Assembly (NCBI GenBank): GCA_958296035.1
Contig: OY282431.1
Span: 3,456,037 to 3,520,036, forward strand
Origin: Paracoccaceae bacterium
Lineage (GTDB): Bacteria; Pseudomonadota; Alphaproteobacteria; Rhodobacterales; Rhodobacteraceae
DNA: 64,000 nucleotides
Reading direction: 5' to 3'
Part shown: positions 1 to 64,000 of the stretch, one piece after another
How positions within the stretch are numbered: the first letter of the stretch is position 1
How the letters are laid out: every line of letters begins with the position of its first letter
Position numbers and translations under genes: made by a program
The notes under the pieces: generated by a model
What the model was told of the DNA's origin: nothing
Seen by the model: the letters and a program-made list of their open reading frames with translations, nothing else
The model's database searches: none

Positions 1-678
1 CATTTTGTGCAGCAACTGGCGAAACGTTGCGATGTCGGGACCACCCAGCTCGTAAATGCCGGAAAAACCGTCGTCTCCGACAGCCTTCACAGCAGCCTTC
101 GCAACATCATCAGCGAATACCGGCTGAAACCTGGTACCTGCCCCGACAATTGGGAGTATAGGAGACATCCGTGCCATTGCTGCGAAGCGGTTGAAAAACT
201 GATCTTCGCTGCCGAACACCACAGACGGACGCAGTATCACGGCTCCGGCAAAATGCTCCTGAACCGCCTCCTCACCCATCGCCTTTGTCCTGGCATACAT
301 GCTGTCGCTGGCTTCACTTGCGCCGATGGCTGAAATCTGGACAAATCTTCGAACGCCGGCCTGGGCTGACAAACGGGCTGCTCGCTCGGCCGCTTCTGCA
401 TGTACTGCCCTGAAGCGCTGTCGAGGTGTTTCGGCGAGAATTCCCACGCAGTTAATAACGACCTGTGAGTTGGCCACCGAATCCCGAATCGACTGTTCAA
501 AGCGTATATTCGCCAGTTCAGGCTCGACCTGACCAGGTGTTCCATAAGGGCGGACAAATCCGGCAAGGTTCGGATTGCGTACTGCAACTCGTACCCTCCA
601 TCCCTCGAGTGCCAGTCTCAGGGTGATGAAACGACCTACAAATCCGGAGCCTCCGAACACAGTAGCGATTTTGCTCAA
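1..678 (-). CDS. NDUFA9-like NAD(P)-binding protein (extended SDR), 3' truncated by window edge
   Basis: The minus strand reads openly for 226 codons from a TTG at 678 to the window edge with no stop. The start is preceded by a GGGAGAAG-type ribosome binding site, and the protein opens with LSKIATVFGGSGFVGR, a Rossmann GGSGFVG dinucleotide motif at about residues 9-15. Further features of the complex I NDUFA9-like atypical SDR family are NCVGIL near residue 83, a QISAIGAS strand and the YARTK active-site tract. In alphaproteobacteria such proteins are annotated as NDUFA9-subunit-family oxidoreductases; whether they act at complex I or elsewhere is unsettled. The C-terminal end lies outside the window. 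Family assignment is good, exact role is inference. Confidence 0.85.
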   Translation of the reverse strand, partial: MSKIATVFGGSGFVGRFITLRLALEGWRVRVAVRNPNLAGFVRPYGTPGQVEPELANIRFEQSIRDSVANSQVVINCVGILAETPRQRFRAVHAEAAERAARLSAQAGVRRFVQISAIGASEASDSMYARTKAMGEEAVQEHFAGAVILRPSVVFGSEDQFFNRFAAMARMSPILPIVGAGTRFQPVFADDVAKAAVKAVGDDGFSGIYELGGPDIATFRQLLHKM

Positions 679-1086
679 GATCTTCTCCCGGCGTATGGTA
701 CGTGTTCAACTGCGCAAACAGACATGGGTTCCAGGCATTTGCCCGAGCCACAGCGTGTCCCTCCGGCAGTTGACTACCTGTTACAGATGCTTTCTCCTGT
801 AAACAACAATACAAGAATCGGGCCCTGCTTCAACCTCGCTGCTCTCCCGTTGGCACACACATTCGGTCCTGGGTGCATGATCCGGGATCTGCGCCCCCTC
901 TTGACGGTGATGCAAAAACAGTCCGACTGTAAAATGGTTCGTTGCCACAGCGCGCTTTTCTGTGCAGGTTGGTAGAAATGCCGGGCGAGCTGGAATAGAA
1001 TGGCCTGCTGTGATTTGACCTGAGAATTCGCAAGACTGTGCCCGCGGCATCCTCGGATATCTCCCTCTACGCATCATTCACCACTC
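679..1086. other. 408-bp intergenic region, no gene recognised
   Basis: It lies between two divergently transcribed genes and so should hold both promoters. Short open frames on both strands give compositionally unremarkable translations without family motifs. No tRNA, hairpin terminator or repeat was recognised. Confidence 0.4.
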
Positions 1087-1122
1087 TTGCCTGTACAGTT
1101 TCCTTTGCCGGAGTTGCTACGA

Positions 1123-1749
1123 GTGCCTTCCACCCACAACATCGCCTTGCTGGGCGCAACCGGTCCCGTAGGGGGACATTTCCTCACCTATGCGCTGGAA
1201 GCAGGCCATAGTGTGACTGCCCTTGTCCGCAATCCCCGCAAACTTGCCAAAGTGAACGGCCCGGATATTTTCCAGGGTGACGCAACAAGCGAAGCCGATG
1301 TTCAGGCTGTAATTGCCGGGGCTGAGGTTGTGGTCAGTTGTATCGGCAATCCAGTGGGAGTGATGATCATGGAGCGAGCGGCAAGTGCAATACCTGATGC
1401 TGCCGGGGATTCAGACAGTCCGCCAAAGTGTATCCTTGTGACGAGTATCGGGTGCGGCGGGTCTTCATGGTTGGTCTAACACATCCTGATGATGATTGGA
1501 GGTAGCCAGGGATGCGAAGACTATGACAGGGCAAATGCCCTGATCGCCGCCGAAAGCGAAGTGCCCTACGTGCTGGTTCGGCCGGCGGCCTTGAATAACA
1601 AGGATGGCAAGGGGACCTGCAAAGCCTTCCGCTCGGGAGGAACATTTGCCAAACCGATACCCCGGCAGGATTTACCCCCGTTCTCATTCGACGCTATGAG
1701 CGAAGGCACGTGGAACGGCGGTGGTGGAATTCAGGTTTCTGGTAGTTGA
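1123..1749 (+). pseudogene. NAD(P)H-binding reductase (NmrA/SDR-like) interrupted by an in-frame TAA
   Basis: A GTG at 1123 with an upstream GCCGGAG opens a protein starting VPSTHNIALLGATGPVGGH, with a GATGPVG nucleotide-binding loop and the strand LVRNPRKL typical of atypical SDR (NAD(P)H-binding) reductases. The frame stops at TAA 1477-1479 just after CILVTSIGCGGSSWLV. It then continues in the same frame to 1749 with clearly matching family sequence (YDRANALIAAESEVPYVLVRP, shown here split as YDRANALIAAE and VPYVLVRPAALNN). A single change of a sense codon such as AAA or CAA to TAA explains it. The product is probably non-functional unless read through. The extreme N-terminus could begin at TTG 1087 instead. 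Confidence 0.75.
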
Positions 1750-2006
1750 GCCAGACGATACCTGCGTATTGTTCAGATTTTGACCAGGCCTTGCAGTGGG
1801 TCGATCTTCACGCCGACAGTGGCGAGAGGACAGCGACACAACGTTTGGCGAGACTGCAAAGTGCTGACTGCTTCTAACGTGCAGGTATGGATTGGCCGTG
1901 TCCAGAATCGGTCTCGGGGCTTCTTAGTAACCGGTTGCCGCGCAGCCCGCTGCCCTGTTGGTATTGACATGCAGGGAGCCTGTGTTTAGCTTCCACCGCT
2001 GAGGCT

Positions 2007-2093
2007 GCCCTGATGGCGGAATTGGTAGACGCGCTAGCTTCAGGTGCTAGTGCCCGTACGGGCGTGGAGGTTCGAGTCCTCTTCAGGGCACCA
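2007..2093 (+). tRNA. tRNA-Leu(CAG)
   Basis: The acceptor stem pairs GCCCTGA at 2007-2013 with TCAGGGC at 2083-2089, followed by discriminator A and an encoded CCA at 2091-2093. The D-arm carries GCGGAATTGGTAGACGC. The anticodon stem CTAGC/GCTAG closes a TTCAGGT loop giving anticodon CAG. A long variable arm (TGCCCGTACGGGCG) and a T-arm with TTCGAGTCC follow. The long variable arm and anticodon identify a class II leucine tRNA. Confidence 0.97.
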
Positions 2094-2170
2094 AAACTGA
2101 CGAGCATGTTTCAATGCATTCGGCAACAACCGGCATCCTCAACTGCCTTTCTGCAGGTAGCGAGGAACCG

Positions 2171-2779
2171 ATGAGTACCGATTTTTATCGCGACGACATT
2201 CCAGATGGTTTTGAAGTCGGTGACGTACTGGCTGTCGATACCGAGACCACTGGCCTGAAACTGCGACGTGACCGGTTGTGTCTGGTTCAGATGTCCCGTG
2301 GAGACGGACACGCTGTGCTGGTACAAATCCGGCACACCCCCAGACCTGCGCCGAATCTCCTGCGTCTGCTACAGGATCCCGGTGTTCTCAAGGTGTTCCA
2401 TTTCGCCCGAGCCGACATTGCGTTTTTGCTGGTTGCCTTTGGTGTGCTTGTAAGACCCGTATACTGTACGAAGATTGCGTCCAGACTTGCCCGTACGAAC
2501 TCTTCGCAACATGGATTGAAAGCGCTGGTTATGGATCTGCTCGGCGTGGAGCTTGCCAAAGAGCAGCAATCCTCCGACTGGGCAGCAGATTCTATTACTG
2601 ATCAACAAATGGAGTATGCCGCCAGCGACGTTTTGCACCTGCATTGCATCCGTGAATTGCTAAACAGGCGGCTTGTTCGGGACAGGCGCATGAATCTGGC
2701 TGAGGCTTGTTTCGACTTTCTTCCCGAACGTGCAAGACTCGATGTTGCAGGTTGGCAGAACGATATATTCTCGCACTAG
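2171..2779 (+). CDS. rnd: Ribonuclease D-like 3'-5' exonuclease
   Basis: The 202-residue product is a DEDD-family 3'-5' exonuclease. Exo I is AVDTETTGL (Asp23, Glu25), Exo II is VFHFARADIAFL (Asp82), and Exo III is EYAASDVLHLH with the Tyr of the DEDDy subclass. The family trims 3' ends of tRNA and other structured RNAs in the cytoplasm. The protein is only about half the length of E. coli RNase D and lacks the HRDC domains, the usual short alphaproteobacterial form. ATG 2171 is chosen because GAGGAACC precedes it; an in-frame upstream start at 2114 would add residues without family character. It lies just after tRNA-Leu and upstream of kdsD, its normal place. Confidence 0.92.
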   Translation: MSTDFYRDDIPDGFEVGDVLAVDTETTGLKLRRDRLCLVQMSRGDGHAVLVQIRHTPRPAPNLLRLLQDPGVLKVFHFARADIAFLLVAFGVLVRPVYCTKIASRLARTNSSQHGLKALVMDLLGVELAKEQQSSDWAADSITDQQMEYAASDVLHLHCIRELLNRRLVRDRRMNLAEACFDFLPERARLDVAGWQNDIFSH

Positions 2780-3322
2780 ATTCCACCTGCAGCACAAATG
2801 AGTTACTCGAGATTTCGTTGTCATTGAAGCCGGTATTTATCAATGAATTTGACGCAAACCTTGCATGGCTACGCGGCTGCGGGCCGGGTATCGGCAACGA
2901 TCGCATCGCCGACTGGAGGGCAAACTGACGCCGTAATTCGAGAAAGACGTCGCGTACACTATTCGACCCTCGCCGAAGCGAAACACCGGATGCTGGCAGC
3001 CATTCTGGAATTGCCGATTGGAATTCAAAGGCGTTCGGTTACCTGTATGGCATGCAACACCGGAAAGTCACTTGCCGACACAACGCATCACCGCTACACA
3101 TCTGTGGTTGACAGCCTGGCAATGTGGCCGGCGGCACGTTTGCCACAAACACTTGGCACCCCAAGCCGGGTCCGCTCCGGCCCGTGGGCAAGCACTTCGT
3201 ATTCCCGGACTAGCAGGGTTGTTTGTCAATAGTGGCTTATGAAAATATAGCGCGCCCTTCAGACATGTTCTGCGCTCGGCGCAGGGATTGTTTATGTCTT
3301 CGAACCAGCCCGTTGGCGTAGA
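2780..3322. other. 543-bp gap between rnd and kdsD, no gene recognised
   Basis: Open frames exist on both strands (the longest on plus from about 2843 to 3232), but their translations show no family motif and no good ribosome binding site. The kdsD-lpt promoter is expected in the last part of this stretch. Confidence 0.4.
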
Positions 3323-4312
3323 ATGAGTATGGCCCCCGCACAATCGGCGAAAGAACACAGTTTCGTCAGCACAGGAAAACGAGTGGTTTCGATTGAAGCC
3401 AGTGCGCTGGCAAAACTTGCGGATTCGCTCAACTCGAACTTTTCCCGTGCTGTTTCAGTCATCAACCGCACAAAGGGACGCGTTATTGTGTCCGGGATTG
3501 GGAAATCCGGTCATGTCGGGCGCAAACTCGCAGCGACATTTGCCTCAACCGGCCAACCCGCCCACTTCGTGCATCCAGCCGAAGCAAGTCACGGAGACTT
3601 GGGAATGTTGTCTGACGGTGACACGGTCGTGGTGCTCTCGAATTCAGGCGACACACCCGAACTGACCGATCTGTTGTCCTACACGAGGCGATTCAGTATT
3701 CCCCTGATCGGCATTTCCGGAAAGGAAGACTGTTCTCTGATCCGTCTCAGCGATGTTGGTCTGGTTCTCCCGACAGCCGAGGAAGCTTGCCGAACCGGCA
3801 TCGTGCCGACAACCTCCACTACCATGATGCTGGCTCTGGGAGATGCGCTGGCTGTCTCGCTAATGGAGCACAGACGCTTCACGCCGGATCATTTCCATCG
3901 CTTTCATCCGGGTGGTAGACTGGGCATCAAGCTTTCCAAGGTACGTGATCTGATGCACAGTGGCGAAGCCATGCCGCTCGTGCACGAGCATTGCTCAATG
4001 CCCGATACCTTGCTGGTCATGACCCAGAAGGGATTTGGCGTGGCGGGCATTGTTGATCAGGAAAGCCAGTTGATCGGCATTATCACTGACGGTGACCTGA
4101 GGCGCCACATGAAGAATCTCTTGAGCAATGTTGCCGGAAATGTAATGACCCGAAACCCGGTGACAATCTCGCAGGATGCGCTGGCAGAAGAGGCATTGGC
4201 ACTCATGAACAACCGGGAGGTCACATGCCTGTTTGCCTACAGAGAATCCGCCCACCGGGAGGTCGCGGGCGTCCTGCACATACACGACTGCCTGCGGGCC
4301 GGCATCGCCTGA
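3323..4312 (+). CDS. kdsD: Arabinose-5-phosphate isomerase KdsD (KpsF/GutQ family)
   Basis: The enzyme interconverts ribulose 5-phosphate and arabinose 5-phosphate, the first step toward Kdo for lipopolysaccharide core. The 329-residue protein has an N-terminal SIS domain at about 45-180 with GIGKSGHVGRKLAATFASTG, HPAEASHGDLGM and VVLSNSGDTPE, the sugar-phosphate-binding signature. Two CBS domains follow at about 210-265 and 272-325 (VRDLMHSGEAMPLV, IGIITDGDLRRHM, NVMTRNPVTI). Length and architecture match the family. It heads a tightly packed run with lptC 21 bp downstream, linking Kdo synthesis with LPS export. Confidence 0.95.
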   Translation: MSMAPAQSAKEHSFVSTGKRVVSIEASALAKLADSLNSNFSRAVSVINRTKGRVIVSGIGKSGHVGRKLAATFASTGQPAHFVHPAEASHGDLGMLSDGDTVVVLSNSGDTPELTDLLSYTRRFSIPLIGISGKEDCSLIRLSDVGLVLPTAEEACRTGIVPTTSTTMMLALGDALAVSLMEHRRFTPDHFHRFHPGGRLGIKLSKVRDLMHSGEAMPLVHEHCSMPDTLLVMTQKGFGVAGIVDQESQLIGIITDGDLRRHMKNLLSNVAGNVMTRNPVTISQDALAEEALALMNNREVTCLFAYRESAHREVAGVLHIHDCLRAGIA

Positions 4313-4333
4313 CCGACTGCAGGCCAGACTTAC

Positions 4334-4966
4334 ATGAGAGCCTTGTCGCCTTTCAGCGGTAGTTTTGCACTGAATAGCCCCAGGGTGCTGACTAGCCTTT
4401 TCCTGGGTGTTGCAGGTCTGGTTATTTTGGCAATGATGCCGGTCTTCATCGCTATCAAGGTTCCGCTTCGCTCACTTTCGATCGGTGACCGCGAAGTGTT
4501 TGCCTTGTCAGGAACCGATACCGTTGCAGGAGGTCACTTTGTCTCCACCTCGGAGTCCGGTCTGACCCTGGAGGTTGAGTCTCGTTTCCTGGTTCCCGGC
4601 TTCCCTGGGGGGTCGGCAATTGAAGCGCGTGACATCAAGGTAACCCTGAGACCGCCGAACGGACAGACCATTAAAGTCAAGTCCGACTTCGCCGCCATAG
4701 ACGCAGAGCACATGTCAGTTGTCATGCACGGCAATACGGAACTTGAAGTTGGCAGCGGATTGCGGCTAGTGTCCAATTCTCTTATTGTGGCTGCAGATCA
4801 GGGCCGAATATCCAGTCCCGGAGAAGTTCTGTTCGAGTCGCAGGGTGTGCTGGGTATTGCTGGACGAATGACCCTTCTTGTCGATTCGATTCTGGAAGAC
4901 GATCGCCGCATCAAGGGTCTGGAATTCGATGATTCCGTGTATCTAGTGTTCAATCGCAGCAATTAG
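4334..4966 (+). CDS. lptC: LPS export protein LptC
   Basis: LptC is the bitopic inner-membrane component that passes LPS from the LptB2FG extractor to LptA. The 210-residue product has a basic/polar N-terminus, one transmembrane helix at about 21-42 (LFLGVAGLVILAMMPVFI) and a periplasmic beta-jellyroll with regularly spaced strands typical of the LptC/YrbK family. Direct family recognition from sequence alone is modest because LptC is divergent. Its position between kdsD and lptA with spacings of 21 and 8 bp makes the call strong. Confidence 0.88.
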   Translation: MRALSPFSGSFALNSPRVLTSLFLGVAGLVILAMMPVFIAIKVPLRSLSIGDREVFALSGTDTVAGGHFVSTSESGLTLEVESRFLVPGFPGGSAIEARDIKVTLRPPNGQTIKVKSDFAAIDAEHMSVVMHGNTELEVGSGLRLVSNSLIVAADQGRISSPGEVLFESQGVLGIAGRMTLLVDSILEDDRRIKGLEFDDSVYLVFNRSN

Positions 4967-4974
4967 ACAAGGGA

Positions 4975-5466
4975 TTGATTCTGTTGACTTATATCAGGCC
5001 CGGTATACTCGTTCTCTGGATTTCCACCCTAGCCTGCGGCGCGTTCGCTCAGGGGGCCGTGCTCGAGTTTACGACCGATTCCGAAAATATTGATCATGTT
5101 GTCGTCAAGGCCAACAGCGGGTCCTATGACTCTGTAGCGGGAATAGCCTTGGTGAAAGGCAATGTCGTGATCGAAAGTGGCAACTTTGTGATCACAACAG
5201 TGCTGGCTACTGTTTACGAGGGAACCGACGGTTCCGGTTCGGCAGAAAGGCTTGTGCTGGAAGGTAATGTGCGAATCACCTCTGATGACCTGGAGGCAAC
5301 CAGCCGGGAGGGCGAAGTTTTTCTGAATGAGAATCTGCTCTTGCTTAAGGGCAACGTCAGACTCGAGACAAGGAGCGCGGTGCTGACCGGCGAGCTGCTG
5401 ACTTACAACACTGACTCCGGCATCGCTACATTGGGACACTCCGACGGTTCATCTGGCGGAAATTGA
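4975..5466 (+). CDS. lptA: Periplasmic LPS bridge protein LptA (OstA-like)
   Basis: LptA oligomers form the beta-jellyroll bridge that carries LPS across the periplasm. The 163-residue protein starts with a signal peptide (ILVLWISTLACGAFAQ, cleavage predicted after AFAQ). It then shows the OstA repeat pattern: SGSYDSVAGIALVKGNVVI, ERLVLEGNVRITSDDLEATS and ENLLLLKGNVRLETRSAVLTG. The start is non-ATG: TTG 4975 or TTG 4984 would both retain the signal peptide. The stop TGA at 5464-5466 shares its last base with the lptB ATG, so the two are translationally coupled. Confidence 0.9.
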   Translation: MILLTYIRPGILVLWISTLACGAFAQGAVLEFTTDSENIDHVVVKANSGSYDSVAGIALVKGNVVIESGNFVITTVLATVYEGTDGSGSAERLVLEGNVRITSDDLEATSREGEVFLNENLLLLKGNVRLETRSAVLTGELLTYNTDSGIATLGHSDGSSGGN

Positions 5467-6203
5467 TGTATGAGGAACTCGTCCGCAGGGACTCGGGGCT
5501 GGTAGCCGAGGGGATCTCGGTAACCTTCGGGCGTCGTCCCGTTGTACGCGATGTGTCATTGCAGGTGTCGCCGGGAGAAATTGTCGGTTTGCTGGGACCA
5601 AACGGTGCCGGCAAGACAAGTTGTTTCTATCTGATTGCCGGGCTCCGCTTTCCGAGCACAGGGTCGATATTCATCGACGGTGCCGAAGTAACACACATGC
5701 CGCTATACAGGCGCGCTCGCCTGGGATTGGGATACTTGCCCCAGGACGATTCCATCTTTCGCGGCATGACCGTCGAGCAAAACATAATGGCTGTGCTCGA
5801 AACTCGTGAACGTGATCGGCGGCGGCGGCGCGAAACCCTTGAGACTCTGCTGCAGGAAGTCTCTGTCGCGCACATTCGCAAGACGCCGGCAGTGGCGTTG
5901 TCCGGAGGCGAGAGGCGACGCGTCGAATTCGCTCGTTGCCTTGCCAGCCGACCACGCTATCTGCTGCTTGACGAACCATTTGCAGGTCTGGACCCGATTG
6001 TCGTCGAGGAAATCCAGAAACTTGCGAATCTGTTTCGCGAAAAGAAGATCGGTGTCCTGATAACCGATCACAATGCTCAGGAAATATTGAAGCTGGTTGA
6101 TCGGGTTTACGTCATTTTTGATGGAGCTGTCATTCGCCATGGCAACGCCACCACAATCCGCAATGACCCCCTGGTCCAAGCCGGATACCTGGGAACGCGT
6201 TGA
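5466..6203 (+). CDS. lptB: LPS export ABC transporter ATPase LptB
   Basis: LptB is the cytoplasmic ATPase that powers LPS extraction by LptF and LptG. The 245-residue protein has Walker A LLGPNGAGKT (about 42-51), Q-loop GYLPQDDSIFRGMTVEQNI, the signature VALSGGERRRVEFARCL, Walker B RYLLLDEPFAGLDP and the H-loop VLITDHN. The LPQ...SIFR(G/K)LTVE tract is diagnostic for LptB rather than generic branched-chain amino-acid ATPases. ATG 5466 overlaps the lptA stop by one base (TGATG); an upstream TTG at 5463 is also in frame but less likely. The transporter partners LptF and LptG are not in the window. Confidence 0.95.
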   Translation: MYEELVRRDSGLVAEGISVTFGRRPVVRDVSLQVSPGEIVGLLGPNGAGKTSCFYLIAGLRFPSTGSIFIDGAEVTHMPLYRRARLGLGYLPQDDSIFRGMTVEQNIMAVLETRERDRRRRRETLETLLQEVSVAHIRKTPAVALSGGERRRVEFARCLASRPRYLLLDEPFAGLDPIVVEEIQKLANLFREKKIGVLITDHNAQEILKLVDRVYVIFDGAVIRHGNATTIRNDPLVQAGYLGTR

Positions 6204-6422
6204 GCCCGTTCGGCATGATCCGATGGTGAAACAGTTGCCATCACATGACCGGACCATTGATGGACATTGGTTCCGGTTCCGGACCGCTCCATCGGACCCT
6301 CTCGAATTGGAGTGTATTTCCGGCAACATTCTGCTAACGTGCCGTGACCTTGCGAGGCCGACTTTCAGGTGCGGCCCGGGTCTTATTGGGATTTGGTTTT
6401 CATCCGGTAACAGGAGCGTGTC

Positions 6423-6719
6423 ATGCGCCTAATTGTAAGCGGACATGGATTGAAAGTGGGAGATGCCTTGCGGACCCGCGTTACCAGTCTGATAGAGACC
6501 TCCGAGGCAAAGTATGCCGAACGACCTACCGACGCCACGGTGACGTTTTCGAGAGGCGGCAGTGCTTTCGAGTGTGAATTGACCATGCATCTTTCGACTG
6601 GCATGTCGGCCCAGGCGCATGCCAGTTCCCAGGACATTTTTGTAGCGTTCAAGCTGGCCTACGAAAAACTCGAGAAGCAGTTGCGCAGATACAAGCGACG
6701 TCTCAAGGATCACCACTGA
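6423..6719 (+). CDS. hpf: Short-form ribosome hibernation promoting factor (HPF/RaiA family)
   Basis: The 98-residue product has the HPF/YfiA fold signature: an N-terminal strand MRLIVSGHGLKVGDALRTRV, a middle strand ATVTFSRGGSAFECEL, and a C-terminal basic helix AYEKLEKQLRRYKRRLKDHH. The family binds the 30S decoding region and stabilises inactive ribosomes. It ends after the N-terminal domain, so it is a short HPF and lacks the C-terminal dimerisation domain found in the long form common in alphaproteobacteria. ATG 6423 follows CAGGAGCGTGTC. ptsN follows 332 bp downstream, as in the rpoN-hpf-ptsN neighbourhood of many proteobacteria, but rpoN itself is missing. Confidence 0.88.
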   Translation: MRLIVSGHGLKVGDALRTRVTSLIETSEAKYAERPTDATVTFSRGGSAFECELTMHLSTGMSAQAHASSQDIFVAFKLAYEKLEKQLRRYKRRLKDHH

Positions 6720-7051
6720 ACAGCGGTTCCCTTTTCCGGAATTACCCTGCCAAGGCCAGGACGTCGACAAACGGATTTGCTTCAATCCCATCCCTCCTTA
6801 TGTTATCGCTGATCGACGCCGTGATGGCGGGCAATGTCCGAAGCACTTCAGATGAGTAAACTCTCCAGGCAACGCCGCCCATGCCATGTAATGGCGGCAT
6901 ATTCGATGTTGGAACAAGCGGACCCGCCAGATCTGAGCGATTTCTTCCTGGTCCGGAGGAATAAACCCGACCTGGAAATCAGTGGCCCAAATGCTAATAG
7001 CCGCGGTTGTGGCATGTTCTTGCAGATTAGCGCTTCGGACAGGATTGAGTC
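6720..7051. other. 332-bp hpf-ptsN intergenic region
   Basis: No gene recognised; short frames have no family features. It likely contains the ptsN promoter and leader. Confidence 0.35.
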
Positions 7052-7507
7052 ATGGAAATAAAGGACGTTCTGGCGCTCGACGCAGTGTTCTGTGTCTCGG
7101 ACGCAGCAATTACCAAGCAGGACTTGCTCGAACGGATCGCCAGGGTCGCTGCCGATACATATGGAATCGATTTTGAAGTCAGCTACGAGGGGCTTCTGGA
7201 ACGCGAGGAAGCGTCCTCGACTGGGCTGGGTCAGGGGATCGCGTTGCCGCATGCCCGCTCGAGTCAATTCCCGATGGTGCTTGGAACCTTTACACGTCTC
7301 AGCAAGCCCATCGATTTCAAGGCTCCCGACCGTCTGCCAGTCGACCTGGTGTTCGGAATTTTTGCTCCTATCGGAGAGAGTGTCGAGTATCTCAAATTGC
7401 TTAGCAGTGTTGCACGCACCCTGCGCCAGGCTGATGTTCAGCGCAAATTGAGATCGACCGACAGCGCCGAGGGGCTGCACCTTGTGCTCACTGAAAACGC
7501 CGACTGA
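7052..7507 (+). CDS. ptsN: PTS IIA-like nitrogen regulatory protein PtsN (EIIA-Ntr)
   Basis: The 151-residue EIIA-Ntr protein accepts phosphate from the NPr/EI-Ntr relay and regulates other proteins by contact instead of transporting sugar. The phospho-acceptor His67 sits in GQGIALPHARSS, and the fold markers FGIFAPIGESVEYLKLLSSVA follow. Length matches the family. It is the last gene of the core lpt-hpf-ptsN block and abuts, tail to tail with a 21-bp gap, the secretion island that starts at 7529. Confidence 0.94.
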   Translation: MEIKDVLALDAVFCVSDAAITKQDLLERIARVAADTYGIDFEVSYEGLLEREEASSTGLGQGIALPHARSSQFPMVLGTFTRLSKPIDFKAPDRLPVDLVFGIFAPIGESVEYLKLLSSVARTLRQADVQRKLRSTDSAEGLHLVLTENAD

Positions 7508-7528
7508 TCACCCTGCGGCGCTTGCCAA

Positions 7529-10500
7529 TCATTGATCCGGCCTTGTAACCTGATCTCGACCAGCGTTCTCTACATGACCGCCCCTGCCGATTGACCTGGC
7601 GCCAGCTGGATGTTCATGTGCCACGTTGAGCAATACAAGCTGCTGCAGCTCGGCGACCAGACTTTCCATTATCCCGGTTGCTGGATCGAAGTGATGCGCG
7701 ACAGGATTGCTGGTCCGGATCCAGGAAAGCCGCCGTTCGATTTCAGGCTTGGCCGTACCGGTAGGGAACCTGAGAGCCAGTACCTGGCGCGCCGACCGCG
7801 GGTCCATGACCGCACAGGTTCTGTTGTGAAGCTCGGCATCCTCCCGGGTCGTCGTAAATGACCACCTTTCTTCTGCCGACGGATCAAGCAACAGATTCTG
7901 GCAGCACAGCCCGGCTCTGGTCCGGACCAGAGCCGTCAACCTTGCACCGGCCGGTCCGGGGCCGTCCCGATCCTCTCGCAGCGCCGACAATTCGGCTGGT
8001 CCCAGTCCGAACGAACGGTCAAGAGCATCGCAGGAGGAATCGGATTGTGAACTGAACACAAGCAGTGTTGTCGCCGAGTTCAGTATTTCGCTCGGAAAAT
8101 CTTCGAGGAACTGCGAAGCCAGTGAAATATGCACATTGTTCTTGCGGCCTTCACGAATGTCCTGAACAATTTGTCGCTTGACACCTTCGATGCGATTGAC
8201 GCGATGGAACTCGTCGACACAAAGGATCTTCAGGGTGTCTGCCTCATTTTCAGCCTTGGCAAAATGGAAATCGCCATACAGCTTCGGCAGCCAGCCCGAG
8301 CGGAGTGCCGATCCCACTTCGTCCGCAGAAACGGCCCATCCATGCACCATCGCATGTCGAGCCAGCATATACATCAGAGCCGATAACCGCATCGCCGGAG
8401 CCTGCGACGAGCTTGAGGTCACTTCCTCAAGATCAATGGACAGGATTCGTGCATTTGCGGTGCTGAAACGCGTCGGACAAGCCAGTATCGGGAAGTTCCG
8501 AATCGCTTCCGACACCACCCGATGGACGTGTTGCAGAAGCGGTGGGCCACTACTGCCGAGTGCCTCCCCGCCGTACAAGTCACGAACCTGAGGTGAACGA
8601 CACTCCATGAGGATGTCGCTGAGTTGCGGAACAGCCATGGTTTGGGCCCGACAGCTTGCCTCTTGCTGACCCGCTTCGAACAAGACGTCCACAACCTGCC
8701 ACCAGGTTGTGTGTTCGCCTGTTGCGAACGCCAGGTTCCGCATGGCGGCATCAATCCCGGGGAGAATTCCCGGTTCGTAACGTCTGGGACTGAATTCATC
8801 GGAAAGCGTTTTGTAGCACTGGTCGACGACCGTTCCAAGAAATCCCGACATGTTGCCAACACCCTCCGCTGTTCCGGAATCCAGAAGCACGGACAGGAAA
8901 TTGATCAGGAAGATGCGACCGCCTGAATGGGGACGGCGCATTCCCGGCGGTGTGTCGAACACATTGATGGCATGCTCCCTGAGCATCTTGAGGCGATGGC
9001 ATGTGGCTTCGCCCTGTCGACTGCCTGGCAACATTTCCCTGATCAGCCGGATCAATCCTGCCGAGGAATTGCCAATATCGAGGATTCCTATCCGGGGCAG
9101 GCTTGTGGATCCAGATGCGTTCGCGAACACCGAGTTGAGATTGAGGATATTCATAGCCATCGACTTTCCGGAACCCGAAACCCCAATATGGAGTTCCGCC
9201 CAGTTGGTCTGGGCGGCGGACCCGCGCCGATAAAGCCACAACTTCCCATCGACGCTGCGAAACAGCGTTTCACCAGATTGCCACGGGCATGCCGGCCGGG
9301 CGATGGGCAGAATCATCAGCAACTGCACCAAGGGTGCCAGGACTGCCGGTGCGGTCTTCTCGGTGGTTAATCCGGGAACGGTGGCCAGCATGCTTGCGAG
9401 CGGGTCGCCGGTGTTCCGGTCGGTAGTCGTGTTTCCCCAATGTTCCACGGACCTCTGCAAGATCAGGGCATTTCTCTGCAAGCTGTCCAGGTGCCGGCGC
9501 GGGGCCCAGGTCGCAAATGCAATGCGCAATCGGGCGACCTTGTCGCCGGCATCCTCGGTCCCGCGCAAATACTCGTAGGCAGCACGAATCCGGCGATGCC
9601 CCGAAGGGCTGGCAAATCCGAACAGGTGTGCGAACTGTTCTCGGGGATGGAAAGTTGCAAGGTCGACGTGGTCCAGCATGAATCCGCATCGCCAGCGCAG
9701 CTGCGGAAGAGACGCATTCAAGGCCGCCACAAGCTCGTTGAATGGCGTAAGTGTTTCGGGCGCCATGGTTACATCGAAACACGAAAACACATAGTCTCCA
9801 ATTTCAATACACCCGTTCGGCAGGATTGTTCCTCCGGCAAGAGACAGTTGCCAATCCAGCAATTCACATCCCGTGCTACTGCCTGGCATTCCGGTGGCCT
9901 CTGGCAGCTCAGGCCGGTCATCGTTGTTCTTTGGCTTGACACCCGCCGTGGGTCGTAACGTGAAGGGTTCGTTTGTCGCTCGACCAGGAAATAGTGTTGC
10001 CCGATGGAACGCTATAATTTCCGTGCTGTCCATCAGGCGGGCCTGCAATCCGCAACGCAGGAAATCGTGGCATAGCGTTTGAGTCGCTGTCGAGTGCCTA
10101 TCAAGCTGCGGACTGCCCTGGGCAGCATCTCTTACGTGACGCCTGCGTTGAACGTCTCTATCCGAACCGCCAGAAACGGGTTCAATTCCGAGGTCACGGC
10201 GCGAAACGGGGCGTGTCCAAACCGTGGCAACAACAGATTCCCATGCAACCTTGTGAAATTGATGATCTGACTGCGCCCGGCATAGGCTGTTGGCGGAGAG
10301 GCCAAGCCTGCTCGCATTGGCTGCTGCCCAGTGGCGTCTGTCGTCGATCATGCCTTCGGCAACAGTCGGGTCTCGAACGAAGGCGAATTCCACACTGTGC
10401 CCCGGCGAACCAAGCACGGAAGCCAGCGCAACACGCAGCCCTTCAACGATTCCCGCCAGTCCGCTGCGTCCCATGCCACGCATTGCACCAACGATGTTGA

Positions 10501-10618
10501 TCATCGACATGAGCGTTCCATTCTTGAGCACAATCGTGGCCTCGTCACATTTGGAGGCCAATGGAATTCGCTGGCGCAATGAATCACCGGTCGGCAGGAG
10601 TTTGGCGATCTCAACCAA
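7529..10618 (-). CDS. IcmB/DotO-like type IVB secretion ATPase (VirB4/TraC superfamily)
   Basis: The 1029-residue protein carries Walker A HIGVSGSGKSMAMNILN at about 477-493 and a Walker B-like LKILCVDEFHRVNR at about 796-809, then NNVHISLASQFLEDFP, a sensor-like strand. The tract PRIGILDIGNSSAGLIRLI after Walker A resembles IcmB/DotO of Dot/Icm systems and the TraU ATPase of IncI plasmids. These ATPases energise effector or DNA export at the inner membrane, and length near 1000 is normal for IcmB. The start is TTG 10618 with a weak ribosome site, so the true N-terminus is uncertain. It is the last gene of a minus-strand run IcmD-like, IcmJ-like, unknown, IcmB-like, similar in order to icmD-icmJ-icmB of Legionella apart from the extra gene. 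Confidence 0.82.
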   Translation of the reverse strand: MVEIAKLLPTGDSLRQRIPLASKCDEATIVLKNGTLMSMINIVGAMRGMGRSGLAGIVEGLRVALASVLGSPGHSVEFAFVRDPTVAEGMIDDRRHWAAANASRLGLSANSLCRAQSDHQFHKVAWESVVATVWTRPVSRRDLGIEPVSGGSDRDVQRRRHVRDAAQGSPQLDRHSTATQTLCHDFLRCGLQARLMDSTEIIAFHRATLFPGRATNEPFTLRPTAGVKPKNNDDRPELPEATGMPGSSTGCELLDWQLSLAGGTILPNGCIEIGDYVFSCFDVTMAPETLTPFNELVAALNASLPQLRWRCGFMLDHVDLATFHPREQFAHLFGFASPSGHRRIRAAYEYLRGTEDAGDKVARLRIAFATWAPRRHLDSLQRNALILQRSVEHWGNTTTDRNTGDPLASMLATVPGLTTEKTAPAVLAPLVQLLMILPIARPACPWQSGETLFRSVDGKLWLYRRGSAAQTNWAELHIGVSGSGKSMAMNILNLNSVFANASGSTSLPRIGILDIGNSSAGLIRLIREMLPGSRQGEATCHRLKMLREHAINVFDTPPGMRRPHSGGRIFLINFLSVLLDSGTAEGVGNMSGFLGTVVDQCYKTLSDEFSPRRYEPGILPGIDAAMRNLAFATGEHTTWWQVVDVLFEAGQQEASCRAQTMAVPQLSDILMECRSPQVRDLYGGEALGSSGPPLLQHVHRVVSEAIRNFPILACPTRFSTANARILSIDLEEVTSSSSQAPAMRLSALMYMLARHAMVHGWAVSADEVGSALRSGWLPKLYGDFHFAKAENEADTLKILCVDEFHRVNRIEGVKRQIVQDIREGRKNNVHISLASQFLEDFPSEILNSATTLLVFSSQSDSSCDALDRSFGLGPAELSALREDRDGPGPAGARLTALVRTRAGLCCQNLLLDPSAEERWSFTTTREDAELHNRTCAVMDPRSARQVLALRFPTGTAKPEIERRLSWIRTSNPVAHHFDPATGIMESLVAELQQLVLLNVAHEHPAGARSIGRGGHVENAGRDQVTRPDQ

Positions 10619-10719
10619 TTCCAGACCGGTTCAATGACCGGAGGACATTGACCAGAGCAGCGGTATTCGGCGTCAGGATAAACAGCATTCCGGATCGACC
10701 ATTGACTAACTGTAACGGG

Positions 10720-12210
10720 TCATGAGGGTTCTTTGATCAATCGGGCAATGAAATCGCGCAGTTTGACCTCTCGCTGGTCACGACCTGAATCAAGAATACA
10801 GTCAAGATTCCACAACAATTCAGGGCGTCCGCTCCTGGTTGCGACAATCATCGGTGCAGCATCTGCAGGACCGCCGTAATCGCTGAGTTTGCGATCTTCG
10901 CCGTTCTTCTGGCCCCAACGCTCGCTGGCAACGTCGGCGGTAGTTACAATTCCAAGCTTCCACATACGGGAAGCCAATCGGGCTCTCGTCGACACGCATT
11001 CCGGCACCACATATTCAATCCTTCCTGCAACCGCAGAAATCAGCGTGATGTTCAGATTGTCCAACTCTTGCAGGGCGGGCAGCATGGCAATTCGGTCATA
11101 TGCAGCCAGCCATGCAACCTCCATGACCTGGCGCCGCGGCCTTAGCGGAAAACACAGGGCGGCCCTGGTAAGTGCACTGGCAACAGCACCCGCCGACCAT
11201 GCGTTCAAGGCCATTTTTCGACCTCCACAGACTCTGACAAGATGCTCTGTACAGCTGGCAAGCACCGCATGACTTCCAGGCGCAGCCCAACCCGGTCCCT
11301 GCAAGATCTCATCCAGTTGAAAGCGGCCGAACTGCTTCAGAATGCGTATTTCTTCCAGGATAAAACTGCGCCTTCCAAACAACATGCAATGACCGGCCAG
11401 CCAGCTGTTCATCCAGGGTTGCAGCATCAGATTGTTACTCTCGAACCTGCCTCTCAATACAATGGGGTGTTCCATCGCCGACATTCGATCCAGAACCTCG
11501 TCGTCAATCTCCTTGCCGACATCACCGCTCGCTTGCTGTCGCCAGCGACCAGGGCGAGGAACCGGCTGTCCTGCCAGTCTTTCGAGATAGGTCACAGCCG
11601 GAAAGGCCATTGAAGCAATCTCTCGCCTGCCAGGCTGGAAGGTGTCGGCGCGCAATCCAGTGACACCGACAGATTTGAGCTCCGTCTGCACCTTCAGAAT
11701 TTTCGCCTCGGACGCTGCTGGTGAGACCATTTTCCGATACATCTCTCTGCCGAGCCCGCTGGTCAGACTTGTTCCTGCCAGGAGTCTCGCCGCTCCGGAA
11801 GACGGGCTGTTTGCAGTGGTCCCAAGATTGCCCAACTGTGAAACAATACAGCCGGCGAGGCGAACCACACGCGTTTGGCAACATCCCAGTGCCTGCGCGA
11901 CCAACTGGTCGTGCCGAATCTGACAACCCCACTCCTTGAGCATTTCGGCCAACGTCGCGCCGATCCACCCATCTTCATGTACGTGTCGAAACCCATCCTT
12001 GTCGCAAAGACTGCGAGCACTGCGCCAGGACAGATTCGATAGCCAGTAGCCACGTGGCAATTGGTTGAACGCGGCGCGATCGGTAAGGACATGGACAGAA
12101 CCCTGGTGTATCACGACGATTCGACCACCCGGCCACTTCAGGATAACCCCGACCCCGGCGTTGCTGGCGACGGCACCTGAAGCCTTTTCATCGGTGGTCC
12201 CGATCTTCAT
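10720..12210 (-). CDS. Unrecognised 496-residue protein inside the IVB secretion run
   Basis: ATG 12210 overlaps the stop of the IcmJ-like gene by four bases (ATGA), so translation is coupled and this start is preferred over an in-frame TTG upstream at 12345. The product appears soluble: no signal peptide and no clear membrane helix. Early strands read GVGVILKWPGGRIVVIHQGS and VHVLTDRAAFNQLPRGYWLS. A middle Pro/Arg-rich stretch and a long helical C-terminal half (IMEVAWLAAYDR-like segments, then LRDFIARLIKEPS) follow. I recognise no catalytic motif. Its placement between icmJ and icmB homologues implies a role in the secretion or conjugation machine, but that is context only. Confidence 0.7.
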   Translation of the reverse strand: MKIGTTDEKASGAVASNAGVGVILKWPGGRIVVIHQGSVHVLTDRAAFNQLPRGYWLSNLSWRSARSLCDKDGFRHVHEDGWIGATLAEMLKEWGCQIRHDQLVAQALGCCQTRVVRLAGCIVSQLGNLGTTANSPSSGAARLLAGTSLTSGLGREMYRKMVSPAASEAKILKVQTELKSVGVTGLRADTFQPGRREIASMAFPAVTYLERLAGQPVPRPGRWRQQASGDVGKEIDDEVLDRMSAMEHPIVLRGRFESNNLMLQPWMNSWLAGHCMLFGRRSFILEEIRILKQFGRFQLDEILQGPGWAAPGSHAVLASCTEHLVRVCGGRKMALNAWSAGAVASALTRAALCFPLRPRRQVMEVAWLAAYDRIAMLPALQELDNLNITLISAVAGRIEYVVPECVSTRARLASRMWKLGIVTTADVASERWGQKNGEDRKLSDYGGPADAAPMIVATRSGRPELLWNLDCILDSGRDQREVKLRDFIARLIKEPS

Positions 12211-12947
12211 GGCGCGCCCTCGGCCAATCCCAGGCGCAGGCTTTCGTAGCGGCCTGGAAGTTCCTCGGCACCTCCACACCTGTCCCAAAAGTCGGAAATC
12301 GCCGTTTCTGCAACACTCAAAAAGCTGTTCTGCGACCAGATGCAAAGGTCAGAACAACGATGTTCCGGTTGGCCGACAATTCGATTGGCAGCCCGCGGCC
12401 AGAACCTTACGAAGCCATCCAGTTCGCTGACAAGCTGCTCCATCGCATTGGCCTGGAGCCTCTTGTTCGTGAACCGCAGTGTCTCGAAAAAGCCTTGCGG
12501 GTGTGAACTTCCCAAAAAGGTCGCCAGTAGAGATTCTCGGCGGGCTACAGCCTCGATGACCTTTCGCGCCGTTTCCCTGAGATCCGGGTCGGCCTTCGGT
12601 GTTGCTGTCAGAAACGTTGTCCAGGCCAGCTGCATCAGGCTCGCCTGCGAGATATCCGGTGCCCAGATCATCTGCAGCCGGCCGCGCCCGGCTGACCAGA
12701 CCGGGTGCCGGAGATTGTGGCAAAACTGGCAAATTGTCTTCAATCCGCCTGGGCCGCATGGCACATGCCTGCCCGTATGATCAATCTCCATACAGTATGG
12801 GATGCGCGTCGAGCAGATGTGACATTGCCAGTCGTCGCGCCGCAGGCACTCGGCAACCTGATCGATGTTCTGTGCTGCCAGGCGGGAATGAAAACGGCTC
12901 CCGTATCGTTGCACCTGCGGCGAAGTAGCGAGAAACCGCTTCAGCAT
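12207..12947 (-). CDS. IcmJ/DotN-like HNH-fold zinc protein of a type IVB system
   Basis: The 246-residue protein contains an HNH-like zinc module near residues 35-80: RRDDWQCHICSTRI, then MEIDHTGRH, then LKTICQFCHNLRHPVW. This gives two CxxC pairs flanking a D-H motif. DotN (IcmJ) of the Dot/Icm coupling complex is an HNH-nuclease-fold protein without shown nuclease activity; the immediate neighbours (IcmD-like upstream, IcmB-like downstream) support that identity over a free-standing HNH endonuclease. The C-terminal 150 residues are helical and not recognised. It starts 15 bp after the IcmD-like stop and its stop overlaps the following ATG by four bases. Confidence 0.72.
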   Translation of the reverse strand: MLKRFLATSPQVQRYGSRFHSRLAAQNIDQVAECLRRDDWQCHICSTRIPYCMEIDHTGRHVPCGPGGLKTICQFCHNLRHPVWSAGRGRLQMIWAPDISQASLMQLAWTTFLTATPKADPDLRETARKVIEAVARRESLLATFLGSSHPQGFFETLRFTNKRLQANAMEQLVSELDGFVRFWPRAANRIVGQPEHRCSDLCIWSQNSFLSVAETAISDFWDRCGGAEELPGRYESLRLGLAEGAP

Positions 12948-12962
12948 AACAGTCAGAACCCG

Positions 12963-13334
12963 TCAGTTGATACTGCGCAATGAGCCATCGACCGACAGGT
13001 TGGTGGCACCACTTCCAAACAGGGAAGTCACGCCAACACCGAGCGTGGTTGGTATGGCGACCATCGCCGCGCCCACAAAGACGAGAATAAAGGCTGTTGA
13101 CAGGCGAGCTGAGGGATCGTTGGGATTCTGCGCGTGCTGACGGAATTTCAGCAGCCCGACAATTGCCAGAACAATTCCAAGGAGAAATGCGATGGCGCCG
13201 ATCAGGCTGGCTATATCTCCAACCTGCGCCTGCAGACCGGCCGCCATGTCACCGATATCGTTGACCTGTGCCGCAACGGGAGTCAGCAATACCGTCGACA
13301 AGACTGTCCCGAGAATAATGGTGGCGAATGACAT
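12963..13334 (-). CDS. IcmD/DotP-like small membrane protein
   Basis: This 123-residue protein has a signal-like N-terminal hydrophobic segment ending in LLTPVAAQ, a polar stretch, then two hydrophobic helices (IASLIGAIAFLLGIVLAIVG and FILVFVGAAMVAIPTTLGVG) separated by KFRQHAQNPNDPS. Size and the two-helix layout match IcmD/DotP, an inner-membrane Dot/Icm protein, and its place before icmJ matches Legionella order. It begins with ATG at 13334 after a strong AGGAAGGA site and is the first gene of the run. Sequence identity cannot be judged here, so the call rests on topology plus synteny; TrbC/VirB2-like pilin is the main alternative. Confidence 0.62.
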   Translation of the reverse strand: MSFATIILGTVLSTVLLTPVAAQVNDIGDMAAGLQAQVGDIASLIGAIAFLLGIVLAIVGLLKFRQHAQNPNDPSARLSTAFILVFVGAAMVAIPTTLGVGVTSLFGSGATNLSVDGSLRSIN

Positions 13335-13677
13335 GTTCTGATTCCTTCCTGCAGACTGTCTCCAGACCGGCGGGCGGTAACGGCCAACCGGTTTCTACCT
13401 CCATTTGCAACGGTGTTGCGAAAGCAGAACGGATAGAATTGTGTCCCTGGAGATTCCTGTGCGGAATACGCCAGACCGGCACCACATTGCGTCAACGGCC
13501 TATAGGCCAGCCTGGAAAGCAGTTATGCCCCGGAAAGTTGCCGGAAACATCGCCGTAGAGGACAGGAAAGCGCTCCCGGACCATCTGAGCTGTGACATTC
13601 GCGTTTTACGAACCGGTTGCCTATGACCGATGACCACAGGCATGCAGCAGGAAAGGGCAATAGCACGGAGAATACAA

Positions 13678-14049
13678 ATGCCAGGAGTCGACAGCGACAG
13701 GAGGCAGAGACCAAGTGGCGAATTCTGGACCAACCGGGACATCAGACTGCTGACAGAAATGTGGATTCGCTATGTACCCTGCAGTGAAATTGGCAAGGTT
13801 GTCGGTCGGTCGCCATGTGCGGTGGCCGTCAAGGCCGTTCGCCTGGGCCTGTCAGCGCGCTCCAGCCGGCAAATGAAGGTCAATTCCTGGCCGGAATCCA
13901 GATCCCGGCTTCGCAAATGCCTAAATTGCCGAAAACTGTTCTATTCGGAGGGCATTGGCAATAGAATATGCCGCATCTGCAAGCTTGGCGATGACTGGAA
14001 GGCTTCTCCGGCATGTGCGCTTCGCATCTGCAACAGCCACAAAGGGTAA
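13678..14049 (+). CDS. GcrA-like DNA-binding domain fused to a zinc ribbon
   Basis: The N-terminal part (FWTNRDIRLLTEMWIRYVP, CSEIGKVVGRSPCAVAVKAV, RLGLSARS) matches the helix-turn-helix of alphaproteobacterial GcrA-type regulators: an aromatic-T start, a tryptophan in helix 1 and RLGLS at the end. A putative four-cysteine knuckle follows: CLNCRKLFYSEGIGNRICRIC, seen as two CxxC pairs. Canonical GcrA is a sigma70 partner recruited to methylated promoters; this 123-residue relative has the zinc ribbon at its C-terminal half. ATG 13678 follows CGGAGAA; ATG 13630 is an alternative. It is divergent from the secretion run and just upstream of the primase-like gene, so it may regulate the island. 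Confidence 0.65.
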   Translation: MPGVDSDRRQRPSGEFWTNRDIRLLTEMWIRYVPCSEIGKVVGRSPCAVAVKAVRLGLSARSSRQMKVNSWPESRSRLRKCLNCRKLFYSEGIGNRICRICKLGDDWKASPACALRICNSHKG

Positions 14050-14109
14050 TGTCGGCATGCATCAACGAACGCCATGGGCATCGCCCGCGCTTTATCAGGA
14101 GATGCACCA

Positions 14110-15252
14110 ATGAGCCGACTTGATATCGACCAGATTCTCACCCGCATAAGCCTTCACGACCTGATTTCCCGCGAAGCAGGCGTGGCTTTCAGACGCGTTG
14201 GCGACCGCCATGTTGGCCTGTGCCCCTTTCATTCCGAGAAAACCCCGTCCTTTGTTGTCTTCGAAGGGAAGAGGTCCACATATCACTGCTTTGGCGCCAG
14301 TTGCGGCGCACATGGCGATGCGATCACCTTCTTGCGCCGATGGAAACACCTGGATGTGCGGGATGCTATTGCGCTTGCTGCCAGTCTGGCGGGTATCTCG
14401 CCTGACATGCCCCCTTCTCGCGCCGTGCCCGAACGCGCCATGCCCGCAGCTTCCCCACCTGTTGCCTACAAGCCATGGCCCGGCCAATCAATTGCGCCGG
14501 AGATCCGTCTCCCTGAGGCGGGAGATTCAGTGCTTGTCTTTGATCCCGATAGCAGCCGCTGTACCCGATCCAATGTGTCTCTAGTGCATGTCTATCGCAA
14601 CTCTGCCGGTGAGCCGCTATTTCTGGTACTCCGCTTTGACACCCGGCGCGGCAAATACTTTCGGCAGGTGGAATGGAGAACCGAACCGGTGGACGGGCTC
14701 CCCCAGGTAAGGGGTGTCTGGTCCCAGATCAGATTCGCTCCCGAAGTACTGCGGCCCCTTTACGGGGTTGAGGATGTTGGTCGCTGGAAATTGATGCGTG
14801 GCAGATCCATTCTTGTTGTCGAAGGCGAAAAGACACGAGATGCCGCAGTACAGATTGTACCTTTGAATCTCTCAGGCATGCTGACGCTGACCAATCTCGG
14901 AAGCCAGGGCGGCATCAAGCGAATCGATTGGCAACCGTTGATTGAAGCGATTCGCAGTCAGCCTGGTCAATCACCGTATGCAAAGTTGCTGCTTTGGCCA
15001 GATGCTGACGAAGCACCAGAGTCGGATACGGCCGTGTCCATCGACCGGCAGGTCAAATTCGTCCAGTCATGGGCCGATTCGTTTTGCCGCGCCGCGAGTG
15101 CTGCAGGCTTGCGACAGGATGACGTTGAACTATGGAAAATTGCTCCACCTGCCGACGTGACGCCCGGCTGGGACCTGGCGGATGCCCTGAACGAGGGCTG
15201 GACAAAGTCGATGGTTTTTGACTGGTGCCTTGAAAACTGTTCCCCCGTGTAA
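14110..15252 (+). CDS. CHC2 zinc-finger primase-like protein with Toprim-type region
   Basis: The first 100 residues form a DnaG-type CHC2 zinc finger: RVGDRHVGLCPFHSEKTPSF, FEGKRSTYHCFGASCGAHGD and AITFLRRWKHLDVRDAI. The middle and C-terminal parts carry a Toprim-like core, ILVVEGEKTRDAAVQI, and a later LLLWPDADEAPESD acidic pair. This is the layout of mobile-element primases and CHC2/Toprim proteins that start replication of plasmids, phages or ICEs, shorter (380 residues) than DnaG and without its RNA-polymerase and helicase-binding domains. ATG 14110 has CAGGAG at a good distance. It supports the plasmid- or ICE-like origin of the 7.5-16 kb island. Confidence 0.8.
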   Translation: MSRLDIDQILTRISLHDLISREAGVAFRRVGDRHVGLCPFHSEKTPSFVVFEGKRSTYHCFGASCGAHGDAITFLRRWKHLDVRDAIALAASLAGISPDMPPSRAVPERAMPAASPPVAYKPWPGQSIAPEIRLPEAGDSVLVFDPDSSRCTRSNVSLVHVYRNSAGEPLFLVLRFDTRRGKYFRQVEWRTEPVDGLPQVRGVWSQIRFAPEVLRPLYGVEDVGRWKLMRGRSILVVEGEKTRDAAVQIVPLNLSGMLTLTNLGSQGGIKRIDWQPLIEAIRSQPGQSPYAKLLLWPDADEAPESDTAVSIDRQVKFVQSWADSFCRAASAAGLRQDDVELWKIAPPADVTPGWDLADALNEGWTKSMVFDWCLENCSPV

Positions 15253-15425
15253 CACCGAAGCAGAGACTGCCTGCCGCCGCCGGCCGCAGGCAAGACAAGG
15301 ATGTGTGTCTGTGACCACACACCCTCCGGCGTGCATCATGCCGGATTGTGCGTGCCGTTTGGCAACACTCGGTTTCCCGAGCCCGGGAAGGGAAACGAAG
15401 TGGGAGACCGGCAGGCGGCGGTTGG

Positions 15426-15998
15426 TCATCTTGCGGAAGCAAGATACCTGCGAAATTCGTGCACGAAATCGAGCGGAGTTGTGTGGGGCATGGCCAGTAG
15501 TGGTACCCCGAGCGCTTCCAGATCCAGCTCACCGCGGCTGTCCTCGGAGGCCGGCGGCGAGCCGCTGGTCGGTAACACGCGGATATGCAGGCAGCGGTCG
15601 GCACCAATCATATCGATCAGCGGTCTGACCTCGTCTATGAATCCAACGCCCGAGATGACCGATGGGGTGCCCCGTGCAGCATTGATGGCAACCCTTTTGA
15701 CAACCAGTTTGCCGAGCCATGCTGACCCCATATGCGGCTTGAGGATTTCCTCGCTGAATTCAATATAGGCCTGCCTCGGCGTCTTGCCGTTGAATTCGGA
15801 TCGAGTCTCGTCCTTGCAATCCTCAAAGGCCATGATGTCGCACTCTGCAATGCCGTAGTACTGATGCACCAACTCCTTGAGCTTGTCCGAAAGCGCGAAA
15901 TGGTCGGCACGAAGCCAGCCGGACAAATATCTCCCAAACCTGCTCTTCCCGGCCCGCGGCGGCCCGGAAATCAAGATCAGAACTGGTTCCTTGCGCAT
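15426..15998 (-). CDS. P-loop deoxynucleoside-monophosphate-kinase-like protein
   Basis: The 190-residue protein starts LILISGPPRAGKSRFGRYL, a Walker A loop, followed by HFALSDKLKELVHQYYGI (a lid and nucleotide-binding region) and FNGKTPRQAYIEFSEEILKP, a motif seen in phage-type dNMP kinases (T4 gp1-like). It would phosphorylate dNMPs for DNA synthesis. It converges with the primase-like gene across a 173-bp gap, and galU follows divergently on the other side, so it is probably the right-hand cargo of the island. Substrate specificity cannot be read from sequence. Confidence 0.68.
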   Translation of the reverse strand: MRKEPVLILISGPPRAGKSRFGRYLSGWLRADHFALSDKLKELVHQYYGIAECDIMAFEDCKDETRSEFNGKTPRQAYIEFSEEILKPHMGSAWLGKLVVKRVAINAARGTPSVISGVGFIDEVRPLIDMIGADRCLHIRVLPTSGSPPASEDSRGELDLEALGVPLLAMPHTTPLDFVHEFRRYLASAR

Positions 15999-16117
15999 GA
16001 GTCGGCCTGCAATAGGCTGTCTGTACGGTTGCTGGCCGGTCCGCCTGCCAGACCTGTATCAAGCGGACCCAGCAATGCCCGGTTGCAACCAATGGGGGAT
16101 AGGGTCAAGTAAACGCC

Positions 16118-17023
16118 ATGAATTCGAAGGTCAAGAAAGTCATTTTCCCGGTAGCCGGACTTGGAACCCGTTTCCTGCCAGCGACCAAGTCAATTCCGAA
16201 GGAGATCATGACGCTGGTTGATCGGCCCCTGATCCAGTACGCCATGGACGAAGCAGTGGAGGCCGGCATCGAGCAGTTCATATTTGTAACGTCGCGCGGC
16301 AAGAGTGCCCTGGAAGACTATTTCGACCACGCTCCAAACCTCGAAAGGACGCTGAAACAGCAAGGCAAGACCGAATTGCTCAAGGCGGCACTGCTCACCA
16401 GGATGCCTAGCGGCAGCATCGCCTATATCCGTCAGAACAAACCCATAGGCCTTGGGCATGCCGTCCATTGCGCCAGCAAGCTGATCGGCGACGAACCGTT
16501 TGCGGTGATGTTGACCGACGACGTGATCCTTTCCGGGACATCCGTGTTGCGCCAGATGCTTGAAGCGCATGCCGAAGTCGGAGGCACCATGGTAGCCTTG
16601 ACCGAGATCCCTGACAGTGAATGCGAAAAATACGGATTGGTCAAGGTCGGCAAGCGGCGCGGTCGCATCGCGGCGGTGTCGGATATGGTGGAGAAACCCA
16701 AACCCGCTGATGCTCCGTCAAACCTGGCCATTGTCGGCCGGTACATTCTGACACCTCGGATCCTGAAAAACCTTGAACTCGCCCGTCCGGGTTCTGGCGG
16801 TGAAATTCAATTGACCGACGCAATTTCGCAGGAGGCCAGGCAGTCCGGCACCGTGCATGGCTACCTGTTCGAGGGTCGCCGTTTCGACTGTGGTTCCAAG
16901 CAGGGGTTTCTGGAGGCAACTGTGGCGGCGGCTTTGGCGCGCTCCGAGTTCAGGTCCGGATTTCGTACTTTCTTGCAAGGCATTCTAGAGGATGAAAGTC
17001 TGGATTCTACTGGCGGGCGCTGA
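16118..17023 (+). CDS. galU: UTP-glucose-1-phosphate uridylyltransferase GalU
   Basis: The enzyme makes UDP-glucose from UTP and glucose 1-phosphate for glycan and exopolysaccharide synthesis. The 301-residue sequence has the GalU nucleotide-binding start FPVAGLGTRFLPATKSIPKE, FVTSRGKSALEDYFD, the metal-binding VMLTDDVI, EKYGLVKV, and the lysine/glutamate tract MVEKPKPADAPSNLAIVGRY followed by SGGEIQLTDAI. Length is normal. It forms the right boundary of the accessory island and is a conserved housekeeping gene. Confidence 0.95.
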   Translation: MNSKVKKVIFPVAGLGTRFLPATKSIPKEIMTLVDRPLIQYAMDEAVEAGIEQFIFVTSRGKSALEDYFDHAPNLERTLKQQGKTELLKAALLTRMPSGSIAYIRQNKPIGLGHAVHCASKLIGDEPFAVMLTDDVILSGTSVLRQMLEAHAEVGGTMVALTEIPDSECEKYGLVKVGKRRGRIAAVSDMVEKPKPADAPSNLAIVGRYILTPRILKNLELARPGSGGEIQLTDAISQEARQSGTVHGYLFEGRRFDCGSKQGFLEATVAAALARSEFRSGFRTFLQGILEDESLDSTGGR

Positions 17024-17236
17024 CATCGATTTCGGTGCAGTGTTTCGCCCAGGCGTTTTCCGACCGGCGTTTGCGTGACCGGATCACGCTGGTTTGTTGT
17101 GGCGAGTATGGACCGCCTCTGAATCCACAGGCGCGTATGCTGTTGGCAGGGCCGCGCCAAACGCCGGGCTCCGGTATCCAGTGACCGGAATTGTGTTCTC
17201 AGCAGCTACGGGTGCAGATCGTTCATGTTTGCTTGC

Positions 17237-18025
17237 TCACCAGCAGCAAAATCCTCCGTCGACCAGCAAATCGATGCCCGTGCAGTAGGATGATGCATCG
17301 CTTGCCAGGAAGATCGCCGGCCCGACCATCTCATCCACCGTCGCCATGCGTTGCATCGGTGTCTGGCTTTCAAATTCTTTCGTCTGGTGGACCATTTCCG
17401 GACGGGTGTTCATGGGTGTTGCGGTGTAGCCCGGGCTTATCGAGTTGACCCGGACACCCCGATCGACCCATTCCATTGCCATTGACCTTGTCATGTGGAT
17501 TACACCTGCCTTGGAGGCGTTGTAGTGCACCTGCATCAATCCCCGGTTCACGATTACGCCGGACATTGAAGCAATGTTGATGATTGACCCTTTGCCATGC
17601 CCGTGCATCGCCCGGGCCTCTGCCTGACACGACAGGAAGACGCCCTTCATGTTGATGTCCATGAGGTTCTGATATTGTTCTTCGCTCATGTCTTCGGCGG
17701 GGCTGGCGTTGGCAATGCCGGCGGCATTGACAGCAATTCCCAAAGGTCCGAGGTCGCTTTCGGTCCGGACAACAGCCTTCTCCAAGGAGGCACGGTCCGT
17801 CACATCGGCATGAATTGCTATCGCTCTCCGGCCAGCCGTCCTGATCATCTGCAATGAATCGGCAAGGCCCTGATCGGTACGCCTGTCGAGGCAAGCCACA
17901 TCGGCACCGGACTGCGCAAGCCCGAGGGCGATTCTCTGGCCGATTCCGCTGCCTGCACCGGTCACAAGGGCCACACGGCCTGACAGATCAAACAGTGCAG
18001 GTGTGTTCAGGGAGAATCTGGTCAT
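17237..18025 (-). CDS. Short-chain dehydrogenase (polyol/sugar type) 1
   Basis: A classical SDR of 262 residues: TGAGSGIGQRIA cofactor loop at about 22-33, acidic residue in CLDRRT favouring NAD over NADP, NAAGIAN, the catalytic Ser in IINIASMSG and YNASKAG with the Tyr-Lys pair, then VRVNSISPGYTATPM and C-terminal DLLVDGGF. It is the last gene of the minus-strand transporter run, so it probably oxidises the imported sugar or polyol; the nearest functional types are tetritol or pentitol dehydrogenases, not resolvable here. Confidence 0.88.
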   Translation of the reverse strand: MTRFSLNTPALFDLSGRVALVTGAGSGIGQRIALGLAQSGADVACLDRRTDQGLADSLQMIRTAGRRAIAIHADVTDRASLEKAVVRTESDLGPLGIAVNAAGIANASPAEDMSEEQYQNLMDINMKGVFLSCQAEARAMHGHGKGSIINIASMSGVIVNRGLMQVHYNASKAGVIHMTRSMAMEWVDRGVRVNSISPGYTATPMNTRPEMVHQTKEFESQTPMQRMATVDEMVGPAIFLASDASSYCTGIDLLVDGGFCCW

Positions 18026-18073
18026 CGGTTCCTCTCTTTGGCACGCATGAGGCGAAACTGGACGGATCTGCAG

Positions 18074-18856
18074 TCAGGACATTATGAGCCCGCCATCGAC
18101 GTTTATAGTCTGGCCGGTAATGTAGTCAGCATCCTCACTGGCCAGAAACGCCGCCAGTCCGGCGACATCCTTGCCTTCGCCCACGCGTTTCATTGGAATA
18201 TTCTGGGCCCAGGCATCCATAAGTTCTCCCGGACCGTATTCCCCCAGGAGTGCGCCCCAAACGCGGTCATTGTACGACCACATGTCCGTCTTGATGATGC
18301 CAGGACAGATGGCGTTGACGGTGATACCTTCAAGTGCCACCTCCTTGGCAAGGCTCTGTGTTATACCCACGACGCCGAATTTGGATGCCGCGTAGTGGGG
18401 CGTGTAGATGAAGCCATCGCGTGCCTGGCCAGAGGCAATATTGATAAGTCTGCCGCCCCTGCCAGCCTTGCGCATGCGAAGGATCGCTTCCTGGCAGCAA
18501 AGAAAAACGCCCTTGGTGTTGACCTCCATGGTGGCATCCCATTGCCATTCCGCAAGGTCCTCGATCCTGGCGATTGTTATGACGCCGGCATTCTGAACCG
18601 AAATGTCCACTCCGCCAAAGGTCTCTTCGGCCAGACTATAAAGCGCCTGGACTGCCGCCTTGTCGGTGACATCACAGAGCACACCGATCGCATCGACACC
18701 GCAATCGCAAAGCCTGCTGGCAGCATCTTCAACCTGTTCTTCGACCGAGGCGAGGACAATGTTCGCTCCTTCAGCAGCAAACCTCTCGGCCATTGCAAAG
18801 CCGATACCCTTGTTGCCGCCTGTAACGATCGCGGTTTTCCCGGAAAATCGGTTCAT
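18074..18856 (-). CDS. Short-chain dehydrogenase (polyol/sugar type) 2
   Basis: A 260-residue classical SDR with TGGNKGIGFAMAERF, QNAGVITIARI, catalytic Ser in LINIASGQ, YAASKFGV with Tyr and Lys, and TVNAICPGIIKTDMW. The segment DRVWGALLGEYGPGELMDAW after the catalytic tract is the variable substrate loop, reminiscent of sorbitol- or xylitol-type dehydrogenases. Spacing to the next SDR is 48 bp. Two non-identical SDRs in one operon suggest two successive oxidations or two substrates, for example a polyol to ketose and an epimer interconversion. Confidence 0.88.
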   Translation of the reverse strand: MNRFSGKTAIVTGGNKGIGFAMAERFAAEGANIVLASVEEQVEDAASRLCDCGVDAIGVLCDVTDKAAVQALYSLAEETFGGVDISVQNAGVITIARIEDLAEWQWDATMEVNTKGVFLCCQEAILRMRKAGRGGRLINIASGQARDGFIYTPHYAASKFGVVGITQSLAKEVALEGITVNAICPGIIKTDMWSYNDRVWGALLGEYGPGELMDAWAQNIPMKRVGEGKDVAGLAAFLASEDADYITGQTINVDGGLIMS

Positions 18857-18944
18857 CCGGCTCTCCCATTCTCAACCAGGCAATCAAAGGAAAACCCGTG
18901 CCGGGCCTCCCGGTTCGCTCTGGTCCAATTCTTCTGGCAATTGT

Positions 18945-21359
18945 TCACCGACTGCCGTGGGTGCTTTCCCACCAATCGGCCAGCTGTTCTTTGGTGAGCA
19001 TTTCTGATCCTGTTGCATGCTCATGCGGGACCTTGTGGTTCCTGTTCATTGCCACCAGATACTTCACGGTCCAGTAGCCGATTTCCCACTGTCGCTGTGC
19101 CTTGACGGCCATGATCACCCCGTCCTCGATGAACTTGAGTGTCTCCTGGAGGTCGTCCATGCCGACGATGGCGACCTGTCCAACCTTGCCGGCATTGGAC
19201 ACGGCCCGCGCCGCGCCAACCGGGCTCGAGGCTGTTGAACCGAGTATCCCGGCCAGATCCGGATGTGCGGCCAATACCTGCGAAGTCAGGCTGTAGGCCT
19301 TCTCCAGATTGTCGTCGTCAGGCTCTTCGAAGACGATCTCGATATCGGGGAAGGCGGCAATCGCATCCTTGAATCCCTGAACGCGGGCCGAATGGTTGGT
19401 CGCCGTCAGGCTGCCGGCGAGAATCGCAACCTGGCCCGAATTTCCAATTGTTCCGGCAAGACATTTGCCGAGATCGACACCGTCCTGGTGATCATCCTTG
19501 TGACCGACAAAATGAAATTCGTCGGAACAGAAGGTATCGAAGGTCATGACATTGATACCGGCACTCACAGCTCTCTTCAGGACCGGTGTATCGGTGACTG
19601 GGTCAAGGCATGAAACTGCCAGGCCGTCCGGTCGACGGTCTATACTGGTTTCAATCAGTCGCTTGTGATCGTCTACATCGGCCCTTGACGGTGAATCCCA
19701 CACAACATTGACGTGGATTCCCTCCGTTTCCAGTTCAGAAACAGCCTTTTGTGCACCTTGAGCCACGACGTCGTACCAGGGATGGGTCAATTTGGGGATG
19801 AATGTAATATTCAGCGTATCCTTGATTGGCTTGATCAGGGCCCCCTGGTCGAACGCCCTGGAGTGTCCGGCCGTCGCCAATTCCATGATGAAGACATCAT
19901 TTGCCTCGTCCCGATCGAGTATTCCGGTCTGACGTCCTTCGGACATCACCATGATGCGGTTTGAGACTCCCATGACCTCTTCGAGGTCCGAACTGACAAC
20001 AACGACAGCAATTCCCCGCCTGGCAAGTTCGACAATCAGGTCATAGATTGAGGAACGCGCCCCGACATCAATGCCTCGCGTGGGCTCGTCCAACAGGACA
20101 ACACGTGGGTTTCGCGCCAGCCATTTTGCCAGCACAAGCTTCTGCTGATTGCCACCGGACAGTTCGTAGGCGTGTTGGTGGCCCTGGCCCTTGACGCCAA
20201 GCCTGTTGATATTGTCGGCTGCAAATCTCCTGACACGGAGGCCGCTGATCCAGCCTGAAGTTCCCACCGCATCGAGGTTCGAGTACGCTATGTTGTCCTG
20301 AATGCTGTGTTCGACAACAAGGCCCTGCAGTTTCCGGTCTTCAGGTACCAGTATGATGCCGGATTTAATCGCCTCTCCCGGCGTGCGCGGTGTGATGTCA
20401 ATGCCGTCGAGGCAGACTTTCCCCGAGGCTATCGGATCGGCACCTGCAATGGCACGGACAAGATCGGTTCTGCCGGCACCAACAAGGCCTGCAACCCCAA
20501 AGATTTCACCCTTCCTGACGTCAAAGTTTATGCCGGAAAAAGTTCCTCGCGCCGAAGAGAAATTACTGACCTCCAACACTGTCTCGTGCTGCGGGGGCGG
20601 AATGGGGGGAAACATGCGGTCCATGCTTCTGCCAACCATCGCCTCGACGATGACCCTCACCGGCAGCTCGGCTGTATCGAATTCCCTGACCTTGTCGCCG
20701 TCCCTGAAGACGACAATTCGATCGGCAATCTGCTTTATTTCCTCCAGGCGGTGAGAGATGTAGATAATCCCCACTCCTTCAGACTTGAGCTTTTCAATCT
20801 GCCTGAAGAGAAGCCTGGTTTCGGCGCCGCCCAGTGCTGCCGTAGCTTCGTCGAGGATGAGAAGCCTGGCATCCAGTGTCAGTGCCTTGGCGATCTCGAC
20901 CAACTGCTGATTGGCAGTCGAGAGACCCTCGACCATGCGTTTTGCAGAAACATCCAAGCCGAGCCGCTTGAGTCCCTGCTGGGCCCGTTTTTCCATTTCC
21001 GCCCGGTCTACGCGGCCGCCTTTGGTCAGGTAACGACCGACAAATACATTCTCGGCGATTGACACATGTGGAAGCAGCAGCAATTCCTGATGAATCTTGC
21101 CGACGCCCGCATCAATGGCTTCGCGGGGGTTGGCGGGCGCAAAGGGTGCGCCCTGCCAGGTCATTTCGCCGGAACTTGGAAATACAGCACCGGAAATAAT
21201 GTTCGAGACCGTGGATTTGCCAGCGCCGTTTTCACCGAGCAGCGCGACAACCTCTCCGGCATGAACGTCCATATCGATCCCGTGCAAGACCTCGGTCGGC
21301 CCGAAGGACTTCCGTATTCTTCGCAGGGACAGGATCGGAGAACTGCTTTCGAAAGCCAT
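18945..21359 (-). CDS. Sugar ABC ATPase (RbsA/XylG type) fused to a periplasmic-binding-protein domain
   Basis: Residues 1-500 are a full two-domain CUT2 sugar ATPase: Walker A LLGENGAGKST (41-51), Walker B LLILDEATAAL (166-176) and degenerate second-half Walker A AGLVGAGRTD (290-299), then LSGGNQQKLVLAKWL and VVLLDEPTRGIDVG (420-433). Without a stop or membrane segment it continues at about 512-804 as a complete Peripla_BP_4 sugar-binding domain (TLNITFIPKLTHPWYDVVAQ, VMTFDTFCSDE, VAIVGMDDLQETL). That domain lacks a signal peptide, so it should be cytoplasmic. The ATPase half pairs with the permease 22453-23433 and the secreted binding protein 21399-22340. The fusion may let the ATPase sense sugar inside the cell, or be a relic of gene fusion; this is inference. 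Confidence 0.92.
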   Translation of the reverse strand: MAFESSSPILSLRRIRKSFGPTEVLHGIDMDVHAGEVVALLGENGAGKSTVSNIISGAVFPSSGEMTWQGAPFAPANPREAIDAGVGKIHQELLLLPHVSIAENVFVGRYLTKGGRVDRAEMEKRAQQGLKRLGLDVSAKRMVEGLSTANQQLVEIAKALTLDARLLILDEATAALGGAETRLLFRQIEKLKSEGVGIIYISHRLEEIKQIADRIVVFRDGDKVREFDTAELPVRVIVEAMVGRSMDRMFPPIPPPQHETVLEVSNFSSARGTFSGINFDVRKGEIFGVAGLVGAGRTDLVRAIAGADPIASGKVCLDGIDITPRTPGEAIKSGIILVPEDRKLQGLVVEHSIQDNIAYSNLDAVGTSGWISGLRVRRFAADNINRLGVKGQGHQHAYELSGGNQQKLVLAKWLARNPRVVLLDEPTRGIDVGARSSIYDLIVELARRGIAVVVVSSDLEEVMGVSNRIMVMSEGRQTGILDRDEANDVFIMELATAGHSRAFDQGALIKPIKDTLNITFIPKLTHPWYDVVAQGAQKAVSELETEGIHVNVVWDSPSRADVDDHKRLIETSIDRRPDGLAVSCLDPVTDTPVLKRAVSAGINVMTFDTFCSDEFHFVGHKDDHQDGVDLGKCLAGTIGNSGQVAILAGSLTATNHSARVQGFKDAIAAFPDIEIVFEEPDDDNLEKAYSLTSQVLAAHPDLAGILGSTASSPVGAARAVSNAGKVGQVAIVGMDDLQETLKFIEDGVIMAVKAQRQWEIGYWTVKYLVAMNRNHKVPHEHATGSEMLTKEQLADWWESTHGSR

Positions 21360-21398
21360 GAGGCTGCTCGCTCGATTACGGCGCTGTCTCCGCCAGGT

Positions 21399-22340
21399 TT
21401 ACGGATGCTTTTCGACGAATTGCTGTGCGTTGTCGCAGGTCGTCAGTACCGCGTTCGGGATCTGGCGAGCCGGGACCGACGCACCGTGGGCAATGGCGAT
21501 CGCCGAGTTGACAGCCAGAACACCCATGGCTTGTGTGCTTTGTGTCGCAGTCACAATGAAAGGCGTGTCGCAGGCAGCAAGCGATTCCAGCGCAGCGACG
21601 TCACCATCATATCCGCCGACTATGACCTGATCGGCCAATCCTGCCACTTCCACGGCCTTGGCGGCGCCCATGGCAAGGGCATCTGCCTGACCAAAGATGA
21701 CTTTGACATCCGAATGGGCCTGAAGCATGTTCTGGGCAATGGAAAAGCCCTCGTCAGGAGACCACATCTGGCTCCACTGCTGGGCAACCAGTTCAACGCC
21801 TGGATTCTCGTCAATAGCCCTCTGACAGCCTTGGTAGCGCTGTACTTCGGGCGTTGTGCCTTTTTGGCCGTGAATGATGACCATTTTGCCCTCGCCGCCG
21901 GCAAGACCAATGATGTGCGAACACACCTGGTATGCAGAAAGAACGTTTTCACCATAGATCACAGTGTCGCCAGGTGCACCTTCGGGCTCCCGGTCAACAT
22001 TGACAACCGGAATGCCTTCAGCTCGTGCAAGGCGGGTCGGAACCGCTGCCGCGGCGGCACCAGCCGGGATGTAAATGAAGGCATCGATGCCCTGGGTAAT
22101 CAGGTCCTGCACCTGGCTGACCTGGGTGGCCGTGTCATTCTTGGCGTCGACAACAATTACCTCGATGCCGAGCTTGCCGGCATATCCTTCGACACCGAGC
22201 TTGATTTGATTGAAGAAGTCCGCCTGCAGGTTTGGCACAGCCAGGCCTATCTTCTCAATACCGACGCCTTGTGCCGAAGCACCGCCGGTAGCTGCAACAA
22301 CCGCAATTGCTGCGAGTAGTGATCGCAAGATCAGTTTCAT
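21399..22340 (-). CDS. Sugar ABC transporter periplasmic binding protein (RbsB-like)
   Basis: A 313-residue substrate-binding protein with a signal peptide (LLAAIAVVAATGGASAQ) and the Peripla_BP_4 fold: IGLAVPNLQADFFNQIKLGV, ITQGIDAFIYIPAG, IPVVNVDREPEG, VIFGQADALAMGAAKAV and VIVGGYDGD. It delivers ribose-like sugars or polyols to the CUT2 permease. It lies 40 bp upstream of the ATPase-fusion gene on the same strand. The exact ligand is not predictable. Confidence 0.92.
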   Translation of the reverse strand: MKLILRSLLAAIAVVAATGGASAQGVGIEKIGLAVPNLQADFFNQIKLGVEGYAGKLGIEVIVVDAKNDTATQVSQVQDLITQGIDAFIYIPAGAAAAAVPTRLARAEGIPVVNVDREPEGAPGDTVIYGENVLSAYQVCSHIIGLAGGEGKMVIIHGQKGTTPEVQRYQGCQRAIDENPGVELVAQQWSQMWSPDEGFSIAQNMLQAHSDVKVIFGQADALAMGAAKAVEVAGLADQVIVGGYDGDVAALESLAACDTPFIVTATQSTQAMGVLAVNSAIAIAHGASVPARQIPNAVLTTCDNAQQFVEKHP

Positions 22341-22452
22341 GGAGTCTACCTCTCTGGTTGAATGGTCCGCTTACAAGACTGGGACCCGTTTTAGTCCGGG
22401 ATGCCGGACTGTCTGGAACGGGGCGACGAGAATTCTGGTACGCCTCCGCTGA

Positions 22453-23433
22453 CTATCGGTTTCTGTATTTGAAAGTTTCGGCGGCCACGGCGAGAACAAT
22501 GACAAGGCCGATGATCACCGCTTGCATGAAAGGGGATACACTGAGCAGGTTGAGGCCATTTCGCAGAACGCCGATGATCAGGACGCCGACTATTGTTCCG
22601 CCTACGCCGCCGGTACCTCCGGACAGGCTGGTTCCACCGATAACCACTGCTGCGATGGCATCAAGTTCGTAGGCAAACCCGATGCTGGGCTGAACCGCGT
22701 CCAGGCGAGCAGCCAACAGGATTCCTGCCAGCCCCGAAAGAACTGCGCACATGGTATAGACGAGAACGGTAGCACGCTTGACGTTGATCCCGGCAAGACG
22801 CGCGACCTCGGGATTGCCACCAATTGCGTAGAGAGCACGTCCACCTTCACGGTAGCGCTGGAAGAGAACTGCAGTCACGAACACCACCAGCATCACAGCA
22901 ACGGTCATCGTGAGAAGGCCGCCGTGTCGAATGATTGCACCCATGTTGAACCAGGGCGGAAAGCCGATGATCTGCGAACCGTTCGTGATCATGTTGGCAA
23001 TCCCGCGCGCTATGGACATCATCGCCAGTGTTGCGATGAAGGGCGGGACTTTGAACTCAGTGATAAGTAATCCCGATACCAGCCCGGCAACCGCCGCGGC
23101 AGCCAGCCCGCCCGGAATGGCGATGACCATCGGCAAGCCGGCCTCCACATTGAGATAACCCAGCACCATCATTGACAGCGCCAGCACCGAACCGACCGAA
23201 AGATCGATGCCGGCGATAAGAATGACAAACGTCATGCCTACGGCGATGATTCCAATCACTGTGATCTGGTCGAGGATATTCAGGAAGTTGCGGATCGAGA
23301 GGAACGAATCGGTCGCGATGCTCAAGAAGACACACAGCACCAATAGCCCAATCAAGGGTCCAGTGGCTCGACCTGGCGAGAATGGCAAGCTGAACCTTGT
23401 CTTGTACTTGCTATCGGCTGTGGCTAATCGCAT
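22453..23433 (-). CDS. Sugar ABC transporter permease (RbsC-like)
   Basis: The 326-residue integral membrane protein contains eight or more hydrophobic segments and the CUT2 permease signatures GIDLSVGSVLAL, the cytoplasmic ATPase-contact region YAIGGNPEVARLAGINVKR and LDAIAAVVIGGTSLSGG. It has no second domain. ATG at 23433 is preceded by AGGAG. It is the first gene of the minus-strand operon, next to the divergent promoter region, and forms the transport channel with the ATPase fusion. Confidence 0.94.
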   Translation of the reverse strand: MRLATADSKYKTRFSLPFSPGRATGPLIGLLVLCVFLSIATDSFLSIRNFLNILDQITVIGIIAVGMTFVILIAGIDLSVGSVLALSMMVLGYLNVEAGLPMVIAIPGGLAAAAVAGLVSGLLITEFKVPPFIATLAMMSIARGIANMITNGSQIIGFPPWFNMGAIIRHGGLLTMTVAVMLVVFVTAVLFQRYREGGRALYAIGGNPEVARLAGINVKRATVLVYTMCAVLSGLAGILLAARLDAVQPSIGFAYELDAIAAVVIGGTSLSGGTGGVGGTIVGVLIIGVLRNGLNLLSVSPFMQAVIIGLVIVLAVAAETFKYRNR

Positions 23434-23468
23434 TCCCCGTTTCTCCTAGGTGGCATAATTATCCAACT

Positions 23469-23480
23469 ATGATGCATCAT
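23469..23480. promoter_or_regulatory. 12-bp perfect palindrome ATGATGCATCAT, candidate operator
   Basis: Perfect dyad at the start site of the predicted minus-strand promoter of the sugar transporter operon. The divergent SorC-type regulator at 26927-27907 is an obvious candidate to bind it, but that is inference. Confidence 0.45.
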
Positions 23481-23508
23481 GCATACATTGCCCATATCTG
23501 ATTGTCAA
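23480..23508 (-). promoter_or_regulatory. Predicted sigma70 promoter for the sugar transporter operon
   Basis: Minus-strand TTGACA at 23508-23503, a 17-base spacer, and TATGCA at 23485-23480. The -10 element abuts the palindrome at 23469-23480. Transcription would run into the permease gene at 23433. Confidence 0.5.
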
Positions 23509-23544
23509 GCTTCCCTCTACACCGGTATTCGGGTATTATCCTCC

Positions 23545-23557
23545 TGTCAACTTGACA
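23545..23557. promoter_or_regulatory. Inverted repeat TGTCAACTTGACA in the divergent promoter region
   Basis: A 6-bp perfect inverted repeat with a one-base centre. It contains TTGACA on both strands, so it could serve as a -35 element, an operator half-site pair, or both; no convincing -10 was seen for the plus direction at normal spacing. Confidence 0.35.
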
Positions 23558-23615
23558 CAGTAGCTGCATTAGTGCAATTCAATTATCTAGTGCATAGTTA
23601 TCCTGTCGTTGGAAT

Positions 23616-24452
23616 ATGAGCCCCACGGAACTGAAGATCATCGCCAACCGAATTCGTCGTCGCGATCTTCGCGCCGTTTACGAGGCTGGTGCCGGCCACA
23701 TCGGTGGAGAGATGTCGGTAGCCGACATCCTGACAGCACTTTTCTTCGACGTCCTCAATGTTGACCCCGACGATCCTCAGAAACCGGACCGGGATCGCCT
23801 GGTTCTCAGCAAGGGACACACCGCTCTGGCATTGTATGTCGTCCTGTCCGAACGCGGCTTTATCCCGAAGGAAGAGATCTCCACCTTTCTCAAGCCCTAT
23901 TCGCGACTCAACGGACACCCCGACCGCAACAAGGTGCCGGGTGTCGAGACCAATACCGGTCCACTGGGTCACGGACTGCCGGTCGCTGTAGGAATGGCCA
24001 AGGCCGCAAGGCTCAGCAACGCAGCCTGGCACACATACGTTGTCACCGGGGATGGTGAAATGCAGGAGGGTTCGAATTGGGAGGCGATCATGGCGGCTGC
24101 CCAGTTCAAACTGGACAACCTTACACTCATTATTGATCATAACCGGATTCAGCAGGGAGCCCGGCTGGCCGACACCAACAACCTTGCTCCGCTGGCACCC
24201 AAACTTGAGGCATTCGGCTGGACGGCCGAAGACATCGACGGGCATGATATGAAGGCTATTTGCACGGCACTGGCACCCGAGGCAGTGGTCACCGGCAAGC
24301 CGAGATGTGTCGTTGCTCACACCAACAAAGGGCAAGGCGTCTCCTTTATGACTGACAAAGTGGCCTGGCATCACAAGGTCCCGGATGCTGAACAGTTCAG
24401 GCAGGGCATGGCCGAGCTTGAGACAGAGGCTGCAATCCGGGAAGACGTCTAG
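23616..24452 (+). CDS. Transketolase N-terminal subunit (split transketolase)
   Basis: The 278-residue product is the thiamine-diphosphate-binding half of a split transketolase. It has AGAGHIGGEMSVADIL, VLSKGHTALALYVVL, NTGPLGHGLPVAVGMA and the TPP/metal motif VTGDGEMQEGSNWEAIMAAAQ with ILIIDHNRIQ-like sequence after it. It is joined to the C-terminal subunit with an overlapping TAGTG. In known D-apiose routes a split transketolase (AptAB) acts on apulose 4-phosphate; whether this one uses a branched or linear ketose phosphate is unknown. It starts the plus-strand arm of the sugar locus. Confidence 0.9.
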   Translation: MSPTELKIIANRIRRRDLRAVYEAGAGHIGGEMSVADILTALFFDVLNVDPDDPQKPDRDRLVLSKGHTALALYVVLSERGFIPKEEISTFLKPYSRLNGHPDRNKVPGVETNTGPLGHGLPVAVGMAKAARLSNAAWHTYVVTGDGEMQEGSNWEAIMAAAQFKLDNLTLIIDHNRIQQGARLADTNNLAPLAPKLEAFGWTAEDIDGHDMKAICTALAPEAVVTGKPRCVVAHTNKGQGVSFMTDKVAWHHKVPDAEQFRQGMAELETEAAIREDV

Positions 24453-25408
24453 TGAACATCCCGGAATCTGGCAGTCTTCATGATTGCCGCGATGCATTTA
24501 CGTCGACGCTTGAAACGCTCGCCGCGCAGAACGATGACATTGTGGCTGTTTGCAATGACTCGGTTGGATCCAGCAAGCTCGGCAGATTCAGGGACAAATG
24601 GCCTGAGCGACTGATTAATGTCGGCATCGCTGAACAGAACCTGGTGGGCGTGGGCGCCGGACTTGCCAATGGCGGCAAATTGCCCTTCGTCTGTGCAGCA
24701 GCCTGTTTCCTGACTGGTCGCGCCCTGGAACAGATCAAGGCAGACGTTGCCTATTCGAACACCAACGTAAAACTCTGCGGCATCAGTTCAGGTATGGCTT
24801 ATGGAGAGCTGGGACCCACCCATCATTCCACGGAAGATTTTGCCTGGATACGAGCTCTGCCGAATGTCGTGGTTGTGGCACCAGCCGATCGAATTGAAAC
24901 TGCCGCTGCGACAGAGTGGGCGGCGTCCTTCACCGGGCCTGTGTTTCTGCGGCTTAGCAGGGTTGGTGTACCGGACATATTTTCCGACGGGCACAGGTTC
25001 GAACCCGGCCGGGCCAACCTGTTGCGCCAGGGCACGGATCTCACGTTAATCGCCAACGGCACCTTGACCCATCGGGCGCTGTCCGCCGCCAGCATTCTGG
25101 CAGAGAAAGGAATAGAGGCCCGGGTGTTGAACATGGCTACGGTCCGGCCAATCGACCGGGCTTCAATCGCCAGTGCCGCCAGCGAAACTGGCGCCATTGT
25201 AACCTGCGAAGAGCATACGATCTACGGCGGTTTGGGCAGCGCGGTAGCAGAGGTTGTTGTTGAAACGGCGCCAGTACCAATGAAACGCCTCGGCGTTCCG
25301 GGAATATTTGCTCCCACGGGATCAGCCAATTTTCTGTTGGACGAATTCGGGATGTCACCCCGGGGGATTGCGGAAAGTGCGGCTGAGTTGATCAAGAACA
25401 AGGCCTGA
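24452..25408 (+). CDS. Transketolase C-terminal subunit (split transketolase)
   Basis: The 318-residue partner has the pyrimidine-binding region GIAEQNLVGVGAGLA with the catalytic glutamate near residue 60, SSGMAYGELGPTHHSTED, and the C-terminal transketolase domain at about 195-318 (VTCEEHTIYGGLGSAVAEV). It begins with GTG 24452 inside the stop of the upstream gene. The two halves together would transfer a two-carbon unit from a ketose phosphate. It is followed after one base by the kinase gene. Confidence 0.9.
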   Translation: MNIPESGSLHDCRDAFTSTLETLAAQNDDIVAVCNDSVGSSKLGRFRDKWPERLINVGIAEQNLVGVGAGLANGGKLPFVCAAACFLTGRALEQIKADVAYSNTNVKLCGISSGMAYGELGPTHHSTEDFAWIRALPNVVVVAPADRIETAAATEWAASFTGPVFLRLSRVGVPDIFSDGHRFEPGRANLLRQGTDLTLIANGTLTHRALSAASILAEKGIEARVLNMATVRPIDRASIASAASETGAIVTCEEHTIYGGLGSAVAEVVVETAPVPMKRLGVPGIFAPTGSANFLLDEFGMSPRGIAESAAELIKNKA

Positions 25409-25409
25409 C

Positions 25410-26885
25410 ATGGCCCGCAAGGTCATTCTTGCCATTGATGAGGGGACAACCAACGCCAAGGCTGTTCTTGTTGGCAGGGATGGCCATGTCCTGTCCGACG
25501 GTTCCAGCCCGGTCGAATCGTACTACCCAATGTCGACCTGGGTCGAACAGGACGCCTGTCAAATCTGGTCAAGCACCGTTGCTGCCATCGCTGCCTGTCT
25601 GAAGAATGGTCCGGCCAGCGAAATATCTGCCGTAGGGATTTCGAACCAGCGGGAATCGGTGCTGGCCTGGCATCGGACCACCGGAGAGCCACTGGGACCG
25701 GTTATTACCTGGCAATGCCGTCGCACGGCACCCGCATGCGACGTGCTGCGAAAAGCTGGTTACGAGCAACTGATCATTGCCAATTCCGGGTTGCCGATTG
25801 ACCCGTTGTTTCCGGCAACAAAGATCAAATGGTTGCTGGATAACCATTGCCAGGGAGAGGCGCTTGGTAACATCTGCATTGGCACAATCGATTCCTGGCT
25901 GATCTGGAAGTTGACCGGGGGCGCGATTCATGCCACCGACGCCTCCAATGCATCCCGGACCCAACTCTGCAATCTGGAAACCGGGGATTGGGATACCGAG
26001 CTCTGTGAGCTATTCGGCGTCGACCCGGCAGTGTTGCCGATCATCCACGACAGTTCCTGCCTGTTCGGCAAGATCAGGGGTCTGAAGGGTGTACCAGACG
26101 GCACGCCCGTAGCCTCTGCCGTCGGCGATTCCCATGGTGCACTCTTCGGTCACGGGGCATTCAGTCCCGGTGACGGCAAAGTGACTTTTGGTACCGGCTC
26201 GTCGATCATGACTACACTGCATGGATACATGGCGCCGCCCTCCGGCATCACGACTACGATTGCCTGGCAGCTCAATGGAAAACCGACATTCGCGTTCGAA
26301 GGCAACATCCTTGTCAGCGCCGCTGTACTTCCGTGGACGGCACAACTGCTGGGCTTGCCAAGTGTCGATGTCCTGGTGGATCTTGCCCAGTCGGTCAACG
26401 ACCCTCTCGGCGTAAACCTGGTTCCGGCACATGTCGGTCTGGGCTCACCGCACTGGAATGCACAGGCAAGGGGGCTGATAGACGGCCTGACCTTCAACGC
26501 CGGCCCGGCCCAAATTGCATACGCAGCCGCCCTGAGCATAGCACTTCAGGTTTGCGATGTTTTCGACATCATCAAGGCGAGCACCCCATCAGGTATCGGC
26601 ATGCTTTCCGTCGACGGCGGCCCTAGTCGCAACACATTCATTATGCAGATGGTGGCAGATTACCTGAATCATCCCGTTACCATCCGCGAGAGCAAGGAAG
26701 CCTCGGCTATCGGCGCGGCCTTCCTGGCCGGTCTGGCGGTGGAATTCTGGCCAGGTCTGGAGGCAATTGCCGACCTGAAGCGGCGTGGCAGGACATTGGA
26801 GCCTATCCTTGATGAAGGCGCCCGTAGTGTTGTTCGCGCTAGATGGAGAAAATCTGTCTCCCGCTCGACCCACTTTACGTGCTAA
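25410..26885 (+). CDS. FGGY-family carbohydrate kinase (glycerol-kinase-like)
   Basis: The 491-residue protein starts VILAIDEGTTNAKAVLV, the phosphate-1 loop of FGGY kinases. It continues with STWVEQDACQIW, GISNQRESVLAWHRTTGEP (nucleotide and substrate strand typical of GlpK-like members), GDSHGALFGHGAF with the catalytic Asp of the GD motif, VTFGTGSSIMT, and the adenosine motif LSVDGGPSRNTFIMQ. It would phosphorylate the keto-sugar made by the dehydrogenases for the transketolase. FGGY members from glycerol, erythritol, xylulose and apulose kinases look alike, so the substrate is open. Initiation is one base after the transketolase stop. Confidence 0.88.
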   Translation: MARKVILAIDEGTTNAKAVLVGRDGHVLSDGSSPVESYYPMSTWVEQDACQIWSSTVAAIAACLKNGPASEISAVGISNQRESVLAWHRTTGEPLGPVITWQCRRTAPACDVLRKAGYEQLIIANSGLPIDPLFPATKIKWLLDNHCQGEALGNICIGTIDSWLIWKLTGGAIHATDASNASRTQLCNLETGDWDTELCELFGVDPAVLPIIHDSSCLFGKIRGLKGVPDGTPVASAVGDSHGALFGHGAFSPGDGKVTFGTGSSIMTTLHGYMAPPSGITTTIAWQLNGKPTFAFEGNILVSAAVLPWTAQLLGLPSVDVLVDLAQSVNDPLGVNLVPAHVGLGSPHWNAQARGLIDGLTFNAGPAQIAYAAALSIALQVCDVFDIIKASTPSGIGMLSVDGGPSRNTFIMQMVADYLNHPVTIRESKEASAIGAAFLAGLAVEFWPGLEAIADLKRRGRTLEPILDEGARSVVRARWRKSVSRSTHFTC

Positions 26886-26926
26886 TGTAGAGAAACAACT
26901 ATTCTGCCTACTTTTCGGAGCCTGGC

Positions 26927-27907
26927 TTGACACGCCTAAGTGATCTCAGATTGCTGGTACGAATTGCCCAGATGTATCACGTCGAGGGCCGGCGTCAGGC
27001 TGATATCGCGAAGCATCTGCGCTTTTCACAGGCAACCGTTTCCAGAATGCTGAAACGAGCGCAGGAGGAAGAGATCGTTCGCACGACTATTGTGTCACCC
27101 ACCGGGATATACGCCCAGCTCGAGGCGGGATTGAGAAAGAAGTTTAACCTGCAAGAAGCCATCATTGTCGAATGCAGCGAAGATCGCGATGGCGTAATCA
27201 TGGACCGGATCGGCGAGGCGGCGGCTCACTTCTTTGAGGCCACCTTGCAGAGAGGGGAGGTCGTTGGTGTATCAAGCTGGAGCGAGACAATTCTCAGAAT
27301 GGTGGACAATGTGCACCCAATGAGATCAGGCAAAGCCAGGTATGTGGTTCAAACGCTTGGCGGCATGGGCAACCCGGCTGTGCAGGCACATGCAACCCAG
27401 CTCACGACCAGATTGGCGCGTTTGACCGGTGCCGAGCCGCGTTTGCTCAATGCGCCAGGTGTCACACAATCGCGGGAGGCCAAGCTCGTCCTGGTGAGCG
27501 ATCCGCATATCCGGGAAACTACCAATCTGTTTGGCAAGGTCACCCTGTCGATCGTTGGCATTGGAACGGTCGAGCCATCCAGGATGCTGGCACGAAGCGG
27601 CAATGTGTTTGCCGAAAATGAACTCTCCGAGGTCACCGAGGCTGGAGGTGTCGGAGATATCGGCCTGAGATTTTTTGACAGGGACGGATTCCCTGTCATA
27701 ACACCGCTTGATGATCGCGTCATAGGCATCTCACTGGAAGAATTGGCCAATATTGATCGGGTAATTGCTCTTGCCGGAGGCAGAGCAAAAGCGGAGGCAA
27801 TCCGCGGTGCACTGAAAACCGGTGCTGTCGATGTCTTGATAACGGACAAATACACTGCCGAGCGCTTGCAGATGCCCGCAACCGGCAGGGAAAGGTATCC
27901 AGCCTAG
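26927..27907 (+). CDS. SorC/DeoR-type sugar-responsive transcription regulator
   Basis: The 326-residue protein has an N-terminal helix-turn-helix RQADIAKHLRFSQATVSRMLKRAQ (split here: RQADIAKHLRF and SQATVSRMLKRAQ) and a C-terminal SorC sugar-phosphate-binding domain (VVGVSSWSETILRMV, VQTLGGMGNPAVQAHA, VIGISLEELANIDRVIALAGG, ADVLITD-like end). SorC family proteins are usually repressors or activators relieved by a phosphorylated sugar. It begins with TTG 26927 after TCGGAG. Its effector is probably the kinase product; the palindromes at 23469 and 23545 are candidate sites. Confidence 0.88.
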   Translation: MTRLSDLRLLVRIAQMYHVEGRRQADIAKHLRFSQATVSRMLKRAQEEEIVRTTIVSPTGIYAQLEAGLRKKFNLQEAIIVECSEDRDGVIMDRIGEAAAHFFEATLQRGEVVGVSSWSETILRMVDNVHPMRSGKARYVVQTLGGMGNPAVQAHATQLTTRLARLTGAEPRLLNAPGVTQSREAKLVLVSDPHIRETTNLFGKVTLSIVGIGTVEPSRMLARSGNVFAENELSEVTEAGGVGDIGLRFFDRDGFPVITPLDDRVIGISLEELANIDRVIALAGGRAKAEAIRGALKTGAVDVLITDKYTAERLQMPATGRERYPA

Positions 27908-28419
27908 CACGGGAATTTGACAACGCAGGTTTGAAGGATCCGGTCACGATCTATCGTTAGGCGTCTGCCAATGGCTTTCTGTGCCCGGACATGGTCAAGC
28001 GTGAACAATAGTTCCGGTCTTGGCAATGAGCTATTGATGTCAGCAATTGTGTCTGGGTTGGTCGGGATATTTTATTGGTTCCCTTGCATTAGTTCCTGCC
28101 AGGTTTCGGTGTAACCCCGACGGGTTCCGCAGCCAAAACAAATGACCATTTCACCTGCGGATTGTGCGAGGCCCTCTCCAAGAAATACCACACATTGACC
28201 GTCACGTTGACAGGTTCCGAATACCCCTCTTGCGACACCCAAACAGGTGCCTGAACAGCCAACCGCCGCGGGCGACAACAATGGAAACTGCAGGAGCGGC
28301 TATGACGATGTTGACGCACCGCTGGTCGTTGTGTCTCCGCTTGCTCTTGCTAGTTCTAACAAGCAGTGGCGGTGCTAATACCTTCTCTGGCCGTGTGCCG
28401 TTGGCGCTGCCGGAAACGC
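27908..28419. other. 512-bp gap after the regulator, no gene recognised
   Basis: Minus-strand frames here (e.g. 28072-28281) contain cysteine-containing fragments but no family I can name; it may be degraded sequence next to the IS4 relic. Confidence 0.3.
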
Positions 28420-28795
28420 TCAACAAGTGGCCGGCTTCTCGCCAGTTGTGCGCTCAAGGATCCGGGCGTCTATCAGACCCAGGCAGCGTACCGTGCTCGG
28501 CCTCAACCGCAATCGTCGCATCGCCGACAAGGCTGTTTCCCTTGCCATCATCGTGCATGCTGGTCGTGTCCTGGATGGCCAGAATGTGTTTGCCAGCAAC
28601 GCGAGAGGCCGCGCCACGCGCCGCCAGGCTGACAATCTCCTCGACCGTCACCTTGTCATTGCGCAGGAAACGGCTGATCAGTACCTGATCGGCACGATTG
28701 CCGCCCAGCCTGCGCACCGAGATACCCCTGGGGCCAATCTTGACCAGTCGATCATGAGTAAAACTCCAGGCGTTGATCCCCGAAGTGTGACACAT
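28420..28795 (-). pseudogene. IS4-family transposase N-terminal fragment, frameshifted
   Basis: The frame from 28795 reads RLGGNRADQVLISRFLRND, then KVTVEEIVSLAARGAAS and GKHILAIQDTTSMHDDGKGN, followed by IAVEAEHGTLPG. This is the N-terminal part of IS4/Tn5-type transposases, including the first catalytic Asp in IQDTT. At about 28480 the reading moves to another frame, where GLIDARILERTTGEKPATC continues the family and then stops. The catalytic core beyond is missing, so this is a decayed remnant. Inverted repeats were not found. Confidence 0.72.
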
Positions 28796-29396
28796 TGCTG
28801 CACATCATTTTACTACTGCCTGCTGTACCCCATCGGGGCGTGAAGAATCTGAGAATGGGGAAAATGAAAAGACATACTCATCATGACGAACTCTATAACA
28901 GATGTGTGCATGCGGCAGGGCCGTGTGCGGGATAACAGAATGATGTGAATGGCCGCCGCCCGATTGATTTTCGGGGCAATCTGACCCGTGTTGATGTCAG
29001 GATTATCTCGGTAGCAGGAGAGCCAGATGTCTTGGATAATACCATGACCGCTTTATGGGTGACACCGGACATGGCTATCCCGGGGCCGCCATGGTTACCA
29101 AGGCATTCCTGTCAACATTTGGGCTGCATGCTGACTGGTCATCCAATCATCAGGAAGTCAGTGAATTGGCAAATGACTTCCCGGTATACCAGCCTGGTCT
29201 TGCAATACAATCGCCACCGAACTTCGTCGTCACGCCGCCGCGCGGCGGTAAAGACTCTACCACAGGGAACTGGCATCCCTGGTCACGTCAGCGTGTTGCT
29301 GCCGGGTCTATGCCGGACGCCTTTTCCTCCAAATTCGAACCACAGTGCCGATTGCATTGCCCGTCGGTTACAGCCCAACCGATTGATTTGGCATGG
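28796..29396. other. 601-bp gap, no gene recognised
   Basis: The gap between the IS4 relic and the binding-protein gene. Open frames on plus have no family character, and the stretch probably holds the terminator of the minus-strand binding-protein gene. Confidence 0.3.
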
Positions 29397-31316
29397 CTAC
29401 TCCAGATTGCCGGAAGCCTCAGCCTTTTCGGCGTCGTACCACCAGAAATACGTGTCTCCCAGCGTGTACGGGGCGTAATTCTCCGGCCGCGAATACTTCT
29501 TGCGATAGGCTACACGATGGGTAGCACCGTACCACTGGGGAACCCAAATGTGCATGGCACGCAATACCCTGTCCAGCGACCTGACCGCGATTTGCAACTC
29601 GGCGCGCGTTGTGACCTGTTCAATGGCTTCGATAAGCGAATCCACGCCGGCATTGTCGACACCTGCAATGTTAAAGCTTCCTTTGGCGTGCGCAGAAGAC
29701 GACCCAAAAGCCGACCTTGTTCCGGCACCAGGCGTAAGGCCGAAAGAATAGCGTCGGGTTGTGATGTCGAAATTGTGCTCATCTTCCAGCCGGTTGGCCT
29801 GAGCTCGATCGACCCGTCGAAGACTTGCCTGGATCCCAAGCCTGTCGAGGTTCTCTATGAACGGTGTGACAATCCTGTCGAAGCTGGGCGTTTCGGAGAA
29901 TATCTCGAAAACCAACGGCTCGCCGGCAGAATTCGTGCGAACACCATCGACCACTTTCCAGCCCGCATCATCCAACAGACGTCCTGCGACGCCAAGTTGT
30001 CGTCTGTCTGCGAGTCTTTCTGAACCTGACTCAGGCGGGACAAACGCCGGTTGGGTAAACACGGTGTCAGGAACAATTCCCCGTAATGGTTCCAGAATTA
30101 CCAGTTCTTCGGCTGAGGGAAGACCCTCGGCCTGGAGACTGGAGTTCTCCCAAAAGCTGTCTGTCCTGTTGTAGGAATCATAAAAGAGCGTCTGGTTGGA
30201 CCACTCGAAGTTGAAGGCCAGACCAATGGCCTCTCTGACCCGCGGGTCCTGGAATTTCTCCCTTCGCAAATTGAAAAAGAAACCCTGTGCACCGGCCGGC
30301 GTGTGGTCGGGTATTTCCTCAACCGTGATCCGGCCCTCCTGCACCTCGGGAAAGTCGTAGCCGGTATTCCAGAGTAACGAATAGTATTCCTGTCGAAAAT
30401 CGTAGTCGCCGCCCTTGAACCCTTCGAAAGCGGCGGTGTAGTCAGCATAGTACTCAATTGAAATCCGGTCAAAATTGCTCTGTCCGACCTTATACGGCAC
30501 GGAGGCACCCCAATAATCTTCGTTTCTCCTGTAAACGATCCCTTGACCCGGATCCATGGATTCTACCAGGTACGGGCCGGTAGCCAGTATCGGATCAAGT
30601 GAACTCTGGGCAAAATCCCTATCTTCAAAGTGCGATTTTGCAAATATCGGCATTGTGGCGACTTCCACCGAAAGCGACCTTACTGCGGCACTCGGCTTGA
30701 ATGTGAACTTCACCCGCTGCGCATCCAGTGCCTCGACCGCTTCAACCTCCTTGTAGGGAATTGAGTATTGCGGGGACCCTTTCGTTGATAGCATGTCGAA
30801 GGAGAACACGACATCTTCCGCCGTAACCCTGGACCCGTCGGAAAACCTGGCCTCCGGTCGAAGCTTGAATTCGACCCACTCCCTGCCAGGTTTCGGGTAG
30901 GTAACGCTTTCTGCCAACAGACCATAGTAGGAATCTTCTTCGTCATAGGCCCGGGCCATGAGAGACTCGAACATCAAGTGCGTGTAGAACTCGTACTCGC
31001 CCACCACTATGAAAGGGTTGAGACTGTCAAAAGTGCCGTAACCCCAGGTCGAATATGTTCCACCCTTGGGAGCGTGCTGATTTACGTAATCAAGACTCTC
31101 AAAGTCGGCCGGGTATTTCAGGCTACCGAAATGCGATATGCCGTGTGAGGTCACTGTGCGGGTTTCCGCGTCCGCCGCCAGGCCAGGAGCCGCCATTAGC
31201 ACGGCCGCTGCAGTGACCAGTCCGCCGATGCTGCCTGTGATCACTCTATTGATCCGACGGCCAACTGCGCCATTACAGTCCAATTGGTGAGCACTCTCTC
31301 TTATGTTGCCGTTCAT
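29397..31316 (-). CDS. Family 5 peptide-type periplasmic binding protein (YejA-like), orphan
   Basis: The 639-residue product has a signal-type segment (GLVTAAAVLMAAPGLAADA) followed by the SBP_bac_5 fold: VTSHGISHFGSLKYPADFES, FDSLNPFIVVGEYEF, FSDGSRVTAEDVVFSFDMLS, ILATGPYLVESMDPGQG, and FNLRREKFQDPRVREAIGLA. The start TSHGISHFGSLKYP is characteristic of YejA/microcin-C-type binding proteins rather than OppA or DppA. It has no permease or ATPase genes next to it, so it is an orphan, or it works with a transporter elsewhere. Confidence 0.9.
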   Translation of the reverse strand: MNGNIRESAHQLDCNGAVGRRINRVITGSIGGLVTAAAVLMAAPGLAADAETRTVTSHGISHFGSLKYPADFESLDYVNQHAPKGGTYSTWGYGTFDSLNPFIVVGEYEFYTHLMFESLMARAYDEEDSYYGLLAESVTYPKPGREWVEFKLRPEARFSDGSRVTAEDVVFSFDMLSTKGSPQYSIPYKEVEAVEALDAQRVKFTFKPSAAVRSLSVEVATMPIFAKSHFEDRDFAQSSLDPILATGPYLVESMDPGQGIVYRRNEDYWGASVPYKVGQSNFDRISIEYYADYTAAFEGFKGGDYDFRQEYYSLLWNTGYDFPEVQEGRITVEEIPDHTPAGAQGFFFNLRREKFQDPRVREAIGLAFNFEWSNQTLFYDSYNRTDSFWENSSLQAEGLPSAEELVILEPLRGIVPDTVFTQPAFVPPESGSERLADRRQLGVAGRLLDDAGWKVVDGVRTNSAGEPLVFEIFSETPSFDRIVTPFIENLDRLGIQASLRRVDRAQANRLEDEHNFDITTRRYSFGLTPGAGTRSAFGSSSAHAKGSFNIAGVDNAGVDSLIEAIEQVTTRAELQIAVRSLDRVLRAMHIWVPQWYGATHRVAYRKKYSRPENYAPYTLGDTYFWWYDAEKAEASGNLE

Positions 31317-31808
31317 CCGCTACCCCCTGGTGTGTTGCAGCCATATAGCTCCAGGAAAGGGATTCCCGAACAGAATACAGCTGAGGTGTTTCCTTAACAC
31401 AATCTGGCGTGAAATTCATGCACTCTTGTGGACATTGCATATTTGCCAAACGGTCACATGGTCAAGAAGAGCTCTGTTCCCGTCCCGGAACTTACTACCT
31501 GCGGAGTTCGAAGATCATCTCACTCTCTTGCCATTGCTTACCTCTATTGGCACTGGCCCACGAGTCAACGGCAACGACATTTTCACGCATTTCAGGTTGG
31601 GCGGCGCCAAGAGCCGTGCCGATTTCCATGAGCATATGTGTGTACGCATTCAAACAGCGACTATCCCCTGTACGCCGATGAAGCTGCCTGAGAGAATTGC
31701 GCCAAACTGGACATCCCGATTTGGGACTAACTGTGGAACCACTCCGGCATAGTCTCAGCAATTCAATGCCGCCTCCCACCCGAGGCTCCGATGGTACTGA
31801 ACCTTGTT
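31317..31808. other. 492-bp gap, no gene recognised
   Basis: It separates the binding-protein gene from the CoA-transferase pair. Short frames without family motif; the binding-protein promoter should lie near 31320-31400. Confidence 0.3.
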
Positions 31809-32582
31809 TTACTTGTGGATTTGATGTGCTGCGCAGGTCCGCGCATGCAGGTCACGCAACATTTCCAGTTCCTTGCCACTGGGAATCGGTGTTTCCTCCA
31901 CATGATCAGCGTAGCGAATTGGCCAGCCTACGGTCGCTGCCATCTGGTCGCGGCTCACACCGGCATGCATGGAAACAACCGTAAGCTCCCTGGTTTCGGG
32001 ATCCGGTGCCCAGATACCCAGATCGGTAAACAGCAATGTTGGTCCGGCAGTTGAAAAGCCGACATCCTGTCGCGAACTGCCCCCCTTTCCATGGCCATAT
32101 GTCGTGACAAAGTCGAGCGTCTCGACGAATCCGCGTGTTGACTGCCTGACGATGATATATACCTGGTCGCAGGATCCGGCGATCTCGGGCGCTCCGCCTC
32201 CACCGGGTAATCGAACTCTCGGCTTCCGGTAATCACCGATTACAGTCGTGTTTATGTTTCCGAAACGGTCGATTTGTGCAGCACCAAGGAAGCCGATCGA
32301 AATGTTGCCTCCCTGTAGCCAGTAGCGAAACATTTCGGCCACCGACACGGTGTTGAGAGCGGTCTCGCACAGTTCGCCGTCACCAACCGACAATGGCAGC
32401 ACGCAGGGACGGGCTCCAATAGTTCCGGATTCATATATCAGCGTGATGTCCGGAGCGTGCAATACTCTTGCCAGGTTGCAGGCTTCAGAGGGCGGTCCCA
32501 CGCCCGCGAAGCACACATCCGTGCTGGACAGCACCCGTGAAGCGGCAACAGTCATCATTTCGACCGGCGTGTAGTCAGTCAT
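31809..32582 (-). CDS. CoA-transferase family I, beta-like subunit
   Basis: The 257-residue subunit resembles GctB of glutaconate-CoA-transferase-type enzymes: VCFAGVGPPSEACNLARVLHAP, ITLIYESGTIG, FLGAAQIDRFGNINTTVIGDY and VRLPGGGGAPEIAGSCDQVYI. The GAAQID(R/K)xGN tract is common to family I beta subunits. It would move CoA between carboxylic acids. Its ATG lies within the end of the alpha gene (8-bp overlap), so the two are a co-translated pair. The acid substrate is not known. Confidence 0.85.
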   Translation of the reverse strand: MTDYTPVEMMTVAASRVLSSTDVCFAGVGPPSEACNLARVLHAPDITLIYESGTIGARPCVLPLSVGDGELCETALNTVSVAEMFRYWLQGGNISIGFLGAAQIDRFGNINTTVIGDYRKPRVRLPGGGGAPEIAGSCDQVYIIVRQSTRGFVETLDFVTTYGHGKGGSSRQDVGFSTAGPTLLFTDLGIWAPDPETRELTVVSMHAGVSRDQMAATVGWPIRYADHVEETPIPSGKELEMLRDLHARTCAAHQIHK

Positions 32583-33438
32583 GCCCCTCCCTTGACGCTA
32601 TTGCTCGTGACGCAAACACCGTGTGGTCCTGTTCGAGCACGTTCTCGTTCATCCATTCCTGGAACCGGTGCCGATCTGCGGCAATGCTGTCCCACTCCCG
32701 GTAGGCCGCATTGTCCCGTCGGTAATAACCTTGAGCGTAGGATGGATGGGCACCACCTGGTACCACGCATAGAGCATCCAGTATCCAGTGCGGCAGCACG
32801 CATGCATTGGCATGGGCGGCCAGGTCGTCGACGATCTCCTCAACCGTGACAATCGCGTGCCTCGCTGCCAGAACCGCTTCTTTCTGCATGCCAATGATAC
32901 CCTCTACCAGGACGTTGCCGGAGCGATCAGCCCTCTGTGCGTGTATGATCGTAACATCGGGATTGATGGCGCGGACCGCGGCCAACTCCTCGCCGCTAAA
33001 CGGACAGGAGACTTTTCCAATTTCGGGATTGAACCTTGGCAGGTCCACGCCGCGGTAACCGCGAAATATCATCAGGGGGAGACCAGACGCAGCTGCCACA
33101 TACGCATTTGCAAGGGCGGCATGCGAATGTTCACAAATCTCGACCGCATTTGGCCAGGAATTCTCGACCGCATCCCTCAAACGTCGGAGCAGTCCGACGC
33201 CGGGATTACCCGCATAGGAGAATACCAACCGTTGCGCACAGCCCATTCCGATCATCTGATCATAGATCAGGTCCGGTGTCATGCGCACGAGAGTCAGATT
33301 CTTGCGGCGCTGCCTAATTGTTTCGTGAGCTGCCGCAAACGGGATCAGATGTGAAAAGCCCTCGAATGCGACAGTCGCGCCGTCAAACACATACTCTGCA
33401 ATAGCCTCGTCCAGAGATATGACTGCTACCCGGGTCAC
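32575..33438 (-). CDS. CoA-transferase family I, alpha-like subunit
   Basis: The 287-residue subunit resembles GctA: VFDGATVAFEGFSHLIPFA (a variation on the DGxxVxxGGF nucleotide-like loop), LVRMTPDLIYDQMIGMG, NPEIGKVSCPFSGEELAAVR, PDVTIIHAQRADRSGNVLVEG and a late CVVPGGAHPSYAQGYYRRDN. It forms a heterodimer with the following gene. The pair is alone, 1 kb from the next genes on the other strand, and could activate an acid made in the nearby 34-44 kb catabolic region. Confidence 0.85.
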   Translation of the reverse strand: MTRVAVISLDEAIAEYVFDGATVAFEGFSHLIPFAAAHETIRQRRKNLTLVRMTPDLIYDQMIGMGCAQRLVFSYAGNPGVGLLRRLRDAVENSWPNAVEICEHSHAALANAYVAAASGLPLMIFRGYRGVDLPRFNPEIGKVSCPFSGEELAAVRAINPDVTIIHAQRADRSGNVLVEGIIGMQKEAVLAARHAIVTVEEIVDDLAAHANACVLPHWILDALCVVPGGAHPSYAQGYYRRDNAAYREWDSIAADRHRFQEWMNENVLEQDHTVFASRAIASREGHD

Positions 33439-34455
33439 AGGATCCGGAAACCTCTCTTATTGATCACAGCATCCACCGGGTGGAGTCGATTGGAGATTTC
33501 GCTCGCTTGGCGAAGCCGTGTTCATCGGACCTGGTCTTGTAGTCTATGTAGATTGGCTCGAATGAGACCTGGTTGGATTTTGCAATATCCTGCAGGCCAC
33601 ACGTATCTTCAAGTAGTGTCATGGTCTACAACCTGAACGCGATTGTGTCGAATTGTCTGCCATCAGAGATACGGACCAAATGGCATTGCGCATTGGAAAC
33701 TGTGAAGATGTGGCCTCTCCGAAGGCCAAAATGCCATATTCTCAAGCCATGATGCCTGCATGGGCGTTTTCGGTAGCTTCAGGCATCGATCATTGGAGGC
33801 CGTGAACCGTTGGTGAGGTGACCCGGATTGACAGGGCATCACCGAAATCGCGGGAGTGGCGTTTGCAGCCGACTCAATGTCACTTGCTGTGGCAACCTTG
33901 CCTCCAAGCTTTACCATCCAATTCGGTTCCATTGCGACCCGGCCTTTCAGCCAGGCATTTGAACCCGGTAGACGCTCGCATGGTCACTTGATTGCCATGC
34001 AACATTTTCGGCAGAGCGGCGCGCTGTGATGACGGAATTGACGACGACTCCCATTGCGGTAAGAATAGCATTGGCAGGAGCAAGGCGCACAGCGTCGAAT
34101 TCATGTCGGCAGACTTCAGGCTGGAAAGTTGCCTTATCGTCGGGACATTGCGGCATCCGGGATGTGCATGCTCTACAGCGTCGCGACTTCCCGGAGTGAA
34201 GTGGTTTGCTGGCAAATTGTCGCCAAACACGCCGGGCTGTCGCTCCATCAATGGTTGACCTGCGGGGCTTTGCTATCAAGGGTCGTGGAGAAAGTCATGA
34301 CGGAACCAGGAGACCGGAACGTGTGTTTTCCAATCCTTCCGGATTTCGGTTCCGGTTGCCGGATTCCGCCTGTTTTCAACATGTCAGTGCCAGATGAACA
34401 AGCAACTGTTGATCGGAACTGGCCACAACACGGGGTTAGCTGAGGTTGCGTAAGC
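33439..34455. other. 1.0-kb region without a recognised gene, possibly degraded coding sequence
   Basis: Minus-strand frames at about 33880-34280 overlap in several phases, and plus-strand frames are short. One stretch (LAPANAILTAMGVVVNSVIT) looks protein-like but I cannot assign it. The pattern is compatible with a decayed gene; the promoters of both divergent neighbours should also be here. Confidence 0.35.
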
Positions 34456-35442
34456 ATGTCAAAACCAATCGATATCCACGCCCACTATTATCCTGATACC
34501 TATCTGCGAATGGTTGCGGCCGAAGGAGGCCGTTACGGAACGAACTGTGAATGGAAACCGGGAGAGCTGCCCGTAATAGACATTGGCACCGTGGCGATGA
34601 CCATTGAACAGCGATACTTCGATTTAGCTGCGCGCCTGGCGAGCATGGATCGGCAAGAGGTGGCCATCCACGCGTTGTCACTTACGCAGCCCATGGTCTA
34701 CTGGGCGCCGGGCAGGCTCGCAAAGCGCCTGTCTGAAATCTTTAACGATGCCTGTGTGGAGGCGCACCTTGCCCATCCGACACGTTTCGTTGGTTTGGCC
34801 ATGCTGCCCATGAACGAGCCGGCACTGGCAATTGCCGAACTATCCCGCATCGCCGGCAATCCGGGAATATGCGGCATATATATGGGCACCAGAATCGGCG
34901 ATCTGGAGCTGTCGGACCAGAGCCTGTTTCCGGTGTACGAAGCCATCGAAGATGCCGGTCTCACCATATTTCTGCATCCGATAAAGGTGGTTGATCCGCA
35001 GCGACTGCGAACATTCTACCTGACCAACCTTATTGGCAATCCGACGGAAACCGTTATCGCGGCGTCACACCTGATTTTTGGCGAGGTCCTGGATCGTTTC
35101 CCCAATCTTACATTCTGCCTGCCACATGCCGGCGGCTCATTGCCCTATCTGATAGGGCGTATCACACATGGTTGGGGGGTTCGGCCGGAGTGCCGACACC
35201 TGAAGAGCTCACCGGACTCCTATCTGCGCCGGTTCTACTATGACACGATTTCACACTCGCATGCGGCGCTTGACTATCTGATTTCACTCGTCGGCGCCGA
35301 TCGCGTCGTTATGGGAAGCGACTTCTGCTTCGACATGTCCTGCCGGCGCCCGGTAGAATTTGTCGACGCGTGTCCGAAATTGACCGATGCCGAAAAGTCG
35401 CTGATCCTGGCCGATAACGCGCGCCGCCTGCTTGCCATCTGA
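34456..35442 (+). CDS. Amidohydrolase 2 family protein (ACMSD-like)
   Basis: The 328-residue TIM-barrel metal enzyme opens IDIHAHYYPDTYLRM with the HxH metal pair. It has FLHPIKVVDP with a metal-binding His, FCLPHAGGSLPYLIGR and VVMGSDFCFDMSC with the catalytic Asp, the signature set of the ACMSD-like decarboxylase branch. Known members decarboxylate or hydrolyse carboxylic acids, often in aromatic or heterocyclic degradation. It begins a plus-strand run with Rid and CoA genes, suggesting breakdown of a cyclic or N-containing acid. Confidence 0.88.
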   Translation: MSKPIDIHAHYYPDTYLRMVAAEGGRYGTNCEWKPGELPVIDIGTVAMTIEQRYFDLAARLASMDRQEVAIHALSLTQPMVYWAPGRLAKRLSEIFNDACVEAHLAHPTRFVGLAMLPMNEPALAIAELSRIAGNPGICGIYMGTRIGDLELSDQSLFPVYEAIEDAGLTIFLHPIKVVDPQRLRTFYLTNLIGNPTETVIAASHLIFGEVLDRFPNLTFCLPHAGGSLPYLIGRITHGWGVRPECRHLKSSPDSYLRRFYYDTISHSHAALDYLISLVGADRVVMGSDFCFDMSCRRPVEFVDACPKLTDAEKSLILADNARRLLAI

Positions 35443-35555
35443 CCGGACATTGACTCGCCTTATCGAAACACTATCGTCGCAATGGGCAATTTGCAGATAA
35501 CTCTGCATCTGTTGCCGGCGTAAGCTGCAAGCAATTTGACAGGGATGAACACCAG

Positions 35556-36938
35556 ATGAATATCCTCAGGAAAGTTGATGGAACCATATCGGCCTGGCCC
35601 GATTACCCTGATGCCATGCGCGGTGGCGGCTTTGTATTCACATCCGGTGTCAGAGGCGGCAAACCGGATTGTACCGCAATGTCATTTGAGGACGTGCCCG
35701 GCGAATTCAGGGCTGCGCAGCAAGGATACAAACTGGTTGATGCGCTGGAGGGCGACACCACAGCGGATGCCTGGCGCGCCCATCGGGACCTGGAACGTAT
35801 TCTTGCCAACGCCGGGACACAAGGCAGCCAAATTCTGCGGCAGCGCATGTGGCAGCGAGACAAACGGTTCTTCCCGGTGCTCGAACGGGTCCGAAAGGGC
35901 TGGCAACCCGAAGCGGCGCCTAGTAGCGGGCTGGGTGTCAAAGCCGTCGGCGGCCGCTTCGGAAACTGGTATGGCATTGAAAGCATTGCTGTCGACATCG
36001 AGGACCCGTCCTGTCTTGGCGCCCGTCGGGTTCTGACCCCGGCAAAGCATGCCGCACATCCGTCATCCTCGATCTACTCCCAGATGGTTGCCAGTGGACC
36101 GTTTGTATTCCTGGCAGGTCACATTCCGATCAGGACCGCGGAGCCCGGGAAACCTGTCGTGGCTACCTATGAAGACGTACCGGAAGAAGGACGCTCCCTT
36201 GCCACAGGGCGAAGCCACCCTGATTCTCGAGACGGTCCCATCGCAGCTCAGAGCTGGTTCGTGTACAACGAAATCAGGCGGGCCCTGACCAGTCACTCGA
36301 TGTCCATGCAGGACATTGTGCATGTCAGGGTTTATCTCTCAGACCCGCGTGACCTTGCCACCTTCCACCGCGTCCACGAACACTTCTTTGGCAGGAATCC
36401 ACCTGCGCTGAGCATTGTGGGCTTTGATGAAGTGGGTCACAAGGGATGCAGAATCGAAATCGAACCAACCGCATTGCAACCGGACACGTTGCCCCGATCC
36501 GACATTGAATGGTCTTGTCCCGCACCGTATTCTGGACCAGCAGCCACTGCCGTCGGGCCGCTCCTGTTTCTGGCCGGCATGCTGGGCCTCGGACCTGGCG
36601 GAGAAGTTGTCACAAGTTCGGATACCATTCCCGAGGCTGCCCGTAGCCTGGTTCGCTCCCTCGAAAGCGAAACGAGCGAAGCCTGCGTTCCGGCCCAGAT
36701 ATGGTGGACATGGCAACGCATAAGCGAAACATGTGGCCGGGCAGGCGTCCGACTCGACGCAATCACCAAGACGATGGTGTACCTGCGTCACGAGGCCGAC
36801 CTGAAAGCCTACGAGGCGATCCGCGCAATGTTCATGCCGAGCCATCATCCAGCGTTCGACTGTATTCTTGTTCCGAATCCGGGACCGGTCGAAACTGCCG
36901 CTGTGCAGCTGGACGTCGCGGCCTTGACTGCTCCCTAG
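35556..36938 (+). CDS. Protein with three tandem Rid (YjgF/RidA-like) domains
   Basis: The 460 residues divide into three Rid-like units. Unit 1 (about 12-150) has GGGFVFTSGVRGG, ILRQRMWQRDKRFFPVLERV and APSSGLGVKAVGG. Unit 2 (about 170-305) has ASGPFVFLAGHIPI, MQDIVHVRVYLSDPRDLATF and ALSIVGFDEV. Unit 3 (about 324-456) has AVGPLLFLAGMLGL, LDAITKTMVYLRHEADLKAY and HPAFDCILVPN. Rid proteins normally form homotrimers of 130-residue chains with ligand sites between subunits, so three copies in one chain could fold as a pseudo-trimer. The arginine that binds substrate carboxylate in imine deaminases (PARS in E. coli RidA) is not present in any unit, so imine hydrolysis is doubtful. Confidence 0.85.
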   Translation: MNILRKVDGTISAWPDYPDAMRGGGFVFTSGVRGGKPDCTAMSFEDVPGEFRAAQQGYKLVDALEGDTTADAWRAHRDLERILANAGTQGSQILRQRMWQRDKRFFPVLERVRKGWQPEAAPSSGLGVKAVGGRFGNWYGIESIAVDIEDPSCLGARRVLTPAKHAAHPSSSIYSQMVASGPFVFLAGHIPIRTAEPGKPVVATYEDVPEEGRSLATGRSHPDSRDGPIAAQSWFVYNEIRRALTSHSMSMQDIVHVRVYLSDPRDLATFHRVHEHFFGRNPPALSIVGFDEVGHKGCRIEIEPTALQPDTLPRSDIEWSCPAPYSGPAATAVGPLLFLAGMLGLGPGGEVVTSSDTIPEAARSLVRSLESETSEACVPAQIWWTWQRISETCGRAGVRLDAITKTMVYLRHEADLKAYEAIRAMFMPSHHPAFDCILVPNPGPVETAAVQLDVAALTAP

Positions 36939-37006
36939 ATTGGCGTATTCTTGCGAACCTAACTTCGCTTCCTGCAAGGAAGCCAGTGTATTTCAAGGGG
37001 GGAATC

Positions 37007-37981
37007 ATGAAATTGTTAACAAAGGTGCTGGCACTGGTTGCTTCATTAGGCCTGCTTGGCTTTGCAACTTCGGCTGCCGCACAGGACAGCTATCCCGACA
37101 GACCCATCAGCGTTGCAGCCTGTTATCCGGCTGGTGGCGGCGTCGACCGAAACCTGAGAATGGTTGAGCGCGTTGCAGCAAAATATCTGGGGCAATCCTT
37201 GTTGCCGCAGTATCGAACCGGTGGTTCCGGAACAGTTGCCATGCAGTATATCAAGGATGCGGAACCTGACGGATACGAACTGGCAATTTGTGATAATGGA
37301 GGTGCCATTATTGCACCTATCGCACAAGGTCTGGACCTTGACGCCGATGACTTCACGCCGATTGTACAGGTTTCGTTCGTTCCCTGGATAATGACGACTC
37401 GGGCTTCATCCCCTTATGATAGTGTCGACTCATTCCTGGAAGCCGCAAGGGCGGCGGACTCACCGATCTCGATCGAGATTTCCGACATCGCGACTTCGGA
37501 TCACTATGGATGGCTGTTGCTGCTCAAACAGGCAGGACTCTCGCCGGACATGTTCAAGTGGAACCCGCATGGCGGCGGTGGCCCGAAAATGAGGGCTATC
37601 ATTGCAGGAGAGGGCGACTTTCTGTTTGACGATGCCGGGGAAATCTCCGGTTATGTCGAGAATGGAACATTGCGCCCACTTGCCGTGGCTGCCGCTTCCC
37701 GTCTGCCCCAATTCCCGGAAGTGCCGACAATGCGGGAGCTCGGATACGATGTGATCGCGGGCTCTTCGGTTGCAATGTATGCACCGCCGGGACTTTCAGC
37801 CGACAAGGTTGAGGCGCTCCAGGCGGCAATGCGGGAGATCAAGCAGGACCCGGCCTTGCTGAAAGCATTCGAGTTGACCTTGCAAGATCCCGATACATTC
37901 ATTGTCGACGAGTTCGAGGCCATGTGGCGCCAGGACTGGGCGAATGCAGCCGAATTGCTGAGGGCGGCTCTCGGCGGATGA
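37007..37981 (+). CDS. Tripartite tricarboxylate transporter binding protein (TctC)
   Basis: The 324-residue TctC-type periplasmic protein has a signal peptide (LVASLGLLGFATSAAAQ), the YPDRPISVAACYPAGGGVD opening with the P-A-G-G-G loop, and the late FPEVPTMRELGYDV tract, all usual in this very expanded family. It binds carboxylates with the TctAB membrane parts encoded downstream. ATG 37007 follows GGGGGG and is preferred over an in-frame upstream start at 36701. Its ligand is unknown, but the neighbourhood suggests a carboxylic acid catabolised by the CoA genes. Confidence 0.92.
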   Translation: MKLLTKVLALVASLGLLGFATSAAAQDSYPDRPISVAACYPAGGGVDRNLRMVERVAAKYLGQSLLPQYRTGGSGTVAMQYIKDAEPDGYELAICDNGGAIIAPIAQGLDLDADDFTPIVQVSFVPWIMTTRASSPYDSVDSFLEAARAADSPISIEISDIATSDHYGWLLLLKQAGLSPDMFKWNPHGGGGPKMRAIIAGEGDFLFDDAGEISGYVENGTLRPLAVAAASRLPQFPEVPTMRELGYDVIAGSSVAMYAPPGLSADKVEALQAAMREIKQDPALLKAFELTLQDPDTFIVDEFEAMWRQDWANAAELLRAALGG

Positions 37982-38006
37982 TAGCTGCCAGCCAGGAAAG
38001 GCCGTC

Positions 38007-38483
38007 TTGAAGTGGCTACTTGAGGGTACACTTGCTGCAATTGTATTTGTCGCAGGTGTAATCCTCTTCATCAAGGCACCGGATCTGGTCCGAGGCTGGG
38101 CCTTTTCGATCCCCGGAACGACCGATGTGGCATTGGAGCCGTCCTTCTTTCCACGGCTTGGATCGCTCTTGCTCTCGGTGTCAGCGCTTCTTGTGCTCGC
38201 AACGATCCCTTTGCGTGCTCACCCTTTGCCGGCGGTAGGAACCAGCGCCAGCGCCTACGTCCGCGTGGGAATCGGGCTTGCAGGTATCCTGATTTATCTG
38301 CTTGCCATCGTTACATTCGGCTTTGTAGTCTCGAGCATCGTTTTCATTACAGCGGCTACAATCGCAGGAGGTTACCGTAACCTCCTGGTCATATTGCCGG
38401 TTGCGATCCTTATCGCGTTGGCATTGCGTGTGGTGTTCCGCTTCGGGCTTCATGTCGGCCTGCCGGAAGGATTGTTCATATAG
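38007..38483 (+). CDS. Tripartite tricarboxylate transporter small membrane subunit (TctB)
   Basis: The 158-residue protein has four hydrophobic segments (FVAGVILFI, LLLSVSALLVLA, IGLAGILIYLLAIVTFGFVV, LVILPVAILIALAL). It has the TctB features EPSFFPRLGSLLL after the first helix and GYRNLLV in the loop. It starts with TTG 38007 and lies 26 bp after tctC. The coding sequence contains a near-perfect 11-bp inverted repeat at 38365-38387. The membrane partner TctA follows after a 443-bp gap, unusually long for this operon type. Confidence 0.85.
   Translation: MKWLLEGTLAAIVFVAGVILFIKAPDLVRGWAFSIPGTTDVALEPSFFPRLGSLLLSVSALLVLATIPLRAHPLPAVGTSASAYVRVGIGLAGILIYLLAIVTFGFVVSSIVFITAATIAGGYRNLLVILPVAILIALALRVVFRFGLHVGLPEGLFI
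38365..38387. repeat. 11-bp perfect inverted repeat inside tctB
   Basis: CAGGAGGTTAC, one C, then GTAACCTCCTG. In mRNA it would form a strong hairpin with a one-base loop, so the tip would have to open. It contains AGGAGG, so it could mask an internal ribosome site; no gene starts right after it. Confidence 0.6.
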
Positions 38484-38926
38484 GGGTCCGAGAGGAGCTA
38501 GGCGACGCCCAAAGCCGAGCGGGCAGTCGCGCTTGCTGCCGGGAAAGGCTCTCATGCCCGGGTGCCGTTGCCGTAAGGGAGGAGGTGGCCATTCTTGCGC
38601 GCTGATCGAAGTGAATGGTCGAGCGGTCAAAGGCAGATTCGCCTGCATCTCCGCAGTCTTGTCGACAGTTCCGGACGATGTTGTCGATCAGTCGATCTCC
38701 GTTCGGGTGATGAAAGGTAGATTGACAGTGAGCAATGCTGTTGCGACACCTTCTCCTGCAACAGCGCAGGCCCTGGCAACAATGTCAGGGGCGGGCCTGA
38801 CGGATGACGTTTGCGCTCGCCGAATGGGGATATCGGAAGGGAGAAAAATGCCGCGAATTACGTCAAGGTTCTGGCAATTCCAGCGCCCTTGGCATGTCCA
38901 ATGCCTCGGTTATGGTGTGGTGATGC
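38484..38926. other. 443-bp gap between tctB and tctA
   Basis: A plus-strand frame reads through most of it, with stretches like GRAVKGRFACISAVLSTVPD, but has no start with a ribosome site and no family I can name. It may be a leftover of an inserted or decayed gene; otherwise nothing recognised. Confidence 0.35.
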
Positions 38927-40447
38927 ATGCTTGAAGACCTTTTGGTAGCTGCCACAGTCGTTTTGAACTGGCAGACCCTGGCTGCGATTTCAGCCGGCAC
39001 AATCGTCGGCCTGATGATCGGTGCTATTCCGGGGCTTAGTGCAACAATGGGCATGGCGCTCCTTTCACCCTTTACTTTCTTTGTCAGTCCCCTGGTCGGA
39101 ATTCCATTCCTTATTGGCCTGTTCAAGGGTGGAACCTTTGGGGGCTCGATCTCGGCTATACTTATTGGTACGCCTGGCACTGCGGCCAATGCAGCGACGC
39201 TGCTTGACGGTTACGAGATGCGCAAGAAAGGACGTGCCGGCGTCGCTATGATGGGCGCACTGAACGCGTCGCTGATAGGTGATATCTTCGGAACAATCGC
39301 GCTGATTTTCGGCGCGCCCGCGCTTGCCCTGATTGCCATTCAGTTCGGCCCGCACGAGTTTTTTGCGCTGGTGCTCTTTTCCCTGACGATGGTCTGCTAT
39401 GTGTCCGGCAGGTCGCTTGCCAAAGGATTTCTTGCCGCCTCTCTCGGTGTGTTCTTTGCTATGATTGGCACAGATCCGATCGGCGGAACACCACGACTTT
39501 CCTTCGGACTGCGAGAACTGCAAGGCGGACTGAACGTGATTGCATTGGTTACAGGTCTGTTCGGGATTACAGAAGTTCTCATTCAGATGGAGTCGTACGG
39601 GCGCAAGGACCACAAGGTGACCAATTCCATTGCGGTCGAGTTGACCGGGGTTGGAATGCAACTGGGTATGGTGGTCAGACATCTCTGGACGATTGTGAGA
39701 TCCTCTCTGGTTGGAACATTTATTGGCGCCCTTCCCGGTATTGGTTCGGAGACCTCCCCGTGGGTTGCCTACGGACTAGCCAAACGGGCTTCCAAGAATC
39801 CGGACAGGTTCGGCCAGGGTACGCTGGCGGGTGTTGTTGCACCGGAAGCAGCCAACAACGCGGTTTGCGCGGCTGCGATGATTCCCATGCTCGTATTCGG
39901 GATTCCGGGTGATATCGTCACGGCAATTCTGATGAGTGCACTGATTGCCCAGGGGTTGCAGCCAGGACCTTACCTGATTTCCGAACATCGGGATGTGATT
40001 TTCGGGCTCTTCATGTCTGTCTTGTTCGCGACCGTCGCGCTCTACGTTTTCGGACGCCTGACAATGCGGTGGTGGATACGGATACTGACGATCCCGCGCC
40101 CGCTCCTTTACTCGGCGGTGGTCACCTTCTGCGTTGTCGGTACCTATTCCGTGAAATCCAGCAGTTTCGATCTCGCTGTCATGTTCGTGTTCGGGATTAT
40201 CGGTTATGTGATGCGCAAACTCGACATCGCCATTGCTCCGCTCCTTTTGTCGTTCGTGCTCGCCAAGATCCTGGAGGAATCACTGCGGCGAGGACTCGTG
40301 CTATCTGACGGTAACCTGCTCGCCTTCTTCGAGCGACCCATTACCGCCGGTATCCTGACCCTGACCGTGCTGCTGCTCGTTGCCTTTGCTGTTCTTACGT
40401 GGCGCCGCTACCGCCGGGGCGATACTGACTCAATTTCGATGGGTTAG
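38927..40447 (+). CDS. Tripartite tricarboxylate transporter large membrane subunit (TctA)
   Basis: The 506-residue protein has the TctA signature near the N-terminus (GLMIGAIPGLSATMGMALLS with the GAIPGL loop), the GTFGGSISAILIGTPGTAANAAT loop (seen as GGSISAILIGTPGTAA), and a repeat of the motif in the second half (FIGALPGIGSETSPWVAYGLA), plus about 12 membrane segments. It uses an ion gradient with TctB and the TctC-type binding protein. ATG 38927 has a poor ribosome site. It completes the uptake system, followed by the catabolic genes. Confidence 0.93.
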   Translation: MLEDLLVAATVVLNWQTLAAISAGTIVGLMIGAIPGLSATMGMALLSPFTFFVSPLVGIPFLIGLFKGGTFGGSISAILIGTPGTAANAATLLDGYEMRKKGRAGVAMMGALNASLIGDIFGTIALIFGAPALALIAIQFGPHEFFALVLFSLTMVCYVSGRSLAKGFLAASLGVFFAMIGTDPIGGTPRLSFGLRELQGGLNVIALVTGLFGITEVLIQMESYGRKDHKVTNSIAVELTGVGMQLGMVVRHLWTIVRSSLVGTFIGALPGIGSETSPWVAYGLAKRASKNPDRFGQGTLAGVVAPEAANNAVCAAAMIPMLVFGIPGDIVTAILMSALIAQGLQPGPYLISEHRDVIFGLFMSVLFATVALYVFGRLTMRWWIRILTIPRPLLYSAVVTFCVVGTYSVKSSSFDLAVMFVFGIIGYVMRKLDIAIAPLLLSFVLAKILEESLRRGLVLSDGNLLAFFERPITAGILTLTVLLLVAFAVLTWRRYRRGDTDSISMG

Positions 40448-40735
40448 CCCAATGAAATCCGGCTGGTACGCAATGCCGGATCTGGCTGCCGGCGGAACAG
40501 ATAATTGTCTGTGTATTCACGAGTTGACCAGTTGCACCTCGAGCAGCGTTCGACAAAAAGTCGGGCCATGTGCTGCGGAAGCGTAACAGGTCTCCAATTC
40601 AGTACCAGCAAATTGGGACTTCCTGCTCATACCGGCAGCAGTGCATCAAACGCCTGTATGTGCGGCCCAACGATGTAGCCGAGGTCGCAAGTGGCAATAC
40701 CTGTTGCAAGAAAAGGCGGACAAAGAGGATATCAC

Positions 40736-41218
40736 ATGACCGGTGACGGGCCAGAGACGGAGTCCGATGTACCTTCGATCGACCATGTCGCGGTAGCGGT
40801 TCCGGACCTCGAGCAGGCTGCTGCGTTTTATCGCAATGCCTTTGGAGCCATTGTTGATGATCCCGTTGAAGTTTCCGAGCACGCCATTCGCATCGCCATT
40901 GTGCATTTTGCAAATGTCTCGCTTGAGTTGATGCAGCCATTGACGTCGGACTCGCCGGTGGGGCGCTTTCTTGCTCGCCACCCGAAAGGTGGCCTGCACC
41001 ATATCAGTCTGACGACCCGTGAGGCCGCCGCCGCATTTGCCGCCGCCACCGATCGGGGCCTGAACCCGCTGACTGAACCACGAACCGGGTATCATGGTCG
41101 GCAACTGTTTTTTCTAGATCCAAAATCGACATTCGGCACAATGATCGAAATTGAGGAAAAAGCTGCGCACAGCGAAACGGCTTATTGTTCAAGGAGGAGG
41201 CAACATGAACGAGAGTAA
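40736..41218 (+). CDS. VOC-superfamily methylmalonyl-CoA epimerase-like protein
   Basis: The 160-residue product has the MMCE-type VOC fold: IDHVAVAVPDLEQAAAFYRNAFG, VHFANVSLELMQPL, and GGLHHISLTTREAAAAF with metal-ligand His and Glu positions. It then ends in GRQLFFLDPKSTFGTMIEIE. Epimerases of this type act on 2-methyl-branched acyl-CoA; other VOC enzymes look alike. ATG 40736 is chosen because the upstream residues add nothing. It overlaps the crotonase gene start by 14 bp, so it belongs to the same CoA-ester pathway. Confidence 0.85.
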   Translation: MTGDGPETESDVPSIDHVAVAVPDLEQAAAFYRNAFGAIVDDPVEVSEHAIRIAIVHFANVSLELMQPLTSDSPVGRFLARHPKGGLHHISLTTREAAAAFAAATDRGLNPLTEPRTGYHGRQLFFLDPKSTFGTMIEIEEKAAHSETAYCSRRRQHERE

Positions 41219-42083
41219 CACAGCCCCGTATGGCGAAATCCTTTATGAAGTACGCGATCAGGTCGCATGGGTTACAATCAACCGGCCCGAGGTTCGCAAC
41301 GCATTTCGAGAACAGACGCTGGATGAGTTGATCCACGCCCTGCGCTCCACTCGGGATGATCCATCAATCTCGTGCGCGGTGGTGACCGGAAGTGGCGACA
41401 AGGCCTTTTCTGCCGGCGGCGACTTTTACGCGATGAAGCGGCTCAACTGGGTAAATGCCGCGCACTGGAACGAGCGCATGTTGGGTCTGGCAATGACAAT
41501 TCGGGGGCTGCCCATTCCCGTCGTAGCGATGGTCAACGGCTGGTGCATGGGTGGCGGGCATGAACTGGCTCTGTGGTGTGACCTGGTCATTGCATCTGAC
41601 GACGCTGTCTTCGGGCAAACCGGCGCCCGGGTAGGAGCCTGTCCAACTGTGGGTGCAACCCAGTATTTGCCGCGCCTTGTGGGCGAGCGAATAGCTCGGG
41701 AAATGATTTTCCTTTGCCGGACATTCAAGGGCGAGGAGGCGGTTCGCATTGGATTGATCAATCGGGTTGTGCCCAAGGCCGAATTGCGTCAGGCCACCGA
41801 AGAATGGGTCGCGCAGTTCAGGTCCTTGAGCTCACAGACGCTCAGACAGACGAAGAAGTCGCTCAATCATGAGTCCGACGAACTCTACGCGTCCTGGCAG
41901 CAGGGAATGGAATTGCTCGCTCACGTTTGGGGGTCGGATGAAGCCATGGAAGGGATGAATGCCTTTTTGGAAAGGCGCAAACCCGATTTCCAGAAGTTTC
42001 GGGAACGCAATCGTGATGTTGTTCGCAGCTACCTTGACGGACTGGCGAATGACGAAAACATGGCCCCTCCAAAGGCCAGGTAA
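41205..42083 (+). CDS. Crotonase-fold enzyme (enoyl-CoA hydratase / MenB-BadI-like)
   Basis: A 292-residue crotonase: VAWVTINRPEVRNAFREQTL, KAFSAGGDFYAMKRL (oxyanion loop), and VVAMVNGWCMGGGHELALWC, followed by DLVIASDDAVFGQTGARVGA. The FGQTGARVG stretch is nearer to MenB (naphthoyl-CoA synthase) and BadI (ring-opening hydrolase) than to plain enoyl-CoA hydratases. Those enzymes form or break a carbon-carbon bond of a cyclic beta-keto acyl-CoA, which fits a ring-cleavage step, but this is inference. ATG 41205 follows AAGGAGGAGGCAAC, a near-ideal ribosome site. Confidence 0.87.
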   Translation: MNESNTAPYGEILYEVRDQVAWVTINRPEVRNAFREQTLDELIHALRSTRDDPSISCAVVTGSGDKAFSAGGDFYAMKRLNWVNAAHWNERMLGLAMTIRGLPIPVVAMVNGWCMGGGHELALWCDLVIASDDAVFGQTGARVGACPTVGATQYLPRLVGERIAREMIFLCRTFKGEEAVRIGLINRVVPKAELRQATEEWVAQFRSLSSQTLRQTKKSLNHESDELYASWQQGMELLAHVWGSDEAMEGMNAFLERRKPDFQKFRERNRDVVRSYLDGLANDENMAPPKAR

Positions 42084-42085
42084 TC

Positions 42086-43294
42086 ATGGACAAGGTGCAA
42101 TGTGGCTCCGGACCGCTGGCCGGAATCAGGGTGATTGACCTCAGCCGTATCCTTGCAGGGCCGCTGTGTACAATGAATCTCGGCGACATGGGAGCTGAGG
42201 TCATCAAGATCGAGCTTCCTGGCAAGGGTGACGATACCCGAAGCTGGGGGCCGCCCTTTGCAGGAACCGAATCAGCATACTTTCTTGGCGTCAACCGCAA
42301 CAAGCGGGGCATGACACTGAACCTGAAGCACAAGCGGGGCCAGGAGCTGCTGAAGTCCCTGTTGCTCTCGGCTGATGTGGTGGTCGAGAACTTCAAGCCC
42401 GGCACGCTTGAAAGGTGGGGCATTACAGAAGAATGGCGCCAGCGTGAGGCGCCAGGCCTGATCCACTGCGAAATCTCCGGCTACGGAAATTCCGGACCCC
42501 GTGCCGGCATGCCTGGTTACGACTTTCTGATGCAGGCAGAAAGCGGACTGATGAGCATAACAGGAGACCAGGATGGGGAGCCGACCAAACTGGGCGTCGC
42601 CATTGTTGATGTGTGTACCGGCATGTACGCGGCGATGGGAATTCTGGCCGCGCTTAACGCCCGTACGCGCAGCGGTCTGGGCCAAAAGGTAGAGACTTCA
42701 CTCTATTCCACGGGCATTTCAATGCTCGTCAACGTTGCCTCAAACTATCTGGTCAGCGGCAAGACTCCACAACGGTTCGGCAATGGTCATCCCAACATCG
42801 TACCTTATCGAGCCTTCCCCTGCGCCGATGGCAGCATCGCACTGGCAGTCGGAAATGACGCGCAGTTTGTGCGGCTTAGCCAGTGTCTTGAGCACCCGCA
42901 ATGGGCTGAGGATACGAGGTTTCGCCGCAATGAGGATCGTGTTCGCAATCGCCGGACTATCGACGATCTGATAGCAAAGGAGTTGTCCAGGCGGACTGTG
43001 AATGACTGGCTCGAACAGTTGCGCGGCCGCGCCATTCCCTGCAGCCCGATCAACAGCGTAGACGAAGCGATTGATAATGAGCAAACCAGGGGCAGCGAAA
43101 TGGTCGTCGACCTTGAGCATGCATCGGCGGGCTGCCTCCGCATGCTGGGCATTCCCTACAAATTCTCCGGCACACCGGCCTTGATTGAACTTGCACCACC
43201 GCTGCTTGGTGCCGACACTGACTATGTGCTGGGCGAATTGCTGAATCTGGATGCGAAACAGGCCGAAGAGTATCGCCGCGACGGAGTTGTCTAG
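42086..43294 (+). CDS. CaiB/BaiF family (type III) CoA-transferase
   Basis: The 402-residue protein matches type III CoA-transferases: LAGIRVIDLSRILAGPLCTM, NLGDMGAEVIKIE, NRNKRGMTLNLK, and GYDFLMQAESGLMSITGD with the catalytic Asp that forms the acyl-anhydride intermediate. It has the C-terminal GIPCSPINS-like segment (AIPCSPINSVDEAI). It is two bases after the crotonase gene. It probably activates the imported carboxylate, drawing CoA from another acyl-CoA such as succinyl-CoA. Confidence 0.92.
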   Translation: MDKVQCGSGPLAGIRVIDLSRILAGPLCTMNLGDMGAEVIKIELPGKGDDTRSWGPPFAGTESAYFLGVNRNKRGMTLNLKHKRGQELLKSLLLSADVVVENFKPGTLERWGITEEWRQREAPGLIHCEISGYGNSGPRAGMPGYDFLMQAESGLMSITGDQDGEPTKLGVAIVDVCTGMYAAMGILAALNARTRSGLGQKVETSLYSTGISMLVNVASNYLVSGKTPQRFGNGHPNIVPYRAFPCADGSIALAVGNDAQFVRLSQCLEHPQWAEDTRFRRNEDRVRNRRTIDDLIAKELSRRTVNDWLEQLRGRAIPCSPINSVDEAIDNEQTRGSEMVVDLEHASAGCLRMLGIPYKFSGTPALIELAPPLLGADTDYVLGELLNLDAKQAEEYRRDGVV

Positions 43295-43317
43295 TTCCTT
43301 TTGAGGCATCTAAGGCC

Positions 43318-44424
43318 ATGATCCAGATTGCTGAAGTTGAACCGATTGCGGTCGAGTTGCCGCTGGCAAAGCCTGTCGACATGTCCGGTGAGGCAGTTTC
43401 GGCAGCATACAACCTGGTCATGCGTATTACCGACACCGAGCGTCGAACCGGTTGGGGAGAGGCAGCGTCGGCGCCCCTGATGACTGGCGACACGTTGCCT
43501 GGAATGGTGTCGGTTGCGGGGGTCGTCGCCCCCAGATTCGTTGGTTTGCGAGTCGCTTCGGTTGACGATGCCAGTGACTTTGTCGCCAGGACCGTTTCAG
43601 ACAGTCCGGGGGTCAGGGTTGCAATGGAAATGGCCCTTCTTGACCTTCTTGGAAAAAGCAAGGGGCTTCCGCTCTATCAATTGATCGGCGGAAGGGTTCG
43701 ATGCGGCGCTCCCGTAGTCAGGTTATTGGCTACCGGAAGCCAGGCTTCGGAGATCGAAGAAGCCCGCATCTCACTGGAACAAGGAATAGAAGCCTTCAAG
43801 GTCAAGGTGGGTCTTGGAGACATTCAACGCGATCTGGCCCGCTGCCGCGCCGTTCGCATGGCGGTTGGAGACCGGCCACGAGTTTCGGCTGATGCCAATG
43901 GAGGCTACTGTGAGGCCGAAGCCCTGGCCTTTGCCCGCGCAGCAGGCGATGCCGGTCTGGATTTTCTGGAGCAGCCTGTTCCGGCAAACAATTTAGATGC
44001 CATGCGTGCTTGTGGACGAGCTTCTACAATTCCGATCGCCGCTGACGAGGGTATGCAAAGCATGACCGACATTCGTCGTCACCACGAATTGCAAGCAGCC
44101 TCCGGCGGCAGTCTCAAGCCCCTGAAGCTGGGAATCCGGAATCTGATGGCTTGCGGACAGTTGATGAACAATCTCGGCATGCATGTGAACCTGGCCGGCA
44201 AGGTCGCTGAAACCGGCATAGGAAGCGCTGCTGTTGCACATCTTGCGGTTTCGCTGCCGCAGCTTGACTGGGACGCCAGCATTACAAATCAATATCTGAA
44301 ATTTGATATAGTGGAGAAACCGATCTCGCCACAGGCAGGCATTCTGGTACCATCCGAGGCACCCGGGCTGGGCGTTCATGTCGATACCGGGCGACTGGCA
44401 TCGGTTCGCATGCACGGACTATGA
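43318..44424 (+). CDS. Enolase-superfamily enzyme (mandelate racemase / muconate lactonizing type)
   Basis: The 368-residue protein has the capping domain (VEPIAVELPLAKPVDMSGEA) and barrel with AFKVKVGLG (KxK acid/base), SADANGGY (first metal Asp), LEQPVPANN (Glu) and IAADEGMQS (third ligand Asp-Glu). A later KPLKLGIRNLMA gives the opposite Lys. The two-lysine design is that of the muconate-lactonizing subgroup: cycloisomerases, o-succinylbenzoate synthase, dipeptide epimerases and N-succinylamino-acid racemases. It ends the CoA-enzyme run, so a proton-abstraction or cycloisomerisation step on the same substrate is likely. Confidence 0.9.
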   Translation: MIQIAEVEPIAVELPLAKPVDMSGEAVSAAYNLVMRITDTERRTGWGEAASAPLMTGDTLPGMVSVAGVVAPRFVGLRVASVDDASDFVARTVSDSPGVRVAMEMALLDLLGKSKGLPLYQLIGGRVRCGAPVVRLLATGSQASEIEEARISLEQGIEAFKVKVGLGDIQRDLARCRAVRMAVGDRPRVSADANGGYCEAEALAFARAAGDAGLDFLEQPVPANNLDAMRACGRASTIPIAADEGMQSMTDIRRHHELQAASGGSLKPLKLGIRNLMACGQLMNNLGMHVNLAGKVAETGIGSAAVAHLAVSLPQLDWDASITNQYLKFDIVEKPISPQAGILVPSEAPGLGVHVDTGRLASVRMHGL

Positions 44425-44752
44425 ACCGGTTGCCGATCAGGTCCGAATTTCGTGGATTGCAGCCAGCCTTCGTGGATCAAGGAACCGAACTCTGCCGTCC
44501 GGCGCAAGGAGTGCGACTCGTGACTGTCGGCAGGTTGAAGGAAGTGCACCAGAGCGCGATCGAAGACAAGCGGAACCTGCTGGCGCGCAGGAACCGTCTG
44601 GTTTCGTTTGCCACCCGAACTAGGGCGATCCTGAAACCGCAAGTGCTGGAAATCAGGCACCCCTGAAAGCCAAGAGGCAGACAGGGGTGATTTTATAGTG
44701 AAACAAGCAAACCAACCAGAATCGGGCTTACCAAGAACAGGGAGTTCAATTT
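44425..44752. other. 328-bp gap, no gene recognised
   Basis: Short frames without family motif. The promoter of the RidA-like gene may lie in 44680-44750. Confidence 0.3.
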
Positions 44753-45184
44753 ATGCTAAAGCGCATGTTCCTGAACCCGGACAATATGTGGTCCAGGGTA
44801 GAAAACGGTGAATTGCTGTATACACCGATTATTGTCGTCAGCGACATAACCCACACACATATATACCTGGCTGGCCAGACACCTCGCCTTCCAAATGGCG
44901 ATGTTCCTGGAAAGACCATGCGCGAGCAGTTGCGGCAGACCTGCGAAAACATCAATATCGGTCTCGAGCATGTTGGCGCAACCTTCGATGATGTCGTCAC
45001 TTCGACAACCTACGTACTCGATCTTTCCGAATACTATGCCGCATCTGATGTTCGCTTTCAGTATTTTCGCAATAATCGCCCGGCAAGTACGCTCATCCAG
45101 GTGGCGGGGCTGGGCGTTCCGGGGGCACTTGTGGAGATCACGATTGAAGCGATTATCGAGACGGAACGTCTGCGAGTTAAGTGA
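44753..45184 (+). CDS. RidA/YjgF-family protein lacking the canonical arginine
   Basis: The 143-residue protein has the Rid pattern THIYLAGQTPRLPNGDV, REQLRQTCENINIGLEHVGA, DDVVTSTTYVLDLSEY and the end VPGALVEITIEAII. The segment NRPASTLIQV aligns with the FPARSCVEV of E. coli RidA and has Ser where the carboxylate-binding Arg sits, so it should not be a typical enamine/imine deaminase. Rid subfamilies without the Arg are common in catabolic operons and have mostly unknown roles. It is likely part of the 34-45 kb catabolic region. Confidence 0.85.
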   Translation: MLKRMFLNPDNMWSRVENGELLYTPIIVVSDITHTHIYLAGQTPRLPNGDVPGKTMREQLRQTCENINIGLEHVGATFDDVVTSTTYVLDLSEYYAASDVRFQYFRNNRPASTLIQVAGLGVPGALVEITIEAIIETERLRVK

Positions 45185-45291
45185 CGCGGTCTTGCTGGAG
45201 AATCGCCACATCCACCGGGCAGGGCAACTACAGTGAGGGTGGGCAGGGGACGTTTCGATGACCGGTTGGGATGAGTAATTTCGCAACGGTG

Positions 45292-45486
45292 TTACCGATC
45301 CCGGTGCCGTCTTTCTTCACACTTGCCGACATCGGCGAACATGCCGAGCGCCTTGAGATATTCAAGTAGATCTCCGGTCTCGCGGTCGGAAATGTACCGA
45401 AGGCTCTTCAACCGGCAGAGGGCCACCTGGTAGCTCACACCGAAGCGATGCGCGAGCTGGGCGTTGTCCTTGTAAGAGCCTGTTCC
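45292..45486 (-). pseudogene. C-terminal fragment resembling ImmA/IrrE-family peptidase
   Basis: The minus-strand reading DNAQLAHRFGVSYQVALCRL, continuing to KSLRYISDRETGDLLEYLKAL, resembles the C-terminal helix-turn-helix end of ImmA/IrrE proteins (LAxRFGVS...LxRL). Upstream the frame runs into the IS5 remnant and has no HExxH motif. I read it as a fragment left after the IS insertion; identity is moderate at best. Confidence 0.4.
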
Positions 45487-45595
45487 TTGAGTCGACAGGA
45501 GGCGAATAGAGTTCGGTATTGTGCCCTCTTGCGAGGATAATATCCATCCGCCGGTGCGCGGCTCTGACGACCGGCTTGTCAGGCGCGTGCGGCCG

Positions 45596-46356
45596 ATGAA
45601 CAGGCCCTGGAAACCGGCCGCACGCGACAGGTACAAGCGCCCCGACAACGTCACGCAATCCGATGTGACCGATCAGGAGTGGGCACTGATCGAGCCCATG
45701 CTGCCCCGCACCACCTGCATGCGGGCGGTCTTCAACGCGATCCCGTACAGCGCTGCCACAGCTGCCGGACACCTTCCCGCCCGTCTCCACCGTGCAGAAC
45801 GACTTCTATGCCTGGCAGAAGCATGGCCTGTGGACCATCAGCCTCGCTGTCCTGTGGCCGTCACAGTGCGCCAACCGCGGGCATCATGGACAGTCAGAGC
45901 GTCAAGACCCCCGCATGCGGGGGGCCGAGAGGCTACGATGGCCAGAAGATCAAGGGTCGCAAGCGTCACAGCGTTGTCGATGTCGAGGGCAGTCCGCTTG
46001 TGGTGCCGGTTCACAGTGCCGGCATCCAGGACCGTGACGGCTGTATGCCGCTGGTCCTGGCACTCCTGATAGCGGCGCCACGGCTGGTGCGCATCTATGG
46101 CCCCGTGTTGCGGGCTTCCCTGCGAGCGGTGGGTGTAGACCCGGCCTTGCTGGAGGTTGTGCGCAAGCCGGAGGGGACGCAGGGGTTTGTCGTGTTGCCG
46201 CGTCGCCGGGTCGTGGAGCGGACCTTTGCGTGGATGGGTCGCTGCCGTTGGCTGTCGAAGGATACCGGGCGGACGGCGGCGCGTTCTGTGGCCTGGGCGC
46301 AGCTGGCGGCGTGTCGTTTTCCGACCCGTCGTCTGGCCCGGGAAAGGCCTGCCTGA
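45596..46356 (+). pseudogene. IS5-family transposase, frameshifted
   Basis: An N-terminal piece reads NVTQSDVTDQEWALIEPMLP, the usual IS5 start. About 45715-45790 the frame is lost. From about 45885 another frame reads GIMDSQSVKTPACGGPRGYD, GQKIKGRKRHSVVDVEGSPL and later FVVLPRRRVVERTFAWMGRC with the catalytic Asp and Glu and RWLSKDTGR. So the DDE core exists but the gene is split by small deletions, and it is presumably inactive. It lies between the RidA-like gene and the ABC permease. Confidence 0.8.
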
Positions 46357-46624
46357 AAAGGATAATATTCTGTTTTTCGGACTTATGATTCAGGCTCTAG
46401 GCTCGACTTTGTACAATTCTTCGCTCAGATCCAGGTCCGGAAGGTGCCGGGCTGGCTGCGTTAGGGTCTGGACCTCAAGGTTGACTGCGTGGAGACTGCC
46501 GAGTTGCAGGCTGCAATCGGTGCATTGGTCGCCGTATTCAACAGCGAAGAAACTGAACCGAACTACTGGATTTTCGGAATGGAAGCTGAATGGACGAATG
46601 AAACGATGCGCCGAATTCTGTCAA

Positions 46625-48310
46625 TTAGATGGTCATCGTATCGGTGTTGCGGTAGCTGAGTCTCTGGAAAATCAGCATGACTATCAGCAGAATGACCGTT
46701 TGAATCACCATGAAGGCAGCCAGTCTGGCCGAATGTCGTTCCATCAGCAAGAAGAATAGGACCGACATGACCTCGGTTCCGTTGCGATAGAGAAACATCA
46801 CTGACGAGAATTCCCTGACCAGCACGACAAATGTCATCAGCCAGGCTGAGTATATGCCAGGTCTCAGTAACGGAAAGAGTATTCTGGTGGTCGCTTTCCA
46901 CCACGTGGCCCCGTGAATGCGGGCGGATTGCTCCAGTTCGTCGTGTATCGACAGTCGAACCGAATAGATGGTTCGATACGCCAGGTAGAAATAGCCAATG
47001 ACATAGGCAAACATGATAATGTAGAGTGTATTGTATATCGGCGTTCTGACAAACGCGAACAGCACCATCATCCCGAATACGGCTCCCGGAATGGCAATCG
47101 GAAGCAGGACAAGCAACCCCATGAGTGCCTCGCCACGCCTGGATTTTGCCTGCGAAAGCATAATCGACATGAACACGGCAATTGTTGCCGCAGCCGTGCA
47201 GGCAATGAGAGAGTTCGCAATGGCCCGTCGCGTGACATCATACTCGAAGAGTACGCTGCGGAAGTTGTCGAGTGTAAACAGTTCAAGCCTGAATGCTCCG
47301 GCCCAGTATTTCTGGAGCCCGACGAGAACCAGAACAATCAGCGGTGCAATCACGGCTATCGTCGCATAGGATATAACTAGTCCGAATGCTGGCCAACGCC
47401 ACTTGCCAAGCTTGATGCGCCGGGCGCGGTATCCTTTGCCACTAACGGTTGTGAACTTTCTGTTGCCTAGAATCCGGCGTTGTATCCATATTCCCGTTCC
47501 GGCAATCAGGACCGCCAGCACGCCCAGTGAGGCAGCCATGGTCAGGTCCTGCGGATAGTCGCTCATCAGCGTCCAGATGCGCGTGGAAATCACATAGTTG
47601 CCACCGGCGATTCCGAGCGCCATCGGTATCTCGAGGGTTCCGACCGTGAACACGAATACCAGAACCATGCCGGACAGGAGTGCCGGACCGTTAATCGAAA
47701 GCGTTATGCGCCACAGAGTCTGCCAGGGGCCTGCACCATGAATGCGCGCAACTTCCTCAAGGCTTGGATCCATCTGCCGAATCGAAGCTACCGTATACAG
47801 ATACATGAAGGGCGAGTAGAAAATCGACTGAATGACGATCATCGACGTGATCGAATAAACGTCAGGCAGCAATTCCGGAGGCCAACCCCAGTCGGTCAAC
47901 ACCCTTGTTACCATTCCGGCCCGAGGTACGAGCAGGAGCCTCCAGGCCATGGCGCCGACGAAAGCCGAAATAAACAGAGGAATTACACAGAGAATTTCAA
48001 GCAACCGTCGCCCAGGTACATCCGTGCGGGCGTTTATCCACGCCAGAGGCACGCCTATGACCGCGGCTCCGAGCGTCGCGCCGGAAGCAAACAGCAATGT
48101 CGTGGCAATCTCCTTGCCGACCGAAGGATGCTGCATCATGCGCGAGAAACCGCCAAGACTGAAGTTTCCGCCTTCGGTAAACGCGGCGTGAACCGACATC
48201 CAGGCCGGATACAGGATGGCAAGCGCAGCCAGGATGGCAGTTGCCCAGTAGACAAGCGTTTCCACCCGCAAGTTGGAGGCAACCCGCCGACCAAGCCAAC
48301 TGTCAATCAC
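46625..48310 (-). CDS. Double-domain ABC transporter permease (FbpB/PotBC-like)
   Basis: The 561-residue membrane protein has two binding-protein-dependent permease domains, each with the EAA-type loop: EEVARIHGAGPWQTLWRITL at about 190 and EQSARIHGATWWKATTRILF at about 465. It forms the full channel alone, as in Fe(III) and 2-aminoethylphosphonate-type systems. About 12 hydrophobic helices are visible. It is the third gene of the binding protein-ATPase-permease run on minus. The IS5 relic is just beyond its 3' end. Confidence 0.92.
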   Translation of the reverse strand: MIDSWLGRRVASNLRVETLVYWATAILAALAILYPAWMSVHAAFTEGGNFSLGGFSRMMQHPSVGKEIATTLLFASGATLGAAVIGVPLAWINARTDVPGRRLLEILCVIPLFISAFVGAMAWRLLLVPRAGMVTRVLTDWGWPPELLPDVYSITSMIVIQSIFYSPFMYLYTVASIRQMDPSLEEVARIHGAGPWQTLWRITLSINGPALLSGMVLVFVFTVGTLEIPMALGIAGGNYVISTRIWTLMSDYPQDLTMAASLGVLAVLIAGTGIWIQRRILGNRKFTTVSGKGYRARRIKLGKWRWPAFGLVISYATIAVIAPLIVLVLVGLQKYWAGAFRLELFTLDNFRSVLFEYDVTRRAIANSLIACTAAATIAVFMSIMLSQAKSRRGEALMGLLVLLPIAIPGAVFGMMVLFAFVRTPIYNTLYIIMFAYVIGYFYLAYRTIYSVRLSIHDELEQSARIHGATWWKATTRILFPLLRPGIYSAWLMTFVVLVREFSSVMFLYRNGTEVMSVLFFLLMERHSARLAAFMVIQTVILLIVMLIFQRLSYRNTDTMTI

Positions 48311-48395
48311 GTTTGGTTTTCCGGTCCATGAGGTCTGCCCGCATCGTCACATTGGTGTTGTCCCGTTGTCCGGCATCTACCATTGGGTTGGTCCA

Positions 48396-49514
48396 CTAGT
48401 CGACAGGTAGCGCGATACACCTTTCGGCATCCACCTCCATTTGAACATGCTCGCCTTCGCTGAATTCGGCCAAACCGTCCATCCAAACGCGCATCTGTCC
48501 AAACTTCGTGTCCACAATCGCCTCGGTCCGGTCCCCAAGAAACTGGCTCTTGTGCACAGCTCCGCCAATCAGGTTACCCGAAACTTCAGAATCGATCGTG
48601 TGCAGCGTTACCCATTCAGGTCTGATGGTAACGGCAACATTGCTGCCGATCCTTGCTTCCTGGCTCCGGACCCTCAACAAGCTCGACTTGCCGTCCGCGT
48701 CCTCCAGTTCGACCACAACGGAGTGGTTGTCGTCCGGATCGATGGACCGGATTCTAGCCCTGATGAAGCTGGCGACCCCGATGAAGTTGGCGACGAAGCT
48801 TGTCTCTGGCTCGCAGTACAGGGATCGGGCGCTTCCACGCTGCTCTATCTTGCCAGCATTCATGACCAGAAGTTCGTGCCCGAGCGCCATCGCCTCGGCC
48901 TGGTCATGGGTTACATAAATTGCTGTAATCTTTATCTTGCGCTGAATGTCCTTGAGGAAATATCTCATCTCTTCCCTGAGTTTTGCATCAAGATTGCTCA
49001 GGGGTTCGTCGAATAGCAGTACCCTGGGTCGACCGACGATGGCGCGAGCCAGAGCTACCCGCTGCTGCTGGCCACCAGACAATTCGGTAGCATTGCGATT
49101 GCCGAGGTCGCCAAGCCTGACAACGTCCAGAGCCTCGCGAACTCGCTCTTTTATAGCTTGACGAGACAGTTTCTGCATTTGCAGTGGAAACGCCACATTT
49201 TCGAACACGCTCATATGCGGCCAGATAGCATAGGATTGCGCAACCATTCCCATGCCGCGCGCCTCTGGCTGCAGGTACAGATGTTTCGAAACATCCGTTA
49301 CATGCTCGCCATTGATGATGATCTCTCCACTCTCCGGCTGCTCCAGGCCACCGATGCAGCGCAGCGTGGTTGTCTTGCCACAGCCACTTGGGCCCAACAG
49401 GACAAGCAGCTTGCCCTCTTCGACCTCGAAACTGACGTCATCGACGGCCCAGGTCTTGCCAAACCTCTTGCGCAGACCCCGGACTTCCACGAATCCCGGC
49501 AACACGTTCCCCAA
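48396..49514 (-). CDS. ABC transporter ATPase (FbpC/PotA-like)
   Basis: The 372-residue ATPase shows Walker A LLGPSGCGKTTTLRCIGGLE, the Q-loop MVAQSYAIWPHMSVFENV, the signature ELSGGQQQRVALARAI, Walker B VLLFDEPLSNLDAKLREEM and ATHDQAEAM-like switch (YVTHDQAEAMALG). A C-terminal TOBE-like part covers about 240-372. The 'YAIWPHMSV' Q-loop occurs in Fe3+, spermidine and AEP-type ATPases, so the ligand is open. It begins 133 bp downstream of the binding-protein gene. Confidence 0.93.
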   Translation of the reverse strand: MGNVLPGFVEVRGLRKRFGKTWAVDDVSFEVEEGKLLVLLGPSGCGKTTTLRCIGGLEQPESGEIIINGEHVTDVSKHLYLQPEARGMGMVAQSYAIWPHMSVFENVAFPLQMQKLSRQAIKERVREALDVVRLGDLGNRNATELSGGQQQRVALARAIVGRPRVLLFDEPLSNLDAKLREEMRYFLKDIQRKIKITAIYVTHDQAEAMALGHELLVMNAGKIEQRGSARSLYCEPETSFVANFIGVASFIRARIRSIDPDDNHSVVVELEDADGKSSLLRVRSQEARIGSNVAVTIRPEWVTLHTIDSEVSGNLIGGAVHKSQFLGDRTEAIVDTKFGQMRVWMDGLAEFSEGEHVQMEVDAERCIALPVD

Positions 49515-49647
49515 TTCAACGAGTTTTCATGTTTTGGAATCAGGACGGGCGCTGATCACCGAACCAGCGCCCGTCTGTAAACAATTTCAGGTGCTACCTG
49601 CGGCTCCCTGTCTGGTGAGACATTGCAAGTTGCAGGAGCGGGCAGCT

Positions 49648-50739
49648 TTAGTTGTTGATGAAAATGGCAGCAAAGTCCTCTTGCGCCTTGCGGACGAGCT
49701 CGGTGTTCGAGGAAATCTCCTGATAATCAGGTGCAAATGCAGCGTCCCCGATATCGTCGGCATTCGGGGTCAGAGCAAAACTGCTCGGCACGCCTTCCCG
49801 GCCCGGAATTCGCCCCTCGAACCTTTCAAAAATGACTTGCCCCGGGTGGCTGCGCAGGAAATCGATCCATAGCTGGGCTGCATTCGGATGCGGCGCATCT
49901 GCGAAGGCCGCAGTTGCCTGCTCCTGCAACATGACCCCTTCTTCCGGAATCGCCGTTCGAATGTGGTTTGCTCCCTGGTCCGACAGGACATTGGCATCGG
50001 CGGAGACCCCGAAAATGGACAGCGGTCGCTCGCCGGACATCATCATCTCCACACCATGCATGGACGTCGACGAAATCAGAATGTCCTGCGCCGCAAGCCT
50101 TTCCCAGTAATCGGCCGGCAGTCTATCTCTCATATAGTGGAAAACCAGAGCAACCGACTGCAGGGACGAACCATCCATCATGCTCATCTTGCCCTTGAGT
50201 TCCGGCTTCAGCAAATCGTGCCAACTCGAGATCTCCAGATCTGGAAGCTCATCAGAGTTCCACATCGGGAACATCATGTACATATCCGAAGTCCAGTACG
50301 GCCTGTTGTTGAGACCGATTCTCTCGGGCAGCTTCATGTGCTCGTATTCCGGAGATTCGTAGGCCATGAGCAATCCGCGCTCCACAGCATCTGCAAGCCA
50401 CGTAATGGCAGGCATCGTGGTAACATCTCCGGAAATCGCCACGCCTTGACTGACCTCCGCTTCAATCCGGGCGATCGTTCCTGACGTATTCCTGATGTCG
50501 TAAGAAACCTTGAAGTCATCGGGCAGGCACCAGTATTCGATGAAACCGTTGCGGTGAGCATTCTGGGTTTCCGGGGTCTCGAATACACTGGCCACGACGA
50601 TCAGTTCACCTTCCTCGATCGCCTTCGCCACTCGCGGATCATCACATCTTTCCTGTGCAACCGCCATGCTCGAGAAAGCGCTCAGCAATAGAGTACACGC
50701 GGTCAGCGCAAAGGTCTTGAAAAATCCATACTTGTTCAT
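49648..50739 (-). CDS. Type 1 periplasmic binding protein (Fe3+/AEP-like ABC system)
   Basis: The 363-residue protein has a signal peptide (LTACTLLLSAFSSMAVAQ). A type-1 solute-binding fold begins ELIVVASVFETPETQNAHRN, then VSYDIRNTSGTIARIEAEV, VAISGDVTTMPAITWLADAV and the C-terminal NAAQLWIDFLRSHPGQVIFE. Members of this family bind Fe3+, thiamine, phosphonates or polyamines. The twin-tyrosine iron site of FbpA is not evident, so I do not call it an iron protein. It leads the minus-strand ABC operon. Confidence 0.88.
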   Translation of the reverse strand: MNKYGFFKTFALTACTLLLSAFSSMAVAQERCDDPRVAKAIEEGELIVVASVFETPETQNAHRNGFIEYWCLPDDFKVSYDIRNTSGTIARIEAEVSQGVAISGDVTTMPAITWLADAVERGLLMAYESPEYEHMKLPERIGLNNRPYWTSDMYMMFPMWNSDELPDLEISSWHDLLKPELKGKMSMMDGSSLQSVALVFHYMRDRLPADYWERLAAQDILISSTSMHGVEMMMSGERPLSIFGVSADANVLSDQGANHIRTAIPEEGVMLQEQATAAFADAPHPNAAQLWIDFLRSHPGQVIFERFEGRIPGREGVPSSFALTPNADDIGDAAFAPDYQEISSNTELVRKAQEDFAAIFINN

Positions 50740-50994
50740 CCTATCCTCCTCCTATTCTAGCCTGGAAGGTCGCCCTGCAGACAAGATAGCACCTGTGCAA
50801 GATGCGGCCTCCCTACCGTTGACATGATAGAATTTGTGCTCTTTGTTGGCAAGAGAGGCGTATTCCTATCCTTTTCCCTTTCCGGGATGTTACACCGTCA
50901 ACAAAGCAATCAGCCGACTGGTCGCGAATCGATCGGACAAGGACGCAACACATCGACCGCATCGCATTCCGGCATCCGGCCGGAACCGTGCTGA

Positions 50995-51705
50995 TTATTG
51001 ATCCCGGGCCTCGTCCTCGCGAACCCTTGTCAGCGCCGAGGCCACCAGGCCTGCGGGAACGGCAACGATTCCCAATCCGCACATCAGCACCAGAAACGTG
51101 AACATTCGCCCACCGGTTGTGACCGGATAGACGTCGCCATATCCCACCGTGGTTATGGTCGTTGTTGCCCACCACAAGCTGTGAGCGATTGAGGGAAACG
51201 CCTCGGGCTGTGCCTCCCTTTCACAATAGTAAATGCCGACGGCGGCAAAATACAGGAGCATCGCCGTGACAGCAGCAAACAATACAAGCTCTTCTCTCGC
51301 CAACGCAATCGCCCTTCCGAACCGATCCACTGCGGCTCGGTAGCGCGTGAGTTTGAGGATGGCGATGATTCGCAGCAGGCGCACGACCCGCAGGGCGGTC
51401 AGATCAACGGTTCCCAATGAGAGATAGAACGGGACAATCGCCACAAGGTCGACAATTCCGTAAACACTGAAAATGTAACGCAGTTTTCTTGGTGCAGTAA
51501 ACAGGCGCAGGCAATACTCGACCGAAAACAGGACAACGATTGTCAATTCGACAATGTTCTGGACACTCCGAACCGCGTCCGGCCGGTTGGGCAAAGTGCC
51601 AATGGTCAGGGAAACCGCAGACACCCCTATCAACACGATGACCGACCAATCAAAAACTCGACCGGCCCGAGAATCGTTGCGCTGTACGATGTCGGCGATT
51701 TTCAT
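50995..51705 (-). CDS. Voltage-gated-like potassium ion channel (Kv/6TM)
   Basis: The 236-residue membrane protein has six helices. S4-like TALRVVRLLRIIAILKLTRY has periodic arginines, and the pore has ATTTITTVGYGDVYPVTTGG with the TVGYGD potassium filter. Size and layout match bacterial KvAP/KvLm-type channels. ATG 51705 follows GCAGGAGAAAGGC and is preferred over GTG 51732. It has no operon partner and faces the next mobile-element region. Confidence 0.92.
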   Translation of the reverse strand: MKIADIVQRNDSRAGRVFDWSVIVLIGVSAVSLTIGTLPNRPDAVRSVQNIVELTIVVLFSVEYCLRLFTAPRKLRYIFSVYGIVDLVAIVPFYLSLGTVDLTALRVVRLLRIIAILKLTRYRAAVDRFGRAIALAREELVLFAAVTAMLLYFAAVGIYYCEREAQPEAFPSIAHSLWWATTTITTVGYGDVYPVTTGGRMFTFLVLMCGLGIVAVPAGLVASALTRVREDEARDQ

Positions 51706-52329
51706 ACGTGCCTTTCTCCTGCCGCAAACCACTGCTGTGCCAACGTGCAGAGGGCTGCATGGACCCCCTCAGGACCTTTGTTTCGCTCCTATCCGCGGGG
51801 TACAGATGTGCGATCCCTTGCGCATCTTGGCCAGGTCGGCGGATTTACCAAAGCGGTCACACGGCCTGAAGGCGGGGCCGGCCGAATTGCTCGCACTGCA
51901 TACTGGCATCCGACCGTCTGTCCAAGAGGACCCCGGCCTTGAAAATACCGTGGTAATCCAGCGTAGTAAATGACTCAGGGCGAAGTGCTCTAGCTGCTGC
52001 TCGCCAACCAATTCCCGGGGCCACGAGGCGGCACCGGCTGGAGCGACAAATTTCTGGTTGATTCGGCCTATCGGGTGCATGCACACCGAAACGGCCATGT
52101 CTCGCCAACCTCCGCGATCCGCCTTGGTTGATGGACACATTCTTGATCGAAAGCTGAAAGGATGTGTAGAGGACCATGTTCGAGTCGAACCCTTTGGACT
52201 GGTTTCGATTGTGGCCGGACAGCCTCGGCAGGTGCTGGACGTTGCCAAGAACAACGATTCTGCGCTGCCTGCATCATCAAGGGCAAATGCTGCCGGCAGT
52301 ATGGTACCTGGCGCCGGGAGTGAATCTGG
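51706..52329. other. 624-bp gap before the ISKra4 element, no gene recognised
   Basis: Frames on both strands have no family motif. The left end of the insertion sequence lies at about 52330. Confidence 0.3.
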
Positions 52330-52349
52330 CATGGCGACATTTTGACCCT

Positions 52350-52858
52350 TCAGCATGCGGCCTCGCAAGGCCGGGTTTGGGTCGTCCAGTCCCTCCTCTT
52401 GGCCATCAGATACTCCCACGCGGCCTCGAAACGACCCGATAGATCCAGACCTCCAAAGCTCAGCACCGCCTGGCCGACCGCCGCTCTCCACCGCATCCCG
52501 CAGCCCTTCATGCGACGCGTGACCAGCAATTTGTTGGTGCATTCCACATCACCCGTGCCGATCGGAAGCACCGCCTCGCGCAGCCGTGCATACTGCATGC
52601 GTCGCCGGTTCTTGCGAAAGTAGCCGAGCACCGTCGTCAACTCCTCGCGCCCGGCCTCCGTCGAGGCCCGTTGACGCTGGTGGCAAAGCGCCCGGATCAC
52701 CTTCTCCACGCCTTTCGCATCTGTCAACAACTCCTGACGGCGACGCTTGAACCAGCGCTCCGGTGCATGCACATGCGCCTTCGCTGCCCCCAGATGCTGG
52801 CACGCATGCCAGAAATCGACCGCTCCATGCGCCGCCCCGAGCTCGTCCAAAAACGTCC
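52350..52858 (-). pseudogene. ISKra4-type transposase, C-terminal part
   Basis: This minus-strand piece reads TFLDELGAAHGAVDFWHACQ, and later AVLPIGTGDVECTNKLLV and RRMKGCGMRW. That is the end of UPF0236/ISKra4-type transposases with the glutamate-containing IGTGDVE motif. It lacks the N-terminal half, which lies at 55991-56864. Joining both pieces at the shared GGAC gives DNWTFLDELG in frame and 461 codons including the stop. Confidence 0.88.
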
Positions 52859-52912
52859 ACAAGTCCCTCTTCTGATGATATAAAACACCACTTTGAGAGC
52901 CAGCCTGTTATC

Positions 52913-53308
52913 TTGTGCCGTCATGGCCATCCTTTCGATGGTCAGGACATCACGGTTCTCGGCAGCCGTCGCCGTGAGGGCTCCGGCCGGCTGATTGTTG
53001 AGGTCGAGTTTGCGGACGGCAGCCGTCAGTGGATGCCGGCCGCCTGGACGAGTCTTGAGCGGCGTTTGGTCAGCGATCTTGCAGTTCATGGACTGCTGGC
53101 GGATTTCATGGCATTGGCGGATCTTGTCAGTGCCTTGAGACGACGGCAGGAAGATGGCGCAAGATCGGGAACGCACCCTGCTGAGCCTGCTGGAGTGGCG
53201 GGAGCAGCAGCAGCGCTGGGAGTCGATACCGGAGGAAGCTCGCCAGGCGTTCATAGAGGTGCTGGCAGATCTGATGATCCGTGTGGCGGCTCGGGAGCAG
53301 GACGATGA
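52913..53308 (+). CDS. DUF5372-like small protein of the recombinase element
   Basis: The product from a possible TTG 52913 reads CRHGHPFDGQDITVLGSRRR, then GRLIVEVEFADGSRQWMPAA, followed by WTSLERRL. The HPF...G.E and D.G....LPAAWTD-type pattern is that of DUF5372 proteins, which I know as companions of such recombinases. The length of about 131 residues includes a low-complexity tail that may not be real, since it overlaps the next ORF. Function unknown; context suggests a regulator or recombination accessory. Confidence 0.55.
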   Translation: MCRHGHPFDGQDITVLGSRRREGSGRLIVEVEFADGSRQWMPAAWTSLERRLVSDLAVHGLLADFMALADLVSALRRRQEDGARSGTHPAEPAGVAGAAAALGVDTGGSSPGVHRGAGRSDDPCGGSGAGR

Positions 53309-53327
53309 CGGAACGGATCACGGCTGA
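53154..53327 (+). CDS. 57-residue helical ORF overlapping the recombinase start
   Basis: ATG 53154 is preceded by a GGCAGGAAG region and the frame encodes MAQDRERTLLSLLEWREQQQ, then IPEEARQAFIEVLADLMIRV. It is one long charged helix, and the stop at 53325-53327 overlaps the recombinase ATG at 53305 by 23 bp, suggesting coupling. It is too short for most gene callers. Small proteins of this kind occur next to serine recombinases; whether it acts as a recombination factor is open. Confidence 0.5.
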   Translation: MAQDRERTLLSLLEWREQQQRWESIPEEARQAFIEVLADLMIRVAAREQDDDGTDHG

Positions 53328-55479
53328 CCATCTGTCGCGCCTTGCCATTGTCTACGTGCGCCAATCGAGCCCGGGTCAGGTTCAGAACAATCGGGAATCG
53401 ACCCGACGGCAGTATGCGATGACCGAACGGGCCCGGGCGTTTGGCTGGCCCGAGCAGCTTATAGAGACGATAGATGGCGATCTCGGGATGAGCGGTGCGG
53501 TTGCGGGGTTGCGTCGGGGTTTTGACCAGCTGTGCCGGAAGGTTGAACTTGGTCAGGTTGGTGCGGTGTTCGGGATTGAGATGTCGCGTCTGTCTCGCAA
53601 CCAGGTCGAATGGGTTCACCTGGTGGATCTTTGCTGCCGGACTGGCACGCTGATTGTCGAGGACAGTCACGTTTATACCCCGGGGCGCAATGATGACGAT
53701 CTGATCCTGGGCATCAAAGGGGCCGTCAATGCCTCGGAACTGTCGATCATCAAAAGTCGTCTGCTCGGCGGGCAGCGCAACAAGGCGAAGCGTGGAGCCT
53801 TGTACAGCAATCTTCCGGCCGGCTACGTGCTGGCCGGTGAGACGCTTGTCAAGGATCCGGACCAGCAGGTCCGGGATGCGATCGAGCGTGTATTCAGCGC
53901 TTTTCAGGAGGCGGGGACGGCTCGTGCGGCGGCGCAACTTCTGCGTGACGCCGGGGTTCGCGTTCCGGTTTGCAGGTCTGGTCGCTTGCGTTGGCAGGAG
54001 GCGGACTACAGCCGTGTTCAGGCCCTGCTGAAGAACCCGAAGATGGCCGGCGTCTATGCCTGGGCCCGTCGGCCGGGGCCTTTGGTTGGTCCGCATCGCG
54101 AGAACTGGCGGATATGGATTCCGGATCATCATGAGGCTTATGTGGACCTTCGGACCTGGCACCGTATCCAGGACCAGCTGTTTTGCAACCAGGGCAAGCG
54201 GCCGCAGGACCGTGGTGCGCCGGGCGCCGGGCCGGCTTTGCTGCAGGGCCTGGCGGTGTGTGGCCATTGCGGCCGTGCCATGGGGAGCCAGTATAACAAG
54301 TCGTGGCGTTATATCTGCCGGCGCCGCACGAGTTACAGGGGCAGATACGACAGCTGTTTTTCGATTGGCGGTGTTCGCGTTGACAAGTTGGTCGCCGACA
54401 GTTTTCTGGCCGCGGTGGGCTCGGCAGCCATGACGGCGGTGCGGGCGGCGGAAAAGCGTGTTGTTGCCGAGCGAGAGGCCGCCCTGCGCAGTCATCGCCT
54501 GGCGTTGCAGCGTTGCCGTTACGACGCCTCGCTGGCCGAGCGGCGCTATCGTCAGGTTGACCCCGACAACCGGCTGATTGCAGCGACGCTGGAACGGGAC
54601 TGGGAGTTGGCCCTGCGAGAGCAGGCGCGTGCCCGGCAGCAGCTTGATGTGGCCACAGCCGAACACTCACCCGAGCCGGACCCGAAACGGCTGGCGGCGT
54701 TGGGCCGGGAGTTGCCGCGACTGTGGGCGGCAGAAGAGACCACGGCGCGGGATCGCAAGCGACTGCTTGCCTGCCTGCTTGATGACGTGATCCTGAGCAT
54801 CGACCGGGAGGCCATGCAGATCCGTGTTGTCATGCATTGGAAGGGCGGGCGGAGCGATGATCACCACATGCCGGTTCTTGGCGGCTTTCGGAAGGTCACG
54901 CGTGACGATGCGGACACGGTGGATCTCTTGCACCGGCTGGCGGCGTTTTACCCGGATTGGGAGATCGCCCGGGTTCTCAATCGTCAGAAGCGGACAACGG
55001 CCCGGGGGTTGCCGTTCACGGCCGCACGGGTTGGCGACTTGCGACGCCGTCATGGGGTTCCCGTCTGTCCGCCGCCTGAGCCTGATGCGTCGGGCGCGCC
55101 GGTGCTGAGCGGAGCCGAAGCCGCTGCCGAGCTGGGTGTGACGAAAACAACGCTTTACCGCTGGGTCCGCAAGGGGCTGCTGCCGTCGATCCAGCCGGAC
55201 GTTTCCGGTGCCCCGATGCGCATCCGCCTGACCGATGACATCCGGGCCCGGTTCTGCCCCGAGCCGCCGGACGGCTATGTTCCACTGGCCACGGCCGTGG
55301 CCCGTCTCGGCGTCAGCAGGCAAACGATCTGGACGCGCATGCAGGCCGGGACGTTGCCGGCCATCTTTGTCACCCTGGGCCGGAACCGCGGGCTCCATGT
55401 CCGGATCAGCCCTGACCTGGACACCCCGCTTCTGGCCGGACTTGCGTGTCCGGACAGCGGGCAGGTCGGGGAGGGTTGA
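53305..55479 (+). CDS. Large serine recombinase with two C-terminal helix-turn-helix domains
   Basis: The 724-residue protein begins with a resolvase-type catalytic domain: LAIVYVRQSSPGQVQNNRES with the nucleophilic Ser near position 21, and FGIEMSRLSRNQVEW (about 89-103). The recombinase domain follows (ELSIIKSRLLGGQRNKAKRG), with a zinc-ribbon (CGHCGRAM at about 319-326 plus later cysteines) and a coiled arginine/alanine-rich region (about 380-455). The last 120 residues carry two HTHs: LSGAEAAAELGVTKTTLYRW (about 601-620) and LATAVARLGVSRQTIWTRMQ (about 661-680), like Xis/MerR-type domains. No stop or damage is visible. It may carry out both integration and excision of the 3.1-kb element. 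Confidence 0.9.
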   Translation: MTERITADHLSRLAIVYVRQSSPGQVQNNRESTRRQYAMTERARAFGWPEQLIETIDGDLGMSGAVAGLRRGFDQLCRKVELGQVGAVFGIEMSRLSRNQVEWVHLVDLCCRTGTLIVEDSHVYTPGRNDDDLILGIKGAVNASELSIIKSRLLGGQRNKAKRGALYSNLPAGYVLAGETLVKDPDQQVRDAIERVFSAFQEAGTARAAAQLLRDAGVRVPVCRSGRLRWQEADYSRVQALLKNPKMAGVYAWARRPGPLVGPHRENWRIWIPDHHEAYVDLRTWHRIQDQLFCNQGKRPQDRGAPGAGPALLQGLAVCGHCGRAMGSQYNKSWRYICRRRTSYRGRYDSCFSIGGVRVDKLVADSFLAAVGSAAMTAVRAAEKRVVAEREAALRSHRLALQRCRYDASLAERRYRQVDPDNRLIAATLERDWELALREQARARQQLDVATAEHSPEPDPKRLAALGRELPRLWAAEETTARDRKRLLACLLDDVILSIDREAMQIRVVMHWKGGRSDDHHMPVLGGFRKVTRDDADTVDLLHRLAAFYPDWEIARVLNRQKRTTARGLPFTAARVGDLRRRHGVPVCPPPEPDASGAPVLSGAEAAAELGVTKTTLYRWVRKGLLPSIQPDVSGAPMRIRLTDDIRARFCPEPPDGYVPLATAVARLGVSRQTIWTRMQAGTLPAIFVTLGRNRGLHVRISPDLDTPLLAGLACPDSGQVGEG

Positions 55480-55627
55480 CATGCATGACCAAGCCATTGC
55501 ATCGGCAGGGATAAGGCTGCTGCTGCCGGCCTCCGCAAAGCTGTCGCCGGGATCATGGGTGAACCGTTTACAGGCCTCCTGGCGGACAGGCCCTCGATCC
55601 CGTCGGCAGGTTTTTTCCGCCCACCGG

Positions 55628-55864
55628 CATTGTCACACCGTAAACACGGCCCCGAGGCCGAAAAGGCACGCATTGTCACACTGTCAACACAGCGCCGAAT
55701 TACAGCGATCAAGATCATGTGATGCCACCTTGCCGCCCGCATTCGGCCTGTCGGAGGGCACCAATCAGGATCATCAGGGTCGCAAATATCAAGGCAAGCC
55801 ATGCCGTGCCGATGTCCGGAGGGCCCTGAAGCCTCCAAAACCCCCATTGTCACGGGGTAAACAC
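55628..55864. repeat. Three copies of a CATTGTCACnnnGTMAACAC motif
   Basis: Copies at 55628-55647, 55671-55690 and 55845-55864 differ only at the middle three bases and one other position (GTAAACAC or GTCAACAC). They lie in the non-coding right part of the serine-recombinase element and could be binding sites for the recombinase, its accessory protein or a host factor. Confidence 0.7.
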
Positions 55865-55990
55865 GTTACCGCGCCGCGAAGGCCAAACGCATCTGACGCC
55901 AGTTGTCATACATATTCGATATGTTAGTGGTCACCAGGCGCGACGATCAGGATCATAAATAACAAGGGGAGCAATGCAGAAGCGATGTCC
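55707..55990. repeat. Three copies of a GATCAGGATCAT-type motif, two with CGATGTCC ends
   Basis: GATCAAGATCAT at 55707, AATCAGGATCATCA at 55763 and GATCAGGATCATAA at 55945. The latter two are followed after about 40-50 bases by (C/G)CGATGTCC (55808-55817; 55982-55990), and the last of these is exactly the right border of the element. The inner copy may be a second, unused attachment-like site. Confidence 0.6.
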
Positions 55991-56864
55991 AGTTGTCAGG
56001 GGCCCCATCCGCCAGCACCACAAGCTCCAGATCCGGACGCCGCCGCCGGATGCTCTCGCACTCCTGCGCCAACAGGCGCTTCAGTCCCGGCTTGCGCGAC
56101 TCGGGCATGCGACCATAGCGGATCGTATGCAGCTTCTCCCCCCGCGCATCGTAGAACGACACCGCACCGCACGAGGCCTCGCGCCAGCCACTCTCGTCTT
56201 CCTCCTCCTTGCCGCCTCGCAGATTCAGCATCACGCCGTCCAACATCACCGAAAAACTGACCGCTTCCAGCGGAATCTGCTCGCAGGCCCGCAAGGCCGG
56301 CAATGCCTCACCCTCTATCTCTTGCCACGCAACTCCCATCTCCTTCGCCACTCGCCGCAGCGTGCTCGCCGAGGGCTTCATCCCGTCTCCCAGCGCAAAA
56401 CTACGCGCCGCTTCCCGAAACGTCATCTTCGTCACCAGGTGCACGCCTCGACGCGCCGCAGGCGGGGTCATCGCTCCCGCACACAGACAAAGACGCGCAT
56501 CCACAGGACAATACTGCCGCTCGTCGCGACGCCGATAGCGCGACCGCCAGTAGGTGATCGTCCCCAGCGTCGTGATCACCGTCTTCGGCTCGGTCGACAC
56601 ACGGCGCCAGCGCTTGCCCTCGTGCTCAATATGCGGCGCCTTGTCATCCAAAGCCTCGATAATGTCTTGCAAGAACACCCGCTGACAGTGCCGGCCGGAC
56701 TCGGCAATGCCGGTCTCGACCTCGCCAAGGTCTGCCCCGTCCCTGGCTCTGGCCTTCAGGGCTTTGAACGTCTTGATCAACGCCGCCATGGCCTTGACGG
56801 TTTCGTGCGACAAGCCGCCAAGGAGGTTGCAAACCTCGTCATCAAGTGGCACTGGGCTGGTCAT
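55991..56864 (-). pseudogene. ISKra4-type transposase, N-terminal part
   Basis: From ATG 56864 (RBS GGAGAGACTCCCG region) it reads TSPVPLDDEVCNLLGGLSHE, then DLGEVETGIAESGRHCQRVF and TEPKTVITTLGTITYWRSRY. Next come YRRRDERQYCPVDARLCLCA with cysteines, KMTFREAARSFALGDGMKPS and LVVLADGAPDNW with the catalytic Asp. After that the frame enters the inserted element and stops. It is the N-terminal 291 codons of the same transposase as 52350-52858. Confidence 0.88.
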
Positions 56865-56962
56865 CGGGAGTCTCTCCTTACTGATGGTATTAGTTGCTCT
56901 GGAAGACTCCCGATCTTGCACCGCATTGTCCAGCCCTTTGTGGCCGTTTATCGACGGCTTGC

Positions 56963-56996
56963 TGACAGTTTTATTGCCTTTCGGGCAAAACTGTCA
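56963..56996. repeat. Hairpin TGACAGTT...AACTGTCA at the right end of the insertion sequence
   Basis: An inverted repeat with arms TGACAGTTTTATTGCC and GGGCAAAACTGTCA, small loop TTTC. It lies at the putative IS right end and may be the terminal inverted repeat region, a transposase binding site or a transcription terminator that blocks read-through. Confidence 0.55.
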
Positions 56997-57252
56997 TGTG
57001 GAGCCGGAAAACTGGCCGAAATGGACCGTTGAACCCGTCCGAATCAGGTCAGATCGGGCAGAAACAGAAAATTGATGTCGCCATTCGAGATTTACTCCCC
57101 TGGCGCCCGAGTGGAGCTGTTTCTCGACCGTTATTCTGGTAGTGATGTAGCACCTGACTGTTGGCATGGCCTGATTCGAATTGCATTCATGCGCATCTGA
57201 GACAAAAGGCACCGTCCGGTGTAAATGCTCGGGAATTGTGGGCGGGAACAAG

Positions 57253-58299
57253 ATGGCAAGGGTCACGTTCAGGAAACTTCGGCTGCGCAAACGATTTCCC
57301 CTGAGAATCTCCCGCGGAGAAATCTCCGAGAGCACCAATCTTTTTATCGGTGTTGCCGAGGGAAACCACGTCGGCTGGGGTGAAATGGCACCCGGAATTG
57401 CCGAGGGTGCAGATACGGCCGAGACGGGTGAAACGATTTTACGTTCATTTCTGTCGGACGACTTTGACGCCGGCCTCGTGCACGAAACCTACGCCCGCGC
57501 AATCGAGCGCCGGGTTGCACCATGTGCATTGGCTGCCCTCGACATGGCTTTGTGGGACCTGAAGGCCAAACAGGCGGCAATGCCGTTGTTTCGGTTGCTG
57601 GGCCTTGGTCGGACTTCGGTGAAAACTTCGATCACGGTCGGCATTAATCCTCCTGAGGTTGTGCACGATCGTGTGCCGATACTGCTCGACGAATTTGCCG
57701 GCGGGGCATTGAAAGTCAAACTTGGCTCCACTGACGGCGTTGATGCAGACAAGCAAATGTTTGCAGCCGTGCATGAAGCGCTCGCCGGAAAGCGCCTGGT
57801 CCCGGTGCGCGTCGATGCCAACGGAGGCTGGACTCTGAAGGACGCCAGACACATGATGAGATGGCTGGCTGAAAGAGGTGTGGAATATGTCGAACAGCCG
57901 CTGGCACCGGGCAACGATGATCAGCTTGTCGACCTGTTCCGGGACAGGCCTTTGCCGGTCTTCGTGGACGAAAGCTGCAGTTTTTCCAGAGACATCCCCG
58001 GTCTGGCAGGAAAGGTGGACGGGGTCAACTTGAAACTCATGAAATGCGGCGGCATCACGGAGGCCTTGCGAATTGTTGCAACAGCCAGAGCTCATGGCCT
58101 CAAGACCATGATCGGCTGTATGGGCGAAAGCTCGGTGTCCATTGCTGCAGGGGCGGCGCTGGGCCAGTTGTTTGATTACATTGATCTGGATTCTCACCTG
58201 AACTTGAAGCCGGACCCGGCGACGGGCGTTCGGTTCAAAGACGGGAGAGTTCTTCCACGGGATGTTTCGGGGCACGGAGGAGCAATCAAGGATGCTTGA
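57253..58299 (+). CDS. DgcA-like N-acetyl-D-glutamate racemase (dipeptide-epimerase family)
   Basis: A 348-residue enolase-superfamily protein. GALKVKLGSTDG gives the KxK acid/base, VRVDANGGWTLKDA the metal Asp, VEYVEQPLAPGND the Glu, FVDESCSF the third ligand pair, and VNLKLMKCGGITEA the opposite lysine. This pattern is found both in L-Ala-D/L-Glu epimerases and in DgcA racemases. The neighbouring DUF1611 gene (DgcN) is the known partner of DgcA in marine bacteria, so DgcA is preferred. ATG 57253 is chosen with GGCGGGAAC upstream; the dgcN-like start overlaps its last 8 bases. It would convert N-acetyl-D-glutamate to the L form. Confidence 0.8.
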   Translation: MARVTFRKLRLRKRFPLRISRGEISESTNLFIGVAEGNHVGWGEMAPGIAEGADTAETGETILRSFLSDDFDAGLVHETYARAIERRVAPCALAALDMALWDLKAKQAAMPLFRLLGLGRTSVKTSITVGINPPEVVHDRVPILLDEFAGGALKVKLGSTDGVDADKQMFAAVHEALAGKRLVPVRVDANGGWTLKDARHMMRWLAERGVEYVEQPLAPGNDDQLVDLFRDRPLPVFVDESCSFSRDIPGLAGKVDGVNLKLMKCGGITEALRIVATARAHGLKTMIGCMGESSVSIAAGAALGQLFDYIDLDSHLNLKPDPATGVRFKDGRVLPRDVSGHGGAIKDA

Positions 58300-59341
58300 C
58301 GCAACCCAGCGGGTCATAATCTACGCCGAAGCTGCCATGAGCCATCAAAGCAGCAAGATGGCGGAGGGCATCCTTCGCTACGCCCGCAATCCGGTGACAG
58401 CCGTGATCGACAGTCGTCATGCAGGCAAGACGGTTCGTGACCTGACCGACATGGATCTGGATGTACCGGTCGTGGCGACGCTCGACGAGGCGATGACCTG
58501 GGGCGCAGACGTGCTGATACTTGGAACCGCTCCTTCAGGTGGCCGAATTCCACCCGACTGGTACGATGTGATCGATACCGCGCTGGATCACGGCCTCAGT
58601 GTCGTCAACGGACTCCATGATGCACTGGTGCCGCGATATGAGGGTCGGCTCGGAGACAGCCAGTGGATATGGGACATCCGCACCCCGGTTGGCGACCTTC
58701 CACAAATTTCAATGGCACGCGCCGCCACGCTGAACAATATTCGATGTGCGATGGTAGGAACCGACATGGCCGTGGGCAAGAAGTCGGCCGGTATCGAAAC
58801 CTGGAGAGCACTCAGGGCATCTGGAGCAGATGCCGCGTTTCTTGCCACCGGACAAACCGGCATTTGCATCATGGGCAAGGGAATTCCCGTGGATGCATTC
58901 CGCGTCGATCACGCCGCCGGTGCGGTTGAAAGGATGGTTCTTGAACACCGTTCCCGAGATTATCTCCTCATCGAGGGACAGGGATCGCTGTTGCACCCGG
59001 GCAGTACCGCCGTGCTGCCGCTGCTGCGCGGTAGCTGTTGCAACGCGATGATCCTTTGCCATCGGGCCGGAATGAAGAAACTGGACTGCCCGGCAGATGT
59101 CGCTATTCCGCCTATACCGGCGGTTATCAAGCTGTATGAGGCAGTATCCCAGGCTGCAGGTGCACTGACGGCTGCGAAGGTTGTGGGAATTGCACTCATC
59201 ACCCGCGATATGGCAAGGGACGATGCCAGTGAGTCAATTGATGCTCTGGAGCGTGAAACCGGGCTCCCTGTTCAAGACCCTGTACGCTTCGGTGGTCATC
59301 GGCTGGCAAGAGCTCTTATGGCCCTTGCAGACAGGCAGTGA
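58292..59341 (+). CDS. DgcN-like D-glutamate N-acetyltransferase (DUF1611 family)
   Basis: The 349-residue DUF1611 protein has a P-loop-like MVGTDMAVGKKSAGIETWRA at about 160, LIEGQGSLLHPGSTAVLPLL at about 230 and an NGLHDALVPR tract near 110. DgcN in marine gammaproteobacteria acetylates D-glutamate as the first step of a D-Glu pathway, followed by DgcA. ATG 58292 is inside the end of the preceding gene, and GGAGGAGCAATC precedes it. The overlap implies a fixed protein ratio. Assignment is strong by family and synteny, but the acceptor substrate in this organism is not proven. Confidence 0.82.
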   Translation: MLDATQRVIIYAEAAMSHQSSKMAEGILRYARNPVTAVIDSRHAGKTVRDLTDMDLDVPVVATLDEAMTWGADVLILGTAPSGGRIPPDWYDVIDTALDHGLSVVNGLHDALVPRYEGRLGDSQWIWDIRTPVGDLPQISMARAATLNNIRCAMVGTDMAVGKKSAGIETWRALRASGADAAFLATGQTGICIMGKGIPVDAFRVDHAAGAVERMVLEHRSRDYLLIEGQGSLLHPGSTAVLPLLRGSCCNAMILCHRAGMKKLDCPADVAIPPIPAVIKLYEAVSQAAGALTAAKVVGIALITRDMARDDASESIDALERETGLPVQDPVRFGGHRLARALMALADRQ

Positions 59342-59715
59342 GCCACACAATCAAAGTGCAGGGGTGATAGGTCTGCATGTTGCCGCGCAAGCTGGTCAGG
59401 TTCCGGGGGGCGGGAGCAAACTGCACAATTGTCGCAGCAACGGGGCTGGACCGGGCACATGCCGGCTGACGTCGTCGCAATTTGTGGACATGATACACCG
59501 AATTTGCGGCTCGAGCCTCGAGAGACGGGTGAGATGCACGTGCCTTGATCCTTATTTCATCGGCAAAGTCCGGTTCGTCGGGTCGTTCATGCCACCTTGT
59601 GTGGTATAGACCCTTATGGAACAGGACAAAGTGGCGTTGCCGGAATTATCGTGTAAACTCTGGTTGCACTGAAATTCATCAGCGGACAAGTGAGACTCGA
59701 ATTCGGGAGGATGTA
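59342..59715. other. 374-bp gap before the DppA gene, no gene recognised
   Basis: Short frames with no family motif. The aminopeptidase may have its own promoter here or be co-transcribed. Confidence 0.3.
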
Positions 59716-60735
59716 ATGAAGATCTTTGTGGCCGTCGATATGGAAGGGACAACTGGCCTTGAGCGACTGGAGGAAATCTTCCGGGGGTTGCCCGGGTTCG
59801 ACACCTTTCGCCAGATTATGGCAGGTGACGCAAACGCCGTCGCCCGGGGAGCCATCGAAGGCGGAGCAACCGAAGTCATAATCAGCGACTCACACGGATA
59901 CATGTGCAATATGCACCCTGACGACATTCTCCCCGGTGTTCAGTTGCGACGCGGTCAGTTGAAGCGAACCTGGTGTCAGGCCAAGGGGCTGGAGGGTGAC
60001 TGTGATGCCGTCATCATGATCGGTTTCCACGCCAAGGCCGGAACAGAAACCGGTATCCTGGCACATACCTGGATTACAGGATTTCGCGATGTTAGGGTCA
60101 ACGGAGATTCTGTACCGGAACCCTCGTTGAATACGCTACTCGCCGGCGACATGGGCGTTCCTGTCATCATGCTGAGTGGTGACAACTATGTCATTGAGCA
60201 GGCAAGTCCGATTCTCGGTGACATAGAATATGTGCAGCTCAAGAAGTCCGTAGGTTTCTTCGAGGGAGAGCATCTGCCCATCGACCGGACGAGACAACTT
60301 CTCAGGGAATCTGCCAAAAGGGCGGTCAAGGCAGCCAGGGGCCGAGAGCCTGTTGTCCTGAAGGGGCCGGTCAGCATTGAGGTTGATCTCTCCGCCGATG
60401 CCAGCAAGGATCCTGCTCTGGCGCAGCGACCACATGATAACATCAGCTACACCGACGGCGGTTACAGTGGTTCGAGCACATTAAGCGATTTTGAGCATAT
60501 CATGCGAAACAACCCGGACCTGTCCTCGCCAAGGAACGGTACAGTCGCCATAGAAACGACAAGGTTCATGGACGCCTACAAGAAACTGCACAAGGTTCTT
60601 GGCGACATCTATGAGCGTGACATTGAGAACCTGATCGATATCGTTGCCGATACCGAAGGCTATCAGCGCCCTGATCTGGCAAACATCATTGGTGATGATT
60701 ATCCGCTGTCAGAAATAGGGCCGCGCCGCGCATGA
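59716..60735 (+). CDS. M55-family D-aminopeptidase (DppA-like)
   Basis: The 339-residue metal peptidase has the M55 pattern KIFVAVDMEGTTGLERLEE with Asp and Glu zinc ligands near 8-10, VIISDSHGYMCNMHPDD with the His ligand, VIMIGFHAKAGTETGILAHT with the next His and VRVNGDSVPEPSLNTLLAGD with the catalytic Glu. DppA releases D-amino acids from D-peptides, and is about 274 residues in Bacillus subtilis; this one is longer mostly in the second half. ATG 59716 follows GGGAGGATGTA. Next to dgcA-dgcN it completes a D-peptide to L-glutamate-type route. Confidence 0.9.
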   Translation: MKIFVAVDMEGTTGLERLEEIFRGLPGFDTFRQIMAGDANAVARGAIEGGATEVIISDSHGYMCNMHPDDILPGVQLRRGQLKRTWCQAKGLEGDCDAVIMIGFHAKAGTETGILAHTWITGFRDVRVNGDSVPEPSLNTLLAGDMGVPVIMLSGDNYVIEQASPILGDIEYVQLKKSVGFFEGEHLPIDRTRQLLRESAKRAVKAARGREPVVLKGPVSIEVDLSADASKDPALAQRPHDNISYTDGGYSGSSTLSDFEHIMRNNPDLSSPRNGTVAIETTRFMDAYKKLHKVLGDIYERDIENLIDIVADTEGYQRPDLANIIGDDYPLSEIGPRRA

Positions 60736-61562
60736 CCTGAAGCCCGGCATTGCTGCACATTTCCACCCTGACATTGTCTTTCGGGTCGCAGGATAGTTTT
60801 CAAGCCGTTCCCGACTCGTACGCGGTCATTCAACATGGGCGGTTAACCCTGCTCCGTCCCGGCGGAATACATCGGGTCAAGCCCGTTTCTCGCCGCGCGG
60901 GTCGGCGAAACGACGGTAACCGCCGCGGTCGACTCTGGGCCCGATACGCCCCCGATGACGAGCGGGCAATACGGATTCGACATGAACAGGCTTTACCTGT
61001 TCGATAACGAAACCGGGGAAGCAATCCAGAATCGGTCCTGCAGGTACCCAGCGCCGTCAAGACGGTACCGTGGTGGAATCATGCCAAGTGCTGCTGGCTC
61101 CGCCGCGGGTGGAGTTGAGACTGGTAGCCTGGTGCAACAGGTGGCTCTCGGGGGCGTGGGTATCAACGATGCGTTGATTCTGACACGGGAGGTCTTCTAC
61201 CGTGACTTTCGCAACCTCGGCTCTACCGGATGACGCAGCGTTACACACCCATATGCTCAAACACAGCCCGTTGCGCAGGAAAATAGCCGAATTCGGCAAA
61301 ACCTGTCAGCTCGGCGTAGAATGAACGCTCGCCGTTCGGTTTCAACACCTGGAATTGACCAGCCAGATCGCCTCCCGGCAGGCCCTTCACAACCTTTTAA
61401 CGTTGTCGGCGCAAAGCGGGACAAATTGTCCCATACCGTATTGGATTAATCTGAGAATTTGCTTTTACAATCTACCTGGGAAACAACACGTCGCTTCCGC
61501 AAGGGTTGAACCCGTCGCAAAGGGATTCAATAGGCCGAACCAACCGTCAGCTGTCGGGCATG
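60736..61562. other. 827-bp gap with a possible ABC sugar ATPase C-terminal relic
   Basis: Around 60870-61030 on plus the frame reads RVGETTVTAAVDSGPDTPPM, then QYGFDMNRLYLFDNETGEAI. The ending is like the TOBE domain end of MalK/UgpC-type ATPases (LHLFDPETGEAI). No start or Walker motif precedes it, so it would be a truncated remnant. The rest is unrecognised. Confidence 0.35.
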
Positions 61563-64000
61563 TCAGCGCACAAACTGCACCTGGTCCAGAGACGGCCCCT
61601 CTGCAAGGGTACCGCTCTTCAAGTCCCTGCTGATCGTGTTGACGAGGTCCCGAAAATGTGAGTCGGCATAGATCAGGAAGCCGTCGAGATTGTCGAGGAT
61701 GATCTCGCACAAATCCCCCGACATTGGCACGAACAACACGCCTTCGTAGGCATTCCGACCGTGTTCGGCCAGAATTTCTGAAATCCTGCGCTCGCTTTCG
61801 CTCTGGCTCCGGCCGGCAATGCGCTTCGGAAAGCGGAAATACCCGCGCAGGCCGGAAAAAGTCGGCAGCCTTGTGAATCGAATGATGACCCTCGGCTCGT
61901 CGCGTTTTCCGGACCACAGGAAAACCGGATGCTCGAGTTCCTTGCTGGCCAGCCGGTGCAACAACTGCACGGTCACCTTTCCGGATGGAACTATAGCCGG
62001 AAGCTTGGTCAGGTCGACCTTGTTCTTGTACACAACAATCCCGCGATGGGTCGTTCCCTCGTTGTCGCGGTAGAGTGTCATCACACCCAGTTGATTGGTG
62101 GCCGCAACCTGCATGGCAGTCAGATGATTGCCGCTCAATATCTGTACGGGTGCCTTTCGGTTGACCGTAATTTGACGCGCAAATTCCCGCATATGACGAA
62201 GATTGGCACCGGACTCGATGCCGATCTGGAATCTGACCGCAGCGTTTGGCAGGGCGATCAATCGGCTCACGGAAATTGTTTCCGGGCGTGAGGCTCCTGG
62301 CGATACAGCCCGCACACGATAGGCCTGGGGCATGTCGGCAAATTTCTGGTCAGGCGAGTTCAGTTTGACAATGGTGCGTAGCGAGTTGTCCTTGATGTCC
62401 GACTGGTCGAATTGCAACACCCGGCCCGGCCTGATGTTGCGCAATAGAAAAATCAGCCGATTCAGACGCCGATGCTTGTTGCGAAACCTGAACGGTTGAT
62501 CGGCCAGATTCTCCACCGCATCCTCGTAGCGCACGCCGGTCGGCAGCAAGGGACGCAATGTGCCGGGCAGATTCATCTCCACAATGTCGGCATGGGTGGC
62601 AAATCCCTCGGTGCCGTCCGAAACCTTTGCCTGGTTGACCATGGCCTGCATGGCATCCGGTGATATGGCCTCTTCCGAAAAGTGGTGGATGCCGGTCGAC
62701 ACGTAGAGTGGCGCATGAAATGCCGAAACGTCGAGGTCCCCGCGGTCGGTTTCAAGCCCCGAAAAAAGTGATTGGCCATGAATCTCGATCTCGCCGGTCA
62801 ACTCCCTTGGCCGCAAGGGATTCTCGCCGCGACTCTCCAGTTCTTCCACTATGGCATCGAATTCGAACTTGATCAGATCGACAAGCCGCGACTGGTCCCT
62901 GGCATTGAGAACAATCGAGCGGGAAAGCACGCGATTGGCCACCGAGTCCGTGACGCGACGCGTGAGAACCGCATCGGCGGCTGAGCTGATTCTGTCGATC
63001 GACAATTCACTGTCAGGATCTCCGAGGAGACTCCAGAACCCCAGGCGGCGGGCCAGGTCGGGGTTGGTTTCCAGAACCTGGGTCGTTGCCTGGTCGCCGA
63101 TGCGATTGAGCAGGTCCGGAATGTCGTCGAGCAGCAGGGGATGCGATCGGTTGCCATCGACGCTGGCCCCGAGAACCCGCAACTTGCGGTTGCGCTGTTG
63201 AAGGATCCGCATTTCCGGAATCAGCCCGGTGGATACCGACACGACACGCGGGCGGGCGACCTGCCCGTAACGATTGCCGCGTCCCTGGGCCTGAATGTAC
63301 CTGATGATATCAAGGGGCGTTTCCATTTCGATCAGGGTTCTTGGTCGCTGGTCCTTAAATCCCGGCGAAGCGTGATACGACCCTCCGGTCGCACCGGCCT
63401 GGTTGTAAAGCAGTACGTCAGTCGAGCCATCATTGAAGGCGTCGACGATTTTCTTGCGGTTTCTGCTATCGATGCGCAGAATGCGTCCTTTCCGATAGGC
63501 CAGGTGGCGACCGGTAATCTCGTCGGAGCTGATGCCCTTTTCGGCCAGTCCTTCATGCAAGGCATCAATAGGAGAGGCTGGCAGTTCTTCGGGCAAGGCC
63601 GCGATCAATGCACTGATCTCGTCCGCCATTGCGGCAAAGCGGGTGTCGAGCCGACGGGCGTCGCACCGCTGGTCGGCCACGCGAACATAATAGATTGTGT
63701 CGATCACCCTGTTGATCTGATCGGCGAGCGTGAGCTTCAGGGGCTCATCTGTATCGCCTACCCTGCCGGCGGCGGCATGTTCCTGGAACAGCTGGGCACC
63801 GGTCGAATAGAAGGTGATCAGGGGCTTGCGTCCCTGGTTGATTTCGTTTTGCGTTTCCTCGATGACCTGCTCTATCTTGATGGAATTGATGATGAGGCGG
63901 GCCAGGCGAGCCAGTATCCCGCCCGGCATCGGGGAATATTGGTTGAGTGCGTTCGACTGGGCCCTGGCAGTGGCCTCGTCAAATCCGTCTCGCAACAGAT
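61563..64000 (-). CDS. Strawberry-notch-type helicase/ATPase, C-terminal part (runs off window)
   Basis: The open frame is at least 810 residues and reaches the right edge with no sure start; the first in-window start-like codon (TTG 63995) is probably internal. The visible part has DVLLYNQAGATGGSYHASPG, RPRTLIEMETPLDIIRYIQA and QGRGNRYGQVARPRVVSVST. These are the SNF2-type motif V/VI (QxxGRxxR) of the strawberry notch helicase C domain found in large phage- and ICE-encoded helicase proteins. The last 450 residues are mostly beta-rich and not assigned. The N-terminal ATPase or methylase domain must be outside the window. Confidence 0.82.
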   Translation of the reverse strand, partial: LLRDGFDEATARAQSNALNQYSPMPGGILARLARLIINSIKIEQVIEETQNEINQGRKPLITFYSTGAQLFQEHAAAGRVGDTDEPLKLTLADQINRVIDTIYYVRVADQRCDARRLDTRFAAMADEISALIAALPEELPASPIDALHEGLAEKGISSDEITGRHLAYRKGRILRIDSRNRKKIVDAFNDGSTDVLLYNQAGATGGSYHASPGFKDQRPRTLIEMETPLDIIRYIQAQGRGNRYGQVARPRVVSVSTGLIPEMRILQQRNRKLRVLGASVDGNRSHPLLLDDIPDLLNRIGDQATTQVLETNPDLARRLGFWSLLGDPDSELSIDRISSAADAVLTRRVTDSVANRVLSRSIVLNARDQSRLVDLIKFEFDAIVEELESRGENPLRPRELTGEIEIHGQSLFSGLETDRGDLDVSAFHAPLYVSTGIHHFSEEAISPDAMQAMVNQAKVSDGTEGFATHADIVEMNLPGTLRPLLPTGVRYEDAVENLADQPFRFRNKHRRLNRLIFLLRNIRPGRVLQFDQSDIKDNSLRTIVKLNSPDQKFADMPQAYRVRAVSPGASRPETISVSRLIALPNAAVRFQIGIESGANLRHMREFARQITVNRKAPVQILSGNHLTAMQVAATNQLGVMTLYRDNEGTTHRGIVVYKNKVDLTKLPAIVPSGKVTVQLLHRLASKELEHPVFLWSGKRDEPRVIIRFTRLPTFSGLRGYFRFPKRIAGRSQSESERRISEILAEHGRNAYEGVLFVPMSGDLCEIILDNLDGFLIYADSHFRDLVNTISRDLKSGTLAEGPSLDQVQFVR

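What the first reader, a model, noticed from the sequence alone, without database searches (positions are those of the whole stretch)
52350..56864. Large serine recombinase element precisely nested in an ISKra4 transposase gene
The two transposase halves rejoin in frame (461 codons including the stop) when the 3132 bp between two GTCCA words is removed, so the insertion is exact and recent enough to leave the target frame intact. The element carries only a DUF5372-like protein, a 57-residue ORF, a 724-residue serine recombinase and repeat-rich DNA. It looks like a minimal autonomous element that uses a serine recombinase and targets a sequence around GTCCA inside another transposon.
Basis: partly seen in the sequence, partly recalled or inferred. 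Interest (0 to 1): 0.75.

Follow-up and report, generated by a model that had tools for sequence, protein, structure and literature searches.

The report
Tiny recombinase element nested in transposon
A 3.1 kb DNA element that carries its own large serine recombinase has jumped cleanly into another transposon's transposase gene; many of its relatives insert into conserved-motif codons of other mobile elements' genes, which makes them look like parasites of transposons.

Summary
Confirmed and extended. The window holds a 3132-bp element (52858-55991 with both core copies) encoding a 724-aa large serine recombinase (LSR), a 57-aa ORF and a weak DUF5372-like ORF, lying antisense inside an ISKra4 transposase gene. 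The genome holds four identical copies: two inside the same ISKra4, two at unrelated sites. They show that GTCCA is not the repeat; only CA is shared by all sites, as expected of an LSR crossover core. The ISKra4-plus-element composite occurs twice with different 8-bp duplications: it moved as a unit, or its site was hit twice. Relatives (about 34-52% LSR identity to the window's) fall into clades, many of which insert at one conserved motif of another mobile gene: group II intron RT, IS1380, IS66 TnpB or TnpC, IstB, IS3, DDE transposases, IS110, even other LSRs. In a survey of 82 genomes of one order, 33 of 61 places are contiguous interruptions of such genes (26 of 61 without near-identical references). 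The window's own clade is laxer. LSR elements are known; I found no description of small ones aimed at transposase motifs.

The parts
52858..55991 (+). LSR element with both copies of the CA core; unit length 3132 bp
   Evidence: Four own-genome copies are identical over this stretch; copies L003 and L004 share nothing beyond it with the window except one G at 55992; L002 also shares the host ISKra4
52858..52859 (.). left core dinucleotide CA (crossover site, inferred)
   Evidence: shared by all copies, bases upstream differ by site; diverged copies L005 (85%) and L008 (91%) also begin at ...CA
55990..55991 (.). right core dinucleotide CA (crossover site, inferred)
52913..53308 (+). DUF5372-like ORF; TTG start inferred
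   Evidence: E 5e-4, below curated cut-off
53154..53327 (+). 57-aa ORF with a W..(L/I)P...R motif, overlapping the LSR start; candidate accessory or directionality factor (inferred)
   Evidence: same pattern by eye upstream of L051, L077, L108, L145; a 53-55 aa ORF overlapping the LSR start by 8 nt is annotated in nine plasmid loci; no hit in Pfam, NCBIfam or PHROGs
53305..55479 (+). large serine recombinase, 724 aa, with zinc ribbon and C-terminal excisionase-like HTH region
   Evidence: excise domain 1.5e-9 at residues 601-643; phrog_95 integrase 3e-48
55480..55989 (.). right-end non-coding region; three 29-nt direct repeats at 55627-55655, 55670-55698 and 55844-55872
   Evidence: no Rfam match up to E 1
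55992..56864 (-). N-terminal half of the interrupted ISKra4 transposase
   Evidence: NF033572 profile 18-273
52350..52857 (-). C-terminal half of the interrupted ISKra4 transposase
   Evidence: NF033572 profile 283-413
52316..52340 (+). ISKra4 left terminal inverted repeat
   Evidence: pair I1; identity between L001 and L002 ends exactly at 52316
57075..57099 (-). ISKra4 right terminal inverted repeat
   Evidence: pair I1; identity between L001 and L002 ends exactly at 57099
52308..52315 (.). ISKra4 target duplication CTGGCGCC, left copy
57100..57107 (.). ISKra4 target duplication CTGGCGCC, right copy

Best explanation
It is a small transposable element moved by its own large serine recombinase. 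The LSR excises the element as a circle, or acts on a newly copied one, and joins the circle's attP (...GATGTC-CA-CAAGTC...) to a target by strand exchange at a 2-bp core. It leaves no duplication beyond that dinucleotide. In this genome the enzyme accepts targets with little in common beyond CA(G): codons of an ISKra4 transposase next to its DGAxxxW stretch, an AbiEi-type antitoxin gene, and a spot with no spanning reading frame. In the wider family many clades have hardened this into targeting: each LSR clade recognises DNA that encodes a conserved motif of some mobile-element protein, so one enzyme finds many hosts. Once inside, the element breaks the host transposase or RT but leaves the IS ends intact, so the composite can be carried along by transposase supplied in trans. 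Shown: borders, copy number, shared core, target genes and motif positions. Inferred: circle intermediate, LSR catalysis, trans-mobilisation, role of the small ORF.
For: Four identical copies in one genome, common borders, three different sites. An uninterrupted paralogue of the L004 target in the same genome aligns across the joint. Clade A, core AA: same insertion orientation at 12 of the 12 distinct places whose two ends were recognised, in group II intron RT (DI(x)xFF|D) or IS1380-type (DIDDT|FDAVHG) genes (a further place, L075, had no recognised ends). Clades with a core that reads palindromic by eye insert in both orientations at one target: C (L079/L087 against L092) and E (L031/L032 against L033), as expected if the core sets orientation. 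Pfam on joined target segments: 28 of 30 submitted match mobile-element families, 22 of them across the joint (30 of the 38 segments printed were submitted). A tree of 50 chosen LSRs groups largely by target motif. Survey: 33 of 61 places are contiguous interruptions of mobile genes, 26 of 61 with references of 90% identity or more excluded. The composite occurs with two different 8-bp duplications.
Against: No circular form or excision was tested. The window's own clade is weakly specific. Of the five LSRs in its tree clade, L001 (ISKra4) and L046 (IS4-type) lie in transposase genes; L040 has a DruA-domain gene on one side, no Pfam match on the other; L038 has a Rieske oxygenase gene on its left side; L039 looks like an IS1634-type transposase by eye on one side but had no Pfam hit. 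The own-genome copy L003 lies in no spanning ORF. 28 of 61 places in the survey are not paired: many truncated or rearranged, several without any identified target. No matched random-gene background was computed. Trans-mobilisation is weakened because no full-length ISKra4 transposase was found in this genome. Orientation in clade 3 is mixed (L113 and L128 opposite to L110, L112, L127) with the core not resolved.
Confidence: 0.85

Rival explanations
1. The element does not move itself now; it is passive cargo of ISKra4, and the copies elsewhere are old.
For: ISKra4 plus element occurs twice with different 8-bp duplications and no difference between the two.
Against: Two further copies, also identical, lie outside any ISKra4 with borders at the CA core.
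Confidence: 0.07
2. The LSR inserted independently into two existing identical ISKra4 copies at the same codon, rather than the composite moving as a unit. (This concerns the second ISKra4 copy only and is compatible with the main explanation.)
For: Related clades are site-specific; no full-length ISKra4 transposase was found in this genome to act in trans.
Against: The other two sites of this LSR share almost nothing with the ISKra4 site beyond CA, so a double hit on one codon is less likely.
Confidence: 0.25
3. The element is a decayed phage, IME or ICE fragment whose integrase happens to sit in an IS.
For: LSRs are typical phage and ICE integrases; phrog_95 integrase match 3e-48.
Against: Identical short borders in four copies without other cargo; related elements of 2.4-2.7 kb elsewhere; no match in 50,697 phage records at E 1e-20.
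Confidence: 0.04
4. The link with transposase motifs in the family is a survival or sampling effect: elements persist best in dispensable mobile genes, with no target recognition.
For: Mobile genes are dispensable and abundant on the plasmids and genomes sampled; no matched background was computed.
Against: Within a clade the joint falls at the same few codons in homologues of different sequence (IstB Walker A in L115, L117, L133, L136 of clade 2 and in L048; RT motif in five RTs). Selection alone does not give that.
Confidence: 0.1

Closest known systems
Multi-targeting LSRs (PMC10083194, Nat Biotechnol 2022; passages read)
   Same: LSR clusters that integrate into several gene clusters, aligned on a short core dinucleotide.
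   Different: 63% of that paper's multi-targeting clade carry DUF4368, which is not among the Pfam matches of the window LSR. The passages read report target genes (of LSRs outside that clade) enriched for competence genes; they do not mention transposase motifs or 2-3 kb IS-like elements.
Tn4451/TnpX and Tn5397/TndX serine-recombinase transposons (recalled)
   Same: Autonomous elements moved by an LSR through a circle with a 2-bp core.
   Different: Those carry mobilisation or conjugation and resistance genes; here no cargo beyond one or two small ORFs.
IS607 family (abstracts seen in listing)
   Same: A small IS with a serine transposase, no terminal inverted repeats and no target duplication.
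   Different: IS607 TnpA binds DNA with an N-terminal domain; here a 724-aa LSR with C-terminal domains. The NCBIfam IS607 model reaches 28 of 110 bits, on the HTH alone.
Helper-embedded PICIs (PMC10111431; passages read)
   Same: An integrase clade whose subclades respect site groups inside genes of another mobile element.
   Different: Per the passages, phage satellites in prophage late genes, oriented with the late gene; ours are IS-sized LSR elements in transposase, RT and ATPase genes.
Streptococcus suis IMEs with serine recombinases inside ICE genes (PMC7168690; passages read)
   Same: Serine recombinases that target conserved genes of another mobile element.
   Different: Those are mobilisable elements in ICE genes such as SNF2 and PPI; here minimal elements in IS genes and introns at enzyme motifs.
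fdxN element recombinase XisF (NF041201)
   Same: Best-scoring NCBIfam model for the window LSR.
   Different: 66.9 of the 375 bits required, so not a member.

Membership tests
Large serine recombinase mobile element | N-terminal resolvase, Recombinase and zinc-ribbon domains | tested here: met
   all three above Pfam cut-off
Large serine recombinase mobile element | identical short core at both ends, same borders in independent copies | tested here: met
   CA in four own copies; AA in clade A
Large serine recombinase mobile element | insertion orientation follows asymmetry of the core | tested here: inconclusive
   Fits where the core was read: one orientation at 12 of 12 places for AA, both orientations for two cores palindromic by eye. 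In clade 3 L113 and L128 are opposite to L110, L112 and L127, core not resolved. Not testable for the window's CA with three sites, two of them without a common target
Large serine recombinase mobile element | circular intermediate and serine-dependent recombination | not testable with these tools
   needs bench work
IS607 family | small serine transposase with N-terminal MerR-type HTH | tested here: not met
   724 aa, HTH near residue 600
DUF4368 multi-targeting LSR clade | DUF4368 domain | tested here: not met
   absent among the 15 Pfam matches; 63% of that clade carry it per PMC10083194, so absence is not final
ISKra4 (host of the insertion) | ISKra4 transposase, terminal inverted repeats and target duplication | tested here: met
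   NF033572 in both halves, each below the whole-protein cut-off, as may be expected of halves; repeats; 8-bp duplications
Motif-targeting LSR element family proposed here | insertion at a conserved motif of another mobile element's gene | tested here: inconclusive
   met for many other clades; for the window's own LSR one of three different sites is a transposase gene

The most novel reading that the evidence does not exclude
There is a widespread, undescribed family of insertion-sequence-sized elements moved by large serine recombinases (seen here in Alphaproteobacteria, in Pseudomonas plasmids, and in MAG contigs labelled Bryobacterales and Ktedonobacterales). It lives as a hyperparasite of other transposons. 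Each LSR clade has evolved to read the DNA of one near-invariant enzyme motif (RT active site, IstB Walker A, DDE catalytic-Glu region, IS110 motifs) and switches motif over evolution, disabling the host element's enzyme while riding on its ends. The window element is a lax member next to the RT-targeting clade.
Probability: 0.7. Interest if true: 0.82.

Novelty: new variant of a known kind. Interest (0 to 1): 0.68.

Why it matters
If right, these elements are natural integrases already tuned to many different, well-defined motif sequences: a ready series for learning how LSRs choose targets, and a source of multi-target integration tools. They would also be a check on IS and group II intron spread that annotation as 'recombinase family protein' hides, and a ready example of parasites of transposons evolving as their hosts diversify.

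Tried and rejected
GTCCA as target repeat: rejected by copy comparison. Structured RNA: no Rfam match over 52300-57110 up to E 1. Conserved right-end repeats: not seen in the stretches of three clade relatives checked (L046, L038, L040; L038 only 190 bases). Phage origin: no match in the phage collection at E 1e-20. Near relatives: of 195 genomes searched (own included) only the own one matches at E 1e-60. Solved structures: one weak match, 3g13. A consensus among the window LSR's targets beyond CA(G): none seen by eye. Literature: DUF5372 in 0 papers. Searches listed no title or abstract on small LSR elements in transposase motifs; four of the listings are capped (25 of 94, 20 of 45, 15 of 41 and 15 of 86 papers shown), and the library holds open-licence papers only. 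The reference set used for pairing contains loci of the survey itself; one search repeats the count without near-identical references and falls from 33 to 26 of 61. Some readings are by eye only: L041 and L085 (IstA), L108 and L121 (IS3), L039 (IS1634-like), L116, L077. Names of catalytic motifs (Walker A, RT active-site Asp, DDE Glu) and of IS families where Pfam gives only a DDE model (IS1380, IS982, IS4, IS701) are recalled, not computed.

Full report
Observation. The window carries an ISKra4 element (52316-57099, inverted repeats, perfect 8-bp duplication CTGGCGCC) whose transposase gene is split by a 3132-bp insert. The halves join in frame to 461 codons with the stop, and both match NCBIfam ISKra4 at consecutive profile stretches, 18-273 and 283-413. 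The insert encodes a 724-aa large serine recombinase, a 57-aa ORF and a sub-threshold DUF5372-like ORF. It ends in about 0.5 kb of non-coding DNA with three 29-nt repeats.

Borders. The own genome has four identical full copies. One sits in a second copy of the same ISKra4, one in an AbiEi-type antitoxin gene (Pfam AbiEi_3_N and AbiEi_3 in the two halves), one at a place without a spanning reading frame of 60 codons or more. Beyond the element the copies have nothing in common except one G, apart from the ISKra4 pair. The shared core is CA, and all three different sites continue with G. The GTCCA of the finding is CA plus a GTC that is not shared by the other sites. The AbiEi-type gene has an uninterrupted paralogue in the same genome (67% identity over query 1-495 of 520) that aligns across the joint; it reads CC, not CA, at the core.

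Hitch-hiking. ISKra4 with the insert occurs twice, identical from repeat to repeat, with duplications CTGGCGCC and GTCAGGCG. The composite either transposed as a unit with transposase supplied in trans, or the LSR hit the same codon in two existing copies. The first is favoured by the laxity of this LSR elsewhere. The second is favoured by the lack of a full-length ISKra4 transposase now: 15 matches, all partial, 0 over the cut-off, the four halves of the two split copies included. Other element copies on plasmids and in the surveyed order also share long flanks beyond the element (for example L086/L091, L117/L129/L135).

Relatives. The LSR has 459 plasmid records with a match at E 1e-30 (all under 60% identity), 305 of them in Rhizobium, Sinorhizobium and Bradyrhizobium, and none among 50,697 phage records at E 1e-20. 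Multi-copy clusters gave borders for several clades: elements of 2.4-2.7 kb, left end about 220-550 bp before the LSR and right end about 12-62 bp after it in those clades. An ORF of 53-55 aa that overlaps the LSR start by 8 nt is annotated in nine plasmid loci. The W..(L/I)P...R pattern of the window's 57-aa ORF is plain by eye in 5 of 43 loci listed by a simple search (L001, L051, L077, L108, L145), with L050 and L052 similar; for the rest the search mostly picked other frames. In clades whose left end lies only about 240 bp before the LSR there is little room for a DUF5372 gene.

Targets. Clade A (12 distinct places with both ends recognised, 7 targets): group II intron RT at DI(x)xFF|D in five RTs, and two IS1380-type transposases at DIDDT|FDAVHG, always antisense. 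Pseudomonas relatives insert at the same RT motif (Pfam RVT_1 for L053 on one side, no match for the short L055 segment). Others, read and checked by Pfam: IS66 TnpB, IS66 TnpC near ERxxR/GRKNWLF, IstB at Walker A, at NLFFQLV and at LIGD..ADAILDR, IS3-type rve at SVGSVG|(D)SYDNA, DDE transposases at RW.(I/V)E, DDE_Tnp_1_3 (IS982 by recall), IS110, and another LSR gene. Of 30 joined segments submitted (of 38 printed), 22 have a Pfam match across the joint, 6 on one side (L053, L047, L142, L144, L099, L078), 2 none (the window's short ISKra4 segment and L055). One-sided evidence adds ISL3 (L042), DruA-domain (L040) and IS110 (L145) genes.

Survey. To limit picking, the 61 LSR places listed at E 1e-60 in the 82 held genomes of one alphaproteobacterial order were fetched (25 of 82 genomes have one). 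The list is not exhaustive, because the search scored at most 13 first-look candidates per genome. 33 of 61 have pieces of one mobile gene on both sides, on the same strand and contiguous within 25 residues; 26 of 61 remain when references of 90% identity or more are excluded. The other 28 include truncated or rearranged loci. Several of them show a mobile gene on one side (for example L104, L116, L124, L150, L154), and several have no identified target (for example L049, L111, L131, L158). Some of the 33 share flanks and count one composite more than once; by my reading about 26 are independent. No matched random background was computed.

Tree. A FastTree of 50 chosen LSRs groups them largely by target: RT 1.0, IS66 TnpB 1.0, IS66 TnpC 1.0, IstB C-terminal site 1.0, DDE catalytic-Glu clade (L142-L144) 1.0. 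Exceptions: IstB Walker A, IS66 TnpC and IS110 targets interleave in one clade (L047, L084, L078, L048), and L102/L105 differ in target. The window LSR falls with L046, L038, L039 and L040 (support 1.0), next to the RT clade (0.98). L046 sits in an IS4-type transposase at RWEVEL|FFRWLKQ (Pfam DDE_Tnp_1 across the joint), but L038 has a Rieske oxygenase gene on its left side.

Mechanism. The evidence fits LSR strand exchange at a 2-bp core. The core is shared by the copies of a clade, nothing else is duplicated, and orientation is fixed where the core is asymmetric (AA, 12 of 12 places) and free where it reads palindromic (clades C and E). Clade 3 is mixed in orientation, with the core unresolved. 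Circle formation, catalysis and the role of the small ORF are inferred.

Comparison. Membership in the broad class of LSR mobile elements is met as far as sequence can tell. IS607 and DUF4368-type membership are not met. The idea of an integrase clade that keeps to the genes of other mobile elements has precedents in helper-embedded PICIs and serine-recombinase IMEs in ICEs. What appears new is the IS-sized LSR element and the aim at motif codons of transposases, RTs and IstB. No such description appeared in the listings named under Tried and rejected.

Noticed in passing
L031, L032, L033 (own genome C1:584752, 2996985, 446434): A second LSR element family (2364 bp) in the same genome, three copies, all in an IS982-type transposase (Pfam DDE_Tnp_1_3) at RINM|RNYLMP, in both orientations around the palindrome TGCGCA.
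   Followed up: yes
L099-L101 (NZ_CP080528.1, three places): LSR elements inserted inside the recombinase gene of other LSR elements, at ...(T)(V/L)I|MSExEL.
   Followed up: partly
L005/L006 (C1:3625747) and L008 (C1:1374177): Diverged, broken copies (85-91%) of the window element that also start at ...CA; older rounds of activity.
   Followed up: partly
window 55627-55872: Three 29-nt direct repeats (ATTGTCAC...GT(A/C)AACAC) in the right-end non-coding region, not found in the clade relatives checked.
   Followed up: partly
window 53305-55479, residues from about 600: The LSR ends in two excisionase/MerR-like HTH stretches, which could act in targeting or directionality.
   Followed up: no
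own genome, 15 places: Only partial ISKra4 transposase matches; no full-length copy was found in this genome.
   Followed up: yes
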